The position numbers were made by a program, and so were the translations under genes. A DNA stretch of 64,000 nt, taken from the NCBI RefSeq assembly GCF_003113895.1, contig NZ_BDUD01000001.1, positions 4,939,315 to 5,003,314 on the forward strand, written 5' to 3'. Shown one piece after another: positions 1 to 64,000 of this stretch (its first letter is position 1; each line of letters opens with the position of its first letter). Under the pieces are notes generated by a model. The model searched no databases. It saw nothing but the letters and a program-made list of their open reading frames with translations, and had not been told where the DNA came from. The DNA is from Nostoc commune NIES-4072 (GTDB taxonomy: Bacteria; Cyanobacteriota; Cyanobacteriia; Cyanobacteriales; Nostocaceae).

Positions 1-85
1 GGGCATTGGGCATTGGGCATTGGTTATTAATTCTTCTCCCTGACTCCCTCATCTCCCTGACTCCCTCATCTCCCCCTGCCCCCTT
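1..85. repeat. Heptameric and CTCCCTGA-type tandem repeats
   Basis: The first 25 bases are copies of the heptamer GGGCATT, followed by a pyrimidine-rich repeat built on CTCCCTGACTCCCTCAT. Repeats of this kind (short tandemly repeated repetitive sequences) are typical of intergenic DNA in Nostoc-type cyanobacteria and recur at about 5.26, 8.16, 20.65, 25.25 and 28.57 kb. They lie directly downstream of the adenylate-kinase-like gene. Confidence 0.8.
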
Positions 86-709
86 CTAAGGAACTGAAAG
101 CAGAGTCAAAATATTTTGCTCCACCATATCTGGTGACTGGTCGCCGTTGATGGTCAACAAGCAGCGACGACGGTCGTAATATTCAAGTATTGGAATGGTG
201 CGATCGTAAAATAATTCTACACGGCGTTGTACGATTTCTGGTTGGTCATCTGGTAGCGATCGCCCCAAGGAACGGCTAACCATAACAGCTTCTGGGACTT
301 GGAGATAAATCGCCCAATCTAGTTTTTGCTCTAAATTATCCAATAAAAAATCTAATTCTTCAGCTTGGAAAGCAGTACGAGGATAGCCTTCCAACACCCA
401 ATCACAGTTAATATCTGGTTGTCTGAGGCGAATTCGGATCAATTCAACGATCATTTCATCTGGAACCAATTCCCCTTTTTGCATGTAGGGCAGGGCGTGG
501 TACCCTAGTTCACTCAGGCTAGCGTAAACCGAAAGAGAAGTCCGGGGGTCAGTTTCCGACCATTGCAACTCCGGGAGCAGGCTATCGCCAGATATCGCTT
601 CCCGTAAAATCTCACCTGTGGAAATCATCGGAATATCAAAATATCTGCAAAGCCTTTGTGCTTGAGTACTTTTACCCGATCCTGAACCTCCCAGAATCAC
701 CAATCTCAC
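86..709 (-). CDS. Adenylate kinase-like nucleoside monophosphate kinase
   Basis: A 207-residue P-loop kinase of the adenylate kinase family, which moves phosphate between ATP and a nucleoside monophosphate in the cytoplasm. The N-terminus shows the Walker A loop GGSGSGKST at residues 7-15, followed by the family's ISTGEILRE segment. A GYPRT motif in mid-protein matches the NMP/LID-side signature, and arginines follow in the LID region. Length fits the family. The start is GTG at 709, preceded by a GAGGAG ribosome-binding site. An unusual insertion between the STG motif and the GYPRT motif, rich in Leu/Tyr, departs from housekeeping Adk, so this may be a second, divergent copy; true substrate specificity cannot be read from sequence. 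Confidence 0.8.
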   Translation of the reverse strand: MRLVILGGSGSGKSTQAQRLCRYFDIPMISTGEILREAISGDSLLPELQWSETDPRTSLSVYASLSELGYHALPYMQKGELVPDEMIVELIRIRLRQPDINCDWVLEGYPRTAFQAEELDFLLDNLEQKLDWAIYLQVPEAVMVSRSLGRSLPDDQPEIVQRRVELFYDRTIPILEYYDRRRCLLTINGDQSPDMVEQNILTLLSVP

Positions 710-1053
710 AACAATTTACTCCTCATCCTGTCAAATTCACTACTTGCTAAGTCTGTTTTGCCTAAACAACCGATAAATCTAATATTTAGGGCTTTTCAGA
801 CGTTCTACCCAGATTTTTTAAATAATTGGAACTTTAACTCTAATGTTTTCATTTTTACAATTACTTTCAGAGAAAAGACGAGAATTTAAATCCACAGAAA
901 TCTTGACTTCAGCACAAATCTAGTGTTTGACTAAGAATGCAATTTGCCAAATTCACCACAACTGTGAAAAACAGATAGATTATATAGGCAGATTTGTAAT
1001 CAGTACCGCCAGCACAAATCTTTAATTTATTGTAATTTTTTGAACTTTATCCT
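710..1053. other. Divergent intergenic region
   Basis: AT-rich spacer of 344 bp between two divergently transcribed genes, so it should hold both promoters. A 12-bp direct repeat, CAGCACAAATCT, occurs at 910-921 and again at 1010-1021, exactly 100 bp apart. A TATATAGG stretch near 981 could be a -10 element for the plus-strand gene, but no convincing -35 partner was seen. Confidence 0.5.
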
Positions 1054-1590
1054 ATGGTTGCCCAGCTAGAAACTCCAAGTATAAATTCACCCCTTACCTT
1101 ACCATATCCAGTGGAAGGACTAGTGCAAGTTTTCACTAGCTCCCATCGCAACTTTTTTACGAGCGTTATGGCCCAAGCACTGAGGATAGCTGGACAAGGA
1201 ACGCCAGTATTAATAGTGCAGTTTCTCAAAGGGGGTATTCGTCAAGGACAGGATCGACCCATACAACTAGGACAAAATTTAGATTGGATTCGCTGTGATT
1301 TGCCTCGTTGTATTGATACACCACATTTAGACGATTCGGAAAATCAAGCCTTACAAAACCTGTGGCAGTATACACAGCAGGTAGTATGTAAGAGTAAGTA
1401 TTCTCTCGTTGTCTTAGATGAGTTAAGTTTAGCGATTAACTTTGGTTTAATTCCTGAAACGGAAGTTTTAGCGTTTTTGGCAAAACGCCCTCCCCACGTC
1501 GATATCATTCTCACAGGCCCAGAGATGCCAAAATCTCTTCTCGATGTAGCAGATCAAATTACAGAAATCCGCCGGAGTTATCGACCTTAA
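1054..1590 (+). CDS. CobA/BtuR-like protein lacking the P-loop
   Basis: 178 residues that resemble ATP:cob(I)alamin adenosyltransferases of the CobA/CobO/BtuR family. Visible family features are the segment RIAGQGTPVLIVQFLKGG (residues 44-61), SLVVLDELSLAINFGLI around residue 117 and the C-terminal VDIILTGPEMP...ADQITEI. However, where the family has a GxGKTT nucleotide-binding loop this protein has VFTSSHRNFFTS, so it probably does not bind ATP in the usual way. It lies 56 bp upstream of dcd on the same strand. Either it is a non-catalytic paralogue or it has another role; activity as an adenosyltransferase is doubtful. Confidence 0.65.
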   Translation: MVAQLETPSINSPLTLPYPVEGLVQVFTSSHRNFFTSVMAQALRIAGQGTPVLIVQFLKGGIRQGQDRPIQLGQNLDWIRCDLPRCIDTPHLDDSENQALQNLWQYTQQVVCKSKYSLVVLDELSLAINFGLIPETEVLAFLAKRPPHVDIILTGPEMPKSLLDVADQITEIRRSYRP

Positions 1591-1646
1591 ATAAAATGCT
1601 CAATTCAGGATATCCTAGTAATTCGGTTTGAATTAGCTGTGAAGTT

Positions 1647-2246
1647 GTGATTAAAAACGATATCTGGATTACTGAAATGGCTCAAAAGGGTTTGATTTCG
1701 CCCTTTGAGCCAAGTTTAATCCGAAAAGTACAAAAAGATGAGTCTGTGGCGGTTCAACCTGTAATTAGCTACGGTTTGTCTTCTTATGGCTATGATATAC
1801 GCCTTTCTCCGGCTGAGTTCCGCATTTTTCGCCACATTCCTGGAACTGTAGTTGATCCCAAAAACTTTAATCCCCAGAATCTGGAGCCAACAGCACTGCA
1901 TACGGATGCTAATGGCAGTTACTTTATTTTACCTGCTCATTCCTATGGACTTGGGGTTGCTCTAGAAAAACTGGAGGTTCCTGAAAACATTACTGTAATT
2001 TGTATTGGAAAATCTACGTATGCACGTTGTGGCATAATAGCAAATCTAACGCCTGCTGAGGCTGCATGGCGAGGTCATCTTACCTTAGAGTTTTCCAATT
2101 CTTCCAGCGCTGACTGTCGCATTTACGCAAATGAAGGTGTAGTGCAATTGCTATTTTTAGAAGGTGAACCATGCGCTATCAGTTACGAAGCTCGTCAAGG
2201 TAAATATCAGGATCAACTAGAGATTGTAACCTTGCCTCGTATTTAG
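1647..2246 (+). CDS. dcd: dCTP deaminase
   Basis: 199-residue trimeric dUTPase-fold enzyme that deaminates dCTP to dUTP, the precursor of dUMP for thymidylate synthesis. The N-terminus carries the family pattern (SYGLSSYGYDIRL, residues 42-54) and the centre has the substrate-site run VICIGKSTYARCG, with LTPAEAAWRGHLTLEFSN downstream containing the catalytic Glu. Full length for the family. Start is GTG at 1647; no strong ribosome-binding site precedes it. With thyX 1.1 kb away, the region holds two steps of dTMP synthesis. Confidence 0.93.
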   Translation: MIKNDIWITEMAQKGLISPFEPSLIRKVQKDESVAVQPVISYGLSSYGYDIRLSPAEFRIFRHIPGTVVDPKNFNPQNLEPTALHTDANGSYFILPAHSYGLGVALEKLEVPENITVICIGKSTYARCGIIANLTPAEAAWRGHLTLEFSNSSSADCRIYANEGVVQLLFLEGEPCAISYEARQGKYQDQLEIVTLPRI

Positions 2247-2269
2247 ACTGAATGATATCTAAAAAAAGT

Positions 2270-3312
2270 TTACACAAGAATAGAACTTAAATCTATTTTG
2301 GCAAGTCCGAGTTGGTTCGCAATTTGGACGTACTCATCAACTAAATCGTAGATATCAATAGTAAGAAGATCGTTTGATACATAGTTTATTTCAGAAAAAG
2401 TAAAGCTTTTCTTAATCAAAGTTTTGGGAGGTAAACCAGGAAATGAGAAAAAAAGACTTAGGTTGTAAAAATATCCGTCTAAAGAGTCAGAAAGAGAACC
2501 GAGAAAGGAATAAATGCTCATACCTCCAGTACCACCTTCAAACTGATAATTATTAATTCCTAGCTGATTACACCTCTTTAATAGATCAATAATTTCACGT
2601 CCTTCCTCTTTAATTTCTCGATAAACTCGCGTTTCCTTAAGCGTGATTCCTAACATAGACTCTACCTCCGCTTGAGTTAATTGTTCAAATCTGTACACCA
2701 TGATCGTCGTTATTAATTCAATTATGGCGCGATTCGATGGCGATCGCATTTCTTGAGTGGTTCTTGTTAACAAATACCTTGCTTCTTCTGGTGCTTGTTC
2801 TTCATCCACTGTAGTTAATACCATCAGCGCCACCCATATAGGTAATTGACGAATATCCCCTAATTCATCTAAATACACCCGATGTACTTGTCCGCCGTTC
2901 AGCAATGAGCGATGAGGATGAATATCACCCTTCGGGTTCAGCAGTTACTCCACTTGGGGAGACCCCAAGACCGTACTGCTTCACTTTGTTCGATACTGCG
3001 TGACGGGTAAATTATCACTGCTTGCCAGTCGCTAAATCTGGCACGGTTGCGGTAAAAATATAACGAAGATTCAGCCCATACTCTTTCATAAAGTTGTTCA
3101 TCTTTCTGGAACTGTACCTCGCAAAAATATACAACTCCAGCACCATCACTTTCAGGTGGCAGAAATACTCCGTCAATTTCAAATTTTGGTTCTTTGACGG
3201 CGACTGAATCAAAACGATAACTATCTGCATTATTTGGAGGATTTGCCACTAGTTCAAACAGCAAAGTGGGAGACTGCTGAAACAGTTTGTAAAATATTGA
3301 ATCTCGACGCAT
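2270..3312 (-). pseudogene. Rpn/DUF2887-type nuclease gene split by a small repeat insertion
   Basis: Two frames together encode an Rpn-family recombination-promoting nuclease (PD-(D/E)XK type, related to transposases). The 5' part (3312-2938) has the normal opening FYKLFQQSPTLLFEL and the nuclease-core segment GVVYFCEVQFQKDEQLYER. The 3' part (2905-2270) continues with QVHRVYLDELGDIRQLP and the family tail LGITLKETRVYREIKEEGRE. The break is a 53-bp insert (2928-2980) flanked by TCA. Removing insert plus one TCA (56 bp) restores one frame reading SIEQSDIHPHRSLLNGG, the expected family sequence. After LLKRC the C-terminal ~95 residues do not look like a usual Rpn tail and may be foreign. Probably inactive. 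Confidence 0.82.
2928..2980. mobile_element. 53-bp palindromic small dispersed repeat with 3-bp target duplication
   Basis: The insert begins CCCTTCGGGTTCA and contains an imperfect palindrome at 2941-2979 with GCAGT/ACTGC ends and a perfect inner stem CTTGGGG-aga-CCCCAAG. It is flanked by TCA at 2925-2927 and 2981-2983. Very small mobile repeats of this sort are known from Nostoc genomes. It sits in the reading frame of the Rpn gene and shifts its frame. Confidence 0.75.
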
Positions 3313-3391
3313 GAAATAATTTTACAAATTTTTTATGAGAATAATTCAGAACTAGGAGTCGAATTCAGTATGAATTTGCCTCAAAATATGA

Positions 3392-4114
3392 TTATGGTGC
3401 TAATCTTGCTTTACCTAGACGCTGCTTTTCATACCATTGTGCGATCGCAGGTACCCACTCTTCAAAATGGGGCCACATCATTTCACACAACTTTTGAATT
3501 TCAAGTTGAGCATCTTTCTTATTTCTCAGGTCACAAAAATGCAAGAAAGACCTTAAATTGAAACTAACTACAAAATGCTGGCGATAATCAAAAGGTACTT
3601 TACCTCTTGCGTGTTCTTCAGACATTCCACCCTCAAAATCAGCTTTATATCGTTTAGCTGCTTCTAGACACCACTGCAAATCTGCTGCTCGTTGCTCTGG
3701 TGAATAATGGTATTTTTTGCCTTGTCTATCAGTGTAATAACCAACGGGACGTAGATAAAAAACATCTTCTATGTCTTTCTTACCTTCTACTACTTCAATA
3801 AACTGGTTGCCTGTGTACCTAAAAGACTGAACATCAAATGATACTCCTACCCGATGAGTACGAGCCTGCTGCATCACACTGTGAGGAAAGTAGCCACAGT
3901 TAAAAACAATCTGGGGATGCTCTAGAGGCCCATAGTGTCCTCTCTCACCCGCTAATAGTCGCTTAACAATAACTTCGCCGCTTTGTGACTCCGAGGGCCA
4001 AGAATCGCGCTCATCATACACGAACCCATCGGTATAGTCTTGGTGCATCGCGGCATAAATCACCTGCTGCGGGTTTGGTGTTTTGGCAATAACCTCTACT
4101 CGAAATCGATGCAT
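3392..4114 (-). CDS. thyX: Flavin-dependent thymidylate synthase ThyX
   Basis: 240 residues. ThyX methylates dUMP to dTMP using methylenetetrahydrofolate and reduced FAD. The ThyX signature is visible as ARTHRVGVSFDVQSFRYTG at about residues 83-101, a cyanobacterial variant of the RHRx7S motif, with H and S retained. The segment HYGPLEHPQIVF upstream and FNLRSFLHFCDLR near residue 185 (dUMP/FAD binding arginines) are also present. Length is normal for cyanobacterial ThyX. ATG start at 4114. Its presence near dcd supports a dUMP-to-dTMP supply role. Confidence 0.95.
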   Translation of the reverse strand: MHRFRVEVIAKTPNPQQVIYAAMHQDYTDGFVYDERDSWPSESQSGEVIVKRLLAGERGHYGPLEHPQIVFNCGYFPHSVMQQARTHRVGVSFDVQSFRYTGNQFIEVVEGKKDIEDVFYLRPVGYYTDRQGKKYHYSPEQRAADLQWCLEAAKRYKADFEGGMSEEHARGKVPFDYRQHFVVSFNLRSFLHFCDLRNKKDAQLEIQKLCEMMWPHFEEWVPAIAQWYEKQRLGKARLAP

Positions 4115-4269
4115 TAGCTTATGGGGAATGGATTGGTAACTGAGATTGCTTACGCAGAAGGAGCGGAGCCTGTTTGTTATACATAGCTTTGAACTCGATC
4201 CATGATCATATCTCTGGCTGGGACTTCTACTTGAGCAGATTAAGATACTTTACAAAAATTAATAAGTTT

Positions 4270-4287
4270 GTTACAGTTATTTACATA
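4270..4287 (+). promoter_or_regulatory. HLR1-like (RpaB) site upstream of hli
   Basis: The sequence GTTACA-GTTA-TTTACATA gives two TTACA half-sites 10 bp apart, close to the HLR1 consensus bound by the response regulator RpaB; only the two bases after the first half-site deviate. A third TTTACA lies at 4249-4254. It is 22 bp before the start codon of a high-light-inducible gene, the class of gene in which HLR1 is known. Function here is inferred. Confidence 0.55.
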
Positions 4288-4309
4288 AAGAGAAGACAGG
4301 GAAAAATCC

Positions 4310-4525
4310 ATGCGTACAAACACTGCTATAATTGATGACCAAGGCAAACTGAACAACTTTGCGATCGAGCCGAAAGTTTATATAGATGAGCAAGGCGATC
4401 GCACTGGTTTCACTCCCTATGCAGAAATGCTCAACGGTCGTTTAGCAATGATTGGTTTTGTCTCTCTAATAGCATTAGAAGTATTCACAGGACATGGCAT
4501 CATTGGGGTTTTGGGAAGTCTATAA
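4310..4525 (+). CDS. hli: High-light-inducible protein (HLIP/SCP)
   Basis: 71-residue single-helix chlorophyll a/b-binding-like protein. The chlorophyll-binding motif reads [13 protein letters not shown] (about residues 43-55), followed by a hydrophobic helix to the C-terminus. These small thylakoid proteins bind chlorophyll and carotenoid and protect photosystem II assembly and pigment synthesis under high light. The N-terminal ~40 residues are polar. Upstream lies an HLR1-like element and downstream a clear terminator, so it is a single-gene transcription unit. The start ATG at 4310 is preceded by an AGACAGGGAA purine stretch. Confidence 0.93.
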
Positions 4526-4560
4526 AAACTAATTTCTATAACTTAATTCTCAAGAAATAT

Positions 4561-4586
4561 AAGAGACGGTAAATTTACCGTCTCTT
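4561..4586 (+). terminator. Rho-independent terminator of hli
   Basis: Perfect 26-bp palindrome AAGAGACGGTAAA/TTTACCGTCTCTT located 35 bp after the hli stop. It has T-rich sequence on the 3' side. Confidence 0.8.
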
Positions 4587-4666
4587 AATTTATGGAAAAC
4601 TTAGTGCTAGAGTAAAAATATACTGATAGCAAAAGCCGCTATCAGCGTAAAAATATTGGGTGAACT

Positions 4667-5248
4667 ATGGCTTTAACTGCTTCAACTATGTTGCCATTAG
4701 GCACAAAAGCACCAGATTTTAATCTACCGGAAGTGGTATCTGGAAAGGCAACTTCACTTTCCACCTTCGCAGATAAAAAAGCGTTGTTGGTAATGTTTAT
4801 TTGTCGGCATTGCCCATTTGTAAAGCACATTCAACAAGAACTAGTGCAGTTAGGAAAAGATTATTTTACAAGTGATTTAGCGATCGTTGCCATCAGTGCT
4901 AACGATGCACAAAATTACCCAGATGACGCGCCAGAATCGTTACAAGCATTTGCAACAGAACAAGGGTTTAATTTTACCTTATGCTACGACGAGAGTCAGG
5001 AAACAGCAAAGGCTTACACAGCAGCTTGCACACCTGATTTTTTTGTATTTGATGACCAACGGCAACTTGTTTATCGGGGACAATTAGATGATAGTCGCCC
5101 CAGTAATGGTAAACCCGTAACAGGCGCAGATTTACGCGCAGCCATTGAAGCAGTGCTGGCGGATAAACCTGTTACAAGCGACCAAAAGCCGAGTGTTGGT
5201 TGCAATATTAAATGGAAACCTGGAAACCAACCCAGTTATTTTGGTTAA
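4667..5248 (+). CDS. Thioredoxin-fold (AhpC/TSA-type) protein
   Basis: 193 residues with an N-terminal peroxiredoxin/TlpA-like segment (APDFNLPEV, residues 15-23) and a redox motif CRHCPF at about residues 46-51, i.e. a CxxC pair in the thioredoxin position. The middle has VAISANDAQNYPDDAPE and the cis-Pro-containing ACTPDFFVFD at about residue 120, both typical of the AhpC/TSA thioredoxin-like family often annotated simply as thioredoxin family protein. No signal peptide, so cytoplasmic. It likely acts as a thiol reductase or peroxidase; the substrate is unknown. Stand-alone gene; heptamer repeats follow it. Confidence 0.85.
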   Translation: MALTASTMLPLGTKAPDFNLPEVVSGKATSLSTFADKKALLVMFICRHCPFVKHIQQELVQLGKDYFTSDLAIVAISANDAQNYPDDAPESLQAFATEQGFNFTLCYDESQETAKAYTAACTPDFFVFDDQRQLVYRGQLDDSRPSNGKPVTGADLRAAIEAVLADKPVTSDQKPSVGCNIKWKPGNQPSYFG

Positions 5249-5254
5249 AAGGGA

Positions 5255-5352
5255 TTTGGAATTGGGCATTGGGCATGGGGCATGGGGCATGGGGCATGGG
5301 GCATTGAGTATTGGTAAAACTTTTCCCTACTCCCTACTCCCTACTCCCCATA
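5255..5352. repeat. GGGCATT/GGGCATG and CTCCCTA tandem repeats
   Basis: Roughly eight tandem heptamers alternating GGGCATT and GGGCATG, then three copies of a CTACTCC-type repeat. They fill the gap between two convergent genes and may act as a simple spacer. Confidence 0.8.
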
Positions 5353-5356
5353 AGTA

Positions 5357-5869
5357 TCAATGTTTAATTTCCAAATTCAGTATGTAGCATCCTAATTGAA
5401 CTTTTTCTGCCCACAATTCATATTCCAGACGCAAATGTTCTGGTAAAGGATGTCCGTTGAGAATTAGGCTACTAGTAAAATTTCGTAAACGAATAGGATT
5501 GTTAGGTTGCAACGACTCAGTTGGCAACCAATAGCGACTAATGCCATAAACGCCCCGTTCCCAAAAGTGACGGTAACTCACTTGAGCGTTACCTTGCATA
5601 GTCATGATGACTCGGTAAGGGGAAATCTCCAGCCACAAAATTCTAGGACTATTAGGGGCGTAAGCTTTGCTCTTACTTTGAGGAAGTGTATCCTCTGGAC
5701 TTACGACACTCTCTACTTCACAGCTAATTAAAGGCGGTGCGGTCAGCAGCAAATGGAATCTATCAGTATCTTTTTGATACAATGTCGCGGCAGTTTCCAC
5801 AACAGACCAGATTGGTAGGTCAGTGGAAATAAGTGATAAGCACACGGGCTTGCGGTGATGGGTCAGCAT
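5357..5869 (-). CDS. Conserved hypothetical protein
   Basis: 170 residues, not recognised as a named domain. The protein is soluble, with no signal peptide or membrane segment. It has a well-conserved-looking aromatic core (ILWLEISPYRVIMTMQG near residue 80, and RHFWERGVYGISRYWLP near residue 100) and a C-terminal EYELWAEKVQLGCYIL stretch. ATG start at 5869. It faces the thioredoxin-fold gene across a repeat block, and 830 bp of non-coding DNA precedes it. Codon use looks like its neighbours, so it is probably a real cyanobacterial gene of unknown function. Confidence 0.65.
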   Translation of the reverse strand: MLTHHRKPVCLSLISTDLPIWSVVETAATLYQKDTDRFHLLLTAPPLISCEVESVVSPEDTLPQSKSKAYAPNSPRILWLEISPYRVIMTMQGNAQVSYRHFWERGVYGISRYWLPTESLQPNNPIRLRNFTSSLILNGHPLPEHLRLEYELWAEKVQLGCYILNLEIKH

Positions 5870-6702
5870 GGGAGCGATAAGGGTTAAAAGCTATTGAACA
5901 AAGTTAAATAGAACACTAGGCAGTCTGATAGACCAGGGTAAGAACTAAATAGTAAAACAGGCTTAATATTAATGAATCCGCCGATTTGTTAAGCTACACA
6001 GATACCAATAGAAACAGGTAGAATGTCAGCTTAGACAGCAAAAACGGTACTTTCTTTCTTTAGAGAGAGCTAATTCGTAAGTAAAGCTTGTAAATATTCT
6101 AAGACTATAGCTTCAAAACAGTGGGAGTCTTTTTAGATGTTAAGAAACCTTCTTGAGGGAGACTTGCCGTAGATTTGAGTAAGTTTCATACAGCAAAAAG
6201 CAATAAGATACTAGGCAGAAAGTCACTAACAGCGATTTTGTTTGTCGCTGCTGAACTTCAGGTGTATTTAACAGCCAGTGTATCCTAATGTCACCTTCTG
6301 TTATAACCGTAGAAACTCACGAAGACCTATCTCACAAGTTAAATTATTTAATGGCCCCCTTTTAGCTGCCTTTACGGGGTCACATCCGGGTGGTTAGGGA
6401 TTTATTACCATCGTCTAATGTTGGGCACTCTAACCAAAACTTTGTAACTTCTTTTAAAAGAAGAACTCCGCAGCACTGCTAGTTGTTTTCAAGCTCGACA
6501 AAAGGACTTTTCAAATATCCTCTAACCTTTATCGAATTACTGTCATTTTGAGTATTTGTACTCTATGATGTAGATTTCGCAAAAATTAACGCTTTAAAAT
6601 TTTTTACTCCAGATGAATGGCACTAAGTTCTTGGTTACATGTAATACTCATGAAGTGATGACGCGACAAGCGAACAAAATAGTTAATGGTCAGCAGTATT
6701 AA
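5870..6702. other. Long gene-poor region
   Basis: 833 bp without a convincing gene. A 25-codon ATG frame at 6288-6365 has no ribosome-binding site. The run around 6350-6410 (GGCCCCCTTTTAGC to ACATCCGGGTGG) is more GC-rich than its surroundings, which would suit a structured RNA, but no known RNA family was recognised. Confidence 0.4.
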
Positions 6703-7671
6703 TCAAGCAAATATTTTATCCCGGTTATGGGGTGCATCAAAATCAATCAGTGGCCCTTTTGGAACGATGCGAGTTGGGTTAACTTGGGGATGGCTTCTGT
6801 AATAATGCCGTTTGATGTGGTCAAGATTGCAAGTTTCTTTAACTCCCGGCAGTTGGTAAAGTTCTTTGAGATAATTCCACAGATTTGGATAATCTACAAT
6901 TCTGCGTAAGTTGCATTTGAAATGCACATAATAAACTACATCGAAACGAAACAGAGTAGTGAACATACACCAGTCCGCTTCAGTAATTTGATTTCCGCAA
7001 AGATAGCGTTGATTTCCCAATACTTTTTCCCAGTAGTCGAGAGCCGTGAATAATTCTGTTACTGCTTCATCATAAGCCGACTGAGTGGTAGCAAATCCCG
7101 CCCGATAGACACCGTTATTTATTGGTTGATAAATTGTATCAATCGTCTCGTCAATTACTTTTTGTAAATGTTCTGGATAAAAGTTGATATTTTGTTTAGC
7201 GAAAGCATTGAATTCTGTATCAAACATCCGAATGATTTCGCGGGATTCATTATTGACAATTGTCCCATTTTGGATATCCCATAAAACTGGAACTGTCACC
7301 CGACCGCTATAGTTAGGGTCAGCTTTTAGATAAAGTTGCCAAAGATATTGAGTCCCGTTAACTATATCGGGAATGCACCCCGGTTCATCTCCAAATTCCC
7401 AGCTATTTTGATCGATTTCTGCGCCAACGACTGATAACCCAATGACATCTTGGAGTCCTTTCAATTGGCGGATAATGGCGGTGCGACACGCCCAAGGGCA
7501 AGCCCAAGAAATATACAGATGATAGCGCCCTGCTTCAGCTTTCAAGCCACTAGAAGCATCAGCTGTAATGTGGTTGCGGAAAGTAGTTGATGGACGGATA
7601 AATTTACCTTCTGAGTCTTCTTGATCCCTTTGAGATATCCATTGGCCATCCTTAAGAATTCCCAAACCCAT
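6703..7671 (-). CDS. Glutathionyl-hydroquinone reductase-like GST (YqjG/ECM4 family)
   Basis: 322 residues from the chosen start. Shows the hallmark active-site segment SWACPWACRTAI (about residues 50-61), where the catalytic Cys precedes PWA, and the C-terminal GST helical domain with CGNQITEADWCMFTTLFRFD. Members reduce glutathionyl-hydroquinones using glutathione. A longer open frame starts at 7764, but its extra 31 codons read through an ATTTTGGATTTTGGATT intergenic repeat, and the ATG at 7671 has a GGAGAT ribosome-binding site 7 bp upstream, so 7671 is preferred. Confidence 0.9.
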   Translation of the reverse strand: MGLGILKDGQWISQRDQEDSEGKFIRPSTTFRNHITADASSGLKAEAGRYHLYISWACPWACRTAIIRQLKGLQDVIGLSVVGAEIDQNSWEFGDEPGCIPDIVNGTQYLWQLYLKADPNYSGRVTVPVLWDIQNGTIVNNESREIIRMFDTEFNAFAKQNINFYPEHLQKVIDETIDTIYQPINNGVYRAGFATTQSAYDEAVTELFTALDYWEKVLGNQRYLCGNQITEADWCMFTTLFRFDVVYYVHFKCNLRRIVDYPNLWNYLKELYQLPGVKETCNLDHIKRHYYRSHPQVNPTRIVPKGPLIDFDAPHNRDKIFA

Positions 7672-7707
7672 AATTATCTCCTTAGTTATTAGTCCACAGT
7701 CAAACAA

Positions 7708-7741
7708 TTTTAAATTTTGGATTTTGGATTTTGGATTGTTT
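7708..7741. repeat. TTTTGGA tandem repeats
   Basis: Heptamer-type repeat TTTTGGA in about four copies upstream of the GST gene. The same sequence recurs at 32196-32232, where it forms the start of a coding region. Confidence 0.7.
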
Positions 7742-7864
7742 CGCCCAGCCAACGGCTTGCTCAAGGCATCCCAAAGGGCAGGGCATGAACCGAAATAATT
7801 TTTAATTATTTAATCTAAAATCGGCACGGCCAAGAATCTAAGACTTTTGACTTTTGGCTTTTGA

Positions 7865-8155
7865 CTATTCAGCGTTGAGGATTTTTGGTACTTTGAAAAA
7901 TTCACCTTCTTGTTCAGGCGCACTGTTGAGGATGCTTTCTCGGTCAGGATAGGGTTGCAATTTATCCTCTCGTGTGATGTTGCTGACATCGATTGCCCGC
8001 GTTGTTGGAGGCACATTACTAACATCAAGTTCATCCAACTGTTGAATATAATCCAGAATACTTCCTAACTGAGTAGTGAATTGTTCTTCTTCTTCGGGAG
8101 TTAATTCTAAACGGGCAAGATTAGCTACTTTATGAACTTGTTCTTGGTCAATCAT
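7865..8155 (-). CDS. gatC: Aspartyl/glutamyl-tRNA amidotransferase subunit C
   Basis: 96 residues, full length for GatC, which with GatA and GatB converts misacylated Glu-tRNA(Gln) to Gln-tRNA(Gln). The N-terminus [18 protein letters not shown] and the central [12 protein letters not shown] followed by the [12 protein letters not shown] stretch are typical. ATG start at 8155 directly abuts a block of TTGGTCA heptamers. No gatA or gatB is adjacent, which is normal for cyanobacteria. Role in translation is inferred from family. Confidence 0.95.
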
Positions 8156-8156
8156 A

Positions 8157-8238
8157 AATTGTCATTTGTCATTGGTCATTGGTCATTGGTCATTGGTCAT
8201 TAGTTCTTAGCAAATGACAAAGAACTAATGACTAATGA
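8157..8238. repeat. TTGGTCA tandem repeats
   Basis: Five or so TTGGTCA/TTTGTCA heptamers followed by an inverted TAATGACTAATGACT block, giving a loose inverted repeat between ycf3 and gatC that could fold into a hairpin. Confidence 0.75.
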
Positions 8239-8760
8239 CTAAAAGAATACGTCAATTTGCGATCGCCCGGTGGTTTTCAACCAGTTTTGAGCTTCGATGT
8301 AGTTATTGGGAGCCATGCGAATAGCTCGAATCCAATAGTCTGCGGCTTGATCAAACAGTGCTTCGCCAGCCTCGTTATCTCCAGCTTCTTTCTCTTTTTC
8401 GCCTTGGTAGTGATAAATCACAGCGATGTTGTTCAAAGCTTGGGGCATCCGTGGGTTTAACTCAACTGCCTGGTGGTACAGTTCTAAAGCTTTGTTATGA
8501 TCACCGTTACTGGCATAGATTAGCCCCATATTGTAGAGAATATAGCCGCGATCGCTGGTATCTTCCTCTAATGTTAGAGCTTCTTCATAATATTCCAATG
8601 CTTCAGCATATTCGCCTTCTGCTTGGGCTGACATGCCATCTCGATAATAAACAAACGCTTCTTTAGCTTTTTTGTTGGTTGGCAGGATCTTCAGGATAAT
8701 ATCTGCCATAACTGTAAAGGATTTGTCAACAAAATTATCGTTCTTTTGTGTTCTTGGCAT
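8239..8760 (-). CDS. ycf3: Photosystem I assembly protein Ycf3
   Basis: 173 residues, the normal size. Ycf3 is a thylakoid-associated TPR chaperone needed to assemble photosystem I. Three TPR units are visible: around residues 35-68 ([20 protein letters not shown]), 72-105 ([20 protein letters not shown]) and 109-150 ([15 protein letters not shown]). The N-terminus [20 protein letters not shown] and the terminal SQIDVFF are family landmarks. ATG start at 8760. It is followed on the same strand by gatC, separated by heptamer repeats, so co-transcription is possible but not shown. Confidence 0.95.
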
Positions 8761-8849
8761 ACTACTCTCTGGGGATTGGAGATTGGGGATTGGGACTGGG
8801 TATTAGGTATTGGAAATATTCTTCGGCTAATCCCCAGTCCACTCAATAG

Positions 8850-9554
8850 CTAATTTAACTGATTTGTGGGGGCATTCTTCTCACTGAGTGGAATGATGCA
8901 CTCTGGACTATTATGGCGAGAGTTGTTTACCAAGGTGCTAACGGGATACGCAGTCATTGCTGGCGCTGGATAGGGACGCAATAGCTGCTGTAGAGTTTGG
9001 GGCGTTTGCACTTGGGAATCTAGCCATAAATCGTAATCTTCTGGCTCTAGAATTACTGGCATCCGCTCGTGGATAGGTTGGAGTAATTCGTTAGCTGCGG
9101 TTGTCAAAATTGTACAAGAGATTATTTCTTCGTTAGCAGGCGATCGCCATTTCTCCCACAAACCTGCAAAGGCGAAGGGTTGCCCATCTTGAAGGCGAAA
9201 ATAAAATGGCTGCTTTTTACCTTGTTGCCGTTGCCACTCATAAAAGCCATCAGCTATCACTAAACAACGTCGATGCTTAAAAGCCGAACGAAAAGATGGT
9301 TTTTCGGCAACAGTTTCAGCCCTAGCGTTAATCAGCTTTGCCCCTATCCCTGCATCTTTTGCCCATGACGGAATTAATCCCCAATACAATTGCTTAAATT
9401 CCCGCTTTTCGCTTTCGGGATTTTGTAACACTGTTGCCACCATTTGCGTCGGTGCGATGTTATATCCGGCTGCTAAATCCAGAACTGGCTCGACGACATG
9501 GAAAACTTGAGCTAAAGCTTCTGCTGACTGATTTAAAGTAAATCTTCCACACAT
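8850..9554 (-). CDS. SRAP (YedK/HMCES-type) abasic-site processing protein
   Basis: 234 residues from the chosen start. SRAP proteins form a covalent thiazolidine link to abasic sites in single-stranded DNA through the amino-terminal Cys exposed after Met removal. The start MCGRFTLN places Cys at position 2, so the start at 9554 is chosen over the open-frame start at 9572. Conserved pieces: YNIAPTQMVATV (asparagine binding DNA), KLINARAETVAEKPSFRSAFKHRRC, GFYEWQR and the active-site HERMPVIL. Stand-alone gene. Confidence 0.93.
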   Translation of the reverse strand: MCGRFTLNQSAEALAQVFHVVEPVLDLAAGYNIAPTQMVATVLQNPESEKREFKQLYWGLIPSWAKDAGIGAKLINARAETVAEKPSFRSAFKHRRCLVIADGFYEWQRQQGKKQPFYFRLQDGQPFAFAGLWEKWRSPANEEIISCTILTTAANELLQPIHERMPVILEPEDYDLWLDSQVQTPQTLQQLLRPYPAPAMTAYPVSTLVNNSRHNSPECIIPLSEKNAPTNQLN

Positions 9555-9750
9555 AGTTTTATTCTCGACCACTGACTAAATTAAATATCTCAATCTAGAA
9601 ATGAATAATGTTTTTTATTTTTTCAGATAATTTTCTTTATTACTTCTAAGCGAAATCTTCAAAAAAATCATCCGGTTTTGGGAAAATATTTTGGTAAGAT
9701 ATTGTATTTTGAACCTCTAATTCTCAACATATTCTTAACTGCATTTTAGC

Positions 9751-10362
9751 ATGGAACTACTGCGTCTGTACGATTTTTTACCTTCTGGCAATGGTTATAA
9801 GATACGTCTTTTATTGACACAACTAGGTATGCCTTTTGAGAGGGTAGAGCTTAATATTTTGAAAGGCGAGACTAGAACACCAGAATTTTTAAGTAAAAAT
9901 CCCAATGGAAAGATACCTATTATTGAAATTGAGCCAGGGAAATACTTGGCAGAATCAAATGCCATATTGGTATATTTAAGTGAAGGTACAGAATTTTTAC
10001 CTTATGATCGCTTTTTACGAGCGCAGGTGCTGCAATGGTTATTTTTTGAACAGTATAGCCATGAACCTTTTATTGCTACATCAAGATTTTGGATTTCTAT
10101 TTTAGGTAAAGCTGAAAAATATAGTGAAGCTATAAAGCAAAAACGTGAACCAGGTTATGCAGCACTTAGCCTGATGGAAAAACACTTAAGTTCTCACACT
10201 TTTTTAGTGGCAGAGCGTTACACAATTGCTGATATCGCCTTGTTCGCGTACACTCATATAGCTGATGAAGGTGGGTTCGATTTAACACACTTTCCTGCTA
10301 TCCAAGATTGGATAGAAAGAGTCAAAGCTCAACCAAGGTATATCAGTATTACCCAAGCATAA
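9751..10362 (+). CDS. Glutathione S-transferase
   Basis: 203-residue soluble GST. The N-terminal thioredoxin-like half shows LPSGNGYKIRLLLTQLG with NPNGKIPIIE (cis-Pro loop) and LAESNAILVYLSEG (glutathione-binding Glu-Ser). The C-terminal helical half carries the N-capping motif RYTIADIALFAYTH. It probably conjugates or reduces electrophiles with glutathione; substrate is unknown. ATG start at 9751 after an AT-rich 196-bp spacer shared with the divergent SRAP gene. Confidence 0.9.
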   Translation: MELLRLYDFLPSGNGYKIRLLLTQLGMPFERVELNILKGETRTPEFLSKNPNGKIPIIEIEPGKYLAESNAILVYLSEGTEFLPYDRFLRAQVLQWLFFEQYSHEPFIATSRFWISILGKAEKYSEAIKQKREPGYAALSLMEKHLSSHTFLVAERYTIADIALFAYTHIADEGGFDLTHFPAIQDWIERVKAQPRYISITQA

Positions 10363-10489
10363 AAACTCGATTTTGCTTTTTTTGTGTCTCTCGTTTCTTG
10401 GCTTTGCTAGAGGATATATTGGGTAGGACATTGCCTCACAATCAACAGGAGGTAGAGTCTTCCAATAAGAAGGTATTACTAAGCAGCAA

Positions 10490-10717
10490 CTAGTAGTCTG
10501 TATCAATTTCTATCAGTTTTTGCCGAGAGGACAAACCTGATTTTATTCTGATATCAGATTTGGCTACATCAAATTTCTTTGCTAATAGTTTAATTAACTC
10601 TTCATTAGCCTTACCATCGACTGGGGGCGATTTTAAATACACAGTCAAACTGCCATCAGGTTGTTCTTCGATTTTTTGTTGTTTTGAATTAGGTTTAACC
10701 TTGACTTTTTTTTGCAT
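10490..10717 (-). CDS. DUF167 (YggU family) protein
   Basis: 75-residue DUF167/YggU protein. Visible pattern: [12 protein letters not shown] at the N-terminus, then [22 protein letters not shown], the family's most conserved stretch, and the C-terminal [14 protein letters not shown]. The family has a compact alpha/beta fold and no settled biochemical function. The start overlaps the end of the upstream DUF2809 gene by 23 bp, so the two are probably translated from one message. Confidence 0.9.
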
Positions 10718-11153
10718 AACCTATTTTCTGTAATTGTCGCAGCCACAACCAACCTAATACAGAACCCAATACATAATGAGGAAAATCCCACCAAACAAAG
10801 GTAGTACCAAGTAACAACTTACCTATCAAAGTGGCGCGAATCTCTTCTAATAGCGGCGGATGCCAAAGTTGCAAGAATTCTAGTATACAGGTGATGACAA
10901 AAACCCATATAGGAATTTGGATTATCGCTGCCCGACTTCTGAAAAACCAAAATGCAAACAGACACCAAAATATTTCGTAAAATATAGCTGCTCCGTAGTC
11001 ATTAAACCACTGATGGGCAGGGCCAGTGTAGTACTTAAACAAAAAGCCCATCGGTACAACGATGAGCAGAGAAAGAATAATAAATATTGTTTGGTTACGA
11101 TGTTGGAGCATTTTCTCAAGGCTAAAGACTAACGAAAATTTTAGCCTCTGCAT
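10695..11153 (-). CDS. DUF2809 integral membrane protein
   Basis: 152 residues with four or so hydrophobic helices (starting at [19 protein letters not shown] segment near residue 25) and the DUF2809 pattern [40 protein letters not shown] and [10 protein letters not shown]. It sits in the cytoplasmic or thylakoid membrane; function unknown. An alternative ATG at 11111 would drop 14 residues. It overlaps the DUF167 gene downstream. Confidence 0.85.
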
Positions 11154-11204
11154 TGCTCTTTCTTAATAATTCGTAATTTTGGATTTTAATTACGAATTAT
11201 TTCG

Positions 11205-11756
11205 TTATGGATATCTTCTGCTACCAGCGCCTACTACACCAATTTTGTGGCGATAGGAGAGTTCAGCACCAAACCAGCCGGAAGCGCTAGTCAGTGTACC
11301 AACAACGAGGGAGATTAATAGTCCCCAAGGTAATATTCGGGACTCAGCATCGTCCAAACGCAGGAGAAAGTTGACGAGTGATAAAACCAGGATAGAAACG
11401 TTAAGTATCAAATGCACCCAACCGGCGGTGCGCTTGCGAACTCGTTCAATTTTCAAAAAGTCGCTCAGACCGGTGGCTGCTGCGATTAAGCCTAAACCTA
11501 ATCCAAGTCCGATTAACCAGAATGAAGCCCTAGCCCAAAAGAAATCACGAGTTAACCAATAGCCAACATCACTTCCCAAGGCGGCGGCTAAAAAAGCGAT
11601 GGGAAAGATCACAGTCAAAGGATGTAGAGGATGTCCTGCGATCGCAACTGTGCTTGGTACGCCGCTATCAACATACTCACTGTCGTTACTTTCAATAACT
11701 GGTGGAATATTTGGAAAAGGTGTTGAACCTGTTTGCGTTGTGTCTGTAGTTTCCAT
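11205..11756 (-). CDS. DUF2231 membrane protein
   Basis: 183-residue membrane protein. After a polar 35-residue N-terminus comes the DUF2231 signature AGHPLHPLTVIFPIAFLAAAL at residues 40-60 (twin HP motif) and four transmembrane helices, with a second conserved His at GWVHLILN. The same domain occurs twice in the cox3-type operon near 21 kb, so this is a third family member in the window. Function is unknown; the conserved histidines in the membrane would suit haem or quinol binding, which is inference only. It lies 33 bp downstream of a DUF2993 gene on the same strand, so they may form an operon. Confidence 0.85.
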   Translation of the reverse strand: METTDTTQTGSTPFPNIPPVIESNDSEYVDSGVPSTVAIAGHPLHPLTVIFPIAFLAAALGSDVGYWLTRDFFWARASFWLIGLGLGLGLIAAATGLSDFLKIERVRKRTAGWVHLILNVSILVLSLVNFLLRLDDAESRILPWGLLISLVVGTLTSASGWFGAELSYRHKIGVVGAGSRRYP

Positions 11757-11789
11757 TTTAGTATCCTGAATTTATTAACGTCCTATTAT

Positions 11790-12530
11790 TTAAGCTGAAG
11801 GAATTTTTTCAACATAAGCTTCAGCTTGTAGGGTTAGTTTGCCTACTTCTACTTTTAGTTGGTTAACTTGCAGACTCATTCCATCTAAATCGAAGTTACT
11901 CAAATTTAGAATTTCGCTAGTTTGATCTATCAAAGCTTTTGTCAACTCTGGCGATATTTCCTCACTTTCGTCATACTCGACATTTTCCAAAGCAACAGTT
12001 TTTCCATTGCCACTGATCTTGGGAACTGCGGAAAAAGCAACTTGCTGATTTTCACCAGTTTCTACTAATTTCATGCTGGCATTTAGTGCTACTTTACCAT
12101 CACCAGGTAGTCGAAAGTCTACATTTTGAGGTTCGATAGTCCTGAGTTGCCCGTTAACATGGATTTTTTGGCTTTGCAGTTGCGATCGCACATATTCTGA
12201 ATTAAAGGCCCGATTAATATCAGCTTCGGTTAACACAACCTGTGCCTTAGCTTCAGTAGGTTTAGTGAGTTCAATTTTGCCAAAAGCCACACTCAGAGGA
12301 TTGATGGCGACATTAGTCATTTGCATTTCCAATTCCTCCATACGGAGGTCTTTCTGCATAACCAAACCTTCACCTTCAATCGTGACTGAATCCACCTCTC
12401 CCTGAACTAGTTTTAGAGGGTCTGTTTGGATGTCTATATCTAAATCTTCTACTTCATCTAATTGGCTAGATAATCCAATTTCTGCCGCTTTATTCAGCGC
12501 CTGCTCTCCTAATCCAGGACTGTCTGGCAT
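11790..12530 (-). CDS. DUF2993 (LmeA-like) lipid-binding protein
   Basis: About 246 residues. Belongs to the DUF2993 family of tubular lipid-binding domain proteins, seen from the repeated short beta strands, the LVQGEVDSVTIEGEGL segment near residue 40, the VVLTEADINRAFNS helix cap near residue 120 and the terminal LQVNQLKVEVGKLTLQAEAY. No signal peptide. The start at 12530 (MPDSPG) has GGAG upstream; an ATG at 12557 would add nine residues. A role in lipid binding is inferred from mycobacterial LmeA; the cyanobacterial role is not known. Confidence 0.75.
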   Translation of the reverse strand: MPDSPGLGEQALNKAAEIGLSSQLDEVEDLDIDIQTDPLKLVQGEVDSVTIEGEGLVMQKDLRMEELEMQMTNVAINPLSVAFGKIELTKPTEAKAQVVLTEADINRAFNSEYVRSQLQSQKIHVNGQLRTIEPQNVDFRLPGDGKVALNASMKLVETGENQQVAFSAVPKISGNGKTVALENVEYDESEEISPELTKALIDQTSEILNLSNFDLDGMSLQVNQLKVEVGKLTLQAEAYVEKIPSA

Positions 12531-12898
12531 TATTAAATTTACTCCTATAAATAGCATATCCTTTAGTTAATCTAAGGAAATTGCTATCTAAATCTTATCT
12601 ATCTGGCGATGGAATATAGATTTAAATATTGTCTATCTAAAAGTAGAATTACATAATTTTATCTAATAAAAACTTTTGTTTTTCTACTCAGGATTTTTCA
12701 GGGGCATGATGTAGAGTAGCTATGTCAGAAAATATCGCTCAAAAGAAAGATGGTATCTTGAGAATTTAATCGTTATGCTACTTTTTTTAACTAATGCTGC
12801 ACCAAAAGCTGTTTAAGGATAAAGATTGTAGTCTAGTTTTAAACAAATTTTTGGGTTGCCGCATCCTTGTATCTAATTGCTATAGAATATGGTCAATT
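12531..12898. other. AT-rich intergenic region
   Basis: 368 bp with several TCTATCT direct repeats at 12570-12640. A 15-codon ATG frame near 12722 is too short and lacks support. No structure or known RNA recognised. Confidence 0.4.
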
Positions 12899-13474
12899 TT
12901 ATAATAATTTTCTTAATGACAAGGTAAAACCAGGCACAACATCTTCACTGCTTAAAACTGCCGTAGCTGGATATTGAGTAATTGAACCATCCCGGCGATA
13001 AACTAAAGCTTGCTGATTTTTACTATCAATTAACCATCCTAATTGAACACCATTACTAATATATTCTTCCATCTTGGCTTTAAGTTTTGCCAAGCTATCG
13101 TTTTTAGAACGAATTTCAATTACAAAGTCGGGTGCTAAATTAATAAATTTGTCTTCTTCTTCGTCCCAACCTTCTGGCAAACGTCCTTTAGCTATAAAAG
13201 CAGCATCAGGCGATCTGACAGCAGTATTTGCTAATCTAAAACCTGTACTTGAACTAAATACTTCACCTAAATCCTGACTTTCTACCCAATTCAATAAATA
13301 GGCTCCCGCTTTTATTTCTCGATTACCAGAAATTCCACCAGTTGGGGGCATAGTTTCTAACGTTCCATTAGCATTGCGTTCAAACCGCAGTTCTGGGTTT
13401 TGCGAACTTATCAGCATTAATTCTTTATCAGTGACAGTATACAAAGACTGCACCGTTATTTTTTCGCTGGTCAT
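12899..13474 (-). CDS. Uma2 family (DUF820) PD-(D/E)XK endonuclease-like protein
   Basis: 191 residues. Uma2 family proteins carry a restriction-endonuclease fold. The catalytic pattern is visible as RSPDAAFIAKGRLPEGW (Asp at about residue 94) followed by PDFVIEIRSKNDSLAKL (E-x-R/K, about residue 115). The C-terminal segment with GWLIDS and VYRRDGS is also typical. These genes occur in very many copies in Nostoc genomes; no activity is proven for most. ATG start at 13474. Stand-alone gene. Confidence 0.9.
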   Translation of the reverse strand: MTSEKITVQSLYTVTDKELMLISSQNPELRFERNANGTLETMPPTGGISGNREIKAGAYLLNWVESQDLGEVFSSSTGFRLANTAVRSPDAAFIAKGRLPEGWDEEEDKFINLAPDFVIEIRSKNDSLAKLKAKMEEYISNGVQLGWLIDSKNQQALVYRRDGSITQYPATAVLSSEDVVPGFTLSLRKLL

Positions 13475-13642
13475 GATGATGCCATAGCAAGCTTGATAGA
13501 TATTTCAATTTTAGGTTGAGATTCAATTACTTCTGTACCCCTTTCCCACCTTACGTTCTCTGCGGCTGGAGCAGTTTGTTATAAAATTGACATTAACATC
13601 AGTGCAATATCTGACTATAAGCTATTTTAATCCTTCAAAATA

Positions 13643-14209
13643 ATGCTCTCAGAACGCTTTACCACAGCTCTTACCTACGCCACCCAACTACATGCCAAGC
13701 AAGTTCGTAAAGGTTCAGGTGTTCCCTACGTTGCCCATTTATTAGGTGTCGCTAGTATTGCTTTAGAATATGGGGCAAATGAAGATGAGGCGATCGCAGC
13801 TCTTTTACACGATGCGATCGAAGATCAAGGTGGCGTTGCGACACGAGAAGAAATTCGCCGTCGCTTTGGTGATAATGTAACAGCAATTGTAGATGGTTGT
13901 ACTGACGCTGATACAACTCCAAAACCGCCTTGGCTACAGCGCAAGGAGGCATATATTGCTCACATTCGTACTGCTTCCCCATCAGTACTGCTTGTGTCAT
14001 TAGCAGATAAACTTTACAACGCCCAATCTATTCTCAAAGATTATCGTGTTTTGGGCGAATCACTTTGGGAACGTTTTCACGGAGGTAAAGAAGGAACTCT
14101 TTGGTATTATCGGGCGCTTGTGGATGCCTTCAGAAAGACTGGAACCACTATAATCATTGACGAATTAGAACGAGTTGTTGCACAAATTGAGGTATTAACA
14201 TCTAAATAA
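13643..14209 (+). CDS. HD domain phosphohydrolase (SpoT/Mesh1-like)
   Basis: 188 residues forming an HD4-type domain like the hydrolase half of SpoT or the stand-alone Mesh1. The metal ligands are visible: H in PYVAHLLGVA near residue 31, HD in LLHDAIED at residues 56-63, and D in SLADKLYNAQ near residue 119. It lacks synthetase and TGS domains. It may hydrolyse ppGpp or another nucleotide; a purely sequence-based choice is not possible. Single gene with ATG start at 13643. Confidence 0.85.
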   Translation: MLSERFTTALTYATQLHAKQVRKGSGVPYVAHLLGVASIALEYGANEDEAIAALLHDAIEDQGGVATREEIRRRFGDNVTAIVDGCTDADTTPKPPWLQRKEAYIAHIRTASPSVLLVSLADKLYNAQSILKDYRVLGESLWERFHGGKEGTLWYYRALVDAFRKTGTTIIIDELERVVAQIEVLTSK

Positions 14210-14458
14210 AAGATAAAGATATTTTTTCTCAAACAGATACTCCCATTGAATCAGCAGATTCTACTTTGTAGTTCTAGTTTGATTATTCCAGAAGTGAATA
14301 AAAGTTTCATAGAAACTAGACAAATAGCCTTTTTACAGACACGATATAATCATGTGTCTCACGAAAAAGTTTTGGCTTTTAGGTTCTTTCTCTAGATAAA
14401 AAATCTTTCTCTCGGTAGACAGGTGTACTTACATTATTATGACTGCTACGTTACTAAC

Positions 14459-14989
14459 ATGACAATAGTAAGACGAAACGCCCTAAATACAACCGTAAGT
14501 CCTTCAGTAAGTTCTCCAGAAACCTTAACAGAAAAAGTTATTGAAGCAGAGCGTATGCACGATGTTCTGCTTTTACTGCAAAACTTGATTAACAGTGAAG
14601 AAGCCACTGTTAAACTAATTCTGGATTGTCTGTATGATGTTGGCTCAGTCAATCTGATCAACCAAAAGCTTCGTGTGAAGCCCGTAAACAGGGTAATGAA
14701 ATTAATTGCGCGAATGTCCAAACCAGTTTTTAGAACTTTGGCTTTAAATTGGTTTAAGAAAAACTGTCCTCAACTGATTACTAATTGGCTACATACGCAG
14801 GTAACTTTTGAAAGTACCAAAAAGAAAGCCCCAGAAGTAGCTGTTGAAGTTGCAGAACTTCAACCATATCCCATACCACAGAGAGAAAATCTGAGCCAAG
14901 AGATTAGAAATCTACGCTATCAAGTAAGATGGCTAGTTGGGATTTCAATAATAGCGATCGCTGCTTTAGGAGTAACAGCCATTAAGTGA
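14459..14989 (+). CDS. Hypothetical protein with C-terminal membrane anchor
   Basis: 176 residues from the ATG at 14459; an alternative GTG at 14423 would add 12. Not recognised. The N-terminal half is helical and charged (TEKVIEAERMHDVLLLLQNLI, a likely coiled coil). After a proline-containing linker comes a single C-terminal membrane helix, WLVGISIIAIAALGVTAI. The layout suggests a tail-anchored protein with a cytoplasmic domain. It precedes the CheR-type gene by about 210 bp on the same strand but is not obviously co-transcribed. Confidence 0.6.
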   Translation: MTIVRRNALNTTVSPSVSSPETLTEKVIEAERMHDVLLLLQNLINSEEATVKLILDCLYDVGSVNLINQKLRVKPVNRVMKLIARMSKPVFRTLALNWFKKNCPQLITNWLHTQVTFESTKKKAPEVAVEVAELQPYPIPQRENLSQEIRNLRYQVRWLVGISIIAIAALGVTAIK

Positions 14990-15201
14990 AACTGAACCCC
15001 ATAAGTAGCATCGTTATTAAATTTAATAGACTCAGCAAGCTATTTTCGGACTAAGATTCACTTTGGTTATAAAAATCCTACCACTTAAAATGTGAATAAT
15101 TTTTCTCAATCAGGTGTTTTGGGATTAATTTGGCTAATTTTAAGCAGCTTAACTCGTTGTATTGCCAGCACATATAAATAACTAAAACTGGCTCAACATA
15201 T

Positions 15202-16053
15202 ATGCTAATTCGTACTATGACTTTGCCCAAGCCTACCTTGGAGGATATAGAAATACATCTACTTTTGGAAGGTGTGTATCAATATTATGGTTATGACTTT
15301 CGTAATTATGCTCTTTCCTCACTCAAGCGCCGCATTCAGAGCTTCATGGAATTAGAGGGGTTAGCAAATGTTTCTGCATTGCAAGAACGGTTACTCCACA
15401 ACCGTGTCTATTTGGAACGATTTTTGCTTGCTCTGACAGTGAATGTCACATCAATGTTTCGTGATCCCAGCTTTTATCACGCCTTCAGAAATCAAGTTAT
15501 CCCCTTCTTGCAAACCTATCCATTTATTCGCATCTGGCACGCTGGATGCTCGACTGGTGAAGAAGTCTACTCAATGGCGATTTTACTACAAGAAGAAGGG
15601 CTTTACCACCGTTGCCGCATATATGCAACTGATACTAATGAAAAGGTATTACAAAATGCCAAAAGTGGGATTTTTTCTCTGAAACTGATGCAAGAATATA
15701 CTCAACTTTACCTGAAAGCAGGCGGTAAGAAGTCTTTCTCTGAATATTATACAGCAGCTTATGATAACGCTATATTTCGAGCATCTCTAAGAGAAAATGT
15801 TGTTTTCGCCCAACATAATTTAGCAACTGATAGCTCTTTTAATGAGTTTAATGTTATCCTTTGTCGTAACGTCCTGATATATTTCAATCAGGTACTTCAA
15901 AAGCGGGTACACGAACTTTTTTATAATAGCCTTGGCACTTTCGGCATTTTAGGTTTAGGAAGACAAGAATCTATCAGGTTCACCCCTTATGAACAGTACT
16001 ATGAAGAGATAGTCAAAGGGGAAAAACTATACAAGAAAATCGCTGGTGGTTAA
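15202..16053 (+). CDS. CheR-type protein-glutamate methyltransferase
   Basis: 283 residues. CheR proteins methylate glutamates of chemoreceptors using S-adenosylmethionine. The N-terminal helical domain reads YYGYDFRNYALSSLKRRI (residues 29-46) and the SAM-binding motif is IWHAGCSTGEEVYSMAI near residue 110. The TNVNVTSMFRD-type motif (NVTSMFRDPSFYH) and NVILCRNVLIYF near residue 215 are further CheR landmarks. A cheB-type gene and hybrid kinase lie 6.5 kb downstream beyond the cox operon. No chemoreceptor, CheA or CheW is seen nearby, so its partner is unknown; it may serve a CheR/CheB-linked kinase system. Confidence 0.9.
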   Translation: MLIRTMTLPKPTLEDIEIHLLLEGVYQYYGYDFRNYALSSLKRRIQSFMELEGLANVSALQERLLHNRVYLERFLLALTVNVTSMFRDPSFYHAFRNQVIPFLQTYPFIRIWHAGCSTGEEVYSMAILLQEEGLYHRCRIYATDTNEKVLQNAKSGIFSLKLMQEYTQLYLKAGGKKSFSEYYTAAYDNAIFRASLRENVVFAQHNLATDSSFNEFNVILCRNVLIYFNQVLQKRVHELFYNSLGTFGILGLGRQESIRFTPYEQYYEEIVKGEKLYKKIAGG

Positions 16054-16429
16054 AATCTAGACCGTTTGAACCATTAGATGAACGTGATTTAAGGTGAGTT
16101 CCACAAACCTTTGCCTGACTTAAACTAAAGTTCAAGTCTGCCCTTCTCCGAGTCTGAGAGAGACAGGTTTTGCACAGCAACAGCAGGGAGAGGTCTTTGT
16201 AACCTGTCGAACTCACGTTGATTTAGGTGAATTTAACCGTAAAAGTAGAGAGAATATAACTAAAAGTGTATTCTAATTAGCACTAAGTATTTACCAGAAA
16301 AAATATTATAAACAAAGCTACGGTCGCTGTCAAAAGACAGTCTGTCAAACATTTTTAATTGTATTCAGAAGATAGACTTAGACAGGGATTAAGGTAAATT
16401 ATACATTAAAGTCTTAAAGGAGATTGTCG
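16054..16429. other. Intergenic region
   Basis: 376 bp. Around 16094-16216 a partial inverted repeat (GTGAGTTCCACAAACC with GTAACCTGTCGAACTCAC) suggests a long hairpin or small dispersed element. The last 40 bp should hold the promoter and ribosome-binding site of the next gene. Confidence 0.4.
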
Positions 16430-17209
16430 ATGCAGCTTCTCGAATGTCCTCCTGTTGCAATCATTGCTGGAGAAAATGCGGTTCAAGTTTCTCAACTACC
16501 TTCTATATGGCAAGACATTGCTAGAGGAACCACGAGTGTCGGACTTTCTCATCCCCAAAGCTATGTTGAGATGGCGCAGTTGTTCCTATACAAATTACAG
16601 CATGGTGACGTTGACTTATTTAGCGATCGCCCCCAACTAGCTCACTTGATCCCGTCATTTTCCCAACTATTTGCACAACTAGCATGGGAAACCCTAGAAT
16701 TTTTTGGGCAAGACTTTCTCAAACACAGCTATCCGAACTTTACAAAAATTCTCCGTGATGTGGAGTCAAAGGGGACAGAGTATGCTGATGAAGTAAAAGT
16801 GGCTCGCATTGGCATAGATTTATTCAACGAGTTTGGTTATGAATTACCTGCCAGCTTCTATCATGTGCATTTAGCACCAATTTACCGGGATCATGTTTTT
16901 GAAGAACGCGCCTTAAGATTTGATCAGCGTGATATCGAACACAAACGTGCTTGGGATGCCATACTCCATGCAGGTAAGGTGTTTGCGATTCAGATGAAGG
17001 TGCAAAGCATTGCTTCTAAATATGGTTTTACTTATCAACACGGCTGTGGTTGTAACTCTCACCTATCTTCCATTGATGTATCTAGTGGCGCGTTTGAATA
17101 TGAATTGAGTCCCGAAAAACGCCAGCGATGGATTCGCAGTTTCTTATGGACTGCTTGGTATGAGTATGCCTTATTTGCGATCGTGCCCAACACGATTTAT
17201 TTAATCTAA
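16430..17209 (+). CDS. Conserved hypothetical protein
   Basis: 259 residues, soluble, not matched to a named domain. The ATG at 16430 follows an AAAGGAGA ribosome-binding site by 7 bp and is preferred over TTG at 16424. Features: helical with many aromatics; a Cys/His cluster TYQHGCGCNSHL near residue 210 could bind a metal; the end WTAWYEYALFAIVPNTIYLI is hydrophobic but probably not a membrane helix. It stands convergent to the cox operon, and nothing ties it to respiration. Likely a cyanobacterial family of unknown function. Confidence 0.65.
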   Translation: MQLLECPPVAIIAGENAVQVSQLPSIWQDIARGTTSVGLSHPQSYVEMAQLFLYKLQHGDVDLFSDRPQLAHLIPSFSQLFAQLAWETLEFFGQDFLKHSYPNFTKILRDVESKGTEYADEVKVARIGIDLFNEFGYELPASFYHVHLAPIYRDHVFEERALRFDQRDIEHKRAWDAILHAGKVFAIQMKVQSIASKYGFTYQHGCGCNSHLSSIDVSSGAFEYELSPEKRQRWIRSFLWTAWYEYALFAIVPNTIYLI

Positions 17210-17248
17210 TACCAATTTGAAAAAAGAATTCGACAAGACCATTTGTAG

Positions 17249-17268
17249 AGACGCGATTCATCGCGTCT
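17249..17268. repeat. Palindromic AGACGCGAT/ATCGCGTCT dispersed repeat
   Basis: Perfect palindromic arms AGACGCGAT-TC-ATCGCGTCT within a longer TAGAGACGCG form. Copies of the same repeat are at 32290-32309, 32328-32347, 62571-62590 and 62604-62623; here it lies in the spacer behind the cox operon and could serve as its transcript end. Confidence 0.8.
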
Positions 17269-17350
17269 TTATCCCGCTTTATCCAAGGATGTGTTGCAAT
17301 CATTAATTGAATTGAATAAGCAGAGGGAGTAATTTCTCCCTCATTCTCAT

Positions 17351-17953
17351 TTACTGCCAAACGTAGATGAGGATAAACAAAATAATCCAAATAACATCGA
17401 CGAAGTGCCAGAACAACGAAGTCGCGTTCACGCCGAAGTGACCTGTGTCGTAGTTGCCAGGGATGAAAGAACGTACCAAAATAATCGACTGCAACAGAAT
17501 ACCAGTGAAAACGTGCAAACCGTGGAAACCTGTTAGCAGGTAAAACGTCCCACCAAATACCCCTGAAGTGAAGCCAAAATCGAGGCCGTTCCATTCAATC
17601 GCTTGCCCAACCAAAAAGTAAGTTCCCATCGCCATTGTTGTCAAGAGAAATAGGCGAAATTTCACTAAGTCATGGCGTTGAAGGGCGCGTTCTGCTAAGT
17701 AAATTACAAAGCTACTGGCGACAAGAATTACTGTGTTGATTGTCGGTTCTTTTACTTCTAGCCCGGAAACACCAGCTGGTAGCCAGTTAGGGGTTGTTGT
17801 TTTGTAGATGGCATATCCGGCGAAAAAACTTAAGAAAATGACGCTTTCTGAGAGGAGGAAGACAATGAAGCCAAACATCTTGTTGCCTTCTTCGTCGTGG
17901 GTATGTTCTGCGGCTGTGTGGTGCAATTCGTGGGAATTGATATAACTGTCCAT
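17351..17953 (-). CDS. coxC: Cytochrome c/quinol oxidase subunit III
   Basis: 200 residues with five predicted membrane helices, the short bacterial form of subunit III. Conserved stretches include FGFIVFLLSESVIFLSFFAG near residue 27, GLEVKEPTINT, VGQAIEWNG and the FHGLHVFTGILL helix with its paired His. It has a polar His-rich N-terminus. It is the last gene of the cox3-type operon, 97 bp after coxA, with an intervening purine-rich repeat. Subunit III stabilises the oxidase and is inserted in the cytoplasmic or thylakoid membrane. Confidence 0.93.
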   Translation of the reverse strand: MDSYINSHELHHTAAEHTHDEEGNKMFGFIVFLLSESVIFLSFFAGYAIYKTTTPNWLPAGVSGLEVKEPTINTVILVASSFVIYLAERALQRHDLVKFRLFLLTTMAMGTYFLVGQAIEWNGLDFGFTSGVFGGTFYLLTGFHGLHVFTGILLQSIILVRSFIPGNYDTGHFGVNATSLFWHFVDVIWIILFILIYVWQ

Positions 17954-17975
17954 TTTGCTTTTAGCTGAGGTTGAG

Positions 17976-18030
17976 TTTGAAACGCAGAGGAACGCGGAGG
18001 GAAGCGCAGAGGGACGCAGAGGGTTTTTGC
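17976..18030. repeat. CGCAGAGG tandem repeats between coxA and coxC
   Basis: About four copies of an ACGCAGAGG-type unit (variants CGCGGAGG, CGCAGAGG) in the 97-bp coxA-coxC spacer. Similar purine-rich repeats are common in Nostoc intergenic DNA; it may form an mRNA structure inside the operon. Confidence 0.7.
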
Positions 18031-18050
18031 GTCTTCCCGATAGTTTGTGT

Positions 18051-19712
18051 TTATTCTGGGAGGTTGGCTGTTAAGGGTTCTGATTTGCCGTAGCCGTAGG
18101 GTTCGGAGACGATGATGGGAATTTCTTCAAAGTTTTCTACTGGGGGGGGTGAAGAAACTAACCACTCTAGTCCGATTGCTCTCCAAGGGTTAGCAGGTGC
18201 TTTCTCGCCCTGCATCCAAGAAATCACCATGTTGAAAATGAAGGGCAAGGTGGACATTCCTAAGAGGAATCCGCCGAGGCTAGCGATGATATTCCAGTAT
18301 TGATACTCTGGGGCGTAGGAAGCGACTCGGCGTAGCATTCCTTGCAATCCTAATGGGTGCATGGGTAAAAAGTTAAGGTTAGTGCCAATGAAGGCTAACC
18401 AGAAGTGAATTTTACCCCAGCTTTCAGAGTACATCCGCCCAGTCATTTTGGGGAACCAGTGGTAGATGGCAGCAAATAAGCCCATCGTCACAGTGCCGTA
18501 GAGAACGTAGTGAAAGTGTCCCACTACAAAGTAAGTATTGTTAACGTGGACATCAACTGGCACAGAGGAAAGCATAATGCCTGTGATGCCGGCGAAGACA
18601 AACATGACTAATCCACCCAGAGCAAACAGCATGGGGGTATTTAGTCGCAGTTTACCGCCCCAAATAGTTGCTACCCAGGCAAATACTTTAATTCCCGTGG
18701 GTACAGACACACACATTGTCGTCAGCATGAAAATCAACCGCATCCAGCCTGATGTACCACTGACATACATGTGGTGTACCCAAACAATGCCGCTTACACC
18801 TGCAATCAAGATGGATGAAATAGCAACTACTTTGTAACCAAATAAGGGTTTACGTGAATAAACTGGAAAGATTTCTGAGAAAATCGCAAAGACAGGCAAA
18901 ATAATCACGTAAACGGCGGGGTGGGAGTAGAACCAGAAGTAATGCTGGAACATAACTGGATTCCCACCCTTGGCTGGGTCAAAAAAGCTCGTGCCAACTG
19001 TGAGGTCGAGTAGCAGCATCACCGCACCAGCTGTTAATGCAGGTAGTCCGAATAGTTGGATAATCTGGGCGCTAAACACCCCCCAGACAAACAAGGGCAT
19101 CCGAAAGAAGCCCATTCCTGGGGCCCGCATCTTCACGATTGTGGTGACAAAGTTGACTGCCCCCATAATTGAGGATACGCCGGATATTGCCACCGCTAAG
19201 AGCCAGAGAACTTGACCATTAATCAAGTTACCTGTGGGATTCTGAAGACTGACTGGCGGGTAAGACCACCAACCGGCTTGGGCTGGCCCACCAGGGACAA
19301 AGAAGCTACCCATCATGATAATTCCGACTATCGGCACCATCCAAAAGGCGACGGCGTTAAGGCGGGGAAATGCCATATCTCGCGCCCCAATCATCAGGGG
19401 TACTAAATAGTTGGCAAAACCAACGAGTGAGGGAAATGTCCACAAAAACAGCATTATAGTGCCGTGCATGGTGAACATGCCGTTATAGACGGTGCGATCT
19501 ACTAAATCTGATTCGGGTGTCATCAGTTCTCCCCGCATCACCATCGCAAAGATACCGCCGACGAGAAAGAAGAAGAATGAGGTAACGAGATACTGGATAC
19601 CAATTACCTTGTGGTCGGTACTAAAGCTGAAGTATTCTTTCCAGTTACTTGCAGATTCGTGGTTATGCTTCTCATCAGGGAGAAGAATACCTTCAATAGG
19701 AACATTAGTCAT
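18051..19712 (-). CDS. coxA: Haem-copper oxidase subunit I (A2-type)
   Basis: 553 residues, full length, 12 membrane helices. All redox-centre histidines are present: low-spin haem His in MHGTIMLFLW (residue ~70), CuB His in YSHPAVYVIILP (~265), the His pair in WVHHMYVSG (~320) and HFHYVLYG (~400). The YSHPAVY motif has no Glu at the usual proton-channel position, which places it in the A2 subfamily of haem-copper oxidases. It reduces O2 to water in the membrane. Its operon partner subunit II lacks CuA ligands, so the electron donor is probably quinol. Confidence 0.95.
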   Translation of the reverse strand: MTNVPIEGILLPDEKHNHESASNWKEYFSFSTDHKVIGIQYLVTSFFFFLVGGIFAMVMRGELMTPESDLVDRTVYNGMFTMHGTIMLFLWTFPSLVGFANYLVPLMIGARDMAFPRLNAVAFWMVPIVGIIMMGSFFVPGGPAQAGWWSYPPVSLQNPTGNLINGQVLWLLAVAISGVSSIMGAVNFVTTIVKMRAPGMGFFRMPLFVWGVFSAQIIQLFGLPALTAGAVMLLLDLTVGTSFFDPAKGGNPVMFQHYFWFYSHPAVYVIILPVFAIFSEIFPVYSRKPLFGYKVVAISSILIAGVSGIVWVHHMYVSGTSGWMRLIFMLTTMCVSVPTGIKVFAWVATIWGGKLRLNTPMLFALGGLVMFVFAGITGIMLSSVPVDVHVNNTYFVVGHFHYVLYGTVTMGLFAAIYHWFPKMTGRMYSESWGKIHFWLAFIGTNLNFLPMHPLGLQGMLRRVASYAPEYQYWNIIASLGGFLLGMSTLPFIFNMVISWMQGEKAPANPWRAIGLEWLVSSPPPVENFEEIPIIVSEPYGYGKSEPLTANLPE

Positions 19713-19725
19713 GGTTACTTTCCTT

Positions 19726-20652
19726 TCAACCAGGTGAATTTACTAGAGGAGGTGCAGCAGGTGGAACTGTAACCCAACCAGTTTGGACTGATTGATTGGA
19801 TGTTTGAGCATACTCAGAAGCTGCCTGATTATTTGCTACCGATGGCTTTTGGATTGCAGCTTCTGCTAGCCACTGTTGATAATCTTCAGGAGATTCGACA
19901 ACCACATTCGCCTGCATCGTCGCAAAGTATGTACCGCTATATTGAGAATCGGTCAATCGGTATTTGCCGGCGCGGATGGGAGTAAATTCAAAGTCGATCG
20001 CATGGTTGGGAATAATATCCTGCTTGAGGCGAAATGCAGGTATATAGAAGCCGTGGAGAACGTCTTGTGATTTCAGTGCTAAACGTATCCGGCGATCGCT
20101 AGGTAAATGCAATTCGGTACTGGTAATATCTTTTTCAGGATAATGGAAAACCCACGCCCATTGTTTAGCGAGTACATCGATTTTTTCTACAGGTTCCGCT
20201 AAAGCGTTAGCTGGTACATCTCTTGGTTCTGCATGAGCCGATTGCATTGCTAGCGGATTATGCAGGTGAACTAATTCCGATGGGCCTTGAATCCCCATTT
20301 GTTCGTAAACTTGGTAGCTGTAACCCGCAATCCAAAACACCAAAAGAATTGGAATTGCTGTCCACACAACTTCTAAGGTGATATTGCCATGAATCGGGGG
20401 GCCGTCGGTGAAGTCATCTTTGATTGCCCGATGGAAGATCACAGAATACATTAAAGTACTTGTTACTCCCAAGAAGATGAAGGAACCAAGGGTTACTAAG
20501 AAGCTAATCAAATCATCAATTAGTAGGGATTCGGCTGCTGCTTGGGGAGGAAGCCAAAAGTAAGCCTGCTTCCCGATCCAGAGACTCGTAACAGTCACTG
20601 CGATCGCGCCTGTAAGCAGCGTCAAAATATTTAAAATCTTCTGGATTTTCAT
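19726..20652 (-). CDS. coxB: Oxidase subunit II without CuA ligands (ARTO/quinol-oxidase type)
   Basis: About 308 residues (numbering from an alternative start at 20658 gives 310). Two N-terminal membrane helices (residues 10-30 and 50-75) and a periplasmic cupredoxin domain. In a CuA subunit the final motif is C-x-E-x-C-x3-H-x2-M; here it reads D237-S-Q239-Y-S241-G-T-Y-F245-A-T-M248. The four canonical ligands Cys, Glu, Cys and His are all replaced; only His202 and Met248 remain. That is the signature of the cyanobacterial alternate respiratory terminal oxidase (ARTO, cox3 type), thought to take electrons from quinol. The reading frame is intact, so this is not decay. Confidence 0.93.
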   Translation of the reverse strand: MKIQKILNILTLLTGAIAVTVTSLWIGKQAYFWLPPQAAAESLLIDDLISFLVTLGSFIFLGVTSTLMYSVIFHRAIKDDFTDGPPIHGNITLEVVWTAIPILLVFWIAGYSYQVYEQMGIQGPSELVHLHNPLAMQSAHAEPRDVPANALAEPVEKIDVLAKQWAWVFHYPEKDITSTELHLPSDRRIRLALKSQDVLHGFYIPAFRLKQDIIPNHAIDFEFTPIRAGKYRLTDSQYSGTYFATMQANVVVESPEDYQQWLAEAAIQKPSVANNQAASEYAQTSNQSVQTGWVTVPPAAPPLVNSPG

Positions 20653-20712
20653 GGTCATTGGTTATTGGGCATTGGGCATGGGGCATTGGGCATTAGTCAA
20701 AGGACAAAGGAC
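20653..20712. repeat. GGGCATT tandem repeats in the cox operon
   Basis: GGTCATT/GGGCATT/GGGCATG heptamers fill the 60-bp gap between the second DUF2231 gene and coxB, and reach the coxB start codon region. No ribosome-binding site is seen for coxB here. Confidence 0.75.
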
Positions 20713-21330
20713 TTATTTGAGAGTTGTGTTGAGGTCTTGGTGCGATCGCAGCAAATTATCTGCTGTATTGTGTACGCCAAACTCGGCAGCCATTTGCGCC
20801 CCTAGTGTCCCGTGGACGTACAGAATGAACATGATTGCTATGCCTGCCAACAGATAGATCCATTGCACTTCTCTATCTGTCTGTTTATATTCTTGTTTGG
20901 CCCAAACGAAGCGCTGCCATCCTCTCCAGATGGTCAGGACAACAATCAGCGCTAATAAGAACACACCACCTACACCATGCCAAAGCATAGTTTCCATTGC
21001 CTGTAATCCCCAGGCACTTTTCATATCCGCTGGTGGTGTTGCCAACAGCATTTCATAAAAGCCTGCTGCCACTGTGAAAAATGTGATGATGCTGGCAGCT
21101 AGCATGTTGTACCAGCCAACATTAAATAAGTTGTCACGTTCCACAGTAATGGCTAAAAACTTGAAGACCCATTTTTCAAAGGGGAACAGAACACCGACAA
21201 TATCAAAGGTCATTCCAATGATGAACAAACCTATTGTCAGATGGACTAAATTGGGATGAATGGGAATTGTGTAAGGTAATCCGTTTGCGCCTAAAGAGCC
21301 GCTCAATTGATCGATTAATTCTGAGTTCAT
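20713..21330 (-). CDS. DUF2231 membrane protein (cox3 operon)
   Basis: 205 residues, four or five membrane helices. The HP-type motif IPIHPNLVHLTIGLFIIGM lies at residues 20-38 and a second His in WHGVGGVFLLAL near residue 115. The start at 21330 forms an ATGA overlap with the stop of the preceding gene, so the two are translationally coupled; a longer frame to 21390 is rejected. Related genes precede cox3-type operons in other Nostoc strains. A role in quinol supply or oxidase assembly is plausible but unproven. Confidence 0.85.
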   Translation of the reverse strand: MNSELIDQLSGSLGANGLPYTIPIHPNLVHLTIGLFIIGMTFDIVGVLFPFEKWVFKFLAITVERDNLFNVGWYNMLAASIITFFTVAAGFYEMLLATPPADMKSAWGLQAMETMLWHGVGGVFLLALIVVLTIWRGWQRFVWAKQEYKQTDREVQWIYLLAGIAIMFILYVHGTLGAQMAAEFGVHNTADNLLRSHQDLNTTLK

Positions 21331-21827
21331 CGCAACAGACCATCCTTTACTGCTTCCACAACTGGCACTGTATGCAATCCATACACCCAAACAAGTTCAT
21401 CTCCGAGATATACTTGCAAGCCAACTATCAAAGTTAAAACTAGTCCGGCTCCCAAATAATAAATTGATATTTTTTGCGGGTTGCGGGCACGAATTACATA
21501 GCGCCAAGCTGTAATCGCCGTGATGATTCCCGAAAGGGACCAACCAATCAACGTATGCAGGTTCAGCACCGATTTAGCTAGGCTGTAAGGCTGTGCTAAA
21601 CCCGCTTCAAATTGACCAAAAATAATCGCCACGAAGATGGCGATCGTGGCAACTAACATATTCCACCAACTCACCTCAAAAAGACTGGATTTACCAGTAA
21701 AATAGCCAACTACATCGCAGAAAAAGGAAAACAACACCATCGCAATTACGAAGTGGACAACGATGGGATGAATCGTATCTGGATAGGGTAAATTGTGGTC
21801 GTTCAATGATGTAAAATACTCAAGCAT
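21327..21827 (-). CDS. DUF2231 membrane protein, first gene of the cox3 operon
   Basis: 166 residues with four membrane helices. Carries the signature DTIHPIVVHFVIAMVLFSFF at residues 18-37, with His-Pro and a second His, and LNLHTLIGWSL near residue 92. ATG start at 21827 has an AGGAGAA ribosome-binding site 5 bp upstream. It is the promoter-proximal gene of the operon, ahead of coxB, coxA and coxC. Same fold as the downstream DUF2231 protein, so the pair may form a heterodimer. Function unknown. Confidence 0.87.
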   Translation of the reverse strand: MLEYFTSLNDHNLPYPDTIHPIVVHFVIAMVLFSFFCDVVGYFTGKSSLFEVSWWNMLVATIAIFVAIIFGQFEAGLAQPYSLAKSVLNLHTLIGWSLSGIITAITAWRYVIRARNPQKISIYYLGAGLVLTLIVGLQVYLGDELVWVYGLHTVPVVEAVKDGLLR

Positions 21828-22516
21828 TGGATTCTCCTGGACATATCTACCGCACTATGGTCAATCAATTTTGGATTGCCGATAGCGTACCGTTAGCGAG
21901 TTATCGAGCGTCTTTTGGATTTTAGATTTATTCCGTCCCTGACGAGATATAAACCAGAAGACCTTAATCCAAAATTGCTAGTTAAACTTCAATGATTGAT
22001 AGATACCCGCTAACATCACTACAAGTATCTATCTATAATTGACCGGAATCTGTTCAATATGTGCGCGGCGCAATACGCTTAATCATGTCTTAGCTTTTGG
22101 TAGACAAATTTAGTAAACTTGCCTTTAGAGAATGATTTTTGTTGCGATTAATTTCCTCATACCAATAGTCTGCAACAGCAATTTTTGATGTAGCTAAACC
22201 AAATCGCTGTCGTTTGTTGATTTGCTTAACCTATCCTTTAGCTTAAGTAAATTTTTATGAATTGTCAAAACAATAATAATTAAACTTTTAAAAGTTAGTT
22301 ATTTAGCAAAAATATATTTCTATAATGTATCGATTCTGGCATTAACTAAAATTCAAAAAAAGCAGAAAAATAATATTTTTTATGTAAAGTATTTCACAAT
22401 AATAAAATTTCTAATTGTAATGTAAATGACAAAAATATATAATTTTGATTAGTGGGTATAAAAGCAAGTCAAGGTAAGTTAGTAGCTGTGGTGGTGGAGA
22501 ATGCTAAAAGGGTTTG
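21828..22516. other. Divergent intergenic region of cox3 and cheB
   Basis: 689 bp holding the promoter of the cox operon (minus) and that of cheB (plus). A fragment of a dispersed repeat (GATAGCGTACCGTTAGCGAG) is at 21880-21900. A palindrome-like GTGCGCGGCGCAATACGC run at 22059 is GC-rich. The 22240-22460 part is very AT-rich. No canonical NtcA site (GTA-N8-TAC) was found by eye. Confidence 0.45.
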
Positions 22517-23128
22517 ATGAGCCATCAAGTCACACTAACAGGTGTGGGGACAAAACAAGTGGCATTTGAAATTGTGGTCATTGGTACTTCTTTGGGTGGA
22601 TTATCAGCCTTAAAAATTCTCCTGGGTAATTTACCAGCAGACTTCCAAGTGCCGATCGCGATCGTGCAACACCGTCACAAGGAGTCTAACAACACACTCC
22701 AAGAGTTATTACAAGAATATACTTCGTTACCAATTCGAGAAGTGGAAGACAAAGACGAAATACTACCGGGACATATTTACATAGCTCCAGCAGATTATCA
22801 CTTATTGGTTGAACCAGGTCACTTTGCCCTCTCGACTGATGAGCCTGTTTCTTATGCCAGACCATCTATCGATGTGCTATTTGAGTCAGCAGCCGATGTC
22901 TACGGTCAGCAAGTTATTGGTGTAATATTGACAGGAGCAAACCAAGATGGTATGCAAGGTCTTAAGAAAATAAAAGCGCGGGGAGGGCTTACTATCGTAC
23001 AAGAACCTGCCACAGCTGAGAGCGATGTTATGCCAGAAGCAGCAATTTCTGCTGTTGCAGTAGACTGGATTTTAACACTTTCAAACATTGCTTCCCAAAT
23101 GGTCAAGCTTTGTCAATTACGGAAATAA
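22517..23128 (+). CDS. CheB-type methylesterase domain protein
   Basis: 203 residues, only the catalytic domain of CheB (no receiver domain). Catalytic Ser in IGTSLGGLSAL near residue 25, His in AIVQHRHKE near residue 50 and Asp in TGANQDGMQG near residue 140 make the Ser-His-Asp triad. It removes methyl groups from receptor glutamates or acts as a deamidase. The stop at 23128 is 4 bp before the ATG of the next gene, a hybrid histidine kinase, so they are co-transcribed. No receptor genes nearby; the target is probably a two-component kinase system. Confidence 0.9.
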   Translation: MSHQVTLTGVGTKQVAFEIVVIGTSLGGLSALKILLGNLPADFQVPIAIVQHRHKESNNTLQELLQEYTSLPIREVEDKDEILPGHIYIAPADYHLLVEPGHFALSTDEPVSYARPSIDVLFESAADVYGQQVIGVILTGANQDGMQGLKKIKARGGLTIVQEPATAESDVMPEAAISAVAVDWILTLSNIASQMVKLCQLRK

Positions 23129-23132
23129 ACCC

Positions 23133-25178
23133 ATGCAGATGGAACCCAAAGTAAACATCCTCCTAGTGGATGATAAACTAGAAAATTTGCTAGCACTAGA
23201 AGCAATCCTGGAAAAACTGGGAGAGAATTTGGTGAGAGCTACTTCTGGAGAAGAAGCTTTGAGGTGTCTGCTACATCAAGATTTTGCAGTGATTTTGCTA
23301 GATGTGCAAATGCCAGGGATGGATGGCTTTGAAACTGCAACCTTGATTCGCAATCGGGGGCGATCGCGTCACACTCCAATTATCTTTCTCACCGCCTTTA
23401 GCACCAGCGACCAAATGCTGTTTAAAGGTTATGCCTTGGGTGCAGTTGATTATTTGCTCAAACCATTAGACCCCAATATTTTGACTTCTAAAGTCACAGT
23501 ATTCGTAGAACTATTTAAGAAAACAGAAGCCGTCAAGCAACAAGCAGCGCAGCTAGTAGCTGTGAATGCGGAACTCAGGCAAAGTGAAGAACGATTGCGA
23601 TCGCTGAGTACTTGTTCACCTGTTGGCATTTTTGAAATTGATACTGAAGGAGGATGTAGATATACCAATCCTCGCTATCAAATAATTTGTGGCTTGAGAG
23701 CGGCAGAGAGTTTAGAAAAAAAATGGCTAGAATCTGTTCATCCAGAAGATAGAGAACGAGCAGTTGCCACTTGGTCTAACTACATTTGTGAGGGTCGTGA
23801 CTACTCTGAAGAATTTCGCTTTCAAACTGCTCATGGTATCGTCCGTTGGGTTCAAGTTCGCTCATCACCCATGCTTTCCGGTCAAGGAGAATTGCTGGGA
23901 TATGTAGGCACTCTCGAAGATATTACTGAACGCAAACAAGCAGAAGAAGTCCGCGCTCAAGTGATTCGAGAACAGACAGCAAGAGCCGAAGCAGAAGCAG
24001 CAAATCGGATGAAAGATGAGTTTCTCGCCGTTCTTTCTCATGAACTCCGCACACCGCTAACCTCAATGCTGGGCTGGTCAAAAATCCTCCGCTCTAAGAA
24101 ACTTGACGAAAAAGCCACTTCCCGCGCCCTTGAAGCAATTGAACGCAACGCCATATCTCAGATGCAACTAATTGAGGATATCTTAGATGTATCCCGGATT
24201 ATCCGTGGTCAGTTGCGGTTAAATGTATCTGCGGTGAATCTGCTCACGGTAACGGAGGCAGCTTTAGAGGCAGTGCGTCCTCTAGCAGAACCAAAAGAGA
24301 TTAAATTAAATACTGTTTTGGATGCTTCAGTCGGGTCAGTTTATGGCGATCCAGCCCGGTTACAGCAAGTTGTTTGGAACCTATTAACTAATGCCATTAA
24401 GTTTACCCCTAAGGGTGGCAGGGTAGATGTGAATTTGTCAGTAGTCTATTGTCAAGAACAAGAAACAACTCACAAATACGCCCAAATTCAAGTTATCGAT
24501 ACAGGAATTGGTATCAGTTCCGAGTTTTTACCCAAAGTATTTGAGCGTTTCCGGCAAGCAGATAGCACTACAACGCGATCGCACAATGGATTAGGGCTAG
24601 GATTAGCGATCGTCCGTCATCTAGTAGAACTGCACAAAGGTAAAATCTTTGCCGAAAGTCCAGGCACAGGAGAAGGAGCAACCTTTACTGTGAGATTACC
24701 ACTCCTACAAGACAATAGGACTAGCAGGGTCAGTAGAGAAGCCACAGGAGAAATTTCTTCCCCTGTGGCATCAAGGCCTCTTACTGGATTAAAAGTTTTA
24801 GTTGTAGATGATGAAACAGATACTCGTAACTTTCTCAGTTTTATGTTTGAGGAATATGGGGCGTTTGCCACTGCGGTAGCATCAGTTGATGAAGCGTTAG
24901 CAGTAATTGAACAAGCAAAACCAGATATCCTAATTAGCGACATCGGCATGTCACAGCAAGATGGTTATACGCTGATTCGCAAACTACGCTCTTTGGAACC
25001 AGAAAAAGGTGGACGTATCCCAGCGATCGCTTTAACAGCATATACGCGCGAGGAAGACCGTCTAGAAGCGATTTCAGCAGGGTTTCAGCAACATTTATCT
25101 AAGCCAATAGACCCCACTAAATTGATTGCTATGGTTGCCGATATATTAAAGCTACCTGTGGAAGTTCCAGTGGGTTGA
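23133..25178 (+). CDS. Hybrid histidine kinase, REC-PAS-HisKA-HATPase-REC
   Basis: 681 residues, cytoplasmic. Receiver 1 at about 8-125 (NILLVDDK, phospho-acceptor in AVILLDVQMPG, Lys in YLLKPLDP); PAS/PAC at about 155-285; HisKA with H-box FLAVLSHELRTPLTSML near residue 305; HATPase with NLLTNAIKFTP, DTGIG and GLGLAIV; C-terminal receiver with VLVVDDETDT and DILISDIGMSQ. It should autophosphorylate on His and relay to Asp. The longer open frame to 23088 overlaps cheB and is rejected; ATG at 23133 is only 4 bp after the cheB stop. The likely input is intracellular. The CheB pairing suggests a CheB-regulated kinase. Confidence 0.93.
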   Translation: MQMEPKVNILLVDDKLENLLALEAILEKLGENLVRATSGEEALRCLLHQDFAVILLDVQMPGMDGFETATLIRNRGRSRHTPIIFLTAFSTSDQMLFKGYALGAVDYLLKPLDPNILTSKVTVFVELFKKTEAVKQQAAQLVAVNAELRQSEERLRSLSTCSPVGIFEIDTEGGCRYTNPRYQIICGLRAAESLEKKWLESVHPEDRERAVATWSNYICEGRDYSEEFRFQTAHGIVRWVQVRSSPMLSGQGELLGYVGTLEDITERKQAEEVRAQVIREQTARAEAEAANRMKDEFLAVLSHELRTPLTSMLGWSKILRSKKLDEKATSRALEAIERNAISQMQLIEDILDVSRIIRGQLRLNVSAVNLLTVTEAALEAVRPLAEPKEIKLNTVLDASVGSVYGDPARLQQVVWNLLTNAIKFTPKGGRVDVNLSVVYCQEQETTHKYAQIQVIDTGIGISSEFLPKVFERFRQADSTTTRSHNGLGLGLAIVRHLVELHKGKIFAESPGTGEGATFTVRLPLLQDNRTSRVSREATGEISSPVASRPLTGLKVLVVDDETDTRNFLSFMFEEYGAFATAVASVDEALAVIEQAKPDILISDIGMSQQDGYTLIRKLRSLEPEKGGRIPAIALTAYTREEDRLEAISAGFQQHLSKPIDPTKLIAMVADILKLPVEVPVG

Positions 25179-25187
25179 TTTTGAACT

Positions 25188-25290
25188 GGGGAGTGGGGGA
25201 GATGAGGGAGCAGGGGGAGCAGGGGAAGAATAACTATTAATTATTGACCAATGCCCCATGCCCCATGCCCCATGCCCCATGCCCAATGCC
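25188..25290. repeat. Purine-rich and CCCCATG heptamer repeats
   Basis: Downstream of the hybrid kinase are GGGGGAG-type repeats then about six CCCCATG/CCCAATG heptamers, the complement of the GGGCATT repeat elsewhere. They separate convergent genes. Confidence 0.75.
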
Positions 25291-25300
25291 CAATTTCAAA

Positions 25301-25672
25301 TCAAGACGAAGTTAAAGCATGTTTTTTCAATTCGTCTAGGGAAACCATTTCCAAAGCTCTAGCATGGGTTGCAGAGAGGATGACGGGTGGAGCAACGCCA
25401 GCATCGAGAGCTTCTTGCCAGCGAGAAGCACACAAACACCAGCGATCGCCAGGCTTGAGTCCAGGGAAATTAGAACCAGGAACAGGTGTGCTTAGATCGT
25501 TCCCGTGGGATTTGGTGAACTCCAGGAATTCTGATGTCACTTGGGCACATACGACGTGCGAACCGAAATCCTGACCACCTGTGCGGCAAAAACCGTCGCG
25601 GTAAAACCCAGTCATGGGAGAAGTGCAACAGGCTTCTAGGTTTCCACCGATTACGTTTTTAGCTTCTGTCAT
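25301..25672 (-). CDS. DUF2237 protein
   Basis: 123 residues of the DUF2237 family: NVIGGNLEACCTSPMTGFYRDGFC at the N-terminus (broken here: vicinal Cys pair then Gly-Phe-Tyr), DFGSHVVCAQVTSEFL, and GDRWCLCASRWQEAL. The five or so conserved Cys/His could bind a metal. No function has been established for the family. ATG start at 25672. Next to the IS200-type remnant but not part of it. Confidence 0.88.
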   Translation of the reverse strand: MTEAKNVIGGNLEACCTSPMTGFYRDGFCRTGGQDFGSHVVCAQVTSEFLEFTKSHGNDLSTPVPGSNFPGLKPGDRWCLCASRWQEALDAGVAPPVILSATHARALEMVSLDELKKHALTSS

Positions 25673-25770
25673 TGTTAATTCGTTGTACTTGATTTTTTGG
25701 CTTCCATCTAGACCTCCGCAAGGGTACTCCCGCCACAGTCGCAGACTTGGCGGTGACGGGGAATTGCGGG

Positions 25771-25803
25771 ATGATTGGAGGGGTTCAATGCCCCTTCAAT
25801 CAT
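25771..25803. repeat. Stem-loop at the end of the IS200/IS605-type element
   Basis: A 13-bp stem (ATGATTGGAGGGG with CCCCTTCAATCAT, one mismatch) and a 7-nt loop, lying over the stop codon of tnpA. IS200/IS605 elements end in subterminal hairpins rather than inverted repeats; this is a candidate end or a terminator. Confidence 0.6.
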
Positions 25804-26152
25804 CAGGACTGCTTTGCTTCTCAACATAAGATTTGAGTTGCTCAAGGGTAACACCTCTACACGAAGCAACGAAGTATGCACCTGTCCAAAATACTGGCTT
25901 GTTATAAAACTGGTTAACGTGTTCATTAAACTCCTTGCGAATTAAACGACTAGAAACGGTTTTGAGGTTGTTTACGAGCTTACTTACTTCCACATCCGGC
26001 GGATAACTGATAACCAAGTGAACATGGTCTGATTCTGCGTTGTACTCTGTTACTTTGCTTCTCCACTTGGCGCAAGTACTTTCAAATATTTCTTGTAGTC
26101 GTTTCAACATTGCTTGATTGATAACCTTTCTTCGGTACTTTGTGACAAGCAC
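25796..26152 (-). pseudogene. tnpA: IS200/IS605-type transposase TnpA, N-terminus interrupted
   Basis: HUH-type Y1 transposase. The HUH motif is in DHVHLVISYPPD and the catalytic Tyr in LKSYVEKQ near the C-terminus; a conserved FWTGAYFVASCRG run is also present. The open frame starts at GTG 26152, but conserved residues (AVYSLNIHL) are encoded further upstream in the same frame, beginning at an ATG at 26203. A TGA at 26188-26186, five codons after that ATG, interrupts them. The gene is therefore probably a nonsense-mutated or GTG-rescued remnant; the divergent tnpB is also truncated. Confidence 0.8.
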
Positions 26153-26227
26153 TAAATGAATATTGAGGCTATAAACTGCTCTGTGTCATATATTGTAAGT
26201 CATGCCACCAAATGGTATTATGAGTAT

Positions 26228-26461
26228 ATGTTACTCACTTACCAGTACAAACTCAATCCCAATTCTCAACAGGTTGTCGCACTTGAAACCTGGGGCGAGT
26301 TGCTGCGTCGTCATTGGAACTACGCACTAGGCGAAAGATTGGATTGGCTAAGGCGTACAAGGTCACAAATTGACCGATGCAGTTTAGTCTGTGAGCCAAT
26401 TGGTGAGATACCAGATAAAAATCGCTATCCCTTATTAATTTGGAAAAGCAGTAAATTTTAG
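26228..26461 (+). pseudogene. tnpB: Truncated TnpB (IS605 OrfB) N-terminal fragment
   Basis: 77 codons of the N-terminus of a TnpB accessory nuclease, the ancestor-type RNA-guided nuclease of IS200/605 elements. The opening MLLTYQYKLNPNSQQVVALE and LRRHWNYALGERLDWLRRTR are typical; full TnpB is around 400 residues. After GEIPDKNRY the frame runs into unrelated sequence and stops, so the RuvC domain and right end are lost. It is divergent from tnpA, a known arrangement in this family. Confidence 0.82.
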
Positions 26462-26530
26462 AATCACTACTCATACCAAATTATCAACTTTACAGCTATT
26501 CAGAATGGTGCAATATCTCAGTAGAAAATC

Positions 26531-26562
26531 CAATAAAAACCCCTGGTAGTTAGCCAGGGGTT
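26531..26562 (-). terminator. Hairpin with T-run on the minus strand
   Basis: Perfect CCCCTGG/CCAGGGG stem with a 7-nt loop (26540-26560), followed on the minus strand by TTTTTATT. On this strand it looks like an intrinsic terminator, but no minus-strand gene lies immediately upstream. Confidence 0.6.
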
Positions 26563-26649
26563 ATGCAAGTCAGTACTTTTCGCATGGAATGTATCCTACT
26601 TAAACACCATAGCAATCGTCTAATTTAGAGATATGCCATTTTGCCAAAC

Positions 26650-26690
26650 AAAAAAAGCCCCCAGTGGTAAGCCGAGGGTTAATTTTTTTG
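26650..26690 (-). terminator. Second, similar hairpin with T-run on the minus strand
   Basis: Imperfect stem between GCCCCCAG and CCGAGGGTT with a short TGGTAAG loop, followed on the minus strand by TTTTTTTGTTT. Layout and sequence resemble the hairpin 110 bp to its left (A-run, C-block, TAGTTAGCC or TGGTAAGCC, GGG), so the two may be copies. Confidence 0.5.
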
Positions 26691-26894
26691 GAATAGCGGT
26701 AATCTACAAAGCTATTATTCCCAGTCCAGTAGGCAATAGAACCAAAATAGAATAAAAATTTCTACAGCTATATATACAGTTGTGATGTCATACAAAAGAT
26801 AGCTTCGGCGTATCCTAACCTCGTTGCTTACCTTTAAATAAGTAAAGCTAATAACGTATATCAGGTTTACTGAAGTAATAAAACTTGATTAAAA

Positions 26895-26912
26895 ATTGTA
26901 AAGCATTGTAAA
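26895..26912 (-). promoter_or_regulatory. HLR1 (RpaB) site upstream of psbA
   Basis: Read on the minus strand the 18 bases are TTTACAATGCTTTACAAT, a complete match to the HLR1 consensus (G/T)TTACA(T/A)(T/A)NN(G/T)TTACA(T/A)(T/A). It is 63 bp before the psbA start codon. RpaB binding to HLR1 is established for high-light genes, including psbA genes, in other cyanobacteria; binding here is inferred. Confidence 0.7.
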
Positions 26913-26975
26913 GTAGTTTCACAGGCAAAGACTTTACCGCCTGATTCATAAACAACTAACCGCACTTATAAAACC

Positions 26976-28058
26976 ATGACAGCAACCTTACAACAGCGCT
27001 CAAGCGCCAACGTATGGGATAGATTCTGTGAGTGGATCACCAGCACCAACAACCGGATTTACATCGGTTGGTTCGGCGTAGTAATGATCCCCACCCTGCT
27101 AGCCGCCACCGCTTGCTTCGTAATCGCCTTCATCGCCGCACCTCCAGTAGACATCGATGGTATCCGTGAGCCAGTAGCAGGTTCCTTAATATACGGAAAC
27201 AACATCATCTCTGGTGCAGTAGTACCTTCCTCCAACGCCATCGGTTTACACTTCTACCCAATTTGGGAAGCAGCATCTCTAGATGAGTGGTTGTACAACG
27301 GTGGCCCTTACCAATTGGTAATCTTCCACTTCTTGATCGGCGTATTCTGCTACCTGGGTCGTGAATGGGAACTATCCTACCGCTTAGGTATGCGTCCTTG
27401 GATTGCGATCGCATATTCTGCTCCAGTTGCAGCAGCAACCGCAGTATTCCTCGTATACCCAATCGGACAAGGTTCATTCTCTGACGGTATGCCTTTAGGT
27501 ATCTCCGGAACCTTCAACTTCATGATCGTGTTCCAAGCAGAACACAACATCTTGATGCACCCCTTCCACCAACTAGGTGTAGCAGGTGTATTCGGCGGAA
27601 GCTTGTTTTCTGCAATGCACGGATCTCTTGTAACTTCTTCACTAGTTCGTGAAACCACCGAAACCGAGTCACAAAACTACGGTTACAAATTCGGTCAAGA
27701 AGAAGAAACCTACAACATCGTTGCAGCCCACGGCTACTTCGGTCGTCTAATTTTCCAATACGCTTCATTCAACAACAGCCGTTCACTGCACTTCTTCTTA
27801 GCAGCATGGCCTGTAATCGGCATCTGGTTCACCGCCTTGGGTGTAAGCACAATGGCGTTCAACTTGAACGGTTTCAACTTCAACCAATCAATTATTGATT
27901 CAAGCGGTCGCGTGATCAGCACTTGGGCTGATGTAATCAACCGGGCTAACTTGGGTATGGAAGTAATGCACGAGCGTAACGCTCACAACTTCCCCTTAGA
28001 TTTGGCTGCTGGTGATGTTGCTCCTGTAGCAATGAGCGCTCCTGCTATCAACGGTTAA
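26976..28058 (+). CDS. psbA: Photosystem II protein D1, Glu130 form
   Basis: 360 residues, full length. D1 is the reaction-centre subunit carrying P680, pheophytin, QB and most ligands of the Mn4Ca cluster. Landmarks: TyrZ161, His198 (P680), His215 and His272 (iron), Glu189, Asp342 and Ala344, and a 16-residue C-terminal extension ([16 protein letters not shown]) removed by CtpA. Residue 130 in LGREWELSY is Glu, typical of the high-light D1:2 form (Gln in the low-light form). ATG at 26976. High-light control is supported by the HLR1 site upstream. A terminator follows. Confidence 0.97.
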
Positions 28059-28086
28059 TTCTGAAGTTTAGCTAATCTATAAGTAA

Positions 28087-28117
28087 AAGACGCTCTCCCG
28101 AAAGGGGGGGCGTTTTT
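28087..28117 (+). terminator. Intrinsic terminator of psbA
   Basis: Stem GACGCTCTCCC with GGGGGGGCGTT around a GAAA loop, then TTTTT. It begins 29 bp after the psbA stop. Confidence 0.85.
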
Positions 28118-28259
28118 GCATTGGGCTAATTGGTACATTTTTTGAGGTGCTATTGTTCAGAACTTAGGCAATAATTATCAAAAAGTAAATTTTACAGGTA
28201 ATAATTGCTAGCAGCGCAGATAATTGCCTCAAAGCTCAACTATAAGGAGAAGCTAGGAA

Positions 28260-28511
28260 ATGATTTTACACCGTGGGCGTAGGGTAGTAGCTGCTTTGTT
28301 GCTGTCAGTTTTATTACTGACAACAGCCTGTACTCCAAAAGCACCTGGACGTTTTGACCAGGCGCAAAAAGAAAGCACTCAACAAAAAAAGGGTCTTGCG
28401 GTTGCTAAAAATGCAACTCAGGGTAGCCAATTTAATAAACTTTTCCCTAATTCAGGCGATGGCTACCAGCGAGTCTATACCCAAGAGAAAAAAGGCTTTG
28501 CAGTCGCTTGA
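28260..28511 (+). CDS. Small putative lipoprotein downstream of psbA
   Basis: 83 residues. N-terminal positive stretch, hydrophobic core VVAALLLSVLLL and lipobox LLTTAC (Cys24), which predicts lipid modification and periplasmic or thylakoid-lumen membrane anchoring. The mature part contains a repeated motif, KKGLAVA and KKGFAVA, the latter at the very C-terminus. A GGAGAAG ribosome-binding site sits 8 bp before the ATG. Not recognised as a named family; probably a cyanobacterial protein. Its own promoter is likely since the psbA terminator separates them. Confidence 0.65.
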   Translation: MILHRGRRVVAALLLSVLLLTTACTPKAPGRFDQAQKESTQQKKGLAVAKNATQGSQFNKLFPNSGDGYQRVYTQEKKGFAVA

Positions 28512-28571
28512 TTGAGCGGGCGGTGGCTGAGATTTAGGTTGATTGGAAATGGGAAGCACAGCAAGAAGAAC

Positions 28572-28612
28572 CAATGCCCCATGCCCAATGTCCCATGCCC
28601 AATAGCCCATAG
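28572..28612. repeat. CCCATGCC/CCCAATG tandem repeats
   Basis: Five or six CCCAATG/CCCCATG heptamer variants between two convergent genes. Confidence 0.7.
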
Positions 28613-28615
28613 CAA

Positions 28616-29335
28616 TTAGGGTAAACGCAAATCTGCTGCGATCGCATATAAGTAAGGTTGAAAAATAGCTAAGTTTTCCAGTTTGTCAAACTTACCTGTT
28701 TGCGAACCTGGGTCAAAGGCAGTGGTAATTACATAAAGTTTATTGCCATCAAAAGCAACATGACCGATATGTTGCTCTTGTACTCCACCTTTTTGCTTGA
28801 GTCCGGCGAACCCATAGCGGATTCCCTGAAGCTTACCAACGGGTACTGGTTGGGGTGGGTAGGTTAAGAAAGTAATCTCTTTTCCATATTCACCCTGACG
28901 ATCTTTCGCAAACGCAGCGTAGTGGTCTGCAACCCAAGCCTTGAGTGCTGCTAATACCTTGGTTTGGTATTTGGAACTTTGATAGTCTACTTGGGAACCA
29001 GGTGGAATACCGGTTGCTATGAGTTTCTTTTGGAAATCCTCGTTGTTTGCTAATGGGTAAACGTTAATCTCAACTGTACCCAAAAGTTCCCCTTTGGACG
29101 AAACACACAATAAAGGCGCATTTCCTTTACAAGGAGCAACTTGCCAATTCGTTGGAACAGCAGTATTTCCCAGTATTTTCTGCCAAATATTTCCCTCATT
29201 AGGGTTAGGAAGTTTCGCAACAGCAGGGGATTTTACCGCTTTGGGTGCAGAAAATTGGGGAAGAATAAATTTTGCTCCCAGTGGTATTAACACCAGCAAA
29301 ATAAGACCTAATAATAAATGATAAAGTCGTAACAT
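28616..29335 (-). CDS. Membrane-anchored conserved hypothetical protein
   Basis: 239 residues. An N-terminal hydrophobic helix (LYHLLLGLILLVLIPLG) is followed by a Pro/Ala/Lys linker and a soluble domain with two Cys (NWQVAPCKGNAPLLCVSS) that could form a disulphide, so the domain probably lies outside the cytoplasm. The rest is rich in short beta strands (GVQEQHIGHVAFDGNKLYVI). Not matched to a known domain. ATG start at 29335. No operon partner. Confidence 0.65.
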   Translation of the reverse strand: MLRLYHLLLGLILLVLIPLGAKFILPQFSAPKAVKSPAVAKLPNPNEGNIWQKILGNTAVPTNWQVAPCKGNAPLLCVSSKGELLGTVEINVYPLANNEDFQKKLIATGIPPGSQVDYQSSKYQTKVLAALKAWVADHYAAFAKDRQGEYGKEITFLTYPPQPVPVGKLQGIRYGFAGLKQKGGVQEQHIGHVAFDGNKLYVITTAFDPGSQTGKFDKLENLAIFQPYLYAIAADLRLP

Positions 29336-29749
29336 TTTCTTGAAAATCCAGAGCTAAGGATTGCAGACTAACGATATCTACAATACTTTATGGACATACA
29401 GGAAGATACATTTATATTGCTGCAAGTTCCGCAAATGGAACTCAACAAACTTATCACTCTTTATTACTTTAAAAAAATAAAATATTTGTAGGTTGGATTT
29501 AACAAAGTGAAACCCAACGAAACCAATGATTCTTAGTATTAGATTATCCTGCGGGAAGCCGCTTCTCTACGTTTCCTGCGGAACGCTGACGCGCAGCATG
29601 TCGCAGACAGCCGCTCTCGCGTTTGCGTCTACTGTCAACTAACGAGGGTAATACAGTATAGCTATAAAATATTCCAGCAGAGTGCAGCCTTTGGCTTTCT
29701 CTGCTGGAGACTCTAAATGTGAGAAAATATGAAATTTTTAGGAATCGAC
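29336..29749. other. Intergenic region with dispersed repeats
   Basis: 414 bp. Around 29547-29635 are GC-rich blocks (CCTGCGGGAAGCCGCTTCTC, CCTGCGGAACGCTGACGCGC, CAGACAGCCGCTCTCGCG) of the dispersed-repeat type common in Nostoc. The right part is the terminator of rbp. Confidence 0.55.
29674..29707 (-). terminator. Terminator of rbp
   Basis: Nine-base-pair stem CCAGCAGAG with CTCTGCTGG, whose loop holds a smaller AAGCC/GGCT stem, located 43 bp after the rbp stop. On the minus strand it is followed by AATATTTTAT. Confidence 0.7.
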
Positions 29750-30061
29750 TTAGTAGCGATTATTGTTGCGGCGAGGACTAGCGCCACCCCAGCTACCACG
29801 AGAGGAACCGCTTTTTTCCTCACGAGGTTTAGCTTTGTTCACTTTCAAATCACGTCCCATCCACTCAGCACCATCAAGTGCATCAATGGCAGCTTGTTCT
29901 TGCGTGTCTGATTCCATTTCCACAAAAGCGAACCCACGCGGCCGGCCTGTTTCCCGATCTGTGGGTAGTTGAACACGATTTACTGTTCCGTATTCTGCAA
30001 AAGCCTGCTTTAGGTCCTCTTCTGTAACCTGATAGGACAGGTTTCCAACGTAAATTGACAT
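29750..30061 (-). CDS. rbp: RRM-type RNA-binding protein
   Basis: 103 residues with one RNA recognition motif. RNP2 is IYVGNL (residues 3-8) and RNP1 is RGFAFVEM (about residues 43-50). The tail is Gly/Ser/Arg/Asn-rich, SSRGSWGGASPRRNNN, like type I cyanobacterial Rbp proteins, many of which are cold-induced. ATG at 30061 with ribosome-binding site CGGAGA; the longer frame to 30124 is rejected because it lacks one and reads the leader. The site is part of a 10-bp stem (see leader feature). Confidence 0.93.
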   Translation of the reverse strand: MSIYVGNLSYQVTEEDLKQAFAEYGTVNRVQLPTDRETGRPRGFAFVEMESDTQEQAAIDALDGAEWMGRDLKVNKAKPREEKSGSSRGSWGGASPRRNNNRY

Positions 30062-30066
30062 AGAAA

Positions 30067-30105
30067 TCTCCGAATTCAGGGAGTGTAGATAGTTAAATTC
30101 GGAGA
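30067..30105 (-). promoter_or_regulatory. Leader hairpin over the rbp ribosome-binding site
   Basis: In the message, TCTCCGAATT pairs perfectly (10 bp) with AATTCGGAGA across a 19-nt loop. The 3' arm contains the GGAG Shine-Dalgarno sequence and ends six bases before the ATG. The hairpin would hide the site, as in a translational switch or RNA thermometer. Regulation is inferred. Confidence 0.6.
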
Positions 30106-30455
30106 GACACTTTTTAGAAATCAAAACGAGTTACTCAACCGAAAATAATCTTTATATCCATGAGTCTAGCACAGGCTTCAGGCTTTGAATATCGTCTTAT
30201 TGTGAATTTTATTCACAAATCAAACCTTGAAGCAGGTCTGTAGACTTCTCCATTGACTGGCCTTTGTTACTTGTATTATACAAGTTACACTTTTAACATA
30301 AAACCGCAATCAACTAGCGATCGCGCTGCTATTTAGTGTTTTGAAAATTATGGTGTGGACTAAGGGGTAAAGATTATTATCGTTAGTCAGGCTAATCATA
30401 ACATGGTTAACTCTCTTAAAAGCAAATTAAAAATATTCATCCTAAAATGCCCCGT
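30106..30455. other. Intergenic region and rbp promoter region
   Basis: About 350 bp. Inverted repeat around 30275-30292 (ACTTGTATTATACAAGT) is a 17-bp palindrome and could be an operator or a terminator for an unknown transcript. The rbp promoter must be in the left part. Confidence 0.45.
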
Positions 30456-31316
30456 TTAGCTATGCTCAAACTGAGCTAAAATCTTTTCTGCTTCTTTACA
30501 CAGCACCTCGTGATATTCGCCGTTACTAGCGAGCAAACCTCCCCATTGATTGATATCACCAGTGTTATATTGCAATGGATTGCCATCAAAGTGGGTAAAT
30601 TTACCACCTGCTTCTGTTAAAATCAATTCTGGTGCTGCCATATCCCAATCTTTGGGTGCAGACTTGCCGGAAAGGGAAATGTAGATATCTGCCTGTTGCT
30701 CGACTATAGTAGCGATTTTGCAACCTACACTGCCTACAGATTTTTGATTGTGACAGGGTAAGTTTTGTAGTAAGTGATCTAAGCGTTGGTTGCGGTGAGA
30801 ACGACTAACGACTAAAGTTAAATCCTCAATTCGTTTGCCTATCGACACTTGTAAAGGAACACAACCATCACGAGTTTCTACAAATGTACCCCCGCCTTTG
30901 ATAGCGTAATATAACTTTTTAGCCTCTGGGATTGCTACCACTGCCAAAACTGGGCGTTTTTCCTTGACTAAAGCAATATGAACTGCATAGTCTCCAGTTT
31001 TTTCAATAAAGTCTCGTGTGCCGTCCAAAGGGTCAATTATCCATACCCAAGGGGTGGAAGGCTCTGCTACACCAGTTGGAGATTGATAGGTTTCTTCGCT
31101 AATATAACCAAAATCTTCATTACCCAAAGTTGCTTGTAGTGTCTGCAAAATGTATTGACTCACAGCTACATCGGCAACGGTAACAGGTTCATTTTGTTTA
31201 TATTGTACATCTAAATTAGGATCTTTTGCAGTCCCGTGATAATACGATCGCAGTATATCTGCTGCACCCCAACCTACCTCACGAGCGATCGCTAATATTT
31301 CTTTTAAGTCTTTCAT
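30456..31316 (-). CDS. CysQ/inositol monophosphatase family phosphatase
   Basis: 286 residues of the Mg2+-dependent, Li+-sensitive phosphatase superfamily, which includes 3'(2'),5'-bisphosphate nucleotidase CysQ. Metal-binding motif WIIDPLDGTRDFIEKTGDY around residue 90 (DPLDGT) with upstream EE in YISEETYQ (residues 74-75), and WDMAAPELILTEAGG near residue 225. It probably removes phosphate from 3'-phosphoadenosine 5'-phosphate, or from an inositol phosphate; context does not decide. 27 bp downstream of the PfkB kinase gene on the same strand. Confidence 0.85.
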   Translation of the reverse strand: MKDLKEILAIAREVGWGAADILRSYYHGTAKDPNLDVQYKQNEPVTVADVAVSQYILQTLQATLGNEDFGYISEETYQSPTGVAEPSTPWVWIIDPLDGTRDFIEKTGDYAVHIALVKEKRPVLAVVAIPEAKKLYYAIKGGGTFVETRDGCVPLQVSIGKRIEDLTLVVSRSHRNQRLDHLLQNLPCHNQKSVGSVGCKIATIVEQQADIYISLSGKSAPKDWDMAAPELILTEAGGKFTHFDGNPLQYNTGDINQWGGLLASNGEYHEVLCKEAEKILAQFEHS

Positions 31317-31343
31317 TAAATTTGGCCTTATTAACTTGACTAC

Positions 31344-32237
31344 TCAGCACTTTAAATCCATCCAGCGCCGAGTGCCAAAAAATTTACAGGAATCAGCAGC
31401 AATATTAGCTGCCAGTGCCAGTGCATCAGTAAAGCTTTCCTTTAAAATGTAATTACAAAAAGCACCGTGAAAAATATCTCCAGCCCCTAATGTATCAATT
31501 GCTTGAATCGCTGGCACATCTACGATACCAGTTTTGGTGCAACTCAAGTATTCAATTGGTTTTTGTCCGTGGGTAATGGCGATGTGAGGAATGTCAAATC
31601 CGCCCAAATAGGTAAAAACGTCTTCTCCAGTCTGGCAGTTAGGGGGGTAAAAATTAGCTGAACAGATGGCGTAATTTACAAACGGTAAAATTTGCTCAAA
31701 TCCAGGCTTCCAACTCCCACCATCAATTACTACTGGAATATTCTTGGCTTTAGCCATTTGGGCTATGGCATAACTAACCGCCATTTGATGTCCATCAATC
31801 AGTACTATATCGACATTTTGCAAAATATCTGGCGGGATAGATGCGCTGTTGGCTTGAGTTTTGACAGCATTGATGGAAACTACAGCTCGTTCACCCGTAG
31901 CTTGGGTGACAATGATTGAGGAGACAGGCGGTGCTAAATCAGTGGTAGGCTCAAGGTCTGCGATCGCAACTTTGTAATTTGCCAAATCACCCCGAATTAG
32001 CTGCGTCATGGGGTGAGAACCCACTACACCCAAGACTGTAGCCTGATTTCCTAAATGGCTGAAAGTCACAGCCGCGTTTGTAGCTGGCCCCCCTGCTGCC
32101 ACAGTATAGTCAGTAGCGACAATCTTCTGATTATTCTTAGGGGCATTAGCAAGGTAAATCAAATCTAAGGTTACTAAACCTACAAATAACCCACAATCCG
32201 ATTTTGGATTTTGGATTTTGGATTTTGGATTATCCAT
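31344..32237 (-). CDS. PfkB family sugar kinase
   Basis: 297 residues. Ribokinase/PfkB pattern: N-terminal AAGGPATNAAVTFSHLGNQA (di-Gly substrate site) and C-terminal IDTLGAGDIFHGAFCNYILK with the catalytic Asp and anion-hole Gly-Ala-Gly. Substrate unknown. The chosen start at 32237 reads NPKSKIQNPKS, which is entirely the TTTTGGA dispersed repeat, so the true N-terminus may begin later, near GLFVGLVTLDL, though no ATG is available there. 27 bp upstream of the CysQ-like gene, likely an operon. Confidence 0.85.
   Translation of the reverse strand: MDNPKSKIQNPKSDCGLFVGLVTLDLIYLANAPKNNQKIVATDYTVAAGGPATNAAVTFSHLGNQATVLGVVGSHPMTQLIRGDLANYKVAIADLEPTTDLAPPVSSIIVTQATGERAVVSINAVKTQANSASIPPDILQNVDIVLIDGHQMAVSYAIAQMAKAKNIPVVIDGGSWKPGFEQILPFVNYAICSANFYPPNCQTGEDVFTYLGGFDIPHIAITHGQKPIEYLSCTKTGIVDVPAIQAIDTLGAGDIFHGAFCNYILKESFTDALALAANIAADSCKFFGTRRWMDLKC
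32196..32232. repeat. TTTTGGA repeats at the start of the PfkB kinase gene
   Basis: Four copies of the heptamer TTTTGGA in which the kinase gene's first codons lie. Same unit as 7708-7741. Confidence 0.7.
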
Positions 32238-32289
32238 TTGTCATATATTTTCGTATACGTGCATAAATTATTATTTTTAACTCTTGTAC

Positions 32290-32347
32290 AGACGCGATGA
32301 ATCGCGTCTCTCCTGTCTCTCCTGCACAGACGCGATTCATCGCGTCT
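32290..32347. repeat. Pair of AGACGCGAT/ATCGCGTCT palindromic repeats
   Basis: Two palindromic copies, in opposite orientation of their centre (GA and TC), at 32290-32309 and 32328-32347, separated by a CTCTCCTGTCTCTCCTG stretch, just before the start codon of rsmI. Confidence 0.8.
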
Positions 32348-32377
32348 CTACAAACTTTTAACTTGTACCTCTCTCTC

Positions 32378-33238
32378 ATGCAAACCGATCCAAAACCAAG
32401 AACACTTTACGTTGTCGGCACACCAATTGGCAATCTGGAAGATATCACCTTTCGGGCAGTGCGAATTTTGCAGACTGTTGATATCATTGCTGCGGAAGAC
32501 ACTCGTCACACAGGGAAACTATTACAGCATTTTCAAGTTAAAACACCCCAGGTGAGTTACCACGAACATAATCGTACTAGCCGCATCCCAGAATTATTAG
32601 AGCATTTAGTGAACAATAAAGCGATCGCTCTAGTGAGTGATGCTGGTATGCCAGGAATTTCCGATCCTGGATATGAACTGGTGAAAGCCTGCATTGAGGC
32701 GGGAATTGCAGTAGTTCCTATTCCTGGCGCTAGTGCAGCAATTACGGCATTGAGTGCATCTGGATTACCAACGGATCGGTTTGTCTTTGAAGGCTTTCTC
32801 CCAGCTAAAAGTCAACAGAGACAGGAACATTTAGAATCTCTGCAAACGGAATCTCGCACATTGATTTTTTACGAATCGCCGCACCGTTTGCGAGATACTT
32901 TACAAGACTTAGCTCTTGTTTGGGGAAGCGATCGCCAAATTGTGTTAGGGCGGGAGTTAACTAAATTGTATGAGGAATTTTGGCGAGGGACAATTGCTGA
33001 GGCGATCGCTCACTATAATCAACGAGAACCCCAAGGTGAATATACATTAGTAGTGGCAGGAATTCCAGCTAGTCAGCCCCAACTCACAGAAGAGGAATTG
33101 AAAGCCGAATTGAAACAGTTAATTAGTCAGGGGATATCGCGATCGCAAGCTAGCCGTCAGTTAGCAAAATTTACCTCCCTTCCCCGTCGCCAACTTTATC
33201 AACTAGCTCTTTCTATAGTCCTCACTCCTGAATTGTGA
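32378..33238 (+). CDS. rsmI: 16S rRNA (cytidine1402-2'-O)-methyltransferase RsmI
   Basis: 286 residues. RsmI uses S-adenosylmethionine to 2'-O-methylate C1402 of 16S rRNA. Tetrapyrrole-methylase-like fold: TLYVVGTPIGNLEDIT at residues 9-24, EDTRHTGKLLQ near residue 45, and VSDAGMPGISDPGYEL near residue 85, the best RsmI landmark. C-terminal DNA/RNA-contacting helix QGISRSQASRQLAKF. A longer frame starts at 32297 but its 27 extra codons are made of the AGACGCGAT palindrome repeats, so ATG 32378 is chosen. Confidence 0.95.
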   Translation: MQTDPKPRTLYVVGTPIGNLEDITFRAVRILQTVDIIAAEDTRHTGKLLQHFQVKTPQVSYHEHNRTSRIPELLEHLVNNKAIALVSDAGMPGISDPGYELVKACIEAGIAVVPIPGASAAITALSASGLPTDRFVFEGFLPAKSQQRQEHLESLQTESRTLIFYESPHRLRDTLQDLALVWGSDRQIVLGRELTKLYEEFWRGTIAEAIAHYNQREPQGEYTLVVAGIPASQPQLTEEELKAELKQLISQGISRSQASRQLAKFTSLPRRQLYQLALSIVLTPEL

Positions 33239-33608
33239 GCAACTAATACCGCAAGGCGGAAGTCAACTCCTACAGGTAAGTCAAATGTTACGCATCATAA
33301 TTGTATTCCAAGCTTCTTGCGCTATTGGCAATAGTATCTTTATTTACACTTAACATACTGAAACCGCTTTTGTAGAATCAGAATATTTGCAAAAGCGATG
33401 CTACTGACTCTAAGTTATGCACAACCGTAATTAAGAGCTAAATACTAACTTTATATATTCATCCTCAAAGACAAAGGAGTGAATATTCAAATGATATCTA
33501 AAGATTTTTGATATTAGTTCTCTAGATAGATCAGGAATTTTGGAGGAAAACTTTAATATGAAATAGTCAAAAGCAAACAAATAAGATTCTCAAGGAAGGA
33601 GAAATTCA
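33239..33608. other. Intergenic region
   Basis: 370 bp. An inverted repeat CGCTTTTGTAGAATC...GCAAAAGCG at 33364-33399 forms a stem of eight base pairs. A GGAAGGAGAA ribosome-binding site lies at 33593-33603, ahead of the next gene. Confidence 0.45.
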
Positions 33609-33887
33609 ATGGGTAACATTATTGCTTGGTTGGTTTTGGGTTTAATTGCAGGTGCGTTAGCTAAGTTATTTTATCCAGGAACCCAAGGTGGCGGTATTAT
33701 CTCCACCATCATATTAGGAATACTTGGAGCAGTAGTCGGCGGTTATTTGGGTCAAACCTTACTGGGAAGTGGTTCGGCAGCAGCCGCATCTGCTGGAGCT
33801 TTCTCCCTTGGAAGTATTTTATTTGCTGTTCTTGGCGCTATGCTACTAATTTTCCTTTGGGGTTTACTGACTCGCCGAGCTGTGTAA
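33609..33887 (+). CDS. GlsB/YeaQ/YmgE family stress membrane protein
   Basis: 92 residues, three membrane helices: MGNIIAWLVLGLIAGALA, then GGGIISTIILGILGAVVGGYLG and a final FAVLGAMLLIFLWGLL. The Gly-rich second helix is the transglycosylase-associated protein signature. Such proteins are induced by stress in other bacteria; molecular role unknown. Start ATG at 33609 after a strong AAGGAGAA site. Next gene (GSP17M-like) is 58 bp downstream on the same strand, probably the same operon. Confidence 0.9.
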   Translation: MGNIIAWLVLGLIAGALAKLFYPGTQGGGIISTIILGILGAVVGGYLGQTLLGSGSAAAASAGAFSLGSILFAVLGAMLLIFLWGLLTRRAV

Positions 33888-33945
33888 TTACCTCATATCA
33901 GCTAACACTCTTGGGAATTGCTTAAAGCTGCAATAAACCGATAAA

Positions 33946-34875
33946 ATGGCATTACAAAAAGAGCGAACAACTATAGGAGTTTTCGCTAGGTGTTCCGACA
34001 TAAAATTGGTAGTTCAGGAACTAAAAGCTTCTAATTTTCCCATGCACAAAGTTTCTATAATTGCACGGAATGTAGAAGAAAGCGATATTGCTAGTGTTGA
34101 AGTTAAAGTTCGCACTGGCAATAATACATCCTCAGAAGGGACTGAAGCCTTTACAAGTGGTATTTTAGGTGATGCTACTACCTTATTAGTAGGTTTAGTC
34201 TTCTGGGTAATTCCTGGTATAGGACGAGTCATTCTAGCCGGAGCAGAAGCAACTGAAATCGCTGCCGCTTTAACACGTGATTCGATCAATGCAACCGCAA
34301 GTGATTTGCATGGTGTACTGCTAGGTTTAGGAATTCCTAAAGAGCAAGGACAGGGTTACAGCGATCTAGTTGGCAAAGGTTACTATTTGATGATTGTAAA
34401 CGGCATAGATATAGAGATTCGTCTTGCTAAAAAGATTTTTAATCGCCGTGATATTCAACAGTGGAGCATTTATGATCCATATTTGACCCCAAATAACCGC
34501 TATAAAAATGCAGTTGGTGTTTTTTCTACGCGCCAAGACACAGAAAAAGCACTTACTGAACTAAAAATAGCTGGCTTTCCTATGGCTCAAGTCTCGGTGA
34601 TTGCTAAGGATACTAACATACTGAATGGTATTACTGAGGTAGATGTTAGCAGTTCTAACGATAACTATACTATTTTAGGAATTCCTGAGGATCTAGCTAG
34701 ATATTATGAGCATCAAGTGACCATTGGCAATTACTTATTAATGGTAAATAGTACTGACATCTACATGGCAGGTGCAAAAGCTATTTTAGAAAATCACAAC
34801 ATTGAAAAGTTTTGCATCTATAGCCCATCTGTAGTTAATGCGAATACAAGCGATCGCCAGGTTATTAGTCAATAG
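33946..34875 (+). CDS. Tandem GSP17M (YflT)-domain membrane protein
   Basis: 309 residues with two copies of the general stress protein 17M domain: residues 8-55 (TIGVFARCSDIKLVVQELK) and 185-240 (AVGVFSTRQDTEKALTELK). Each has the pattern FPM(H/A)xVSxIA. Between them is a glycine-rich hydrophobic segment (LVGLVFWVIPGIGRVILAGA, about residues 82-101) that may span or lie on the membrane. Located directly after the GlsB-like gene, which supports a shared stress function. No enzymatic motif seen. Confidence 0.75.
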   Translation: MALQKERTTIGVFARCSDIKLVVQELKASNFPMHKVSIIARNVEESDIASVEVKVRTGNNTSSEGTEAFTSGILGDATTLLVGLVFWVIPGIGRVILAGAEATEIAAALTRDSINATASDLHGVLLGLGIPKEQGQGYSDLVGKGYYLMIVNGIDIEIRLAKKIFNRRDIQQWSIYDPYLTPNNRYKNAVGVFSTRQDTEKALTELKIAGFPMAQVSVIAKDTNILNGITEVDVSSSNDNYTILGIPEDLARYYEHQVTIGNYLLMVNSTDIYMAGAKAILENHNIEKFCIYSPSVVNANTSDRQVISQ

Positions 34876-35543
34876 GCTTGGGTTAATACCTGAAAAGCCA
34901 AAGTTGATCTTAAAAGATTTTACACCATATCGAAATTGTACATACATATTCACGATAATTTTTAGGAAAATATACTGTTTTTCCTAGAAATCACATAATC
35001 ACCTAAATATAATTTGCCTTGTAAAACTTTAAGTAAGTTTCCCCAAAAATCAATACTGTTTTAGAAAACTAAAATTAACTAGATAAGGGTAATTAAACAT
35101 AAGATAAAACCTCAGCCTTAATCCCTTTCCTTAGTAAGTAGAGGGAACCGAAAATTGGGGTAACTTTTATATTTAATTTGACCATTGATAATATGATAAT
35201 AAATGCTATACCACTAGTTTATGCATAACTTTAGGGGATTATTAATTACGACTTTTGGGTAGTATTACCAGAACTTTTAATCAGCGCTAAAAGCTGTTTA
35301 AGCATTACAAAAAATCTTCAGCGATTATTAAATTAATTAATATCCTTAAATTAGTTTTTTTTAACAAAAATCATCTTATACCAATTTAATATGAAGCTGC
35401 ACTAAATGAGTAACTCTCTATTCTTGGCGCTCTTCTATAAAAAGACGCTACGCGTTGCCGGAAGCCTCTCTAAGAGTTGGCGTACTTGGTGGTTTGTTTA
35501 ATATTCTGTGCATCTTCATACAGAATTGGTATTAAGGTGGAAT
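34876..35543. other. AT-rich intergenic region containing a MITE-like element
   Basis: 668 bp. The first 500 bp hold no gene or clear structure. The right 160 bp form the inverted-repeat-bounded element at 35376-35535. Confidence 0.5.
35376..35535. mobile_element. MITE-like element with 21-bp imperfect terminal inverted repeats
   Basis: The left end TTATACCAATTTAATATGAA and the right end, which is an inverted version (CTTCATACAGAATTGGTATT), match at 16 or more of 21 positions. The 160-bp interior contains a GC-rich dispersed repeat. Bounded by TTA, as for TA/TTA-targeting elements. No coding capacity. Confidence 0.6.
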
Positions 35544-35777
35544 TTAAGCTGCAACAGGATCATTTTGGGGTAAGATAATATCTGTTTCAAATAGTAAAAT
35601 TGCAGTTTCATAACCAATTCTAGCAATTTCTGGCTCTGAACCCATTTCCCTTTCTATGAGATATGACCAGTATCCAGAGTTAGGACAGTATTGGATTATG
35701 GTTCCAAATCCACCTATAAATTCTATCTTTTGTCCTTTGTAAAATTTTGGTCTTGTTAGGTCAAGTACTGCGCTCAT
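35544..35777 (-). CDS. Small conserved hypothetical protein
   Basis: 77 residues. Looks like a small soluble beta-rich protein: KGQKIEFIGGFGTIIQYCPN then SGYWSYLIEREMGSEPEIARIGYE, suggesting a KOW- or SH3-like small barrel. A GGTGG site precedes the ATG at 35777; the ATG at 35789 adds four residues. Not recognised as a named family. Lies alone beside the MITE. Confidence 0.6.
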   Translation of the reverse strand: MSAVLDLTRPKFYKGQKIEFIGGFGTIIQYCPNSGYWSYLIEREMGSEPEIARIGYETAILLFETDIILPQNDPVAA

Positions 35778-36127
35778 AAAAACCACCATTCTGTTAGTGG
35801 AACTCTATTATTTAATTTATAATATAATCTGATAACAAGGATTTCATGATCTATCACAAGATTAAAGAAAAGAACTGATGGCTGTTCCTTTGGAAATAAG
35901 TTATACTATCTCCAGCTATAATATTAAGCTAAATATCAAAATTTTATAAAATTATATTGTTATGATAATTTTTTACAAAAAAAAGTTAACATTATATAGA
36001 TAGTGGTTAAAAATATTTGGAGTGTAAAACTTAGACATATACAAAGTAAATTGCTTATATTTGTATAGCTAAAACATAATCCAAATAGTGCCAAGAATAT
36101 ATATTATTGGAATTTCTGTCTGGAATA
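35778..36127. other. AT-rich divergent intergenic region
   Basis: 350 bp, very AT-rich, presumably with divergent promoters of the small protein and the hybrid kinase. No distinct element was recognised. Confidence 0.4.
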
Positions 36128-39100
36128 ATGTTGAAAAGTTTGAAGATTGGAACCAAAATTGGAATTAGTTTTGCCCTGAGTTTGGCAACTCTGGCCACTA
36201 TTGGTCTAATCTCCTACCAAAGCACCAATGAGCTAATTGAAACTTCGGCAAGAGAAAGCCATACCTACCAGGTGTTAAGTGAGCTTGAAGACCTCAATTT
36301 GCAACTGACAAATGCTGAGACTGGGCAACGAGGTTACATTATTACAGGAGAACAGCGCTATTTAGAACCTTATAATGCTGCTATTGAAGTACTAAATCAA
36401 AAAGTCAATGAACTTCAAAGGTTAACAGCAGATAACCTCAACCAACAAAATCGCCTTGATATTTTGCAGCCATTACTAACCGAGAGAATGGCTGTAATGA
36501 AAGATGTCATTGAGCTACGGCAAAGCCAAGGCTTAGAAGCTTCCCAAAAAGCTGTCCTTACAGACCAGGGTAAGCAGCTGATGGATAATATTCAGAAAGT
36601 TATTCAGGCGATGAAAAATGAGGAGAATGCACTGTTGAAACAGCGCTCTCAAAGAGCGCAAGCAGCTGCTCAAAAAACGATCGCCACCATTGTATATAGT
36701 ATTCCCTTATTTTCTTTGATCTTAGCTTTAATCGGATTCGTTTTGACCAGACATATTTCAGCACCGCTAAAGCAAGTTTCTGATTTGGCAGAAAAAATGG
36801 CGGATGGGAATTTATTGGTGAGTTTACCAGATAGCGATCGCCAGGATGAAATTGGTGTGTTGACACGCACCTTCAACCAGATGATCGTTAATTTGCGAAA
36901 CACAAATCAAAAAAATGACGAGCAAAATTGGCTAAAGTCTAACTTAGCTGAATTTACCCAGATGCTCCAAGGGCATCGAAATCTAGAAACTGCGTCTCGC
37001 CTAATTTTGTCAAATTTAGCACCACTAGTTGGGGCATCGCAGGGCGTTTTTTATTTCATGGACTCAATAGACAACGAGCCTGTACTTAAGCTATTGAGTA
37101 GCTATGCTTACAAAGAGCGAAAAAATCTGGCAAATCAGTTTCGTTTGGGTGAGGGATTGGTGGGACAATGTGCCTTAGAAAAACAAAGAATCCTGCTAAC
37201 AGAAGTTCCTAGTGACTATATTCGTATCAGTTCCGGCTTGGGAGAAGCTCCACCGCTAAATATTATTGTTTTGCCTATACTTTTTGAGACGCAGGTGAGT
37301 GCTGTAATTGAACTGGCATCATTTGGGTCTTTCAGCCATCTGCATCTGACATTTTTAGAGCAATTGAGTGAAATTCTGGGTGTATTTTTAAATAATATCG
37401 CCTCACAATTGCAAACTCAGCGACTACTTGAAGAGTCTGTTGCCTTAACAGAAGAACTACAAAACCAGCAAGAAGAACTACAGCACAGCAATCAACGCCT
37501 GGAAGAACAGGCGCAAGAGTTGGAGGAATCGCAATTTCTTGTCAAGCAGTCTAACGAGGAATTACAGCAACTAAATGAGGAGCTAGAAGAAAAGGCAGAA
37601 TTATTAGAATTTCAAAATCGGGAAGTTGCCCGCAAGAACCAGGAAGTTGAGCAAGCGAGGCAGTCTTTGGAACAAAAAGCTGAACAACTGGAGTTGTCTT
37701 CCAAATACAAGTCAGAATTTTTGGCGAATATGTCCCACGAGTTACGGACGCCGCTAAATAGCCTGTTAATTTTAGCAAGGCTGCTAGCAGATAACTCCCT
37801 TAACAACTTGACCGACAAACAGGTAGAGTACAGTCGGACTATTTACTCAGCTGGGACTGATTTGTTGGAATTGATCAATGACATTCTAGACTTGGCAAAA
37901 ATTGAGTCGGGTACTATGTCGCTTGATATTGAGCAAATTGCTCTTGCAGATTTGGAGACATCTTTAGAGCAGACTTTCCGGCAAGTTGCCCACAATAAAG
38001 AACTCAGCTTTACTATTGAACGAGATGAAAAATTACCACCGACAATTTATAACGACTCCAAACGTCTGCAACAGGTGCTGAAAAATCTCCTAGCTAATGC
38101 CTTTAAGTTTACAGAACAAGGAGGCGTGAAATTACAAATTGGCATAGCAACGAAGGCAGACGAAGTTGATAATGCCATGATTGCTTTTGCAGTTAGCGAC
38201 ACGGGTATAGGCATTCCAGAGGAGAAGCAAAAGATTATTTTTGAGGCATTTCAGCAGGCAGATGGCACAACCAGCCGCAAATACGGGGGAACAGGCTTAG
38301 GCTTGTCCATTAGCCGCGAACTGGCTCAACTGTTGGGCGGGAGAATAGAAATAGTCAGCCAACCAGGGCAGGGAAGCACCTTCACCCTTTTCTTGCCCAG
38401 GCGACACGAAGGGAAAGATAAAAATAGTCTTACTCCATCACTTTCTGGGCCAATCAGCTCTATGCGTGCAGCATCGCTCATCAAAGAAGTGCCTTTAGTA
38501 GTGGAAAACAGACCCACAATAGACATTTCTCCATCGCCGAAAGTCCTTGTCAGCTTACCCAACGATATCCCAGATGACCGGGAAATCATTCAACCGGGCG
38601 ATCGCATTTTGCTAATTATCGAAGATGATGATAAATTTGCCCGCATCTTACTTGATATGGCCCGTGAGCAGGGCTTTAAAACTATTGTTGCCTTACAGAG
38701 CAAACAAGGTTTAGCACTAGCGCAAGAGTTTAAGCCCGATGCAATTATGCTAGATATCCACATGCCAGAGATGGATGGGTGGACAGTGCTAGATCGTCTG
38801 AAACATAAGCCAGACACCAGACACATACCAGTACATATACTTTCTGTTGATGAAAGACAGCAACGGGGATTACAGCTAGGAGCGATTACCTATCTACAAA
38901 AACCCGTTTCTCCAGAAGCGCTAACTCAGGTCTTAACTGAGATTAAAGGCTTTATTGAGCGTCAGGTAAAAAATCTCTTAATCGTAGAAGATGACCCCGT
39001 ACAAGCCCAAAGTATTATCGAACTGATCGGTAATGGCGATGTTCATAGTACAGCAGTGGGTACAGGGGCAGAAGCCCTCTCGATTTTGCGATCGCATCAC

Positions 39101-39772
39101 TTTGATTGTATGGTACTCGATCTTGGCCTGCCCGATATGAGCGGCTTTACACTAATTGAGCAAATAAAGCAAGAATCCAGGCTTTTAAAACTGCCGATCA
39201 TTGTTTACACCGGCAAAGAACTCAGCCGACAAGAAGAAACGCAACTGCGGGGACTAGCAGAAACAATTATCATTAAAAATGTGCGATCGCCAGAGCGTTT
39301 GTTAGATGAAACTGCCCTGTTTTTGCATCGGGTACAAGCAAATTTGCCTCCGCCAAAGCGGCAAATACTAGAGCAACTACACCAAAACGATCCGGTGCTG
39401 GCGAATCGGACAATTTTGATTGTAGATGATGACCTCAGAAATATTTTTGCCCTCACCAGCTTTTTAGAAAGCTATCAAATGCAAGTGCTGTTTGCCGAAA
39501 ACGGCAGAGATGGCATAGAGAAACTGCAAACTAATCCTGAGATTAATATAGTTTTGATGGACATTATGATGCCGGAAATGGATGGTTACGAAACCACCCG
39601 CGCCATCCGCCAGCAGCAACAGTTTCGCTCATTACCAATAATTGCTTTAACTGCTAAAGCCATGCCAGGCGATCGCGAAAAGTGCATCGAAGCTGGAGCC
39701 TCTGACTACATCACTAAACCTGTAGATACTGAGCAACTGCTTTCACTGCTCCGGGTTTGGTTGTATAAGTAA
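36128..39772 (+). CDS. Hybrid histidine kinase CHASE3-HAMP-GAF-HK-REC-REC-REC
   Basis: 1214 residues from the ATG at 36128 (TTG at 36107 adds seven). N-terminal helix, periplasmic CHASE3-like helical sensor (residues 30-175, with ETGQRGYIITGEQRYLEPY), second helix (YSIPLFSLILALIGFVLT), HAMP, GAF domain (about 285-425), long coiled coil, HisKA with FLANMSHELRTPLNSLL, HATPase (NLLANAFKFTEQ, GTGLGLSISREL), then three receivers, each with a phospho-acceptor Asp: AIMLDIHMPEMDG, CMVLDLGLPDMSG and IVLMDIMMPEMDG. Likely integrates a membrane signal. Single gene. Confidence 0.94.
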   Translation: MLKSLKIGTKIGISFALSLATLATIGLISYQSTNELIETSARESHTYQVLSELEDLNLQLTNAETGQRGYIITGEQRYLEPYNAAIEVLNQKVNELQRLTADNLNQQNRLDILQPLLTERMAVMKDVIELRQSQGLEASQKAVLTDQGKQLMDNIQKVIQAMKNEENALLKQRSQRAQAAAQKTIATIVYSIPLFSLILALIGFVLTRHISAPLKQVSDLAEKMADGNLLVSLPDSDRQDEIGVLTRTFNQMIVNLRNTNQKNDEQNWLKSNLAEFTQMLQGHRNLETASRLILSNLAPLVGASQGVFYFMDSIDNEPVLKLLSSYAYKERKNLANQFRLGEGLVGQCALEKQRILLTEVPSDYIRISSGLGEAPPLNIIVLPILFETQVSAVIELASFGSFSHLHLTFLEQLSEILGVFLNNIASQLQTQRLLEESVALTEELQNQQEELQHSNQRLEEQAQELEESQFLVKQSNEELQQLNEELEEKAELLEFQNREVARKNQEVEQARQSLEQKAEQLELSSKYKSEFLANMSHELRTPLNSLLILARLLADNSLNNLTDKQVEYSRTIYSAGTDLLELINDILDLAKIESGTMSLDIEQIALADLETSLEQTFRQVAHNKELSFTIERDEKLPPTIYNDSKRLQQVLKNLLANAFKFTEQGGVKLQIGIATKADEVDNAMIAFAVSDTGIGIPEEKQKIIFEAFQQADGTTSRKYGGTGLGLSISRELAQLLGGRIEIVSQPGQGSTFTLFLPRRHEGKDKNSLTPSLSGPISSMRAASLIKEVPLVVENRPTIDISPSPKVLVSLPNDIPDDREIIQPGDRILLIIEDDDKFARILLDMAREQGFKTIVALQSKQGLALAQEFKPDAIMLDIHMPEMDGWTVLDRLKHKPDTRHIPVHILSVDERQQRGLQLGAITYLQKPVSPEALTQVLTEIKGFIERQVKNLLIVEDDPVQAQSIIELIGNGDVHSTAVGTGAEALSILRSHHFDCMVLDLGLPDMSGFTLIEQIKQESRLLKLPIIVYTGKELSRQEETQLRGLAETIIIKNVRSPERLLDETALFLHRVQANLPPPKRQILEQLHQNDPVLANRTILIVDDDLRNIFALTSFLESYQMQVLFAENGRDGIEKLQTNPEINIVLMDIMMPEMDGYETTRAIRQQQQFRSLPIIALTAKAMPGDREKCIEAGASDYITKPVDTEQLLSLLRVWLYK

Positions 39773-40213
39773 GAGAGTGGGGAGTGGAGAATAGGTTTAA
39801 TTAAAAGTTACAGCAGAATTCACAATTCAGAATTCAGGAGCAGAACCCGCTTTATACTTGGGTAACACACTTAGCGGGAGCAAGGCAATTTTGTAAAGCC
39901 GGATTAAAAACCAGCGATGCCTGCGGCAGGCATCGCCTACGCTAAAACACATAATATATCAACCCAAAGTTATTTTATTAACATTAAAGGTACTGATAAA
40001 ACATGGCAATTAAGCCTGAGAGATGCTTCAGGCGCTTTTAATCCATATCACTATGTAAGTCTATACCATTGCTAAATAATATTGACTATAGATAATCATA
40101 GTTTATTTACCATAAAAGGTTAAGTTTTGTAAAATATATGCTGCTAATAAACGGTTGTCCGAGGTAATGTTAGTTGACTACAAAATCAACGCAGTGATTT
40201 TTTACTATCAACT
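39773..40213. other. Intergenic region
   Basis: 441 bp. Contains a perfect 23-bp palindrome (39914-39936, GCGATGCCTGC/GGCAGGCATCGC) of the Nostoc repeat type, and several short inverted repeats around AATTCAGAATTC at 39821-39836. Confidence 0.5.
39914..39936. repeat. Palindromic GCGATGCCTGC repeat
   Basis: A 23-bp palindrome, GCGATGCCTGCGGCAGGCAT then CGC, with only the central base unpaired. This type of sequence is repeated widely in Nostoc genomes. Confidence 0.75.
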
Positions 40214-40825
40214 ATGAAGACTGTAAGTAAGGTAATTGCTTGTAGTACAGCTTTAACATTAGGTATTACACCTAACTGCCTTGCTAGTACTTTCACTCCG
40301 GTTAATTGGACAATATCTGGATCAGGAACAACTAATACCCAGCAAGTCAATCTAGATGAATATAATTTAAGTTATAATCTACCTGGGACAGAGGGTTTTG
40401 ATACAAAGACTTGGACAATTTCGACAGTAGCAAATGCTGATGGTGATTATGCTTTTGACTGGAACTATACAGGTTTCCATTCTTACTTCAATGTAACAGC
40501 CTTCCTGAATACTTTTAATCCAAACACAACTTTATACAGTGCTGGGCCGAGTAACTGCTGTAGTTCCCCATCTGCTGGATTTAATGAATCTGGTAGCTTT
40601 ACTTTTAGCAATATTTCTGCTGGTCAGACATTTGGCTTTACATTAGGTGGTAGTCATTTTGATTCTGCACTTAGACTTGAAGGAAATTTAAATTTAAAAC
40701 AAATTGCCGCTCCAGTTTCTGTCCCCGAAAATAATTCTATCGTTCCTCTAATTACTCTGGGATTATTTGGAGCTTATAGCACTTTAAGAAAAAGAGAGCT
40801 ACAAACTAAATTAACTAGAGTTTAG
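40214..40825 (+). CDS. Secreted protein with PEP-CTERM-like C-terminus
   Basis: 203 residues. Signal peptide at residues 1-25 (VIACSTALTLGITPNCLAS). The mature domain is rich in Thr/Asn/Gly beta strands. The end reads VPENNSIVPLITLGLFGAYSTLRKR: an imperfect PEP motif (VPEN rather than VPEP), a hydrophobic helix and basic residues, the layout sorted by exosortase. A CCSS pair lies at mid-protein. Probably an exported surface protein; function unknown. Confidence 0.75.
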   Translation: MKTVSKVIACSTALTLGITPNCLASTFTPVNWTISGSGTTNTQQVNLDEYNLSYNLPGTEGFDTKTWTISTVANADGDYAFDWNYTGFHSYFNVTAFLNTFNPNTTLYSAGPSNCCSSPSAGFNESGSFTFSNISAGQTFGFTLGGSHFDSALRLEGNLNLKQIAAPVSVPENNSIVPLITLGLFGAYSTLRKRELQTKLTRV

Positions 40826-40880
40826 AAATTACAAGCAAAAACCCACACTGTGCCTAATCAAGGTATCAGTATGGGTAATT

Positions 40881-40899
40881 CATTCCTGTAACAGGAATG
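40881..40899 (-). terminator. Hairpin downstream of prs
   Basis: Perfect CATTCCTG/CAGGAATG stem with a 3-nt loop immediately after the prs stop codon. No T-run follows, so a weak terminator or stabilising hairpin. Confidence 0.5.
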
Positions 40900-40902
40900 C
40901 AG

Positions 40903-41919
40903 TTAGCGGAACATACTACTAACTGAAGTATCTTCATGAATCCGCCAGATAGTTTCTCCTAAGAGATTAGCTACTGACAGCACCACTAGCTGGGGAAAGC
41001 GATTGTTTTCTGGTATGGGAATTGTATTTGTAACAATCACTTCTTCAAACAAACCACTAGACAACCGCTCCATCGCTGGTGGAGAGAACACTGCATGAGT
41101 TGCACAGGCGTATACTTGACGCGCTCCTTCTTCACGCAGTAATCGCGCTCCTTCAGCGATCGTGCCTCCAGTGTCGATCATGTCATCCACTAAAACTGCC
41201 GTTTTGCCTTTAACATCGCCGATGATATTTAACACTTCGGCAACATTATGTGCATGACGACGTTTGTCAATAATTGCAAGTGGGGCATCATTCAGTTTTT
41301 TTGCAAATGCTCTGGCTCGCGCGACACCGCCAACATCAGGGGAAACAACCACAAGGTCGGGCAGTTCTTTGCTTGCTAGATAATCCAGCAAGACTGGCGA
41401 ACCATAAACATGGTCAAAAGGGATATCGAAATAGCCTTGAATTTGAGCCGAGTGTAAATCCATTGCTAGAACGCGGTTAGCACCTGCTTCGGTGATCAGG
41501 TTAGCAACTAGCTTGGCGGTTATTGACTCTCTTCCTGCCGTTTTGCGATCGGCACGGGCATAGCCATAGTAGGGAATTACTGCCGTCACCTGTCGCGCAG
41601 AAGCTCGACGACAGGCATCAACCATAATCAATAATTCCATAAAATGATCGTTCACGGGTTGACAACATGGCTGGATTAAATAGACATCACAACCCCGAAT
41701 CGATTCTTGGATTTGAACGTAAAGTTCTCCATCCGCAAATCTTTTGCGAATCATTGGCCCCAAGTCCATGCCCACATAACGAGCAACTTCTTGAGACAGT
41801 TGGATATTGGCAGAGCCAGAAAACAGCCGCAGGCGATGATTATCACTCAGTCCTGTTGCAGATGGTTGCACTTTGAAAGTTGCAGAACTGAGCACAGCAG
41901 ATCCTCTATGTGCATTCAT
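40903..41919 (-). CDS. prs: Ribose-phosphate pyrophosphokinase
   Basis: 338 residues. Makes PRPP from ribose 5-phosphate and ATP, the precursor of purines, pyrimidines, His, Trp and NAD. Conserved segments: RLRLFSGSANIQLSQEVARY near residue 28, DLHSAQIQGYFDIPFDH (PRPP-synthase metal site, about residues 155-171), DKRRHAHNVAEV (flexible loop) and VLVDDMIDTGGTI (PRPP-binding loop, about residues 243-255). N-terminal ~25 residues are longer than E. coli Prs. Divergent from the polyprenyl-phosphate-pentose gene row, whose first enzyme consumes PRPP. Confidence 0.96.
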   Translation of the reverse strand: MNAHRGSAVLSSATFKVQPSATGLSDNHRLRLFSGSANIQLSQEVARYVGMDLGPMIRKRFADGELYVQIQESIRGCDVYLIQPCCQPVNDHFMELLIMVDACRRASARQVTAVIPYYGYARADRKTAGRESITAKLVANLITEAGANRVLAMDLHSAQIQGYFDIPFDHVYGSPVLLDYLASKELPDLVVVSPDVGGVARARAFAKKLNDAPLAIIDKRRHAHNVAEVLNIIGDVKGKTAVLVDDMIDTGGTIAEGARLLREEGARQVYACATHAVFSPPAMERLSSGLFEEVIVTNTIPIPENNRFPQLVVLSVANLLGETIWRIHEDTSVSSMFR

Positions 41920-42561
41920 AGCAATATTATCATTAAAGATTTAATAGGTTTAACCGAGAAATCGCCTAAAAAAACATTTGTGAGTTTTATTGAATCTTCC
42001 ATACAAAATTTAAACATTTTTCCATAAAATTATCATTCGCTAACTGTCTAATTTTTTTGGCAAGCAAACTATTGATAGCTTAACGGACATTTAGTCCATC
42101 CACTAGGTCTATAGTTCAAATTTTTGGGTTGAGGTAAACATTGGTGTGGTAAGTTCTTCTAACTACCTCATTTATAGCTAACACTAAAGCATTTACAACT
42201 TCAGTGATATTGAAGCTTGTTCTCATACAGTATAGCACCTGCAACTAAGTACCGTCATAGTAGCTTATAATTCATGTTTTACGTATTGACAAAAATGGTA
42301 CTTACATGAATTAGAGCACGATCGCAGTAGATACAAGGTATTCACACATAATGAAATTTTTAGATAAAGATTGAATAAATTTTAAATAAAGATTTAATAA
42401 AAACATTCTTTATGATACCAAAACATTACTCAACAAGAGTAATATCATCTAGGTAAAGATTTGTAAGTATTTTTACTAAAATAAGTTTTAATTAAATGCA
42501 GCTAAATGCAGAAAAATTGTTCAATCTAAATTCTCCTGAGACATAAAAGTGGGAAATACTT
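41920..42561. other. Divergent region between prs and the DPPR synthase gene
   Basis: 642 bp. Left 100 bp should hold the prs promoter. The right part has AT-rich direct repeats of AATAAAGATTTAATAAA type at 42366-42403. No hairpin or known RNA recognised. Confidence 0.4.
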
Positions 42562-43536
42562 ATGGACTCTCGACGTAATTCAGTAGCAGAAAAATCTTTA
42601 ACTAGTTCTAAAAAGTCGGCGCACTATCTAGCTGCTATGCGACCGCGACAATGGACAAAAAACCTGGTGGTGTTTGCGGCACCCTTGTTTGCATTTAGCA
42701 TCAATCTGCAATCTATACTAGGTAGCCTATTGGCATTTGTATTATTTTGTTGTGCATCAAGTGGCTTCTACTTAATCAATGATATAGCAGATGTTGAATC
42801 TGACCGTCAGCACCCTGTAAAATGTAAGCGGCCAATTGCTGCTGGATTGGTTAGCACCCGTGTTGCTAGTGGTATGGCATTGGTGCTGTTGGGTAGTGCT
42901 CTGATTTTTGGGTGGTTGCGATCGCCCCAGTTGGGTGCAGCTATAACTGCATACGCAGTGTTGCAGATCGCCTATAATCTACGACTCAAACGGATGGTGA
43001 TTTTGGATGTTGGAGCGATCGCTACCGGATTTGTCCTACGAGCATACGCTGGTGCTGCTGCTACTGGTATTGTTTTATCTAGTTGGTTTTTAATTTGCAC
43101 TGCAATGCTGGCGCTATTCTTAGGTATTGAAAAGCGCAAAGCAGAACTACGGTTAGCACAAATTAAAGGCAACAAGCCTCGTTCTGTTCTCAAATACTAT
43201 TCCTTGCCCCTACTGGCTCGCATGGAAAATGTCGTCACTACTTGTACGGTTATCACCTATACTCTTTGGAGCGCAGGCCCTTACTTGCATGGGGCACGCA
43301 CCTCTTGGATGCTGCTCACTTTGCCGTTTGTTTTGTATGGAATTTTTCGCTATCAACTGCTGAGTGATCCTCAGGAAATTACCAGTTACAGCGACGACAC
43401 TATTGAGCATGGTGGACGCAGTGAAAGACCGGAAGAAGTTTTATTAAAAGATTTACCCATCCTATTAACTGTTATTGGTTGGGTGATCACTTGCTTTGTG
43501 ATTCTCTTGCTCAAACATCAAGGGCTGATCGAATAA
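42562..43536 (+). CDS. Decaprenyl-phosphate phosphoribosyltransferase (UbiA family)
   Basis: 324 residues, eight or nine membrane helices. The enzyme transfers 5-phosphoribose from PRPP to polyprenyl phosphate, first step of polyprenyl-phosphate-pentose synthesis (Rv3806c/DPPR synthase in mycobacteria). Key motif NDIADVESDRQHPVKCKRP (about residues 73-91, NDxxDxxxDRxHPxKxxRP) and a second Asp/Glu helix with LGIEKRKAEL. The C-terminal stretch HGGRSERPEEVLLKD is also typical of this family. First of a four-gene row; PRPP synthase is divergent next to it. Confidence 0.9.
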   Translation: MDSRRNSVAEKSLTSSKKSAHYLAAMRPRQWTKNLVVFAAPLFAFSINLQSILGSLLAFVLFCCASSGFYLINDIADVESDRQHPVKCKRPIAAGLVSTRVASGMALVLLGSALIFGWLRSPQLGAAITAYAVLQIAYNLRLKRMVILDVGAIATGFVLRAYAGAAATGIVLSSWFLICTAMLALFLGIEKRKAELRLAQIKGNKPRSVLKYYSLPLLARMENVVTTCTVITYTLWSAGPYLHGARTSWMLLTLPFVLYGIFRYQLLSDPQEITSYSDDTIEHGGRSERPEEVLLKDLPILLTVIGWVITCFVILLLKHQGLIE

Positions 43537-43584
43537 ATCTAGTAAATAGGTTAATACAAGAGTTTTCAGCAAGGGAATTTTTGG

Positions 43585-44169
43585 ATGAAAAATTTCAAAG
43601 CTTTTTTAATGAAATGGCGGAAATTGGCTTTTAAAGAGAAACGCCATAACCTTCCACGACATGTCCATACGCTAGCTCAGATAGAAATTGACAACCTCAA
43701 GAATTGTGGCATTAAAGGAATTATTCTCGATTTAGATAACACAATTATTTCAGAAGATGATCGCTACTTATCTCCTTATGCAGAAGATTGGATTACGCAA
43801 GCAAAGTTCGCCGGATTACAATTTTTTATCCTTTCAAATGGTAAACGTCGCTATCGCGTCAAATATTGGTCTCATCGTCTTAATATTCCAGCACTTAGTC
43901 CAGCGAAAAAACCCTTTCGCCCTGCATTTCGACATGCAATAACTTATATGCGATTACCAGCAAAACATGTACTCGTCATTGGTGATAGTTTACATACTGA
44001 TTTTGTGGGATCACTACTTTGTGGATGTCGCTTCATGCAAGTTGCTAGTCTACCGCACCCACCCCGATGGTGGGAAAAACTTGCTGGGAAATGGGTACAG
44101 ATACCTTATCCATCTGGAGGAGAACTTTGGGATTTTGACGGGATTACTGGCTATGAAAGCTTCTTATAA
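43585..44169 (+). CDS. YqeG-type HAD phosphatase
   Basis: 194 residues, HAD class IIIA phosphatase. Motif I GIILDLDNTIIS (residues 46-57, nucleophile Asp), motif II Ser in FFILSNGKRRYR, motif III Lys in ALSPAKKPFRPA and motif IV VIGDSLHTDFVG. Family members dephosphorylate small phosphate esters. Here, 48 bp after the DPPR synthase gene, it is a candidate to remove the 5-phosphate from polyprenyl-phosphate-5-phosphoribose, as the phosphatase step between DPPR and DPR does in mycobacteria (where a different family is used). That role is inferred. Confidence 0.85.
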   Translation: MKNFKAFLMKWRKLAFKEKRHNLPRHVHTLAQIEIDNLKNCGIKGIILDLDNTIISEDDRYLSPYAEDWITQAKFAGLQFFILSNGKRRYRVKYWSHRLNIPALSPAKKPFRPAFRHAITYMRLPAKHVLVIGDSLHTDFVGSLLCGCRFMQVASLPHPPRWWEKLAGKWVQIPYPSGGELWDFDGITGYESFL

Positions 44170-44221
44170 ATTGCTCTTTTTCTCAAAAAATTTTACCTTA
44201 TAAACTGACTAAATTTTCCCC

Positions 44222-44557
44222 ATGAATAATCAGATAGTTTTTAGTTTACTGATTCTAATCACAGTAGGATTAAATACACTGGCTCAAAATCTATTGAAAC
44301 TAGGAGCAGGACAAAATCCTTTAAATATCTATTTACTAGGAGGAATTTGTACTTATGGGCTAAGTACGATTTTTTACGTGGTAGTTTTAGGAAAGCTGAA
44401 TTTATCTGTTGCTTATCCAGTAGTAATAGGATTAACAATTATATTTACAATGCTCACTGGTGCTGTAATTTTGCGAGAAAAAATCTTATTTTTGCAATGG
44501 TTAGGAGCGGGTTTGATGTTGAGCGGTATCGGGGCAATTGCTTTAGGTAAGCAGTGA
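44222..44557 (+). CDS. SMR/EamA-type small membrane transporter (possible flippase)
   Basis: 111 residues with four membrane helices, the size of EmrE or ArnE/ArnF. Shows NTLAQNLLKLGAGQNP in helix 1, the YVVVLGKLNLSVAYPVVIGL Ala-Tyr-Pro core and a terminal LGAGLMLSGIGAIALGKQ. ArnE/F flip undecaprenyl-phosphate-aminoarabinose. Position between the phosphatase and a GT39 gene suggests a flippase for a polyprenyl-phosphate sugar; drug export cannot be excluded. Confidence 0.8.
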   Translation: MNNQIVFSLLILITVGLNTLAQNLLKLGAGQNPLNIYLLGGICTYGLSTIFYVVVLGKLNLSVAYPVVIGLTIIFTMLTGAVILREKILFLQWLGAGLMLSGIGAIALGKQ

Positions 44558-44651
44558 TTAATAATGCAAGGCAGAAGTCAGTTTTAAAATTTTTATTTAA
44601 ATAAATTGTGCAGCAGTGATTGCTATAGCTTCATGAGGAGGAAATAAAATT

Positions 44652-46217
44652 ATGATTAAAATCTTAAATCAGAAATGGTCGAGATACTATCTGTTTGTTT
44701 TAATAGTGATTATCTTGAGTGTTTTCCTGCGCTTTTTTCTGTTGTCAAAACAAAGCCTTTGGTTTGACGAGGGTTTGACTTTAAGTCTTTCTGATGGCTC
44801 GACACTTCAAGAGACCATTACAAAGGTAAGAACCGTAAAAAATAGTGATAGATTTCAACCACTATACTTTATAGTTCTATTTTTTTGGCGTCAGATGTTT
44901 GGTGAAAGTGAATTTGCCCTTCGTTCACTCTCTGCTATTTTAGGAATTGGCTCAACTATCGCTATCTACTTTACTGCTTTGCGGATATATGGAAAAAAGC
45001 ACGCTTTATGGTCTCTAGTAATCATAACATTTAGTTCTTTCTGTGTTTACTACAGCCAAGAAGCAAGAATTTATGCCTTAGCAATCTTTTTAGCTTCACT
45101 TCAACTATATTTCCTCAGCACGGTATTAACTGAAAATAAGGATAATCCAAGTCAAAGTATTTCAATATGGCTATTCAGTATCTTTACTGCTATAGGAATT
45201 TTTAGTAATATTAACTTTTTATTTTCTACTATAGCTCTATGTCTCTCTCATATTGCCATCTATAGAAATTTCAGGCAATGGCTGCAATGGTGGGTTCCTG
45301 CTGCGTTTTTATCTTTACCGCCAGTTTTATATTATCTGACTTTACCTGGAGCAACTGATCCAGAAAGCATTGAAGTTTCTCGCTTAGGATTCCCTATCAT
45401 TCAAAATATTGTTTTTGTGTTATATGGAATTTTAGTGGGGACAACGTATGGGCCTTCAACGGAGCAATTGCGTGGCGATAATAAAGTACAGATTGTGCTT
45501 CATTACTGGCCTCATATAGTTTTATTAGTGATTGTCGGTATTGCAATTTTTCTGGCTTTAATAAAAGTTTTATTGAGACACAAAAAAAATAACAGAGATC
45601 AGCATCCTGATTATTTCTTTGCTTCTGTGATTGTTATGGCATTTTTGCTAGGATTGCTCTTAGCTATAGTTACCAAATTTAATTGGGTTCCGCGCCACTC
45701 TTATTTTCTTTGGTTCCCACTTGCCATGCTTATCCCATCAGCTTTGAGTCAAAGACCTGGTAATAGCTCAAAGCCCAAGGGAGTGTCTCAGTTTGCTCAA
45801 ATCGCTGTCATATCTCTGATAGTTCTGAATATTTATTCTCTTTATAACTACTACTTTAATGATGATTATCAGAAAGATGACTACCGCTCTGCGATCCAAT
45901 ACATTATAAAAAATCGTTCATCTTCGACAAAATCCGTAGTTTTATTTGGTAATCTCAGATTATTTAGATACTATGGTGACACTCTAACTGTGAATGCACA
46001 GAATTTAGGGAATCAGTTAAGGAAGGGGATTACTGATGAAAATTTTGCAGAAAAAATTGAAAATTTAACAAATCGTGCGGATACAGTTTTGATGGTAGTT
46101 AATCGTGAACATCTATTTCCCAAAGGATTGATTGAAAAAGAGATGAGCGATTTGTATAACCTGGATTCTCAAGTTAATTTTGCATATTTCAAAATATCTC
46201 GTTTTATCAAGAAGTAA
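44652..46217 (+). CDS. GT39/ArnT-like (GT-C) glycosyltransferase
   Basis: 521 residues, about 11 membrane helices. The first outer loop has QSLWFDEGLTL (residues ~34-44), the Asp-Glu motif of PMT/ArnT-like glycosyltransferases, and further down YFIVLFFWRQMFGESEFALR. The soluble C-terminal domain begins near residue 410. These enzymes take polyprenyl-phosphate-linked sugars on the outer face of the membrane. A GAGGAGGAAATAAAATT stretch precedes the ATG. Last gene of the row; it fits as the transferase that uses the lipid-linked pentose. Acceptor unknown. Confidence 0.88.
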   Translation: MIKILNQKWSRYYLFVLIVIILSVFLRFFLLSKQSLWFDEGLTLSLSDGSTLQETITKVRTVKNSDRFQPLYFIVLFFWRQMFGESEFALRSLSAILGIGSTIAIYFTALRIYGKKHALWSLVIITFSSFCVYYSQEARIYALAIFLASLQLYFLSTVLTENKDNPSQSISIWLFSIFTAIGIFSNINFLFSTIALCLSHIAIYRNFRQWLQWWVPAAFLSLPPVLYYLTLPGATDPESIEVSRLGFPIIQNIVFVLYGILVGTTYGPSTEQLRGDNKVQIVLHYWPHIVLLVIVGIAIFLALIKVLLRHKKNNRDQHPDYFFASVIVMAFLLGLLLAIVTKFNWVPRHSYFLWFPLAMLIPSALSQRPGNSSKPKGVSQFAQIAVISLIVLNIYSLYNYYFNDDYQKDDYRSAIQYIIKNRSSSTKSVVLFGNLRLFRYYGDTLTVNAQNLGNQLRKGITDENFAEKIENLTNRADTVLMVVNREHLFPKGLIEKEMSDLYNLDSQVNFAYFKISRFIKK

Positions 46218-46559
46218 ATTGAATTGAGAATTGAGGGCTGTTAAATAAACTACGAAATGGGAGCATCCCAATTTTGCCAAAAGGTACGGGATTGACACAA
46301 AAACCCTGTACAAACCTCTTTCCTTGGCGCTCTTGGCGTCCTTGGCGGTTCGTTATTTCATTATTGTTCTAAGCCAAAATCCCGTATAAAAATAAACTTG
46401 CACATTTGGGATGCTCCTCTACGAAATAACCTAGCTCTGGTGGGGTTTCCCCATTGGGTATAGTAGAATATTGCCGCAGGTAACTGTCCGTCGCCTCTTG
46501 GACTTAAATCTTTGTGGGTGACTTTCTCCTCAGTTGCTACTACACTCAATTATTCGATC
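46218..46559. other. Intergenic region with a MITE
   Basis: 342 bp between the glycosyltransferase and the kinase gene; the centre is the MITE at 46259-46418. The right 130 bp are likely the kinase promoter and leader. Confidence 0.55.
46259..46418. mobile_element. 160-bp MITE with 9-bp target duplication
   Basis: Bounded by CTACGAAAT at 46250-46258 and again at 46419-46427, a 9-bp target duplication. Ends are inverted: left GGGAGCATCCCAA, right reads AGGAGCATCCCAA on the other strand (12 of 13 identical). A second inner inverted pair is TACGGGATT at 46285-46293 and AATCCCGTA at 46378-46386. The middle has three CTTGGCG repeats. No coding capacity; probably mobilised by an IS with matching ends elsewhere in the genome. 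Confidence 0.82.
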
Positions 46560-48317
46560 ATGCAACCACCCCTTACAGTTGGCACTGTCTTGCAAAACCG
46601 TTATCGCATAATTCAAATTCTCGGACAAGGAGGATTTGGTAGAACCTATCTGGCAGAAGACCAGAGGCGCTTTAACGAACTTTGCGCGATCAAGGAATTG
46701 ATTTCAACGGCAACGGAGGCTTTGGCTTGGGAGAAGGCACAAGAGCTTTTTCACCGAGAAGCTGCCATTTTATATCAAATTGAACACCCACAAGTCCCGA
46801 AATTCCGGGAACGATTTGAGCAAGACCAACGTTTATTTTTGGTGGAGGACTACGTTGCAGGGCAAACTTACCAAGCTCTGCTGGCTGAACGTCAAGCTGT
46901 GGGTCAAACCTTCACAGAGGCTGAAGTATTGCAGTTGATAAAATTGTTGCTGCCTGTTTTAGAGCATATTCACAGTCGAGGGATTATTCACCGAGATATC
47001 TCGCCAGAAAATATTATTTTGCGAGATAGTGACGCTAAACCTGTGTTAATTGACTTTGGGGTGGTAAAAGAACTGGCAACTCGTTTACGATCGCCTCTTA
47101 GTGCAATGCCACAAACCACTGTGGGAAAATTAGGCTACTCTCCTAGTGAACAAATGCAAACAGGGGGAGCTTATCCTAGTAGTGATTTGTATGCATTAGC
47201 AGTAACCGCAATTGTCTTGCTGACTGGTAAAGAACCAAGGGAGTTATTTGACGAAAACCAACTAACTTGGAATTGGCAGCGATGGGCAACAGTTAATCCG
47301 CGATTTGCTCTAGTGTTGAATCGAATGTTGAATCATATACCGAGCGATCGCTATCAAAGTGCTGCTAGTGTATCTCAAGCACTAGAATCTTTAGAGCAGC
47401 AAGTCAATCTTCCTTCCTTAAATACGTCTAACTTGCAAACAATCGCTGTTGGTCGCCGTCCTGATTCAGTACCAGCAGCTTCGCCTAAGAAACAACCCGA
47501 TCCTGTGATTCCACCAAGTTCTACTAGCTCAGTCCTGGATAATCCGTTAGCGATCGCAGCAATTGGCATTGCTGTAGTAATTGTAGCCGGATTTGGTTCT
47601 TGGGCTTTAGTAAGTTCTATCCGCAGTCAGTCAAAACCATCACCAACGGAGACGCTTCCACAAAATTTCCCCTCACCTGTTATTTCTGGTGGTACTACAT
47701 TCACATCCACACCCACCCCTGAGCAACCTGTTATATCTAGTAGACGGCTCAATCTTAAAGCATCTAACCCAATCACAGTTACAGATACTCTCAAAACAAA
47801 TCAAATCATCCGATATACTTTTTTTGGGCAGGAAGGTGACAATTTAACTGCATTTATTGATCCAGGAAGCAGCGTTTTGCTAACAGTCTTCAGTCCCAAT
47901 CAACAACCAATTGATCAGAATGTTCAACAAGTAACATCATATAAAGGCACGTTGCTAGTTACTGGTAGATATACTATTGAGTTAACACTAGTTCCAGAAG
48001 TTGCCGAAAGCAATTACAGCTTAACTGTTGCATTAGAAACACTAACCAAACCAACACCTACACAAACACCTAACCCAATTCCAACAGAGATACCTACCCC
48101 AATTTTTACAGAAACACCTACCCCAACTCCGACAGAGACACCCTTCCCAATACCTACAGAAACACCTACCCCAGTTCCAACAGAGATACCCACCCCAGTT
48201 TTTACACAAACACCCTTCCCAATTCCGACAGAGACACCTAGCCCAATTCCGACCACTGGTGAAACACCAATTCCGCCAGTTGATGGAACACAACCATTTT
48301 CTGGCCAAAGAAATTAA
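46560..48317 (+). CDS. Serine/threonine protein kinase with C-terminal PPC-like domain
   Basis: 585 residues. Kinase domain 14-285: [15 protein letters not shown] (Gly loop), CAIKEL (Lys), [13 protein letters not shown] (catalytic loop; Ser replaces the usual Lys in HRDxK), IDFGVVKE (DFG) and APE-like SPSEQMQ. A membrane helix [20 protein letters not shown] follows near residue 345. The outer part has a beta-sandwich domain like the bacterial pre-peptidase C-terminal (PPC) domain and a Pro-Thr repeat tail (PTETPxPxP, about 10 units). ATG at 46560 chosen over a longer frame. TAA shares one base with the bioD ATG. Confidence 0.93.
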
Positions 48318-48997
48318 TGTTAAACACACTACTAATTACTGGAACTGATACCGAAGCTGGTAAAACTGTTTTAACAACAGCCTTAGCAGCCTATTGGCAA
48401 AAATATTACCCGCAGCGTAGCTGGGGAATCATGAAACCGATTCAATCGGGAATTGGCGATCGCGAGTGGTATCAAAAACTATTTACACTAGAACAATCTT
48501 CAGAAGAAATTACACCTTTGTACTTTCAAGCACCTCTGGCTCCTCCCATCGCCGCAGCACGAGAAAATCGCCAAGTAGATTTAGCAGTAGTTTGGCAAGC
48601 TTTATCTAAATTGCGATCGCAACGTGATTTTGTGCTTGTAGAAGCCTTGGGTGGGTTAGGTTCGCCAGTAACTGAAGAATTAACCGTAGCCGATTTAGCC
48701 GGAGAATGGCGTTTACCAACGGTATTAGTAGTACCAGTAAGATTAGGTGCGATCGCTCAAGCAGTGGCGAACGTAGCATTAGCTAGACAATCACGCGTGA
48801 ATCTTAAAGGCATTGTTCTCAACTGCGTACAAAGACGAACCGATGCAGAAATAGCCGACTGGACACCACAGCAATTGATTCAATCACTTACTAACACACC
48901 AGTTTTAGGCTGCTTACCCTATTTAGATAACCTGACTGATTTAGATAAACTTGCTCAAGTAGCATCAGATTTAAATTTGGAAATGCTGAAATTTTAA
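48317..48997 (+). CDS. bioD: Dethiobiotin synthase
   Basis: 226 residues. BioD closes the ureido ring of biotin using ATP and CO2. P-loop [20 protein letters not shown] (residues 7-26), [11 protein letters not shown] with the substrate Lys, [13 protein letters not shown] near residue 110 and the NCVQRRTD adenine-binding area. The ATG overlaps the kinase stop by one base, an unusual pairing that suggests translational coupling but no functional link. No other bio genes are in the window. Confidence 0.95.
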
Positions 48998-49094
48998 ATG
49001 TCATTCAAGTGGCATATCTTAGTCATAGAAATGTCATTAGCATAAGTTAATTTGTCGGTGTTTGATTAAAAGTAAATTACTTACGCCTGACATC

Positions 49095-49997
49095 ATGATG
49101 CTTTCTTTTGCAGTGGCGAGTGCAATCTGTGGCAAAGGTAGTGAAGTGAATCTAGACTTTGCTAACCTTAGCTGGATTGACGTGATTATTTTAGGCATCG
49201 TTCAGGGAATTACAGAACTATTACCAATTAGCAGTACTGCTCATTTGCGGATAGTGCCAACTCTACTGGGACTCAAAGATCCGGGGTCTGCTTTTTCAGC
49301 AGCTATGCAATTAGCTAGCTTGACTGCTGTTTTAGTCTATTTTTGGCAAGACTTAAAAAAACTAACCGGAGAGACAGTTAGAGCAATTAGCGGGCAAGAT
49401 TATCAATCTAGTTCTTTGCAACTGATGTTAGGTTTATTGGTAGGAACCTTGCCTATTGCTGTGGCTGGTGTGCTACTCAAACCAATTCTTAACGCCTGCA
49501 ACTCACCAATGCGAGGGTTAGTAGTTATTGGTGTGGCTTCAATTATTATGTCAGCATTGCTGGCGATCGCAGAAAAACGCGGAGGGCGCGATCGTACTTT
49601 CGACAAACTCACCCTCTGGGATGGCATTTGGGTAGGAGTTGCTCAAGCTTTTGCCCTGATCCCTGGCGTTTCTCGCTCTGGTTCTACCCTCACTGCTGGG
49701 TTATTTTTGGGCATGGAACGGGAGACATCAGCCCGATTTTCTTTTTTGTTGGGCTTACCAGCCGTGATTTTGGCGGGTGCTGTAGAACTCCACACTCTTA
49801 GCAAAGCAGGACTGAGTGCATCTGGTTGGTTGACTTTATTGGTAGGCTTAATCTCTGCCAGCATTTCCGCTTTTCTTGCAATTTGGGGACTTCTACGCTA
49901 CCTAGAAAAACACAGTACCTTGATTTTTATTTTCTACCGCTTGGCAATGGGTGTATTTTTGATAGTTGCGGTGATGGCTGGTTGGTTGCAGAATTGA
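49095..49997 (+). CDS. uppP: Undecaprenyl-diphosphatase
   Basis: 300 residues, about eight membrane helices. UppP (BacA) dephosphorylates undecaprenyl diphosphate to recycle the carrier lipid of peptidoglycan. Conserved motif LGIVQGITELLPISSTAHL (E and SSxxH, about residues 35-53) and the second motif GVAQAFALIPGVSRSGSTL (Arg/Ser, about 180-198). The frame starts with TTG at 49062; ATG at 49095 is preferred. It supplies polyprenyl phosphate also needed by the DPPR pathway upstream, but is its own unit. Confidence 0.94.
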   Translation: MMLSFAVASAICGKGSEVNLDFANLSWIDVIILGIVQGITELLPISSTAHLRIVPTLLGLKDPGSAFSAAMQLASLTAVLVYFWQDLKKLTGETVRAISGQDYQSSSLQLMLGLLVGTLPIAVAGVLLKPILNACNSPMRGLVVIGVASIIMSALLAIAEKRGGRDRTFDKLTLWDGIWVGVAQAFALIPGVSRSGSTLTAGLFLGMERETSARFSFLLGLPAVILAGAVELHTLSKAGLSASGWLTLLVGLISASISAFLAIWGLLRYLEKHSTLIFIFYRLAMGVFLIVAVMAGWLQN

Positions 49998-50020
49998 TTT
50001 TAACTAAATTTTGCGAGAAA

Positions 50021-50053
50021 GGCAGAAGGGAATTCTGATTCCTGCTTTCTGCC
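50021..50053. terminator. Possible hairpin after uppP
   Basis: GGCAGAA and TTCTGCC arms with inner GGAAT/ATTCC; no T-run follows, so a weak assignment. Confidence 0.4.
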
Positions 50054-50111
50054 CTGTGCTTTCTTCACACATCTGGTAGAAATTAAATAGGCGTGCGTTA
50101 CCCAAAATCCT

Positions 50112-50142
50112 TGTAGAGACGTAGCAGTGCTACGTCTCTACA
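50112..50142. repeat. Palindromic TAGAGACG dispersed repeat
   Basis: Perfect 31-bp palindrome with TGTAGAGACGTAGCA arm and its complement around G/C centre. Shares the outer TAGAGACG/CGTCTCTA arms with the AGACGCGAT repeats but has a different core. Confidence 0.8.
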
Positions 50143-50212
50143 TTCTGCCCATTCTCTACGATAAACTGGGAAAATAAGCTTGCCTTAGCTGTACTTAAAC
50201 TACTTTGTCATA

Positions 50213-51430
50213 ATGGTTTCTACCTTTCCCAATTCCTCTTCTGTTGATTTATCTCGCATCCGACTGGCAATCCGTTCATTGCAACCACAATTGGTAGAGT
50301 GGCGGCGGCGATTGCATCAACAACCAGAGTTGGGTTTTCAAGAAAAACTGACGGCTGAGTTTGTCTCACAAAAGCTGCAAGAATGGGGAATTGAGCATCA
50401 AACTGGCATTGCCCAAACTGGCATTGTTGCCACCATCAAAGGCAATCAACCCCCCACTCCCCAAGTTTTAGCGATTCGGGCAGATATGGATGCTTTGCCA
50501 ATCCAAGAACTCAACGAAGTGCCCTATAAATCGCAGCATGATGGAGTAATGCACGCTTGTGGACATGATGGACATACTGCGATCGCATTAGGTACAGCTT
50601 ATTATCTCCAGCAGCATCGCCAAGACTTCTCCGGTACAGTAAAAATTATCTTTCAGCCAGCCGAAGAATCACCAGGAGGCGCAAAGCCGATGATTGAAGC
50701 TGGAGTGCTGAAAAATCCTGATGTTGACGCAATTATTGGTTTGCACTTGTGGAATAATTTACCCTTGGGAACAGTGGGTGTACGGGCTGGGGCGTTGATG
50801 GCAGCTGTAGAGTCTTTTAATTGCACAATTTTGGGCAAAGGTGGACACGGCGCACTACCCCATCAAACAGTGGATTCTGTTGTAGTTGCTGCCCAAATTG
50901 TAAATGCCTTGCAAACCATTGTCGCCCGGAACGTTAATCCCCTTGATTCAGCAGTGGTGACAGTGGGCGAACTTCATGCTGGAACTAAGGGAAATGTGAT
51001 TGCTGATACAGCGAGAATGAGTGCCACTGTCAGGTATTTTAATCCTAGCTTGAAAGGCTTTTTTAACCAGCGTGTCGAACAGATTATTGCTGGAATTTGT
51101 CAAAGTCATGGTGCGAGTTATGACTTAGAATATCGGCCATTTTATCCACCAGTCATTAATGATATGAAGATGGCAGAATTGGTGCGAACTGTAGCAGAAG
51201 AAGTGGTAGAAACCCCATTGGGTATTGTGCCAGAATGTCAAACTATGGCTGGCGAAGATATGTCATTCTTCTTGCAAGAGGTTCCTGGTTGCTATTTCTT
51301 TTTAGGTTCTGCGAATCCAGAGAAAGACTTGGCGTATCCCCATCATCATCCTCGGTTTGATTTTGACGAAACCGCCTTGGGAATGGGTGTGGAAATATTT
51401 GTTAGATGCGTAGAGAAATTTTTTAGTTGA
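50213..51430 (+). CDS. M20 family amidohydrolase
   Basis: 405 residues, M20D zinc/manganese peptidase family (HipO, N-acyl-amino-acid amidohydrolase, IAA-amino-acid hydrolase-like). Metal site: ADMDALPI, HACGHDGHTAIAL (about residues 110-122) and PAEESPGGAKPMIEAG, with CGHDGH being family-typical, and a C-terminal HHHPRFDFDE. The dimerisation domain lies mid-protein. ATG start at 50213. It precedes the aminotransferase by 287 bp and may belong with the amino-acid metabolism genes downstream, though not in an evident operon. Confidence 0.92.
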   Translation: MVSTFPNSSSVDLSRIRLAIRSLQPQLVEWRRRLHQQPELGFQEKLTAEFVSQKLQEWGIEHQTGIAQTGIVATIKGNQPPTPQVLAIRADMDALPIQELNEVPYKSQHDGVMHACGHDGHTAIALGTAYYLQQHRQDFSGTVKIIFQPAEESPGGAKPMIEAGVLKNPDVDAIIGLHLWNNLPLGTVGVRAGALMAAVESFNCTILGKGGHGALPHQTVDSVVVAAQIVNALQTIVARNVNPLDSAVVTVGELHAGTKGNVIADTARMSATVRYFNPSLKGFFNQRVEQIIAGICQSHGASYDLEYRPFYPPVINDMKMAELVRTVAEEVVETPLGIVPECQTMAGEDMSFFLQEVPGCYFFLGSANPEKDLAYPHHHPRFDFDETALGMGVEIFVRCVEKFFS

Positions 51431-51717
51431 GTGGGTGTAAATTATACCAATTCGCAATTCGCTTTTTCACCCATTCGCAATCAAGAAACTTAGATACAGC
51501 AAGACTTTCCTGATTTACATCTGTTGCCTCATTTTGGAGAAACGCGATCGCAGAAGTTGTGTTATAAAAACGGGCAAAGTCTTACAAAATACAAAAATCT
51601 TTACTGTGAAGCTTTTTCGGTAAATACGTAATTTCTACACCAATCGCATCAAATGCTACTGTAAGCAATCAAACTTTAGGGTTTAATCATCAGCAATCTT
51701 TAACAAATTGAAAAATT

Positions 51718-53037
51718 ATGTTAAGTATCCCTATTAACTTAAATTTACCTCGTACACCCCGTATAGTAACTTCTTTGCCTGGCCCTCGCGCTCAAGCAAT
51801 TGTACAACGCGATCGCGCCGTAACTTCTCCTTCTTACACCCGCGATTACCCATTAGTTGTATCTCGCGGTCAAGGCTGCATGATAGAAGATGTGGATGGC
51901 AATGTATTTCTGGATATGACCGCAGGTATTGCAGTTACCGCCACCGGACACGCGCACCCGGAAGTCGTCAAAGCAATTCAAGAACAGTCTGAACGTCTGC
52001 TGCACATGTCAGGGACGGATTTTTATTATGAACCAATGGTGGAACTAGCGGAACAATTAGCCATTCGCGCCCCATTTCCGCAGCCACAGAGTAGTACTGG
52101 GTTTCCTGCAAAAGTATTTTTCACCAATTCCGGGGCAGAATCTAACGAAGGAGCCATTAAACTAGCTAGATATTACACCAAGCGATCGCTAATTGTAGCC
52201 TTCTTAGGGGCATTTCACGGACGTACTTATGGGGCAATGTCTCTGACTGGTTCTAAAGCAGTGCAGCGAACGAACTTTGGGCCTTTAGTTCCTGGAGTAA
52301 CTCATATTCCTTATGGGACTCACGCTAGCTTAGATTATCTAGAACAACAGTTATTTTGCACAATTTTACCACCGCAAGAAGTAGCGGCGATCATAGTCGA
52401 AGCGATTCAGGGAGAAGGTGGGTATATCGTCCCCGAAGATGGTTTTTTGGAGAGGATTCGGGATATTTGCGATCGCCACGGTATTCTGATGGTAGTGGAT
52501 GAAGTGCAAGCAGGAATGGGGCGGACTGGTCGCTTATTTGCGATCGACCATTGGGGTGTGATGCCTGATATCATTACTACTGCCAAAGGTATCGCCAGTG
52601 GTCTGCCATTAGGAGCGATACTTGCCAGACCAGAGTTGATGACTTGGCCTCCTGGTTCTCACGCTACCACATTTGGCGGTAATCCCGTAGCTTGTGCTGC
52701 TGCTATTGCCACACTGCGACTGCTAGAAAGTGGTTTGATGAGCAACGCTAGCCAAATGGGAGAATTATTACAAGTTAGTCTTACCGAGTTGCATCAAAAA
52801 TTTCCTAGACTATCGCCGCCACGAGGTAAGGGATTGATGGTTGCGGTGGATTTATTAGATCAACAGGGTAATCTTGATTATAAATTGCGCGATCGCATTA
52901 TCCAAGAAGCTTTTTTACGTGGTTTATTATTGCTAGGTTGCGGTAAAGCAGCAATTCGTTTCTGTCCGCCTTTAGTTATCGACAGCGACCAAATTCAAAT
53001 AGCCCTTCAGATTATCAGCGAAATTTTAAGTTCTTAA
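51718..53037 (+). CDS. Class III aminotransferase (acetylornithine/4-aminobutyrate type)
   Basis: 439 residues, PLP-dependent. Visible: GCMIEDVDGNVFLDMTAGIA near residue 52, FTNSGAESNEGAIKLAR (phosphate-binding loop), HGRTYGAMSLTGSK, VVDEVQAGMGRTG (Asp near residue 260) and the Lys in TTAKGIASGLPLGA that binds PLP. Substrate is not certain from sequence: family members use acetylornithine, GABA or 2-aminoadipate. The DUF1338 gene 17 bp downstream suggests 2-aminoadipate to 2-oxoadipate. Confidence 0.9.
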   Translation: MLSIPINLNLPRTPRIVTSLPGPRAQAIVQRDRAVTSPSYTRDYPLVVSRGQGCMIEDVDGNVFLDMTAGIAVTATGHAHPEVVKAIQEQSERLLHMSGTDFYYEPMVELAEQLAIRAPFPQPQSSTGFPAKVFFTNSGAESNEGAIKLARYYTKRSLIVAFLGAFHGRTYGAMSLTGSKAVQRTNFGPLVPGVTHIPYGTHASLDYLEQQLFCTILPPQEVAAIIVEAIQGEGGYIVPEDGFLERIRDICDRHGILMVVDEVQAGMGRTGRLFAIDHWGVMPDIITTAKGIASGLPLGAILARPELMTWPPGSHATTFGGNPVACAAAIATLRLLESGLMSNASQMGELLQVSLTELHQKFPRLSPPRGKGLMVAVDLLDQQGNLDYKLRDRIIQEAFLRGLLLLGCGKAAIRFCPPLVIDSDQIQIALQIISEILSS

Positions 53038-53054
53038 AAGATGACCAATGACAA

Positions 53055-53969
53055 ATGACAAATAAAATAGCCCTTAATTTATGGAAATTACTTTGGCAAG
53101 AATACAGCGCCAGGGTAAATCATGCCCGTACCTACGAGCAAATGATTACTGCTGCGGGTGGGACTGTCGCCAATGACCACATCGCCTTTCGGTCTTTGCG
53201 TTTATTAGTAGATAGTCCACAGGGTCAACTTAACTTGGGAATTGACTATCTTGGGCAACTTGTAGAAACTTTAGGTTACGTGGCGGCTGGAGAATATACT
53301 TTTCCTCAAACTCATTTGTACGCCCGTTATTATCGTCATCCACAGCAAGAGGAATTAAACTTACCCAAGCTGTTTATCAGCGAGTTGATAGTCGATGAAT
53401 TGCCTGCTAATATTGCTCAACTCATCTTTAAAACAGTATCTTCAATTCCATACGAACTAACTTCACCCCTTACTCTTCTACAAAAAGACGGGAACATTGA
53501 AACCATCGCCCAACAACTCCAGCAAGTATTTACTCGCCCTTGGCTACCTCCTGTGCGTTCTGTTGTTGAAGAGGTGAATCAAGTTACTCAGTATGGGGCT
53601 TGGGTATTGCTGCACGGTTACGCAGTCAACCACTTTACAGGCTACGTTAACGGCCAGAATACTCTAGAATATCCAGATATTGATACCACTGCCGATGCTT
53701 TGGCTAACCTGGGTGTACCGATGAAAGCAGAGATAGAAGGAAATGTTGCTTGTGGTTTGCGGCAAACTGCAACTCAAGCGGTCACAGAAATGGTGACAGT
53801 ATTAGATGATAACAGTGGTACAGAAATTCAAATCCCTTGGACTTATGCCTATTATGAAATTGCCCAGCGCTATCTAGTAGAAGTGGAATCTGGAAAGCAG
53901 ATACTTTTTGATGCTTTTTTAGGAAGTAATGCCCAGCAATTGTTTGAAATGACTCGTCTATCTAAATAG
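53055..53969 (+). CDS. DUF1338 protein, 2-oxoadipate dioxygenase/decarboxylase-like
   Basis: 304 residues of the DUF1338 family, whose characterised member HglS converts 2-oxoadipate to D-2-hydroxyglutarate with Fe2+. Family pieces: ANDHIAFRSL (His, about residue 42), VLLHGYAVNHFTGYVN near residue 185 and the Fe-ligand region that follows. The ATG at 53055 lies within heptamer repeats 17 bp after the aminotransferase stop. Together they could run the late steps of lysine breakdown (2-aminoadipate to 2-oxoadipate to 2-hydroxyglutarate). Inferred; no upstream lysine genes visible in the window. Confidence 0.85.
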   Translation: MTNKIALNLWKLLWQEYSARVNHARTYEQMITAAGGTVANDHIAFRSLRLLVDSPQGQLNLGIDYLGQLVETLGYVAAGEYTFPQTHLYARYYRHPQQEELNLPKLFISELIVDELPANIAQLIFKTVSSIPYELTSPLTLLQKDGNIETIAQQLQQVFTRPWLPPVRSVVEEVNQVTQYGAWVLLHGYAVNHFTGYVNGQNTLEYPDIDTTADALANLGVPMKAEIEGNVACGLRQTATQAVTEMVTVLDDNSGTEIQIPWTYAYYEIAQRYLVEVESGKQILFDAFLGSNAQQLFEMTRLSK

Positions 53970-54059
53970 CCCAGAGTTGTTAGTAAAGGATTCAGTTCCG
54001 TGTTCCAAGCTTGAAGTTTCATGTTTCAAGCTTGGAACTCGGTATTTTGGACAAATAAA

Positions 54060-56972
54060 TTATGCTTGCAAGACAAAATCAGATGCCGTGAGAGTTGGCG
54101 CACCAGTTAGAGTCGCAAATAAACCACCACTGCCAAAACCAGCCGCACTGCCATTAGAGTTGTAGAACAACTGCCCACTCACAGGATCGTAAACAATTTT
54201 CGCTGTGCTAGTCCCCGCTAAATTAGTGACTTCAAAATCACTCAAGTTGTTAAAACCCGTTCCCGCAGCAGAGGTAATGGCACTAAAAGTAGTTTTATCC
54301 AGTACAATCTTGTCACCTTGGGAACTGTTGAAGTCAGTAATGGCAACTTCACCAACAGCACTCAGGGCAAAAGCAGCATCGGTGTTGTAAAGGAATCTGT
54401 CAGCACCTACATCACCAATGAGAATATTATTGCCGAATCCACCGATGAGAGTATCATCGCCTTCTCCGCCCCGCAACAAGTCATTGCCACTGTCGAGGTT
54501 TTTCCCCCCAAACACTACATAGCTTTGCCCAGCACCAGAGATGCTGTTGGCAAAAGGTGCCCCAATAATCAGGTCGTCAATGCCATCGTTGTTGATGTCC
54601 CCTGCATTGCTGAGTGACGTGAAAAAGTCATTTGATCTAATGGCGTTAATTAAAAAGCCATTATTGCCATTCAATTCAGAGAGGTTGAGGCTGCCGCCAC
54701 TGCCCAGATTCGTCCCCCCAAACACTACATAGCTTTGACTAACCACAGAGTTGCCATCGAGGGAGGCATATTCTGCCCCAATAATCAGGTCGTCAATGCC
54801 ATCGTTGTTGATGTCCCCTGCATTGTTGACTAAGGTGCCTGAAGAGTCACCCGATGCAATGGCGTTAATTAAAAAGCCATTAGTGCCATTCAAATCAGAG
54901 AGGTTGAGGCTGCCGCCACTGCCCAGATTCGTCCCCCCAAACACTACATAGCTTTGCCCTGGTCTAGAGATGCTGTAGGGGTCGGCATCTTGTGCCCCAA
55001 TAATCAGGTCGTCAATGCCATCACCGTTGATGTCCCCTGCATTGCTGACTAAGAAGCCTGAATAGTCATCTTCTGCAATGCCGTTAATTAAAAAGCCATT
55101 AGTGCCATTCAAATCAGAGAGGTTGAGGCTGCCGCCACTGCCCAGATTTGTTCCCCCAAACACTACATAGCTTTGCCCAGCATTAGAGATGCCGTTGGGG
55201 TCGGCACCAAATGCCCCAATAATCAGGTCGTCAATGCCATCACCGTTGATGTCCCCCGCATTGCTGACTGAGTTGCCTGAAAAGTCATTTGATCTAATGC
55301 CGTTAATTATAAAGCCATTATTGCCATTCAAATCAGAGGGGTTGAGGGTGCCGCCACTGCCAACATTCGTCCCCCCAAACACTACATAGCTTTGCCCTGC
55401 CCCAGAGATGCCGTTGGGGTCGGCACCAAATGCCCCAATAATCAGGTCGTCAATGCCATCGTTGTTGATGTCCCCTGCATTGCTAACTGAGCGGCCTGAA
55501 AAGTCATTTGATCTAATGCCGTTAATTAAAAAGCCATTAGTGCCATTCAAATCAGAGAGGTTGAGGCTGCCGTTAGTGCCAACATTCGTCCCCCCAAATA
55601 CTACATAGCTCTGCCCTGCCCCAGAGATGCGGTTGGGGTCGGCATATTGTGCCCCAATAATCAGGTCGTCAATGCCATCGTTGTTGATGTCCCCTGCATT
55701 GCTGACTGACTGGCCTGAAAAGTCATTTGATCTAATGCCGTTAATTAAAAAGCCATTAGTGCCATTCAAATCAGAAAGGTTGAGGCTGCCGCTACTGCCA
55801 ACATTCGTCCCCCCAAATACTACATAGCTTTGCCCAGCACTATAGTTGCCGTTGGGGGAGGCATTATATGCCCCAATAATCAGGTCGTCAATGCCATCAC
55901 CGTTGATGTCCCCTGCATTGCTAACTGACTGGCCTGAGCGATCTAATTCTGCAATGCCGTTAATTAAAAAGCCATTATTGCCATTCAATTCAGAGAGGTT
56001 AAGGAAATTGAATGCAGCATCGGTGTTGTAAAGGAATGTGTTAGCACCTACACCACCTACAAGAGTATCATTCCCTACACCACCTACAAGAGTATCATTG
56101 CCGAATCCACCGATGAGAATATCATCGCCTTCTTGGCCTCGCAACAGGTCATTGCCACTTAAGCCATTAATTATGTCATTACCTCCTTGACCATTAATCA
56201 CATCATCTGAGTTGTCAAAACCTGCGATGTTATTGTTTAAGTCATTGAGGAAAGTGACGGTGTTTTTGTTAAAAATGCTAGTTTGAGTGGAGTTGGCATT
56301 AATTACATCAAAGCTGTCGTTGATGCTGGTTTGCCCATCAAACAAGATATTGCCTAATGCAATTCTTGAATTAGTTTCTGGCAGGTTATCCAGGTTTTCT
56401 AAGAAGAAGTTTTGCAGAGTTACTTTGGTAGATGCCACATTTTCAAAGGTGACTTCTAAGTTGTTGCCTTGAGGAGTTAGTTGCAGATTTTTGGCAGTCA
56501 ATCCCGAACCGATAAATTGCAGCTGATCAACATTAATAATCACTGCTTGAGATGGGTTGTAGCCCTGACCAACGCCACCAAAATCGGTGATGGTGTCATT
56601 GCCATCGCCAGGGCGAAACACAAACTTATCTTGACTGCCGTTACCTGTGAGGGTATCGTTACCTGCTTTGCCGTCGATGATGTTGTTGCCAATTGTACCG
56701 ATGAGAGTGTCTGCATCAGCAGTTCCCGTTAGGTTAATCGTGCTGCCGATGTTCTTCCCCCCAAATACCACATAGCTCTGCCCTGAGTAGGCGCCGTTGG
56801 GGGAGGCAAAAGGTGCCCCAATAATCAGGTCGTCAATGCCATCGTTGTTGATGTCCCCTGCATTGCTGACTGAGGTGCCTGAGCGATTATCTTCTCCAAT
56901 GCCGTTAATTATAAAGCCATTATTGCCATTCAAATCAGAGAGGTTAAGGAAATTGAATAATGAATTAGCCAT
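54060..56972 (-). CDS. FG-GAP/RTX repeat protein, apparent fusion of two tandem copies
   Basis: 970 residues from ATG 56972, which has AGAGGTG upstream (GTG at 56978 rejected). One FG-GAP (integrin-alpha-like) unit at the N-terminus, then RTX-type Ca-binding nonapeptide blocks (GGxGxDxLxGxxGNDxL), a second RTX block, then seven FG-GAP units of 73 residues with DGIDDLIIGA Ca-binding loops, a further RTX block, and the secretion C-terminus [13 protein letters not shown]...ATLTGAP, a type I export signal. Near residue 320 the sequence YNTDAAF is joined straight to NFLNLSELNG, as if two proteins were fused. Surface or secreted. Function unknown. Confidence 0.88.
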   Translation of the reverse strand: MANSLFNFLNLSDLNGNNGFIINGIGEDNRSGTSVSNAGDINNDGIDDLIIGAPFASPNGAYSGQSYVVFGGKNIGSTINLTGTADADTLIGTIGNNIIDGKAGNDTLTGNGSQDKFVFRPGDGNDTITDFGGVGQGYNPSQAVIINVDQLQFIGSGLTAKNLQLTPQGNNLEVTFENVASTKVTLQNFFLENLDNLPETNSRIALGNILFDGQTSINDSFDVINANSTQTSIFNKNTVTFLNDLNNNIAGFDNSDDVINGQGGNDIINGLSGNDLLRGQEGDDILIGGFGNDTLVGGVGNDTLVGGVGANTFLYNTDAAFNFLNLSELNGNNGFLINGIAELDRSGQSVSNAGDINGDGIDDLIIGAYNASPNGNYSAGQSYVVFGGTNVGSSGSLNLSDLNGTNGFLINGIRSNDFSGQSVSNAGDINNDGIDDLIIGAQYADPNRISGAGQSYVVFGGTNVGTNGSLNLSDLNGTNGFLINGIRSNDFSGRSVSNAGDINNDGIDDLIIGAFGADPNGISGAGQSYVVFGGTNVGSGGTLNPSDLNGNNGFIINGIRSNDFSGNSVSNAGDINGDGIDDLIIGAFGADPNGISNAGQSYVVFGGTNLGSGGSLNLSDLNGTNGFLINGIAEDDYSGFLVSNAGDINGDGIDDLIIGAQDADPYSISRPGQSYVVFGGTNLGSGGSLNLSDLNGTNGFLINAIASGDSSGTLVNNAGDINNDGIDDLIIGAEYASLDGNSVVSQSYVVFGGTNLGSGGSLNLSELNGNNGFLINAIRSNDFFTSLSNAGDINNDGIDDLIIGAPFANSISGAGQSYVVFGGKNLDSGNDLLRGGEGDDTLIGGFGNNILIGDVGADRFLYNTDAAFALSAVGEVAITDFNSSQGDKIVLDKTTFSAITSAAGTGFNNLSDFEVTNLAGTSTAKIVYDPVSGQLFYNSNGSAAGFGSGGLFATLTGAPTLTASDFVLQA
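54060..56972. repeat. 219-bp tandem DNA repeats encoding FG-GAP units
   Basis: Repeat period of 219 bp, with AT CAGGTCGTCAATGCC conserved in each copy, seven copies across about 54.5-56.0 kb (for instance at 55189, 55408, 55627 and 55846). Copies are nearly identical at DNA level, which points to recent duplication or gene conversion. Confidence 0.85.
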
Positions 56973-57164
56973 AATCACCTCTTTTACATCTGGTTATTAA
57001 ATATTTATTGACTGCGTAATTAATATATCAACTCGGAAAAAGATAACAGGTTCTTATTATAACCGTTAAATTACTTTAATCTTTTTCTGAATATCTAAGC
57101 ATTATCAAGGGGCTAGGTATAATTATATAGGATTACTATTTGATTTTTGAATGGAATTAGGTAT

Positions 57165-57246
57165 TGTAGAGTGTGTTAGAACAGAGTTCGTAACGCACTA
57201 TTATCAAGGGTTTGATGCCGTACTCTCCGTGCTAACACATCCTACA
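57165..57246. repeat. 82-bp inverted-repeat element
   Basis: Ends TGTAGAGTGTGTTAG at 57165-57179 and CTAACACATCCTACA at 57232-57246, imperfect inverted repeats (13 of 15 match). The interior includes GTTCGTAACGCAC, a common Nostoc repeat core. Confidence 0.65.
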
Positions 57247-57541
57247 GATATTTTCTCCAAATCAAACCGGATTCCTATAGTAAAGTTAAAGTCAATTTTA
57301 GGAAGTGGTATATAAAGTTTTCCTGTCACCGATAGCGTAACCCTACGGGGAGGCAAGCTACAGACAGCGTTTTGAAGAGTTGCGTTAGTAAATCTTGTGT
57401 GCAACACCCTCTTTTGTTCAAGGATGACAGCCGCTCGTAGACATCGCGTTCTTTTTAGAAATTGTATTAAGGAACTAAACCCAACATGGGGGCGTTTGTT
57501 GACTAAACTTTGAGTTCAACACAACTTAAACTACAGCGTTA

Positions 57542-57746
57542 GTAACAAAAATAACGACTTTAGTAACCAAAATTATAATGTTTGTAACGAAAATAATGAC
57601 TTTAATAACCAAAATGGTTATTTTATAAGGAAAATTATAATGTTTGTAACAAAAAGAATTATTTTACTAACCAAAATGATTATTTTGTAACGAAAATAAC
57701 GATTTTCGTTACAAAAATCGTATGTTGTAACAAAAATTGCAACTTG
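57542..57746. repeat. Ten imperfect 21-bp tandem repeats
   Basis: Units follow GTAACRAAAATNAYGAYTTTA with A-tracts spaced by 21 bp, two turns of DNA. Related single copies occur at about 60.79 kb. No open frame; AT-rich. Could be a bent-DNA element or a binding-site array. Confidence 0.75.
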
Positions 57747-57866
57747 ATAAGCTGATGCGCGTCTAAAGTATATAAACACTCTATTGGGTCGTTAACTGTT
57801 GACTGTTGACAGGTTTTCAGTCATCAGTTTGCAGTTAGCGGTGAAAGTTGTCACGTTTTAGACAAA

Positions 57867-60422
57867 CTATGCTTGCAAGATAAAATCTGATGTTGTGAGA
57901 GTTGGCGCACCAGTTAGAGTTGCAAAGAGACCACCACTGCCAAAACCCGCCGCACTGCCATTTTGGTTGTAGAACAACTGTCCACTTACGGAATCGTAGA
58001 CAATTTTTGCTGTGCTAGTCCCCGCTAAATTAGTGACTTCAAAATCACTCAAGTTATTAAAACCCGTTCCCGCAGCAGAGGTAATGGCACTAAAAGTAGT
58101 TTTATCCAGGATAATCTGATCACCTTGGGAACTGTTGAAGTCAGCGATCGTGTCTTGACCAATAGCAGTCAGGGCAAAGGCTGCATCGGTGTTGTAAACG
58201 AAAGAGTCAGCACCTACACCACCAACGAGAATATCATTGCCGAATCCACCCACAAGAGTATCATTGCCATCTCCACCGATGAGAATATCATCGCCTGACC
58301 CGCCCCGCAACAGGTCATCGCCACTCAAGCCATTGATAATATCGTTACCCCCTTGACCATTAATCACATCATTGGAGTTGTTAAAACCTGCGATGTTATT
58401 GTTTAAGTCATTGAGGAAAGTGACAGTGTTTTTGTTGAAAATGCTAGTTTGAGTGGAATTGGCATCAATCACATCAAAGCTGTCGGTGATACTGGTTTGC
58501 CCATCAAATAGGATATTGCCAATCGCTGGTAGGAAAAAAGTTGCTGGCAGGTTATCCAGGTTTTCTAAAAGGAAGTTTTGCAGAGTTACTTTGGTGGATG
58601 CCACATTTTCAAAGGAAACTTCTAAGTTGTTACAATTTTGAGTTAGTTGCAAATTTCGGGCAGTCAATCCCTTACCTGTAAATTGCAGTGTATCAACATT
58701 GCTAATTACTGCTGCTTTGAGAGTCACAGCCTCTAATGGATTTGAGCCTTTACCAACGCCAGCAAAATCGGTGATAATGTCATTGCGATCGCCTGGACGA
58801 ATAATAAACTTATCTTGACCACCGTTGCCTGTCAGGGTATCATTACCAGATTTGCCGTCGATTATGTTGTTTCCACTTGTACCTACAAGAGTATCTGTAC
58901 CAGCAGTTCCCGTCAGGTTAATGGTGCTGCCCCTGCCGATATTCTTCCCACCAAATACCACGTAGCTCTGCCCCGACGGGGACGAGTCGCCGTTGAGGTA
59001 GACATTAGGTGCCCCGATAATCAAGTCAGCGATGCCGTCACCGTTGACATCTCCGGCACTGCTGACAGAAAAACCTGAACCGGAACCCACGATGCCGTTG
59101 ATGGCGAAGCCGTTAGCGCCGTTGAGGTCTGAGAGATTGAGTGTGGGGCTAAAGCCTGTGCTCTTGCCAAATACCACGTAGCTCTGCCCTGAACCATAAC
59201 CGTTGGGGGAGGCATTTGGTGTCCCGATAATCAAGTCAACGATGCCATCATCGTTGACATCTCCGGCACTGCTGACAGAAACGCCTAAGGTGTCATCTGA
59301 CTTGATGCCGTTGATGGCGAAGCCGTTAGCGCCGTTGAGGCTAGAAAGGTTGAAAGTGGGGCTAAAGCCTATGCTATTGCCAAATACCACGTAGCTCTGC
59401 CCTGAATCATTACCGTTGGGGTCGGCACCAGATGCCCCGATAATCAGGTCAGCGATGCCATCACCATTGACATCTCCGGCACTGCTGACAGAAATACCTG
59501 AGTAGTTAAACGCCTTAATGCCGTTGATGGCGAAGCCGTTAGCGCCGTTGAGGTCTGAGAGATTGAGAGTGGGGCTAAAGCCCGTGTTCTTGCCAAATAC
59601 CACGTAGCTCTGCCCTGACTGGAGTCCGTTGGGAGAGGCACTAGATGCCGCGATAATCAGGTCAGCTATGCCATCATCGTTGACATCTCCGGCACTGCTG
59701 ACAGAATTGCCTAATTCGTCACCTGACTTGATGCCGTTGATGACGAAGCCGTTAGCGCCGTTGAGGTCTGAGAGATTAAGTGTAGGGCTAAAGCCTGTGC
59801 TCTTGCCAAATACCACGTAGCTTTGCCCTGAATAAGTGCCGTTGGGGGAGGCATTTGGTGCCCCGATAATCAAGTCAGCGATGCCATCATCGTTGACATC
59901 TCCGGCACTGCTGACAGAGAAGTTTGAGCTGTCACCCTGCTTAATGCTGTTGATGGCGAAGCCGTTAGTGCCGTTGAGGTCTGAAAGGTTGAAAGTGGGG
60001 CTAAAGCCTGTGCTCTTGCCAAATACCACGTAGCTCTGACCAGAATAAGTGCTGTTGGGGGAGGCCCCAATAATCAGGTCAGCGATGCCGTCTGCGTTGA
60101 CATCTCCGGCACTGCTGACAGAAATGCCTGATCTGTCACCTGACTTGATGCCGTTGATGGCGAAGCCGTTAGCGCCGTTAATGCTAGAAAGGTTGAGAGC
60201 AGGGCTAAAGCCTGTGCTCTTGCCAAATACCACGTAGCTTTGCCCTGACTCGGAGCCGTTGGGGGAAGCAAAGGCTGCCCCAATAATTAGGTCAGCGATG
60301 CCGTCACCATTGACATCTCCGGCACTGCTGACAGGCAAGCCTGAACCGTCACCCGCCATGCCGTTGATAGTGAAACCGTTACTGCCGTTGAGGTTAGAGA
60401 GATTTAATGATGAATAAACCAT
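57867..60422 (-). CDS. FG-GAP/RTX repeat protein
   Basis: 851 residues. Seven FG-GAP units of about 71 residues (repeat [20 protein letters not shown], then [20 protein letters not shown] with a Ca-binding DxNxDG loop), an RTX region with GGxGNDxL nonapeptides ([19 protein letters not shown]), and the C-terminal type I secretion-like domain shared with the upstream protein. ATG 60422 follows an AGGA site; the longer frame to 60521 is rejected since its first 33 residues match no repeat. Very close paralogue of the gene at 54-57 kb. Likely secreted or cell-surface. Confidence 0.88.
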
Positions 60423-60852
60423 AATTTTATCCTGTGTTTGTAGTAATTGACTATTCGAGAGCTTTGGCAAATAAAATTCGCGGCTAGACAAACTCCAAGG
60501 GAGCTGCACAAACTCACACAAAATTCCCGTTTATAATTCGTAATTCGTAATTAGGAAATTTAATCACGAGTTACAAGGCTTACAATTAGACATCTCCAGA
60601 AATTAATTATGCATTACCTAAAACCCTGTATAAACGTTGCATTGCAACGTCTTTACATTTATTTTCACCAGATGTCTATTACGAGTTGTATTGATAGCGG
60701 TCAATTGAAGTTAGCGTCATTCTGGTAAAGTTAGAGTTAATTTTAGGAAGTGCTATATAAAGTTTTCGTGTCACCGATTGATATTTTGTAACGAAAATTG
60801 CGACTTGAGTAACTCAAGTCGCAATGCTTATAACTAAAATTAGGATTAATCT
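60423..60852. other. Intergenic region upstream of the RTX gene
   Basis: 430 bp. A palindrome (60628-60656, GTATAAACGTTGCA/TGCAACGTCTTTAC) of the TAGAGACG-type family with a different core lies mid-region. It also holds the nifJ terminator and a copy of the 21-bp repeat unit. Confidence 0.55.
60797..60825 (-). terminator. Terminator of nifJ
   Basis: Fourteen-base-pair stem (ATTGCGACTTGAGT with AACTCAAGTCGCAAT), 28 bp after the nifJ stop on the minus strand and followed by TTTTCG. Strong stem, moderate T-run. Confidence 0.75.
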
Positions 60853-63800
60853 TCAGAAAATATCGCGTTTTGCCAAATATTGGTACATCTGCCAACGCGC
60901 ATCTACTTCAGCTTGGGCTTGTTCTAACAATTGCTTGGCTACTTCAGGTTTACTCTTGGTGAGCATTTTGAAGCGATTCTCTTGATACATTGAATGCTCT
61001 ACAGATTGCGTAGGCGATCGCATATCTAATTGCAATGGATTTTTACCTTGTTTGAGCAATTCTGGATTATGCCGATACAGCAACCAGCGACCTGATTCTA
61101 CCAAAGTTTTCTGATGATTCATCCCTGTGGTCATGTTGATGCCGTGGGCGATGCAATGGCTGTAAGCAATAATTATTGATGGGCCATCATAAGCTTCTGC
61201 TTCCAAAAATGCTTTTAGGGTATGTTCATCTCTAGCGCCAAGGGCTACACTCGCTACGTAGACATTTCCGTAGGTCATGGCAATCATCCCTAAGTCTTTC
61301 TTAGGTGCAGGCTTACCACTGGCGGCATATTTAGCAACTGCGGCTTTTGGTGTAGCTTTGGAAGATTGACCGCCTGTATTAGAATACACTTCTGTATCCA
61401 TTACTAAGATGTTCACATTTCGACCACTAGCAATCACATGATCGATGCCGCCGAAGTCAATATCATAAGCCCAACCGTCACCGCCAACAATCCAGACGCT
61501 TTTTCTCACCAAGTAATCGGCAAGGGATTTTAGATTTTGAATTTGGGCATGGGGCATGGGGCATTGGGCATTGGAGTGGTAATTGCTTTTTTCTAACAGT
61601 TCATCTAGCTTTTGTTTCAACAGCGCTACCCGTTCTCGTTGTTCCCAAATATCAGCCTCAGTGTTTTGTTTGGCATTGAGAATAGACTGTACCAACTCGT
61701 AAGGTATTCCCAATTCCCTATGCCCTATGCCCCATTCCCCGCTCCCCAATTGCTGCAACAATTCCGCCGCAAACTCAGCTTGTTTGTCCAGGGAAAGACG
61801 GAAGCCAAAACCGAATTCGGCGTTATCTTCAAACAAATTATTAGACCACGCAGGGCCGCGTCCTTGGGCGTTGGTTGTCCAAGGTGTTGTGGGGAGATTA
61901 CCACCATAAATTGAAGAACAACCTGTAGCATTGGCGATGACGGCGCGATCGCCAAACAATTGTGTTAATAATTTTAAATAAGGTGTTTCACCACAACCAG
62001 CACAAGCACCAGAGAACTCAAATAAAGGTTCTTGCAGTTGTTGTTGGCGAATCTGGTTTAATTTTAGCGATCGCCTGTCAGGATTAGGTAAACTCAAGAA
62101 GAAATCCCAGTTTTTTCGCTCTTGTTCCCGCAATGGCAACTGCTGTGCCATGTTAATCGCTTTCCGCAATGGCTCAGATTTATCTTTAGCAGGGCAAATA
62201 TTTACACAAATAGTGCATCCTGTGCAATCTTCTGGAGCAACTTGAATGGTAAATTTTTGATTGGCAAAGTCTTTATCTTTTGCACCAGTTGACTTGAAAG
62301 TTTCTGGTGCATTAACTAATTCATCAGCTTGATAAGCCTTTGCACGAATGGCACTGTGGGGACAAACCATCACGCACTTACCACATTGAACGCAGACATC
62401 CGGCTCCCACACAGGTATCTCTTCGGCAACGTTACGTTTTTCCCATTTGGCAGTACCTACGGGAAAAGTGCCATCAACTGGTAGTGTGCTAACAGGTAAG
62501 TCATCACCTTCCCAAACCATAATTTTGCCCAGAACTTCCCGCACAAATTCGGGAGCAGAATTAAGAGTAGAGACGCGATTCATCGCGTCTGTGTGAGGAG
62601 TAGAGACGCGATTCATCGCGTCTGTACAAGAGGTGATTGTTTGTGGGATGTCTACTTTATGCAAGTTGTCTAAGGTGTTATCTACAGCTTGCAAGTTCAT
62701 GCGGATAACTTCTGCACCTTTTTTACCGTAGGTTTTATCAATCGCTTGTTTGATTTTAGCGATCGCTTCTTCCTGTGGCAAGACACCCGCTAAGGCAAAG
62801 AAGCATACCTGCATAATAGTGTTAATTCTCCCACCCATGCCACTTTCGCGGGCAACTTGGCTAGCATTAATCACATATAACTTCAAATGCTTGTCGATAA
62901 TTTGCTGCTGTACCTTTAGCGGCAAATATTCCCAAACGGTATCTGCATTGTATGGACTGTTAAGCAGCAAAGTCGCCCCAGGAGTAGCAGTCTTCAAAAT
63001 ATCTATGCGTTCTAGAAATCCCCAGTGATGACAACCAATAAAGTTGGCTTGGTCAATTAAGTAGGTGGAACGAATTGGCTCTTTACCAAAGCGTAAATGA
63101 GAGACGGTCATCGAACCAGATTTCTTGGAGTCAAAGACAAAGTAGCCTTGGGCGTAATTGTCGGTTTCTTCACCAATAATCTTGATGGAGTTTTTGTTAG
63201 CCCCAACTGTACCATCCGCGCCCAACCCATAGAACATTGCCCGAACAACGTTATCCGATTCTGTAGAGAAATTAGGGTCAAAGCTCAAGGAAGTATGACT
63301 AACGTCGTCATTAATCCCGATAGTAAAGTGATTTTTCGATTTAGCTTGAGCAAGGTTATCAAAAATCCCCTTCACCATCGCCGGAGTAAATTCTTTAGAA
63401 GAAAGACCATAACGCCCACCAATAATTTTAGGGTATGAGAAAGTATTTTCTCCCCCTGCCTCCCCTGCTTCCCCTGCTCCCCCTGCTCTCTTATCTCCCC
63501 ACGCTTCATGGATAGCAGCTACAACATCTAAATACAAAGGCTCACCGGCGCTACCTGCTTCTTTGGTGCGGTCGAGAACTGCGATCGCCTTTACACTAGT
63601 TGGTAATACTGCAACAAACCTTTGGACATCAAAGGGGCGGTAAAGTCGCACTTTCACTACACCAAGTTTTTCACCACGGGCGTTAAGGTAATCTACTGTT
63701 TCATGGACAGTTTCACAACCTGAACCCATAAGAACGATAACGCGATCGGCATCCTTAGCGCCGTAATATTCATAGATTTTATAATGCCTTCCTGTGCGTT

Positions 63801-64000
63801 CTCCAAATTCATCCATGATGCGCTGGACAATTTCTGGACAAGCATTGTAATAAAGGTTAGCACCTTCCCGTCCTTGGAAATAGACATCGGGGTTTTGGGC
63901 AGTACCGCGCAATACTGGACGATCTGGGGTGAGGGCACGGCTGCGGTGGGCGAGTATTAGGTTATCGTGGATGAGCGATCGCAAATCATCATCTGACAGC
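60853..64000 (-). CDS. nifJ: Pyruvate:ferredoxin (flavodoxin) oxidoreductase, 5' end beyond window
   Basis: C-terminal 1048 or so residues; the gene runs past the right edge. NifJ decarboxylates pyruvate to acetyl-CoA and passes electrons to ferredoxin or flavodoxin, e.g. for nitrogenase or under anaerobiosis. Visible: two 4Fe-4S clusters, CVQCGKCVMVCPHSA and CTGCTICVNICPA; a cluster near CAGCGETPYLK; and the TPP site GDGWAYDIDFGGIDHV with YSNTGGQSSK. Four stretches not expected in NifJ correspond to intergenic repeats and are in frame (see findings). Ends LAKRDIF. The 63984 ATG is internal. Confidence 0.95.
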   Translation of the reverse strand, partial: LSDDDLRSLIHDNLILAHRSRALTPDRPVLRGTAQNPDVYFQGREGANLYYNACPEIVQRIMDEFGERTGRHYKIYEYYGAKDADRVIVLMGSGCETVHETVDYLNARGEKLGVVKVRLYRPFDVQRFVAVLPTSVKAIAVLDRTKEAGSAGEPLYLDVVAAIHEAWGDKRAGGAGEAGEAGGENTFSYPKIIGGRYGLSSKEFTPAMVKGIFDNLAQAKSKNHFTIGINDDVSHTSLSFDPNFSTESDNVVRAMFYGLGADGTVGANKNSIKIIGEETDNYAQGYFVFDSKKSGSMTVSHLRFGKEPIRSTYLIDQANFIGCHHWGFLERIDILKTATPGATLLLNSPYNADTVWEYLPLKVQQQIIDKHLKLYVINASQVARESGMGGRINTIMQVCFFALAGVLPQEEAIAKIKQAIDKTYGKKGAEVIRMNLQAVDNTLDNLHKVDIPQTITSCTDAMNRVSTPHTDAMNRVSTLNSAPEFVREVLGKIMVWEGDDLPVSTLPVDGTFPVGTAKWEKRNVAEEIPVWEPDVCVQCGKCVMVCPHSAIRAKAYQADELVNAPETFKSTGAKDKDFANQKFTIQVAPEDCTGCTICVNICPAKDKSEPLRKAINMAQQLPLREQERKNWDFFLSLPNPDRRSLKLNQIRQQQLQEPLFEFSGACAGCGETPYLKLLTQLFGDRAVIANATGCSSIYGGNLPTTPWTTNAQGRGPAWSNNLFEDNAEFGFGFRLSLDKQAEFAAELLQQLGSGEWGIGHRELGIPYELVQSILNAKQNTEADIWEQRERVALLKQKLDELLEKSNYHSNAQCPMPHAQIQNLKSLADYLVRKSVWIVGGDGWAYDIDFGGIDHVIASGRNVNILVMDTEVYSNTGGQSSKATPKAAVAKYAASGKPAPKKDLGMIAMTYGNVYVASVALGARDEHTLKAFLEAEAYDGPSIIIAYSHCIAHGINMTTGMNHQKTLVESGRWLLYRHNPELLKQGKNPLQLDMRSPTQSVEHSMYQENRFKMLTKSKPEVAKQLLEQAQAEVDARWQMYQYLAKRDIF
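61531..61583. repeat. GGGCATG repeats inside nifJ
   Basis: GGGCATGGGGCATGGGGCAT and a following TTGGGCATTGG lie in frame, encoding CPMPHAQ-type residues between residues NAQ and IQNLK. A TTTAGATTTTGAATTT repeat precedes. Confidence 0.8.
62571..62623. repeat. Two AGACGCGAT palindromes inside nifJ
   Basis: Copies at 62571-62590 and 62604-62623, which in the nifJ frame encode TDAMNRVST twice. The palindrome is identical to that at 17249 and 32328. Confidence 0.85.
63444..63502. repeat. Pyrimidine-rich CCCCTGC repeats inside nifJ
   Basis: Tandem CCCCTGCTTCC/CCCCTGCCTCC units in frame, giving an AGGAGEAGEAGG segment in the protein. Confidence 0.8.

Follow-up and report, generated by a model that had tools for sequence, protein, structure and literature searches.

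The closest described relatives of the locus reported here are the three-component pentofuranose systems, for which Kelly et al. (2024; PMC11127046) described a GT-C enzyme, a predicted flippase and a polyprenyl phosphoribose synthase that carries a HAD phosphatase domain. The prototype is that of Citrobacter youngae O1/O2, and such systems were proposed to be common, with ribose as the default sugar and other pentoses where epimerase genes are added (PMC11127046). We met the same architecture, in which a synthase, a phosphatase, a presumed flippase and a GT-C are encoded together, in a stretch of 64,000 nucleotides from Nostoc commune NIES-4072, referred to as the window in the following.

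An earlier note on this DNA knew of no description of the arrangement in cyanobacteria, a statement that has to be narrowed: the general pathway is known (PMC11127046), and what is new are the cyanobacterial hosts, the separate YqeG-family phosphatase and the replacement of a MATE flippase by a small SMR/EamA-like protein. As the same logic operates in Citrobacter, and as PMC11127046 nowhere uses the word cyanobacteria in its main text, we regard the locus as a cyanobacterial variant of it. PMC9235831 appears to deal with an aromatic prenyltransferase. In our assessment, the four genes probably constitute an accessory cassette for the decoration of surface glycans, which makes, trims, flips and uses a lipid-linked ribofuranose.

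The gene row and its products

The genome that holds the window measures 8.2 Mb, and its nearest named UbiA relatives are from Nostoc. Four genes, coding for a UbiA-superfamily protein, a YqeG-type HAD, a small DMT/SMR protein and a GT-C, follow one another in series (Table 1). The ORF coordinates place gaps of 48, 52 and 94 bp between them and thereby confirm the closely spaced row of the earlier note, whose gene names also agree with the family scores, the small protein being placed weakly. Divergent from the UbiA gene, at a distance of 642 bp, lies prs. A promoter and terminator scan gave counts at or below those of shuffled sequences, and a DNA alignment of the prs–UbiA gap gave nothing usable.

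Table 1. Features of the locus, in positions of the window
Feature	Position	Strand	Length	Basis
prs, PRPP synthase; makes the donor, neighbour only	40903-41919	-		NF002758
Putative UbiA-superfamily polyprenyl-phosphate phosphoribosyltransferase (PPPRS/DPPR synthase)	42562-43536	+	324 aa	NF008978, 8j8j homology, motif
YqeG-family HAD-IIIA phosphatase, second copy (paralogue); proposed polyprenyl-phosphoribose 5'-phosphatase	43585-44169	+		TIGR01668
Small DMT/SMR (ArnE/EamA-like) membrane protein; proposed lipid-linked ribose flippase	44222-44557	+	111 aa	weak ArnE/EamA/SMR matches
GT-C glycosyltransferase, GT39/ArnT-like; proposed extracytoplasmic ribofuranosyltransferase	44652-46217	+	521 aa	PMT_2, ArnT-like modelled fold

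The UbiA protein passes the model for decaprenyl-phosphate phosphoribosyltransferases (NF008978; 252.9 bits, cut-off 207) and stays below the cut-offs of two sister models (NF008977, 215.9/234; NF008976, 205.8/474). With phmmer, its residues 21–311 align to the solved DPPRS of M. tuberculosis (8j8j; E 4.1e-44), and the motif NDxxDxxxDRxHPxK is aligned in this match. Across 13 aligned rows, N73, D74, D77 and D81 as well as R192 and E195 are invariant. By motif reading, these six appear to correspond to the catalytic residues N247, D248, D251 and D255 in loop II and R366 and E369 in loop IV that were studied in the enzyme of Kelly et al. (2024; PMC11127046). Family membership and motifs thus suggest a putative PRPP-dependent polyprenyl-phosphate phosphoribosyltransferase.

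The HAD passes the YqeG model TIGR01668 with 173.6 bits (cut-off 89.1) and also matches PF09419. D49, D51, T53, S84, K109, D134 and D139, which comprise the DxDxT motif and residues of later motifs, are invariant in all seven aligned rows, and a profile search of solved structures with this alignment returned HAD-superfamily proteins, mostly phosphatases. The same genome encodes a separate, ordinary YqeG at C1:7057607, which is 28% identical to the cassette copy. The PRP phosphatase domains of known ribofuranose systems are presumably of the PF12710 type; the window HAD has no PF12710 match at E <= 0.001, and a HAD of that type is found at the DprE-bearing locus L043. Together with its position and co-occurrence (see below), the catalytic residues make the window HAD a candidate polyprenyl-phosphoribose 5'-phosphatase.

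The small protein is harder to place. It marginally passes Multi_Drug_Res (PF00893; 24.4 bits, cut-off 23.7), and its matches to TMEM234 and EamA are both below cut-off; these three are its only Pfam matches, and none of them is to the MATE family. Among NCBIfam models, its best match is ArnE, at 28.4 bits against a cut-off of 92, followed by 23.3 against 99 for ArnF, and a profile search of solved structures with its alignment yielded zero matches. A flippase role, suggested by its position and distant kinship, is the weakest link of the proposed pathway, because the protein scores far under the ArnE and ArnF cut-offs and is missing nearby in 12 of the 63 UbiA–HAD loci found among the best 80 of 124.

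The product of the fourth gene matches PMT_2, a GT39-like family (35.7 bits, cut-off 26.1). A profile search of solved structures with its alignment gave zero matches, and its model is that of an ArnT-like GT-C, with the acidic motif after the first helix. By its modelled fold and its position, it is a candidate ribofuranosyltransferase.

Conservation of the gene order among cyanobacteria

A scan of named genomes with the 13-row UbiA alignment gave 124 confirmed loci, of which we analyzed the best 80, all of them cyanobacterial. These are loci rather than genomes, and, by record name, a few genomes contribute two (e.g. L069 and L107, or L083 and L089). In 63 of these best 80 of 124, a YqeG-type HAD lies beside UbiA on the same strand, at a distance of 100 bp or less in 51 of the 63 and of 1110 bp at most. 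The small protein is also present in 51 of the 63; it is found downstream of the HAD in 50 of these 51 and within 250 bp of the HAD end in 49, so that the three-gene order UbiA–HAD–SMR occurs in 50 of the best 80 of 124. Given this recurrence, the grouping of UbiA and HAD is more than chance. The 17 loci without a YqeG-type HAD comprise four that are cut by contig ends, four with DprE1 (two of which have another HAD), two with another HAD, two with the small protein only and five with none of these; 'other HADs' are those that resemble the PF12710 protein at L043.

By contrast, prs, whose product is a PRPP synthase (NF002758; 674.2 bits, cut-off 518), is near UbiA in just ten of the best 80 of 124 named loci, nine of them from Nostoc, with prs on the opposite strand, and one (L132) with prs on the same strand. 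We therefore rejected it as a member of the cassette, which is where the module drawn in the earlier note was too large.

The fourth gene is conserved in another manner. A large polytopic protein is encoded on the same strand 0.3–3 kb past UbiA in 36 of 54 loci, compared with 4 of 46 at 5–7.7 kb; by this crude count, 18 of the 54 have none downstream. A second partner GT family, which shows no BLASTP link to the window GT at E 1e-8, comprises 27 proteins at 25 of 85 clustered loci and is likewise modelled as GT-C. Foldseek gave no match for it at E <= 0.001 (best 2.2e-3), and this class assignment relies on the model and the top Foldseek rows. The fourth gene thus seems to be conserved as a GT-C class and not in sequence, and to differ by lineage. 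Consequently, the conserved order raised in the earlier note holds for UbiA–HAD–SMR and, for the gene that follows, at the level of class.

Among 194 genomes sampled from the phylum, 11 have a protein above the cut-off for the UbiA family, and seven have the HAD subtype, at 52–100% identity to the window copy, with the next best protein at 37%. In all seven, the coordinates place the subtype directly beside UbiA, and all seven also hold an ordinary YqeG, at 29–31% identity. The probability that all seven would fall within the 11 UbiA genomes by chance is 1.8e-10, if kinship is ignored. Of the four UbiA genomes without the subtype, three (G118, G008 and G026) have DprE1 near UbiA (at L043, L049 and L050), and G096 (L051) has neither the HAD subtype nor DprE1 near UbiA. 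Within Nostoc, counted by the HAD match alone, the subtype is present in 14 of 53 genomes, one of which (G265) holds a broken piece. This spread makes the cassette look accessory, and its patchiness fits a variation of surface glycans from strain to strain.

In a UbiA tree of 90 rows, built with a quick method under LG+G4 and with 34 of its 86 inner branches open, the DprE-bearing loci L099, L101, L109, L124 and L043 fall inside a mostly YqeG-type cyanobacterial group, with a support of 82 at the joining forks. L049, another DprE row, is close to the base of this group, and the remaining DprE rows form long outgroup branches. We use the tree for a single point, namely that the YqeG and DprE contexts appear to share one UbiA family.

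The nature of the pentose and alternative readings

The earlier note suggested that the sugar may stay ribose and proposed to look for DprE1 elsewhere in the genome. PF04030 (ALO domain), which is matched in 7 of 48 genomes (by coordinates, G118 and G219 seem to be the same genome), was rejected as a detector, because it failed to pick up the DprE1 of G060 and matched the YqeG-type genomes G204 and G217 elsewhere, both of which are weak by a DprE1 profile (E 7e-13 and 1.5e-22). We replaced it with this 9-row profile, run on 46 genomes at E <= 1e-10. It matches 27 of the 46. In eight of these the E-value is 2e-189 or lower; in the remaining 19 the matches are no stronger than 8.8e-23, and we take them to be other FAD proteins. 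The window genome (G000) has no match to the profile at E <= 1e-10, and none to PF04030, which is consistent with the sugar staying ribose. Furthermore, true DprE1 is absent from 29 of the 30 genomes chosen for a YqeG-type locus. The exception, G060, has a YqeG-type locus and a separate DprE1 locus with its own UbiA of 507 aa. A 31st genome, G214, chosen for L107 and seemingly also the source of the YqeG-type L069, has no true DprE1 either.

The cassette might nevertheless make lipid-linked arabinose or another pentose, if an epimerase encoded elsewhere acted before flipping. DprE1 or DprE2 does lie near a related UbiA in four of the best 80 of 124 named loci, G060 combines both kinds of locus in one genome, and an SDR epimerase for xylose has been described (Kelly et al., 2024; PMC11127046). 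We nonetheless consider this decidedly unlikely, given the lack of a DprE1 match in the window genome at the above threshold and given that DprE1 and the YqeG subtype never occur at the same UbiA in these 80 loci. Somewhat less improbable, yet still unlikely, is that the GT-C uses a different lipid-linked sugar and that the three-gene core serves another transferase: the fourth gene varies by lineage and the fold of its product does not reveal the donor, but large polytopic proteins are encoded behind the core far more often than in the control stretch, and both GT families are modelled as GT-C.

Other alternatives concern single components. YqeG relatives, namely PGPP1 of Chlamydomonas and Gep4 of yeast, have been reported as phosphatidylglycerophosphate phosphatases (PMC5897459). 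By its PF09419 match, the window HAD would belong to one family with them and could then be a spare enzyme of this kind whose pairing with UbiA is only regional. This appears extremely improbable, as all seven sampled carriers have an ordinary YqeG as well, the subtype adjoins UbiA in all seven, and the pairing is found across many cyanobacterial families. Likewise, the small protein may be an exporter of drugs or metabolites with no role in the pathway, as it exceeds the Multi_Drug_Res cut-off by 0.7 bits and as 12 UbiA–HAD loci do without it. However, in 50 of the best 80 of 124 named loci it is encoded downstream of the HAD, and its top NCBIfam match is to ArnE. Moreover, drug-exporting SMR proteins are known to require a glutamate in the first helix, and the invariant positions of that helix include none in six rows, so that we hold this to be very unlikely.

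Proposed pathway and relation to known systems

Taken together, the score and motif of UbiA, the adjacency of HAD and SMR, the co-occurrence of the HAD subtype, the ArnT-like GT-C and the lack of a DprE1 match in the window genome make a make–trim–flip–use pathway for ribofuranose the best reading of the locus. To judge by its family and motifs, UbiA would join PRPP and polyprenyl phosphate to form polyprenyl-P-ribose-5-P. The YqeG-type HAD, with its catalytic residues, position and co-occurrence, would then strip the 5'-phosphate to leave polyprenyl-phosphate-ribofuranose, which the small DMT/SMR protein, by position and weak kinship, may flip to the outer face. There, the fold and position of the GT-C suggest that it would pass the ribofuranose on to an acceptor that differs by lineage and is most likely some exported polysaccharide. 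The complete pathway put forward in the earlier note is thus retained in its order, as the probable route of a lipid-linked pentose, and loses prs as a member.

To our knowledge, no enzyme has been assigned to the D-ribofuranose side groups of Nostoc glycans, and the cassette is a candidate for their source. In Nostoc commune and further members of the genus, heteroglycans have been reported to bear such pendant groups (PMC5635763, a secondary source). It is tempting, if rather doubtful, to combine this into a wider scenario, in which a YqeG paralogue, of a family known for its action on phosphatidylglycerophosphate, was recruited as a dedicated polyprenyl-phosphoribose 5'-phosphatase, pendant D-ribofuranose reaches the Nostoc sheath heteroglycan through the cassette, and an evolutionary exchange of YqeG for DprE1/DprE2 at the same UbiA switches the donor between ribose and arabinose. 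If the proposed pathway is correct, lipid-linked pentofuranose chemistry extends to cyanobacteria, the trimming step has another kind of phosphatase beside Rv3807c and the PRP domain, and the Nostoc side groups have a genetic candidate that can be tested.

Several known systems share parts of this design. The Arn system uses the flippase ArnE/ArnF and ArnT for a lipid-linked pentose, with a donor made from a UDP-sugar and not from PRPP, and with lipid A as the acceptor. Its small DMT-type flippase and GT39-like transferase are mirrored in the cassette, weakly by the ArnE score and by the modelled fold. The mycobacterial pathway for decaprenyl-phosphate arabinose (Rv3806c, Rv3807c, DprE1/DprE2, Rv3789; PMC11127046) is alike in its first enzyme, its proposed SMR-family flippase and its GT-C users. 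It differs in that Rv3807c belongs to a family other than HAD and in that the window genome has no DprE1 match. The cytoplasmic PRPP-dependent ribofuranosyltransferases (gPRT-PRP; PMC11127046) also draw on PRPP as the donor before a HAD dephosphorylation; they place ribose-5-P straight onto a glycan, whereas the cassette is proposed to place it onto a lipid. Closest is the Citrobacter system, which has in common with the cassette a UbiA-superfamily synthase, a HAD phosphatase step, a flippase and a GT-C. In the Citrobacter system, however, UbiA carries the phosphatase as a fused domain, and the predicted flippase is a MATE protein (PMC11127046); in the cassette, the HAD is of the YqeG family and encoded separately, and the proposed flippase is a small protein of SMR/EamA-like type.

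Partial cassettes and a relative outside the cyanobacteria by label

At the Nostoc sp. XA010 locus (L085), the UbiA closest to that of the window is shortened to 199 aa, and a 174 aa remnant of the GT-C protein (GT) starts 81 bp after it. Neither the HAD nor the small protein was found at this locus, a layout as after an internal deletion. Another Nostoc (G265) carries a fragment of the YqeG subtype, the cassette-type HAD paralogue, which is interrupted by several stops and aligns over 86 residues at 58% identity. A further YqeG-subtype protein, P0338, is 67% identical and comes from a source labelled as an Actinomycetota MAG, which is perhaps a mis-binned cyanobacterial contig.

Coordinates of the features discussed
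Feature	Location	Coordinates	Strand
Truncated UbiA and GT remnant	L085 (Nostoc sp. XA010)	10001-11205	
YqeG-subtype fragment	G265, C9	8853-9110	
UppP-like ORF (undecaprenyl-diphosphatase)	window	49062-49997	
Two large repeat-rich proteins	window	54060-60521	minus
PF12710 HAD fusion	L043	5645-7240	

Neighbouring genes

The UppP-like ORF, named by eye, lies 2.8 kb downstream of the GT and could supply the lipid carrier that the cassette uses. By eye, units like SNAGDIN/DGIDDLIIGA recur many times in both large proteins, which probably combine FG-GAP repeats with RTX-like stretches rich in glycine.

At 10 of the 85 loci clustered (L066, L067, L068, L069, L108, L111, L116, L118, L123 and L141), a gene near UbiA encodes a protein of 211-248 aa that resembles methyltransferases; its target might be the pentose or the acceptor. 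The Pfam comparison of these proteins covered the L066 member.

UbiA loci with DprE1

Both kinds of locus occur together in one genome, G060 (L047 and L056): one has the arrangement UbiA-YqeG-SMR, and in the other UbiA is 507 aa long and its neighbours are DprE1 and DprE2. At another DprE1-bearing UbiA locus (L043), a PF12710 HAD is fused to a membrane domain of the lysylphosphatidylglycerol-synthase type.
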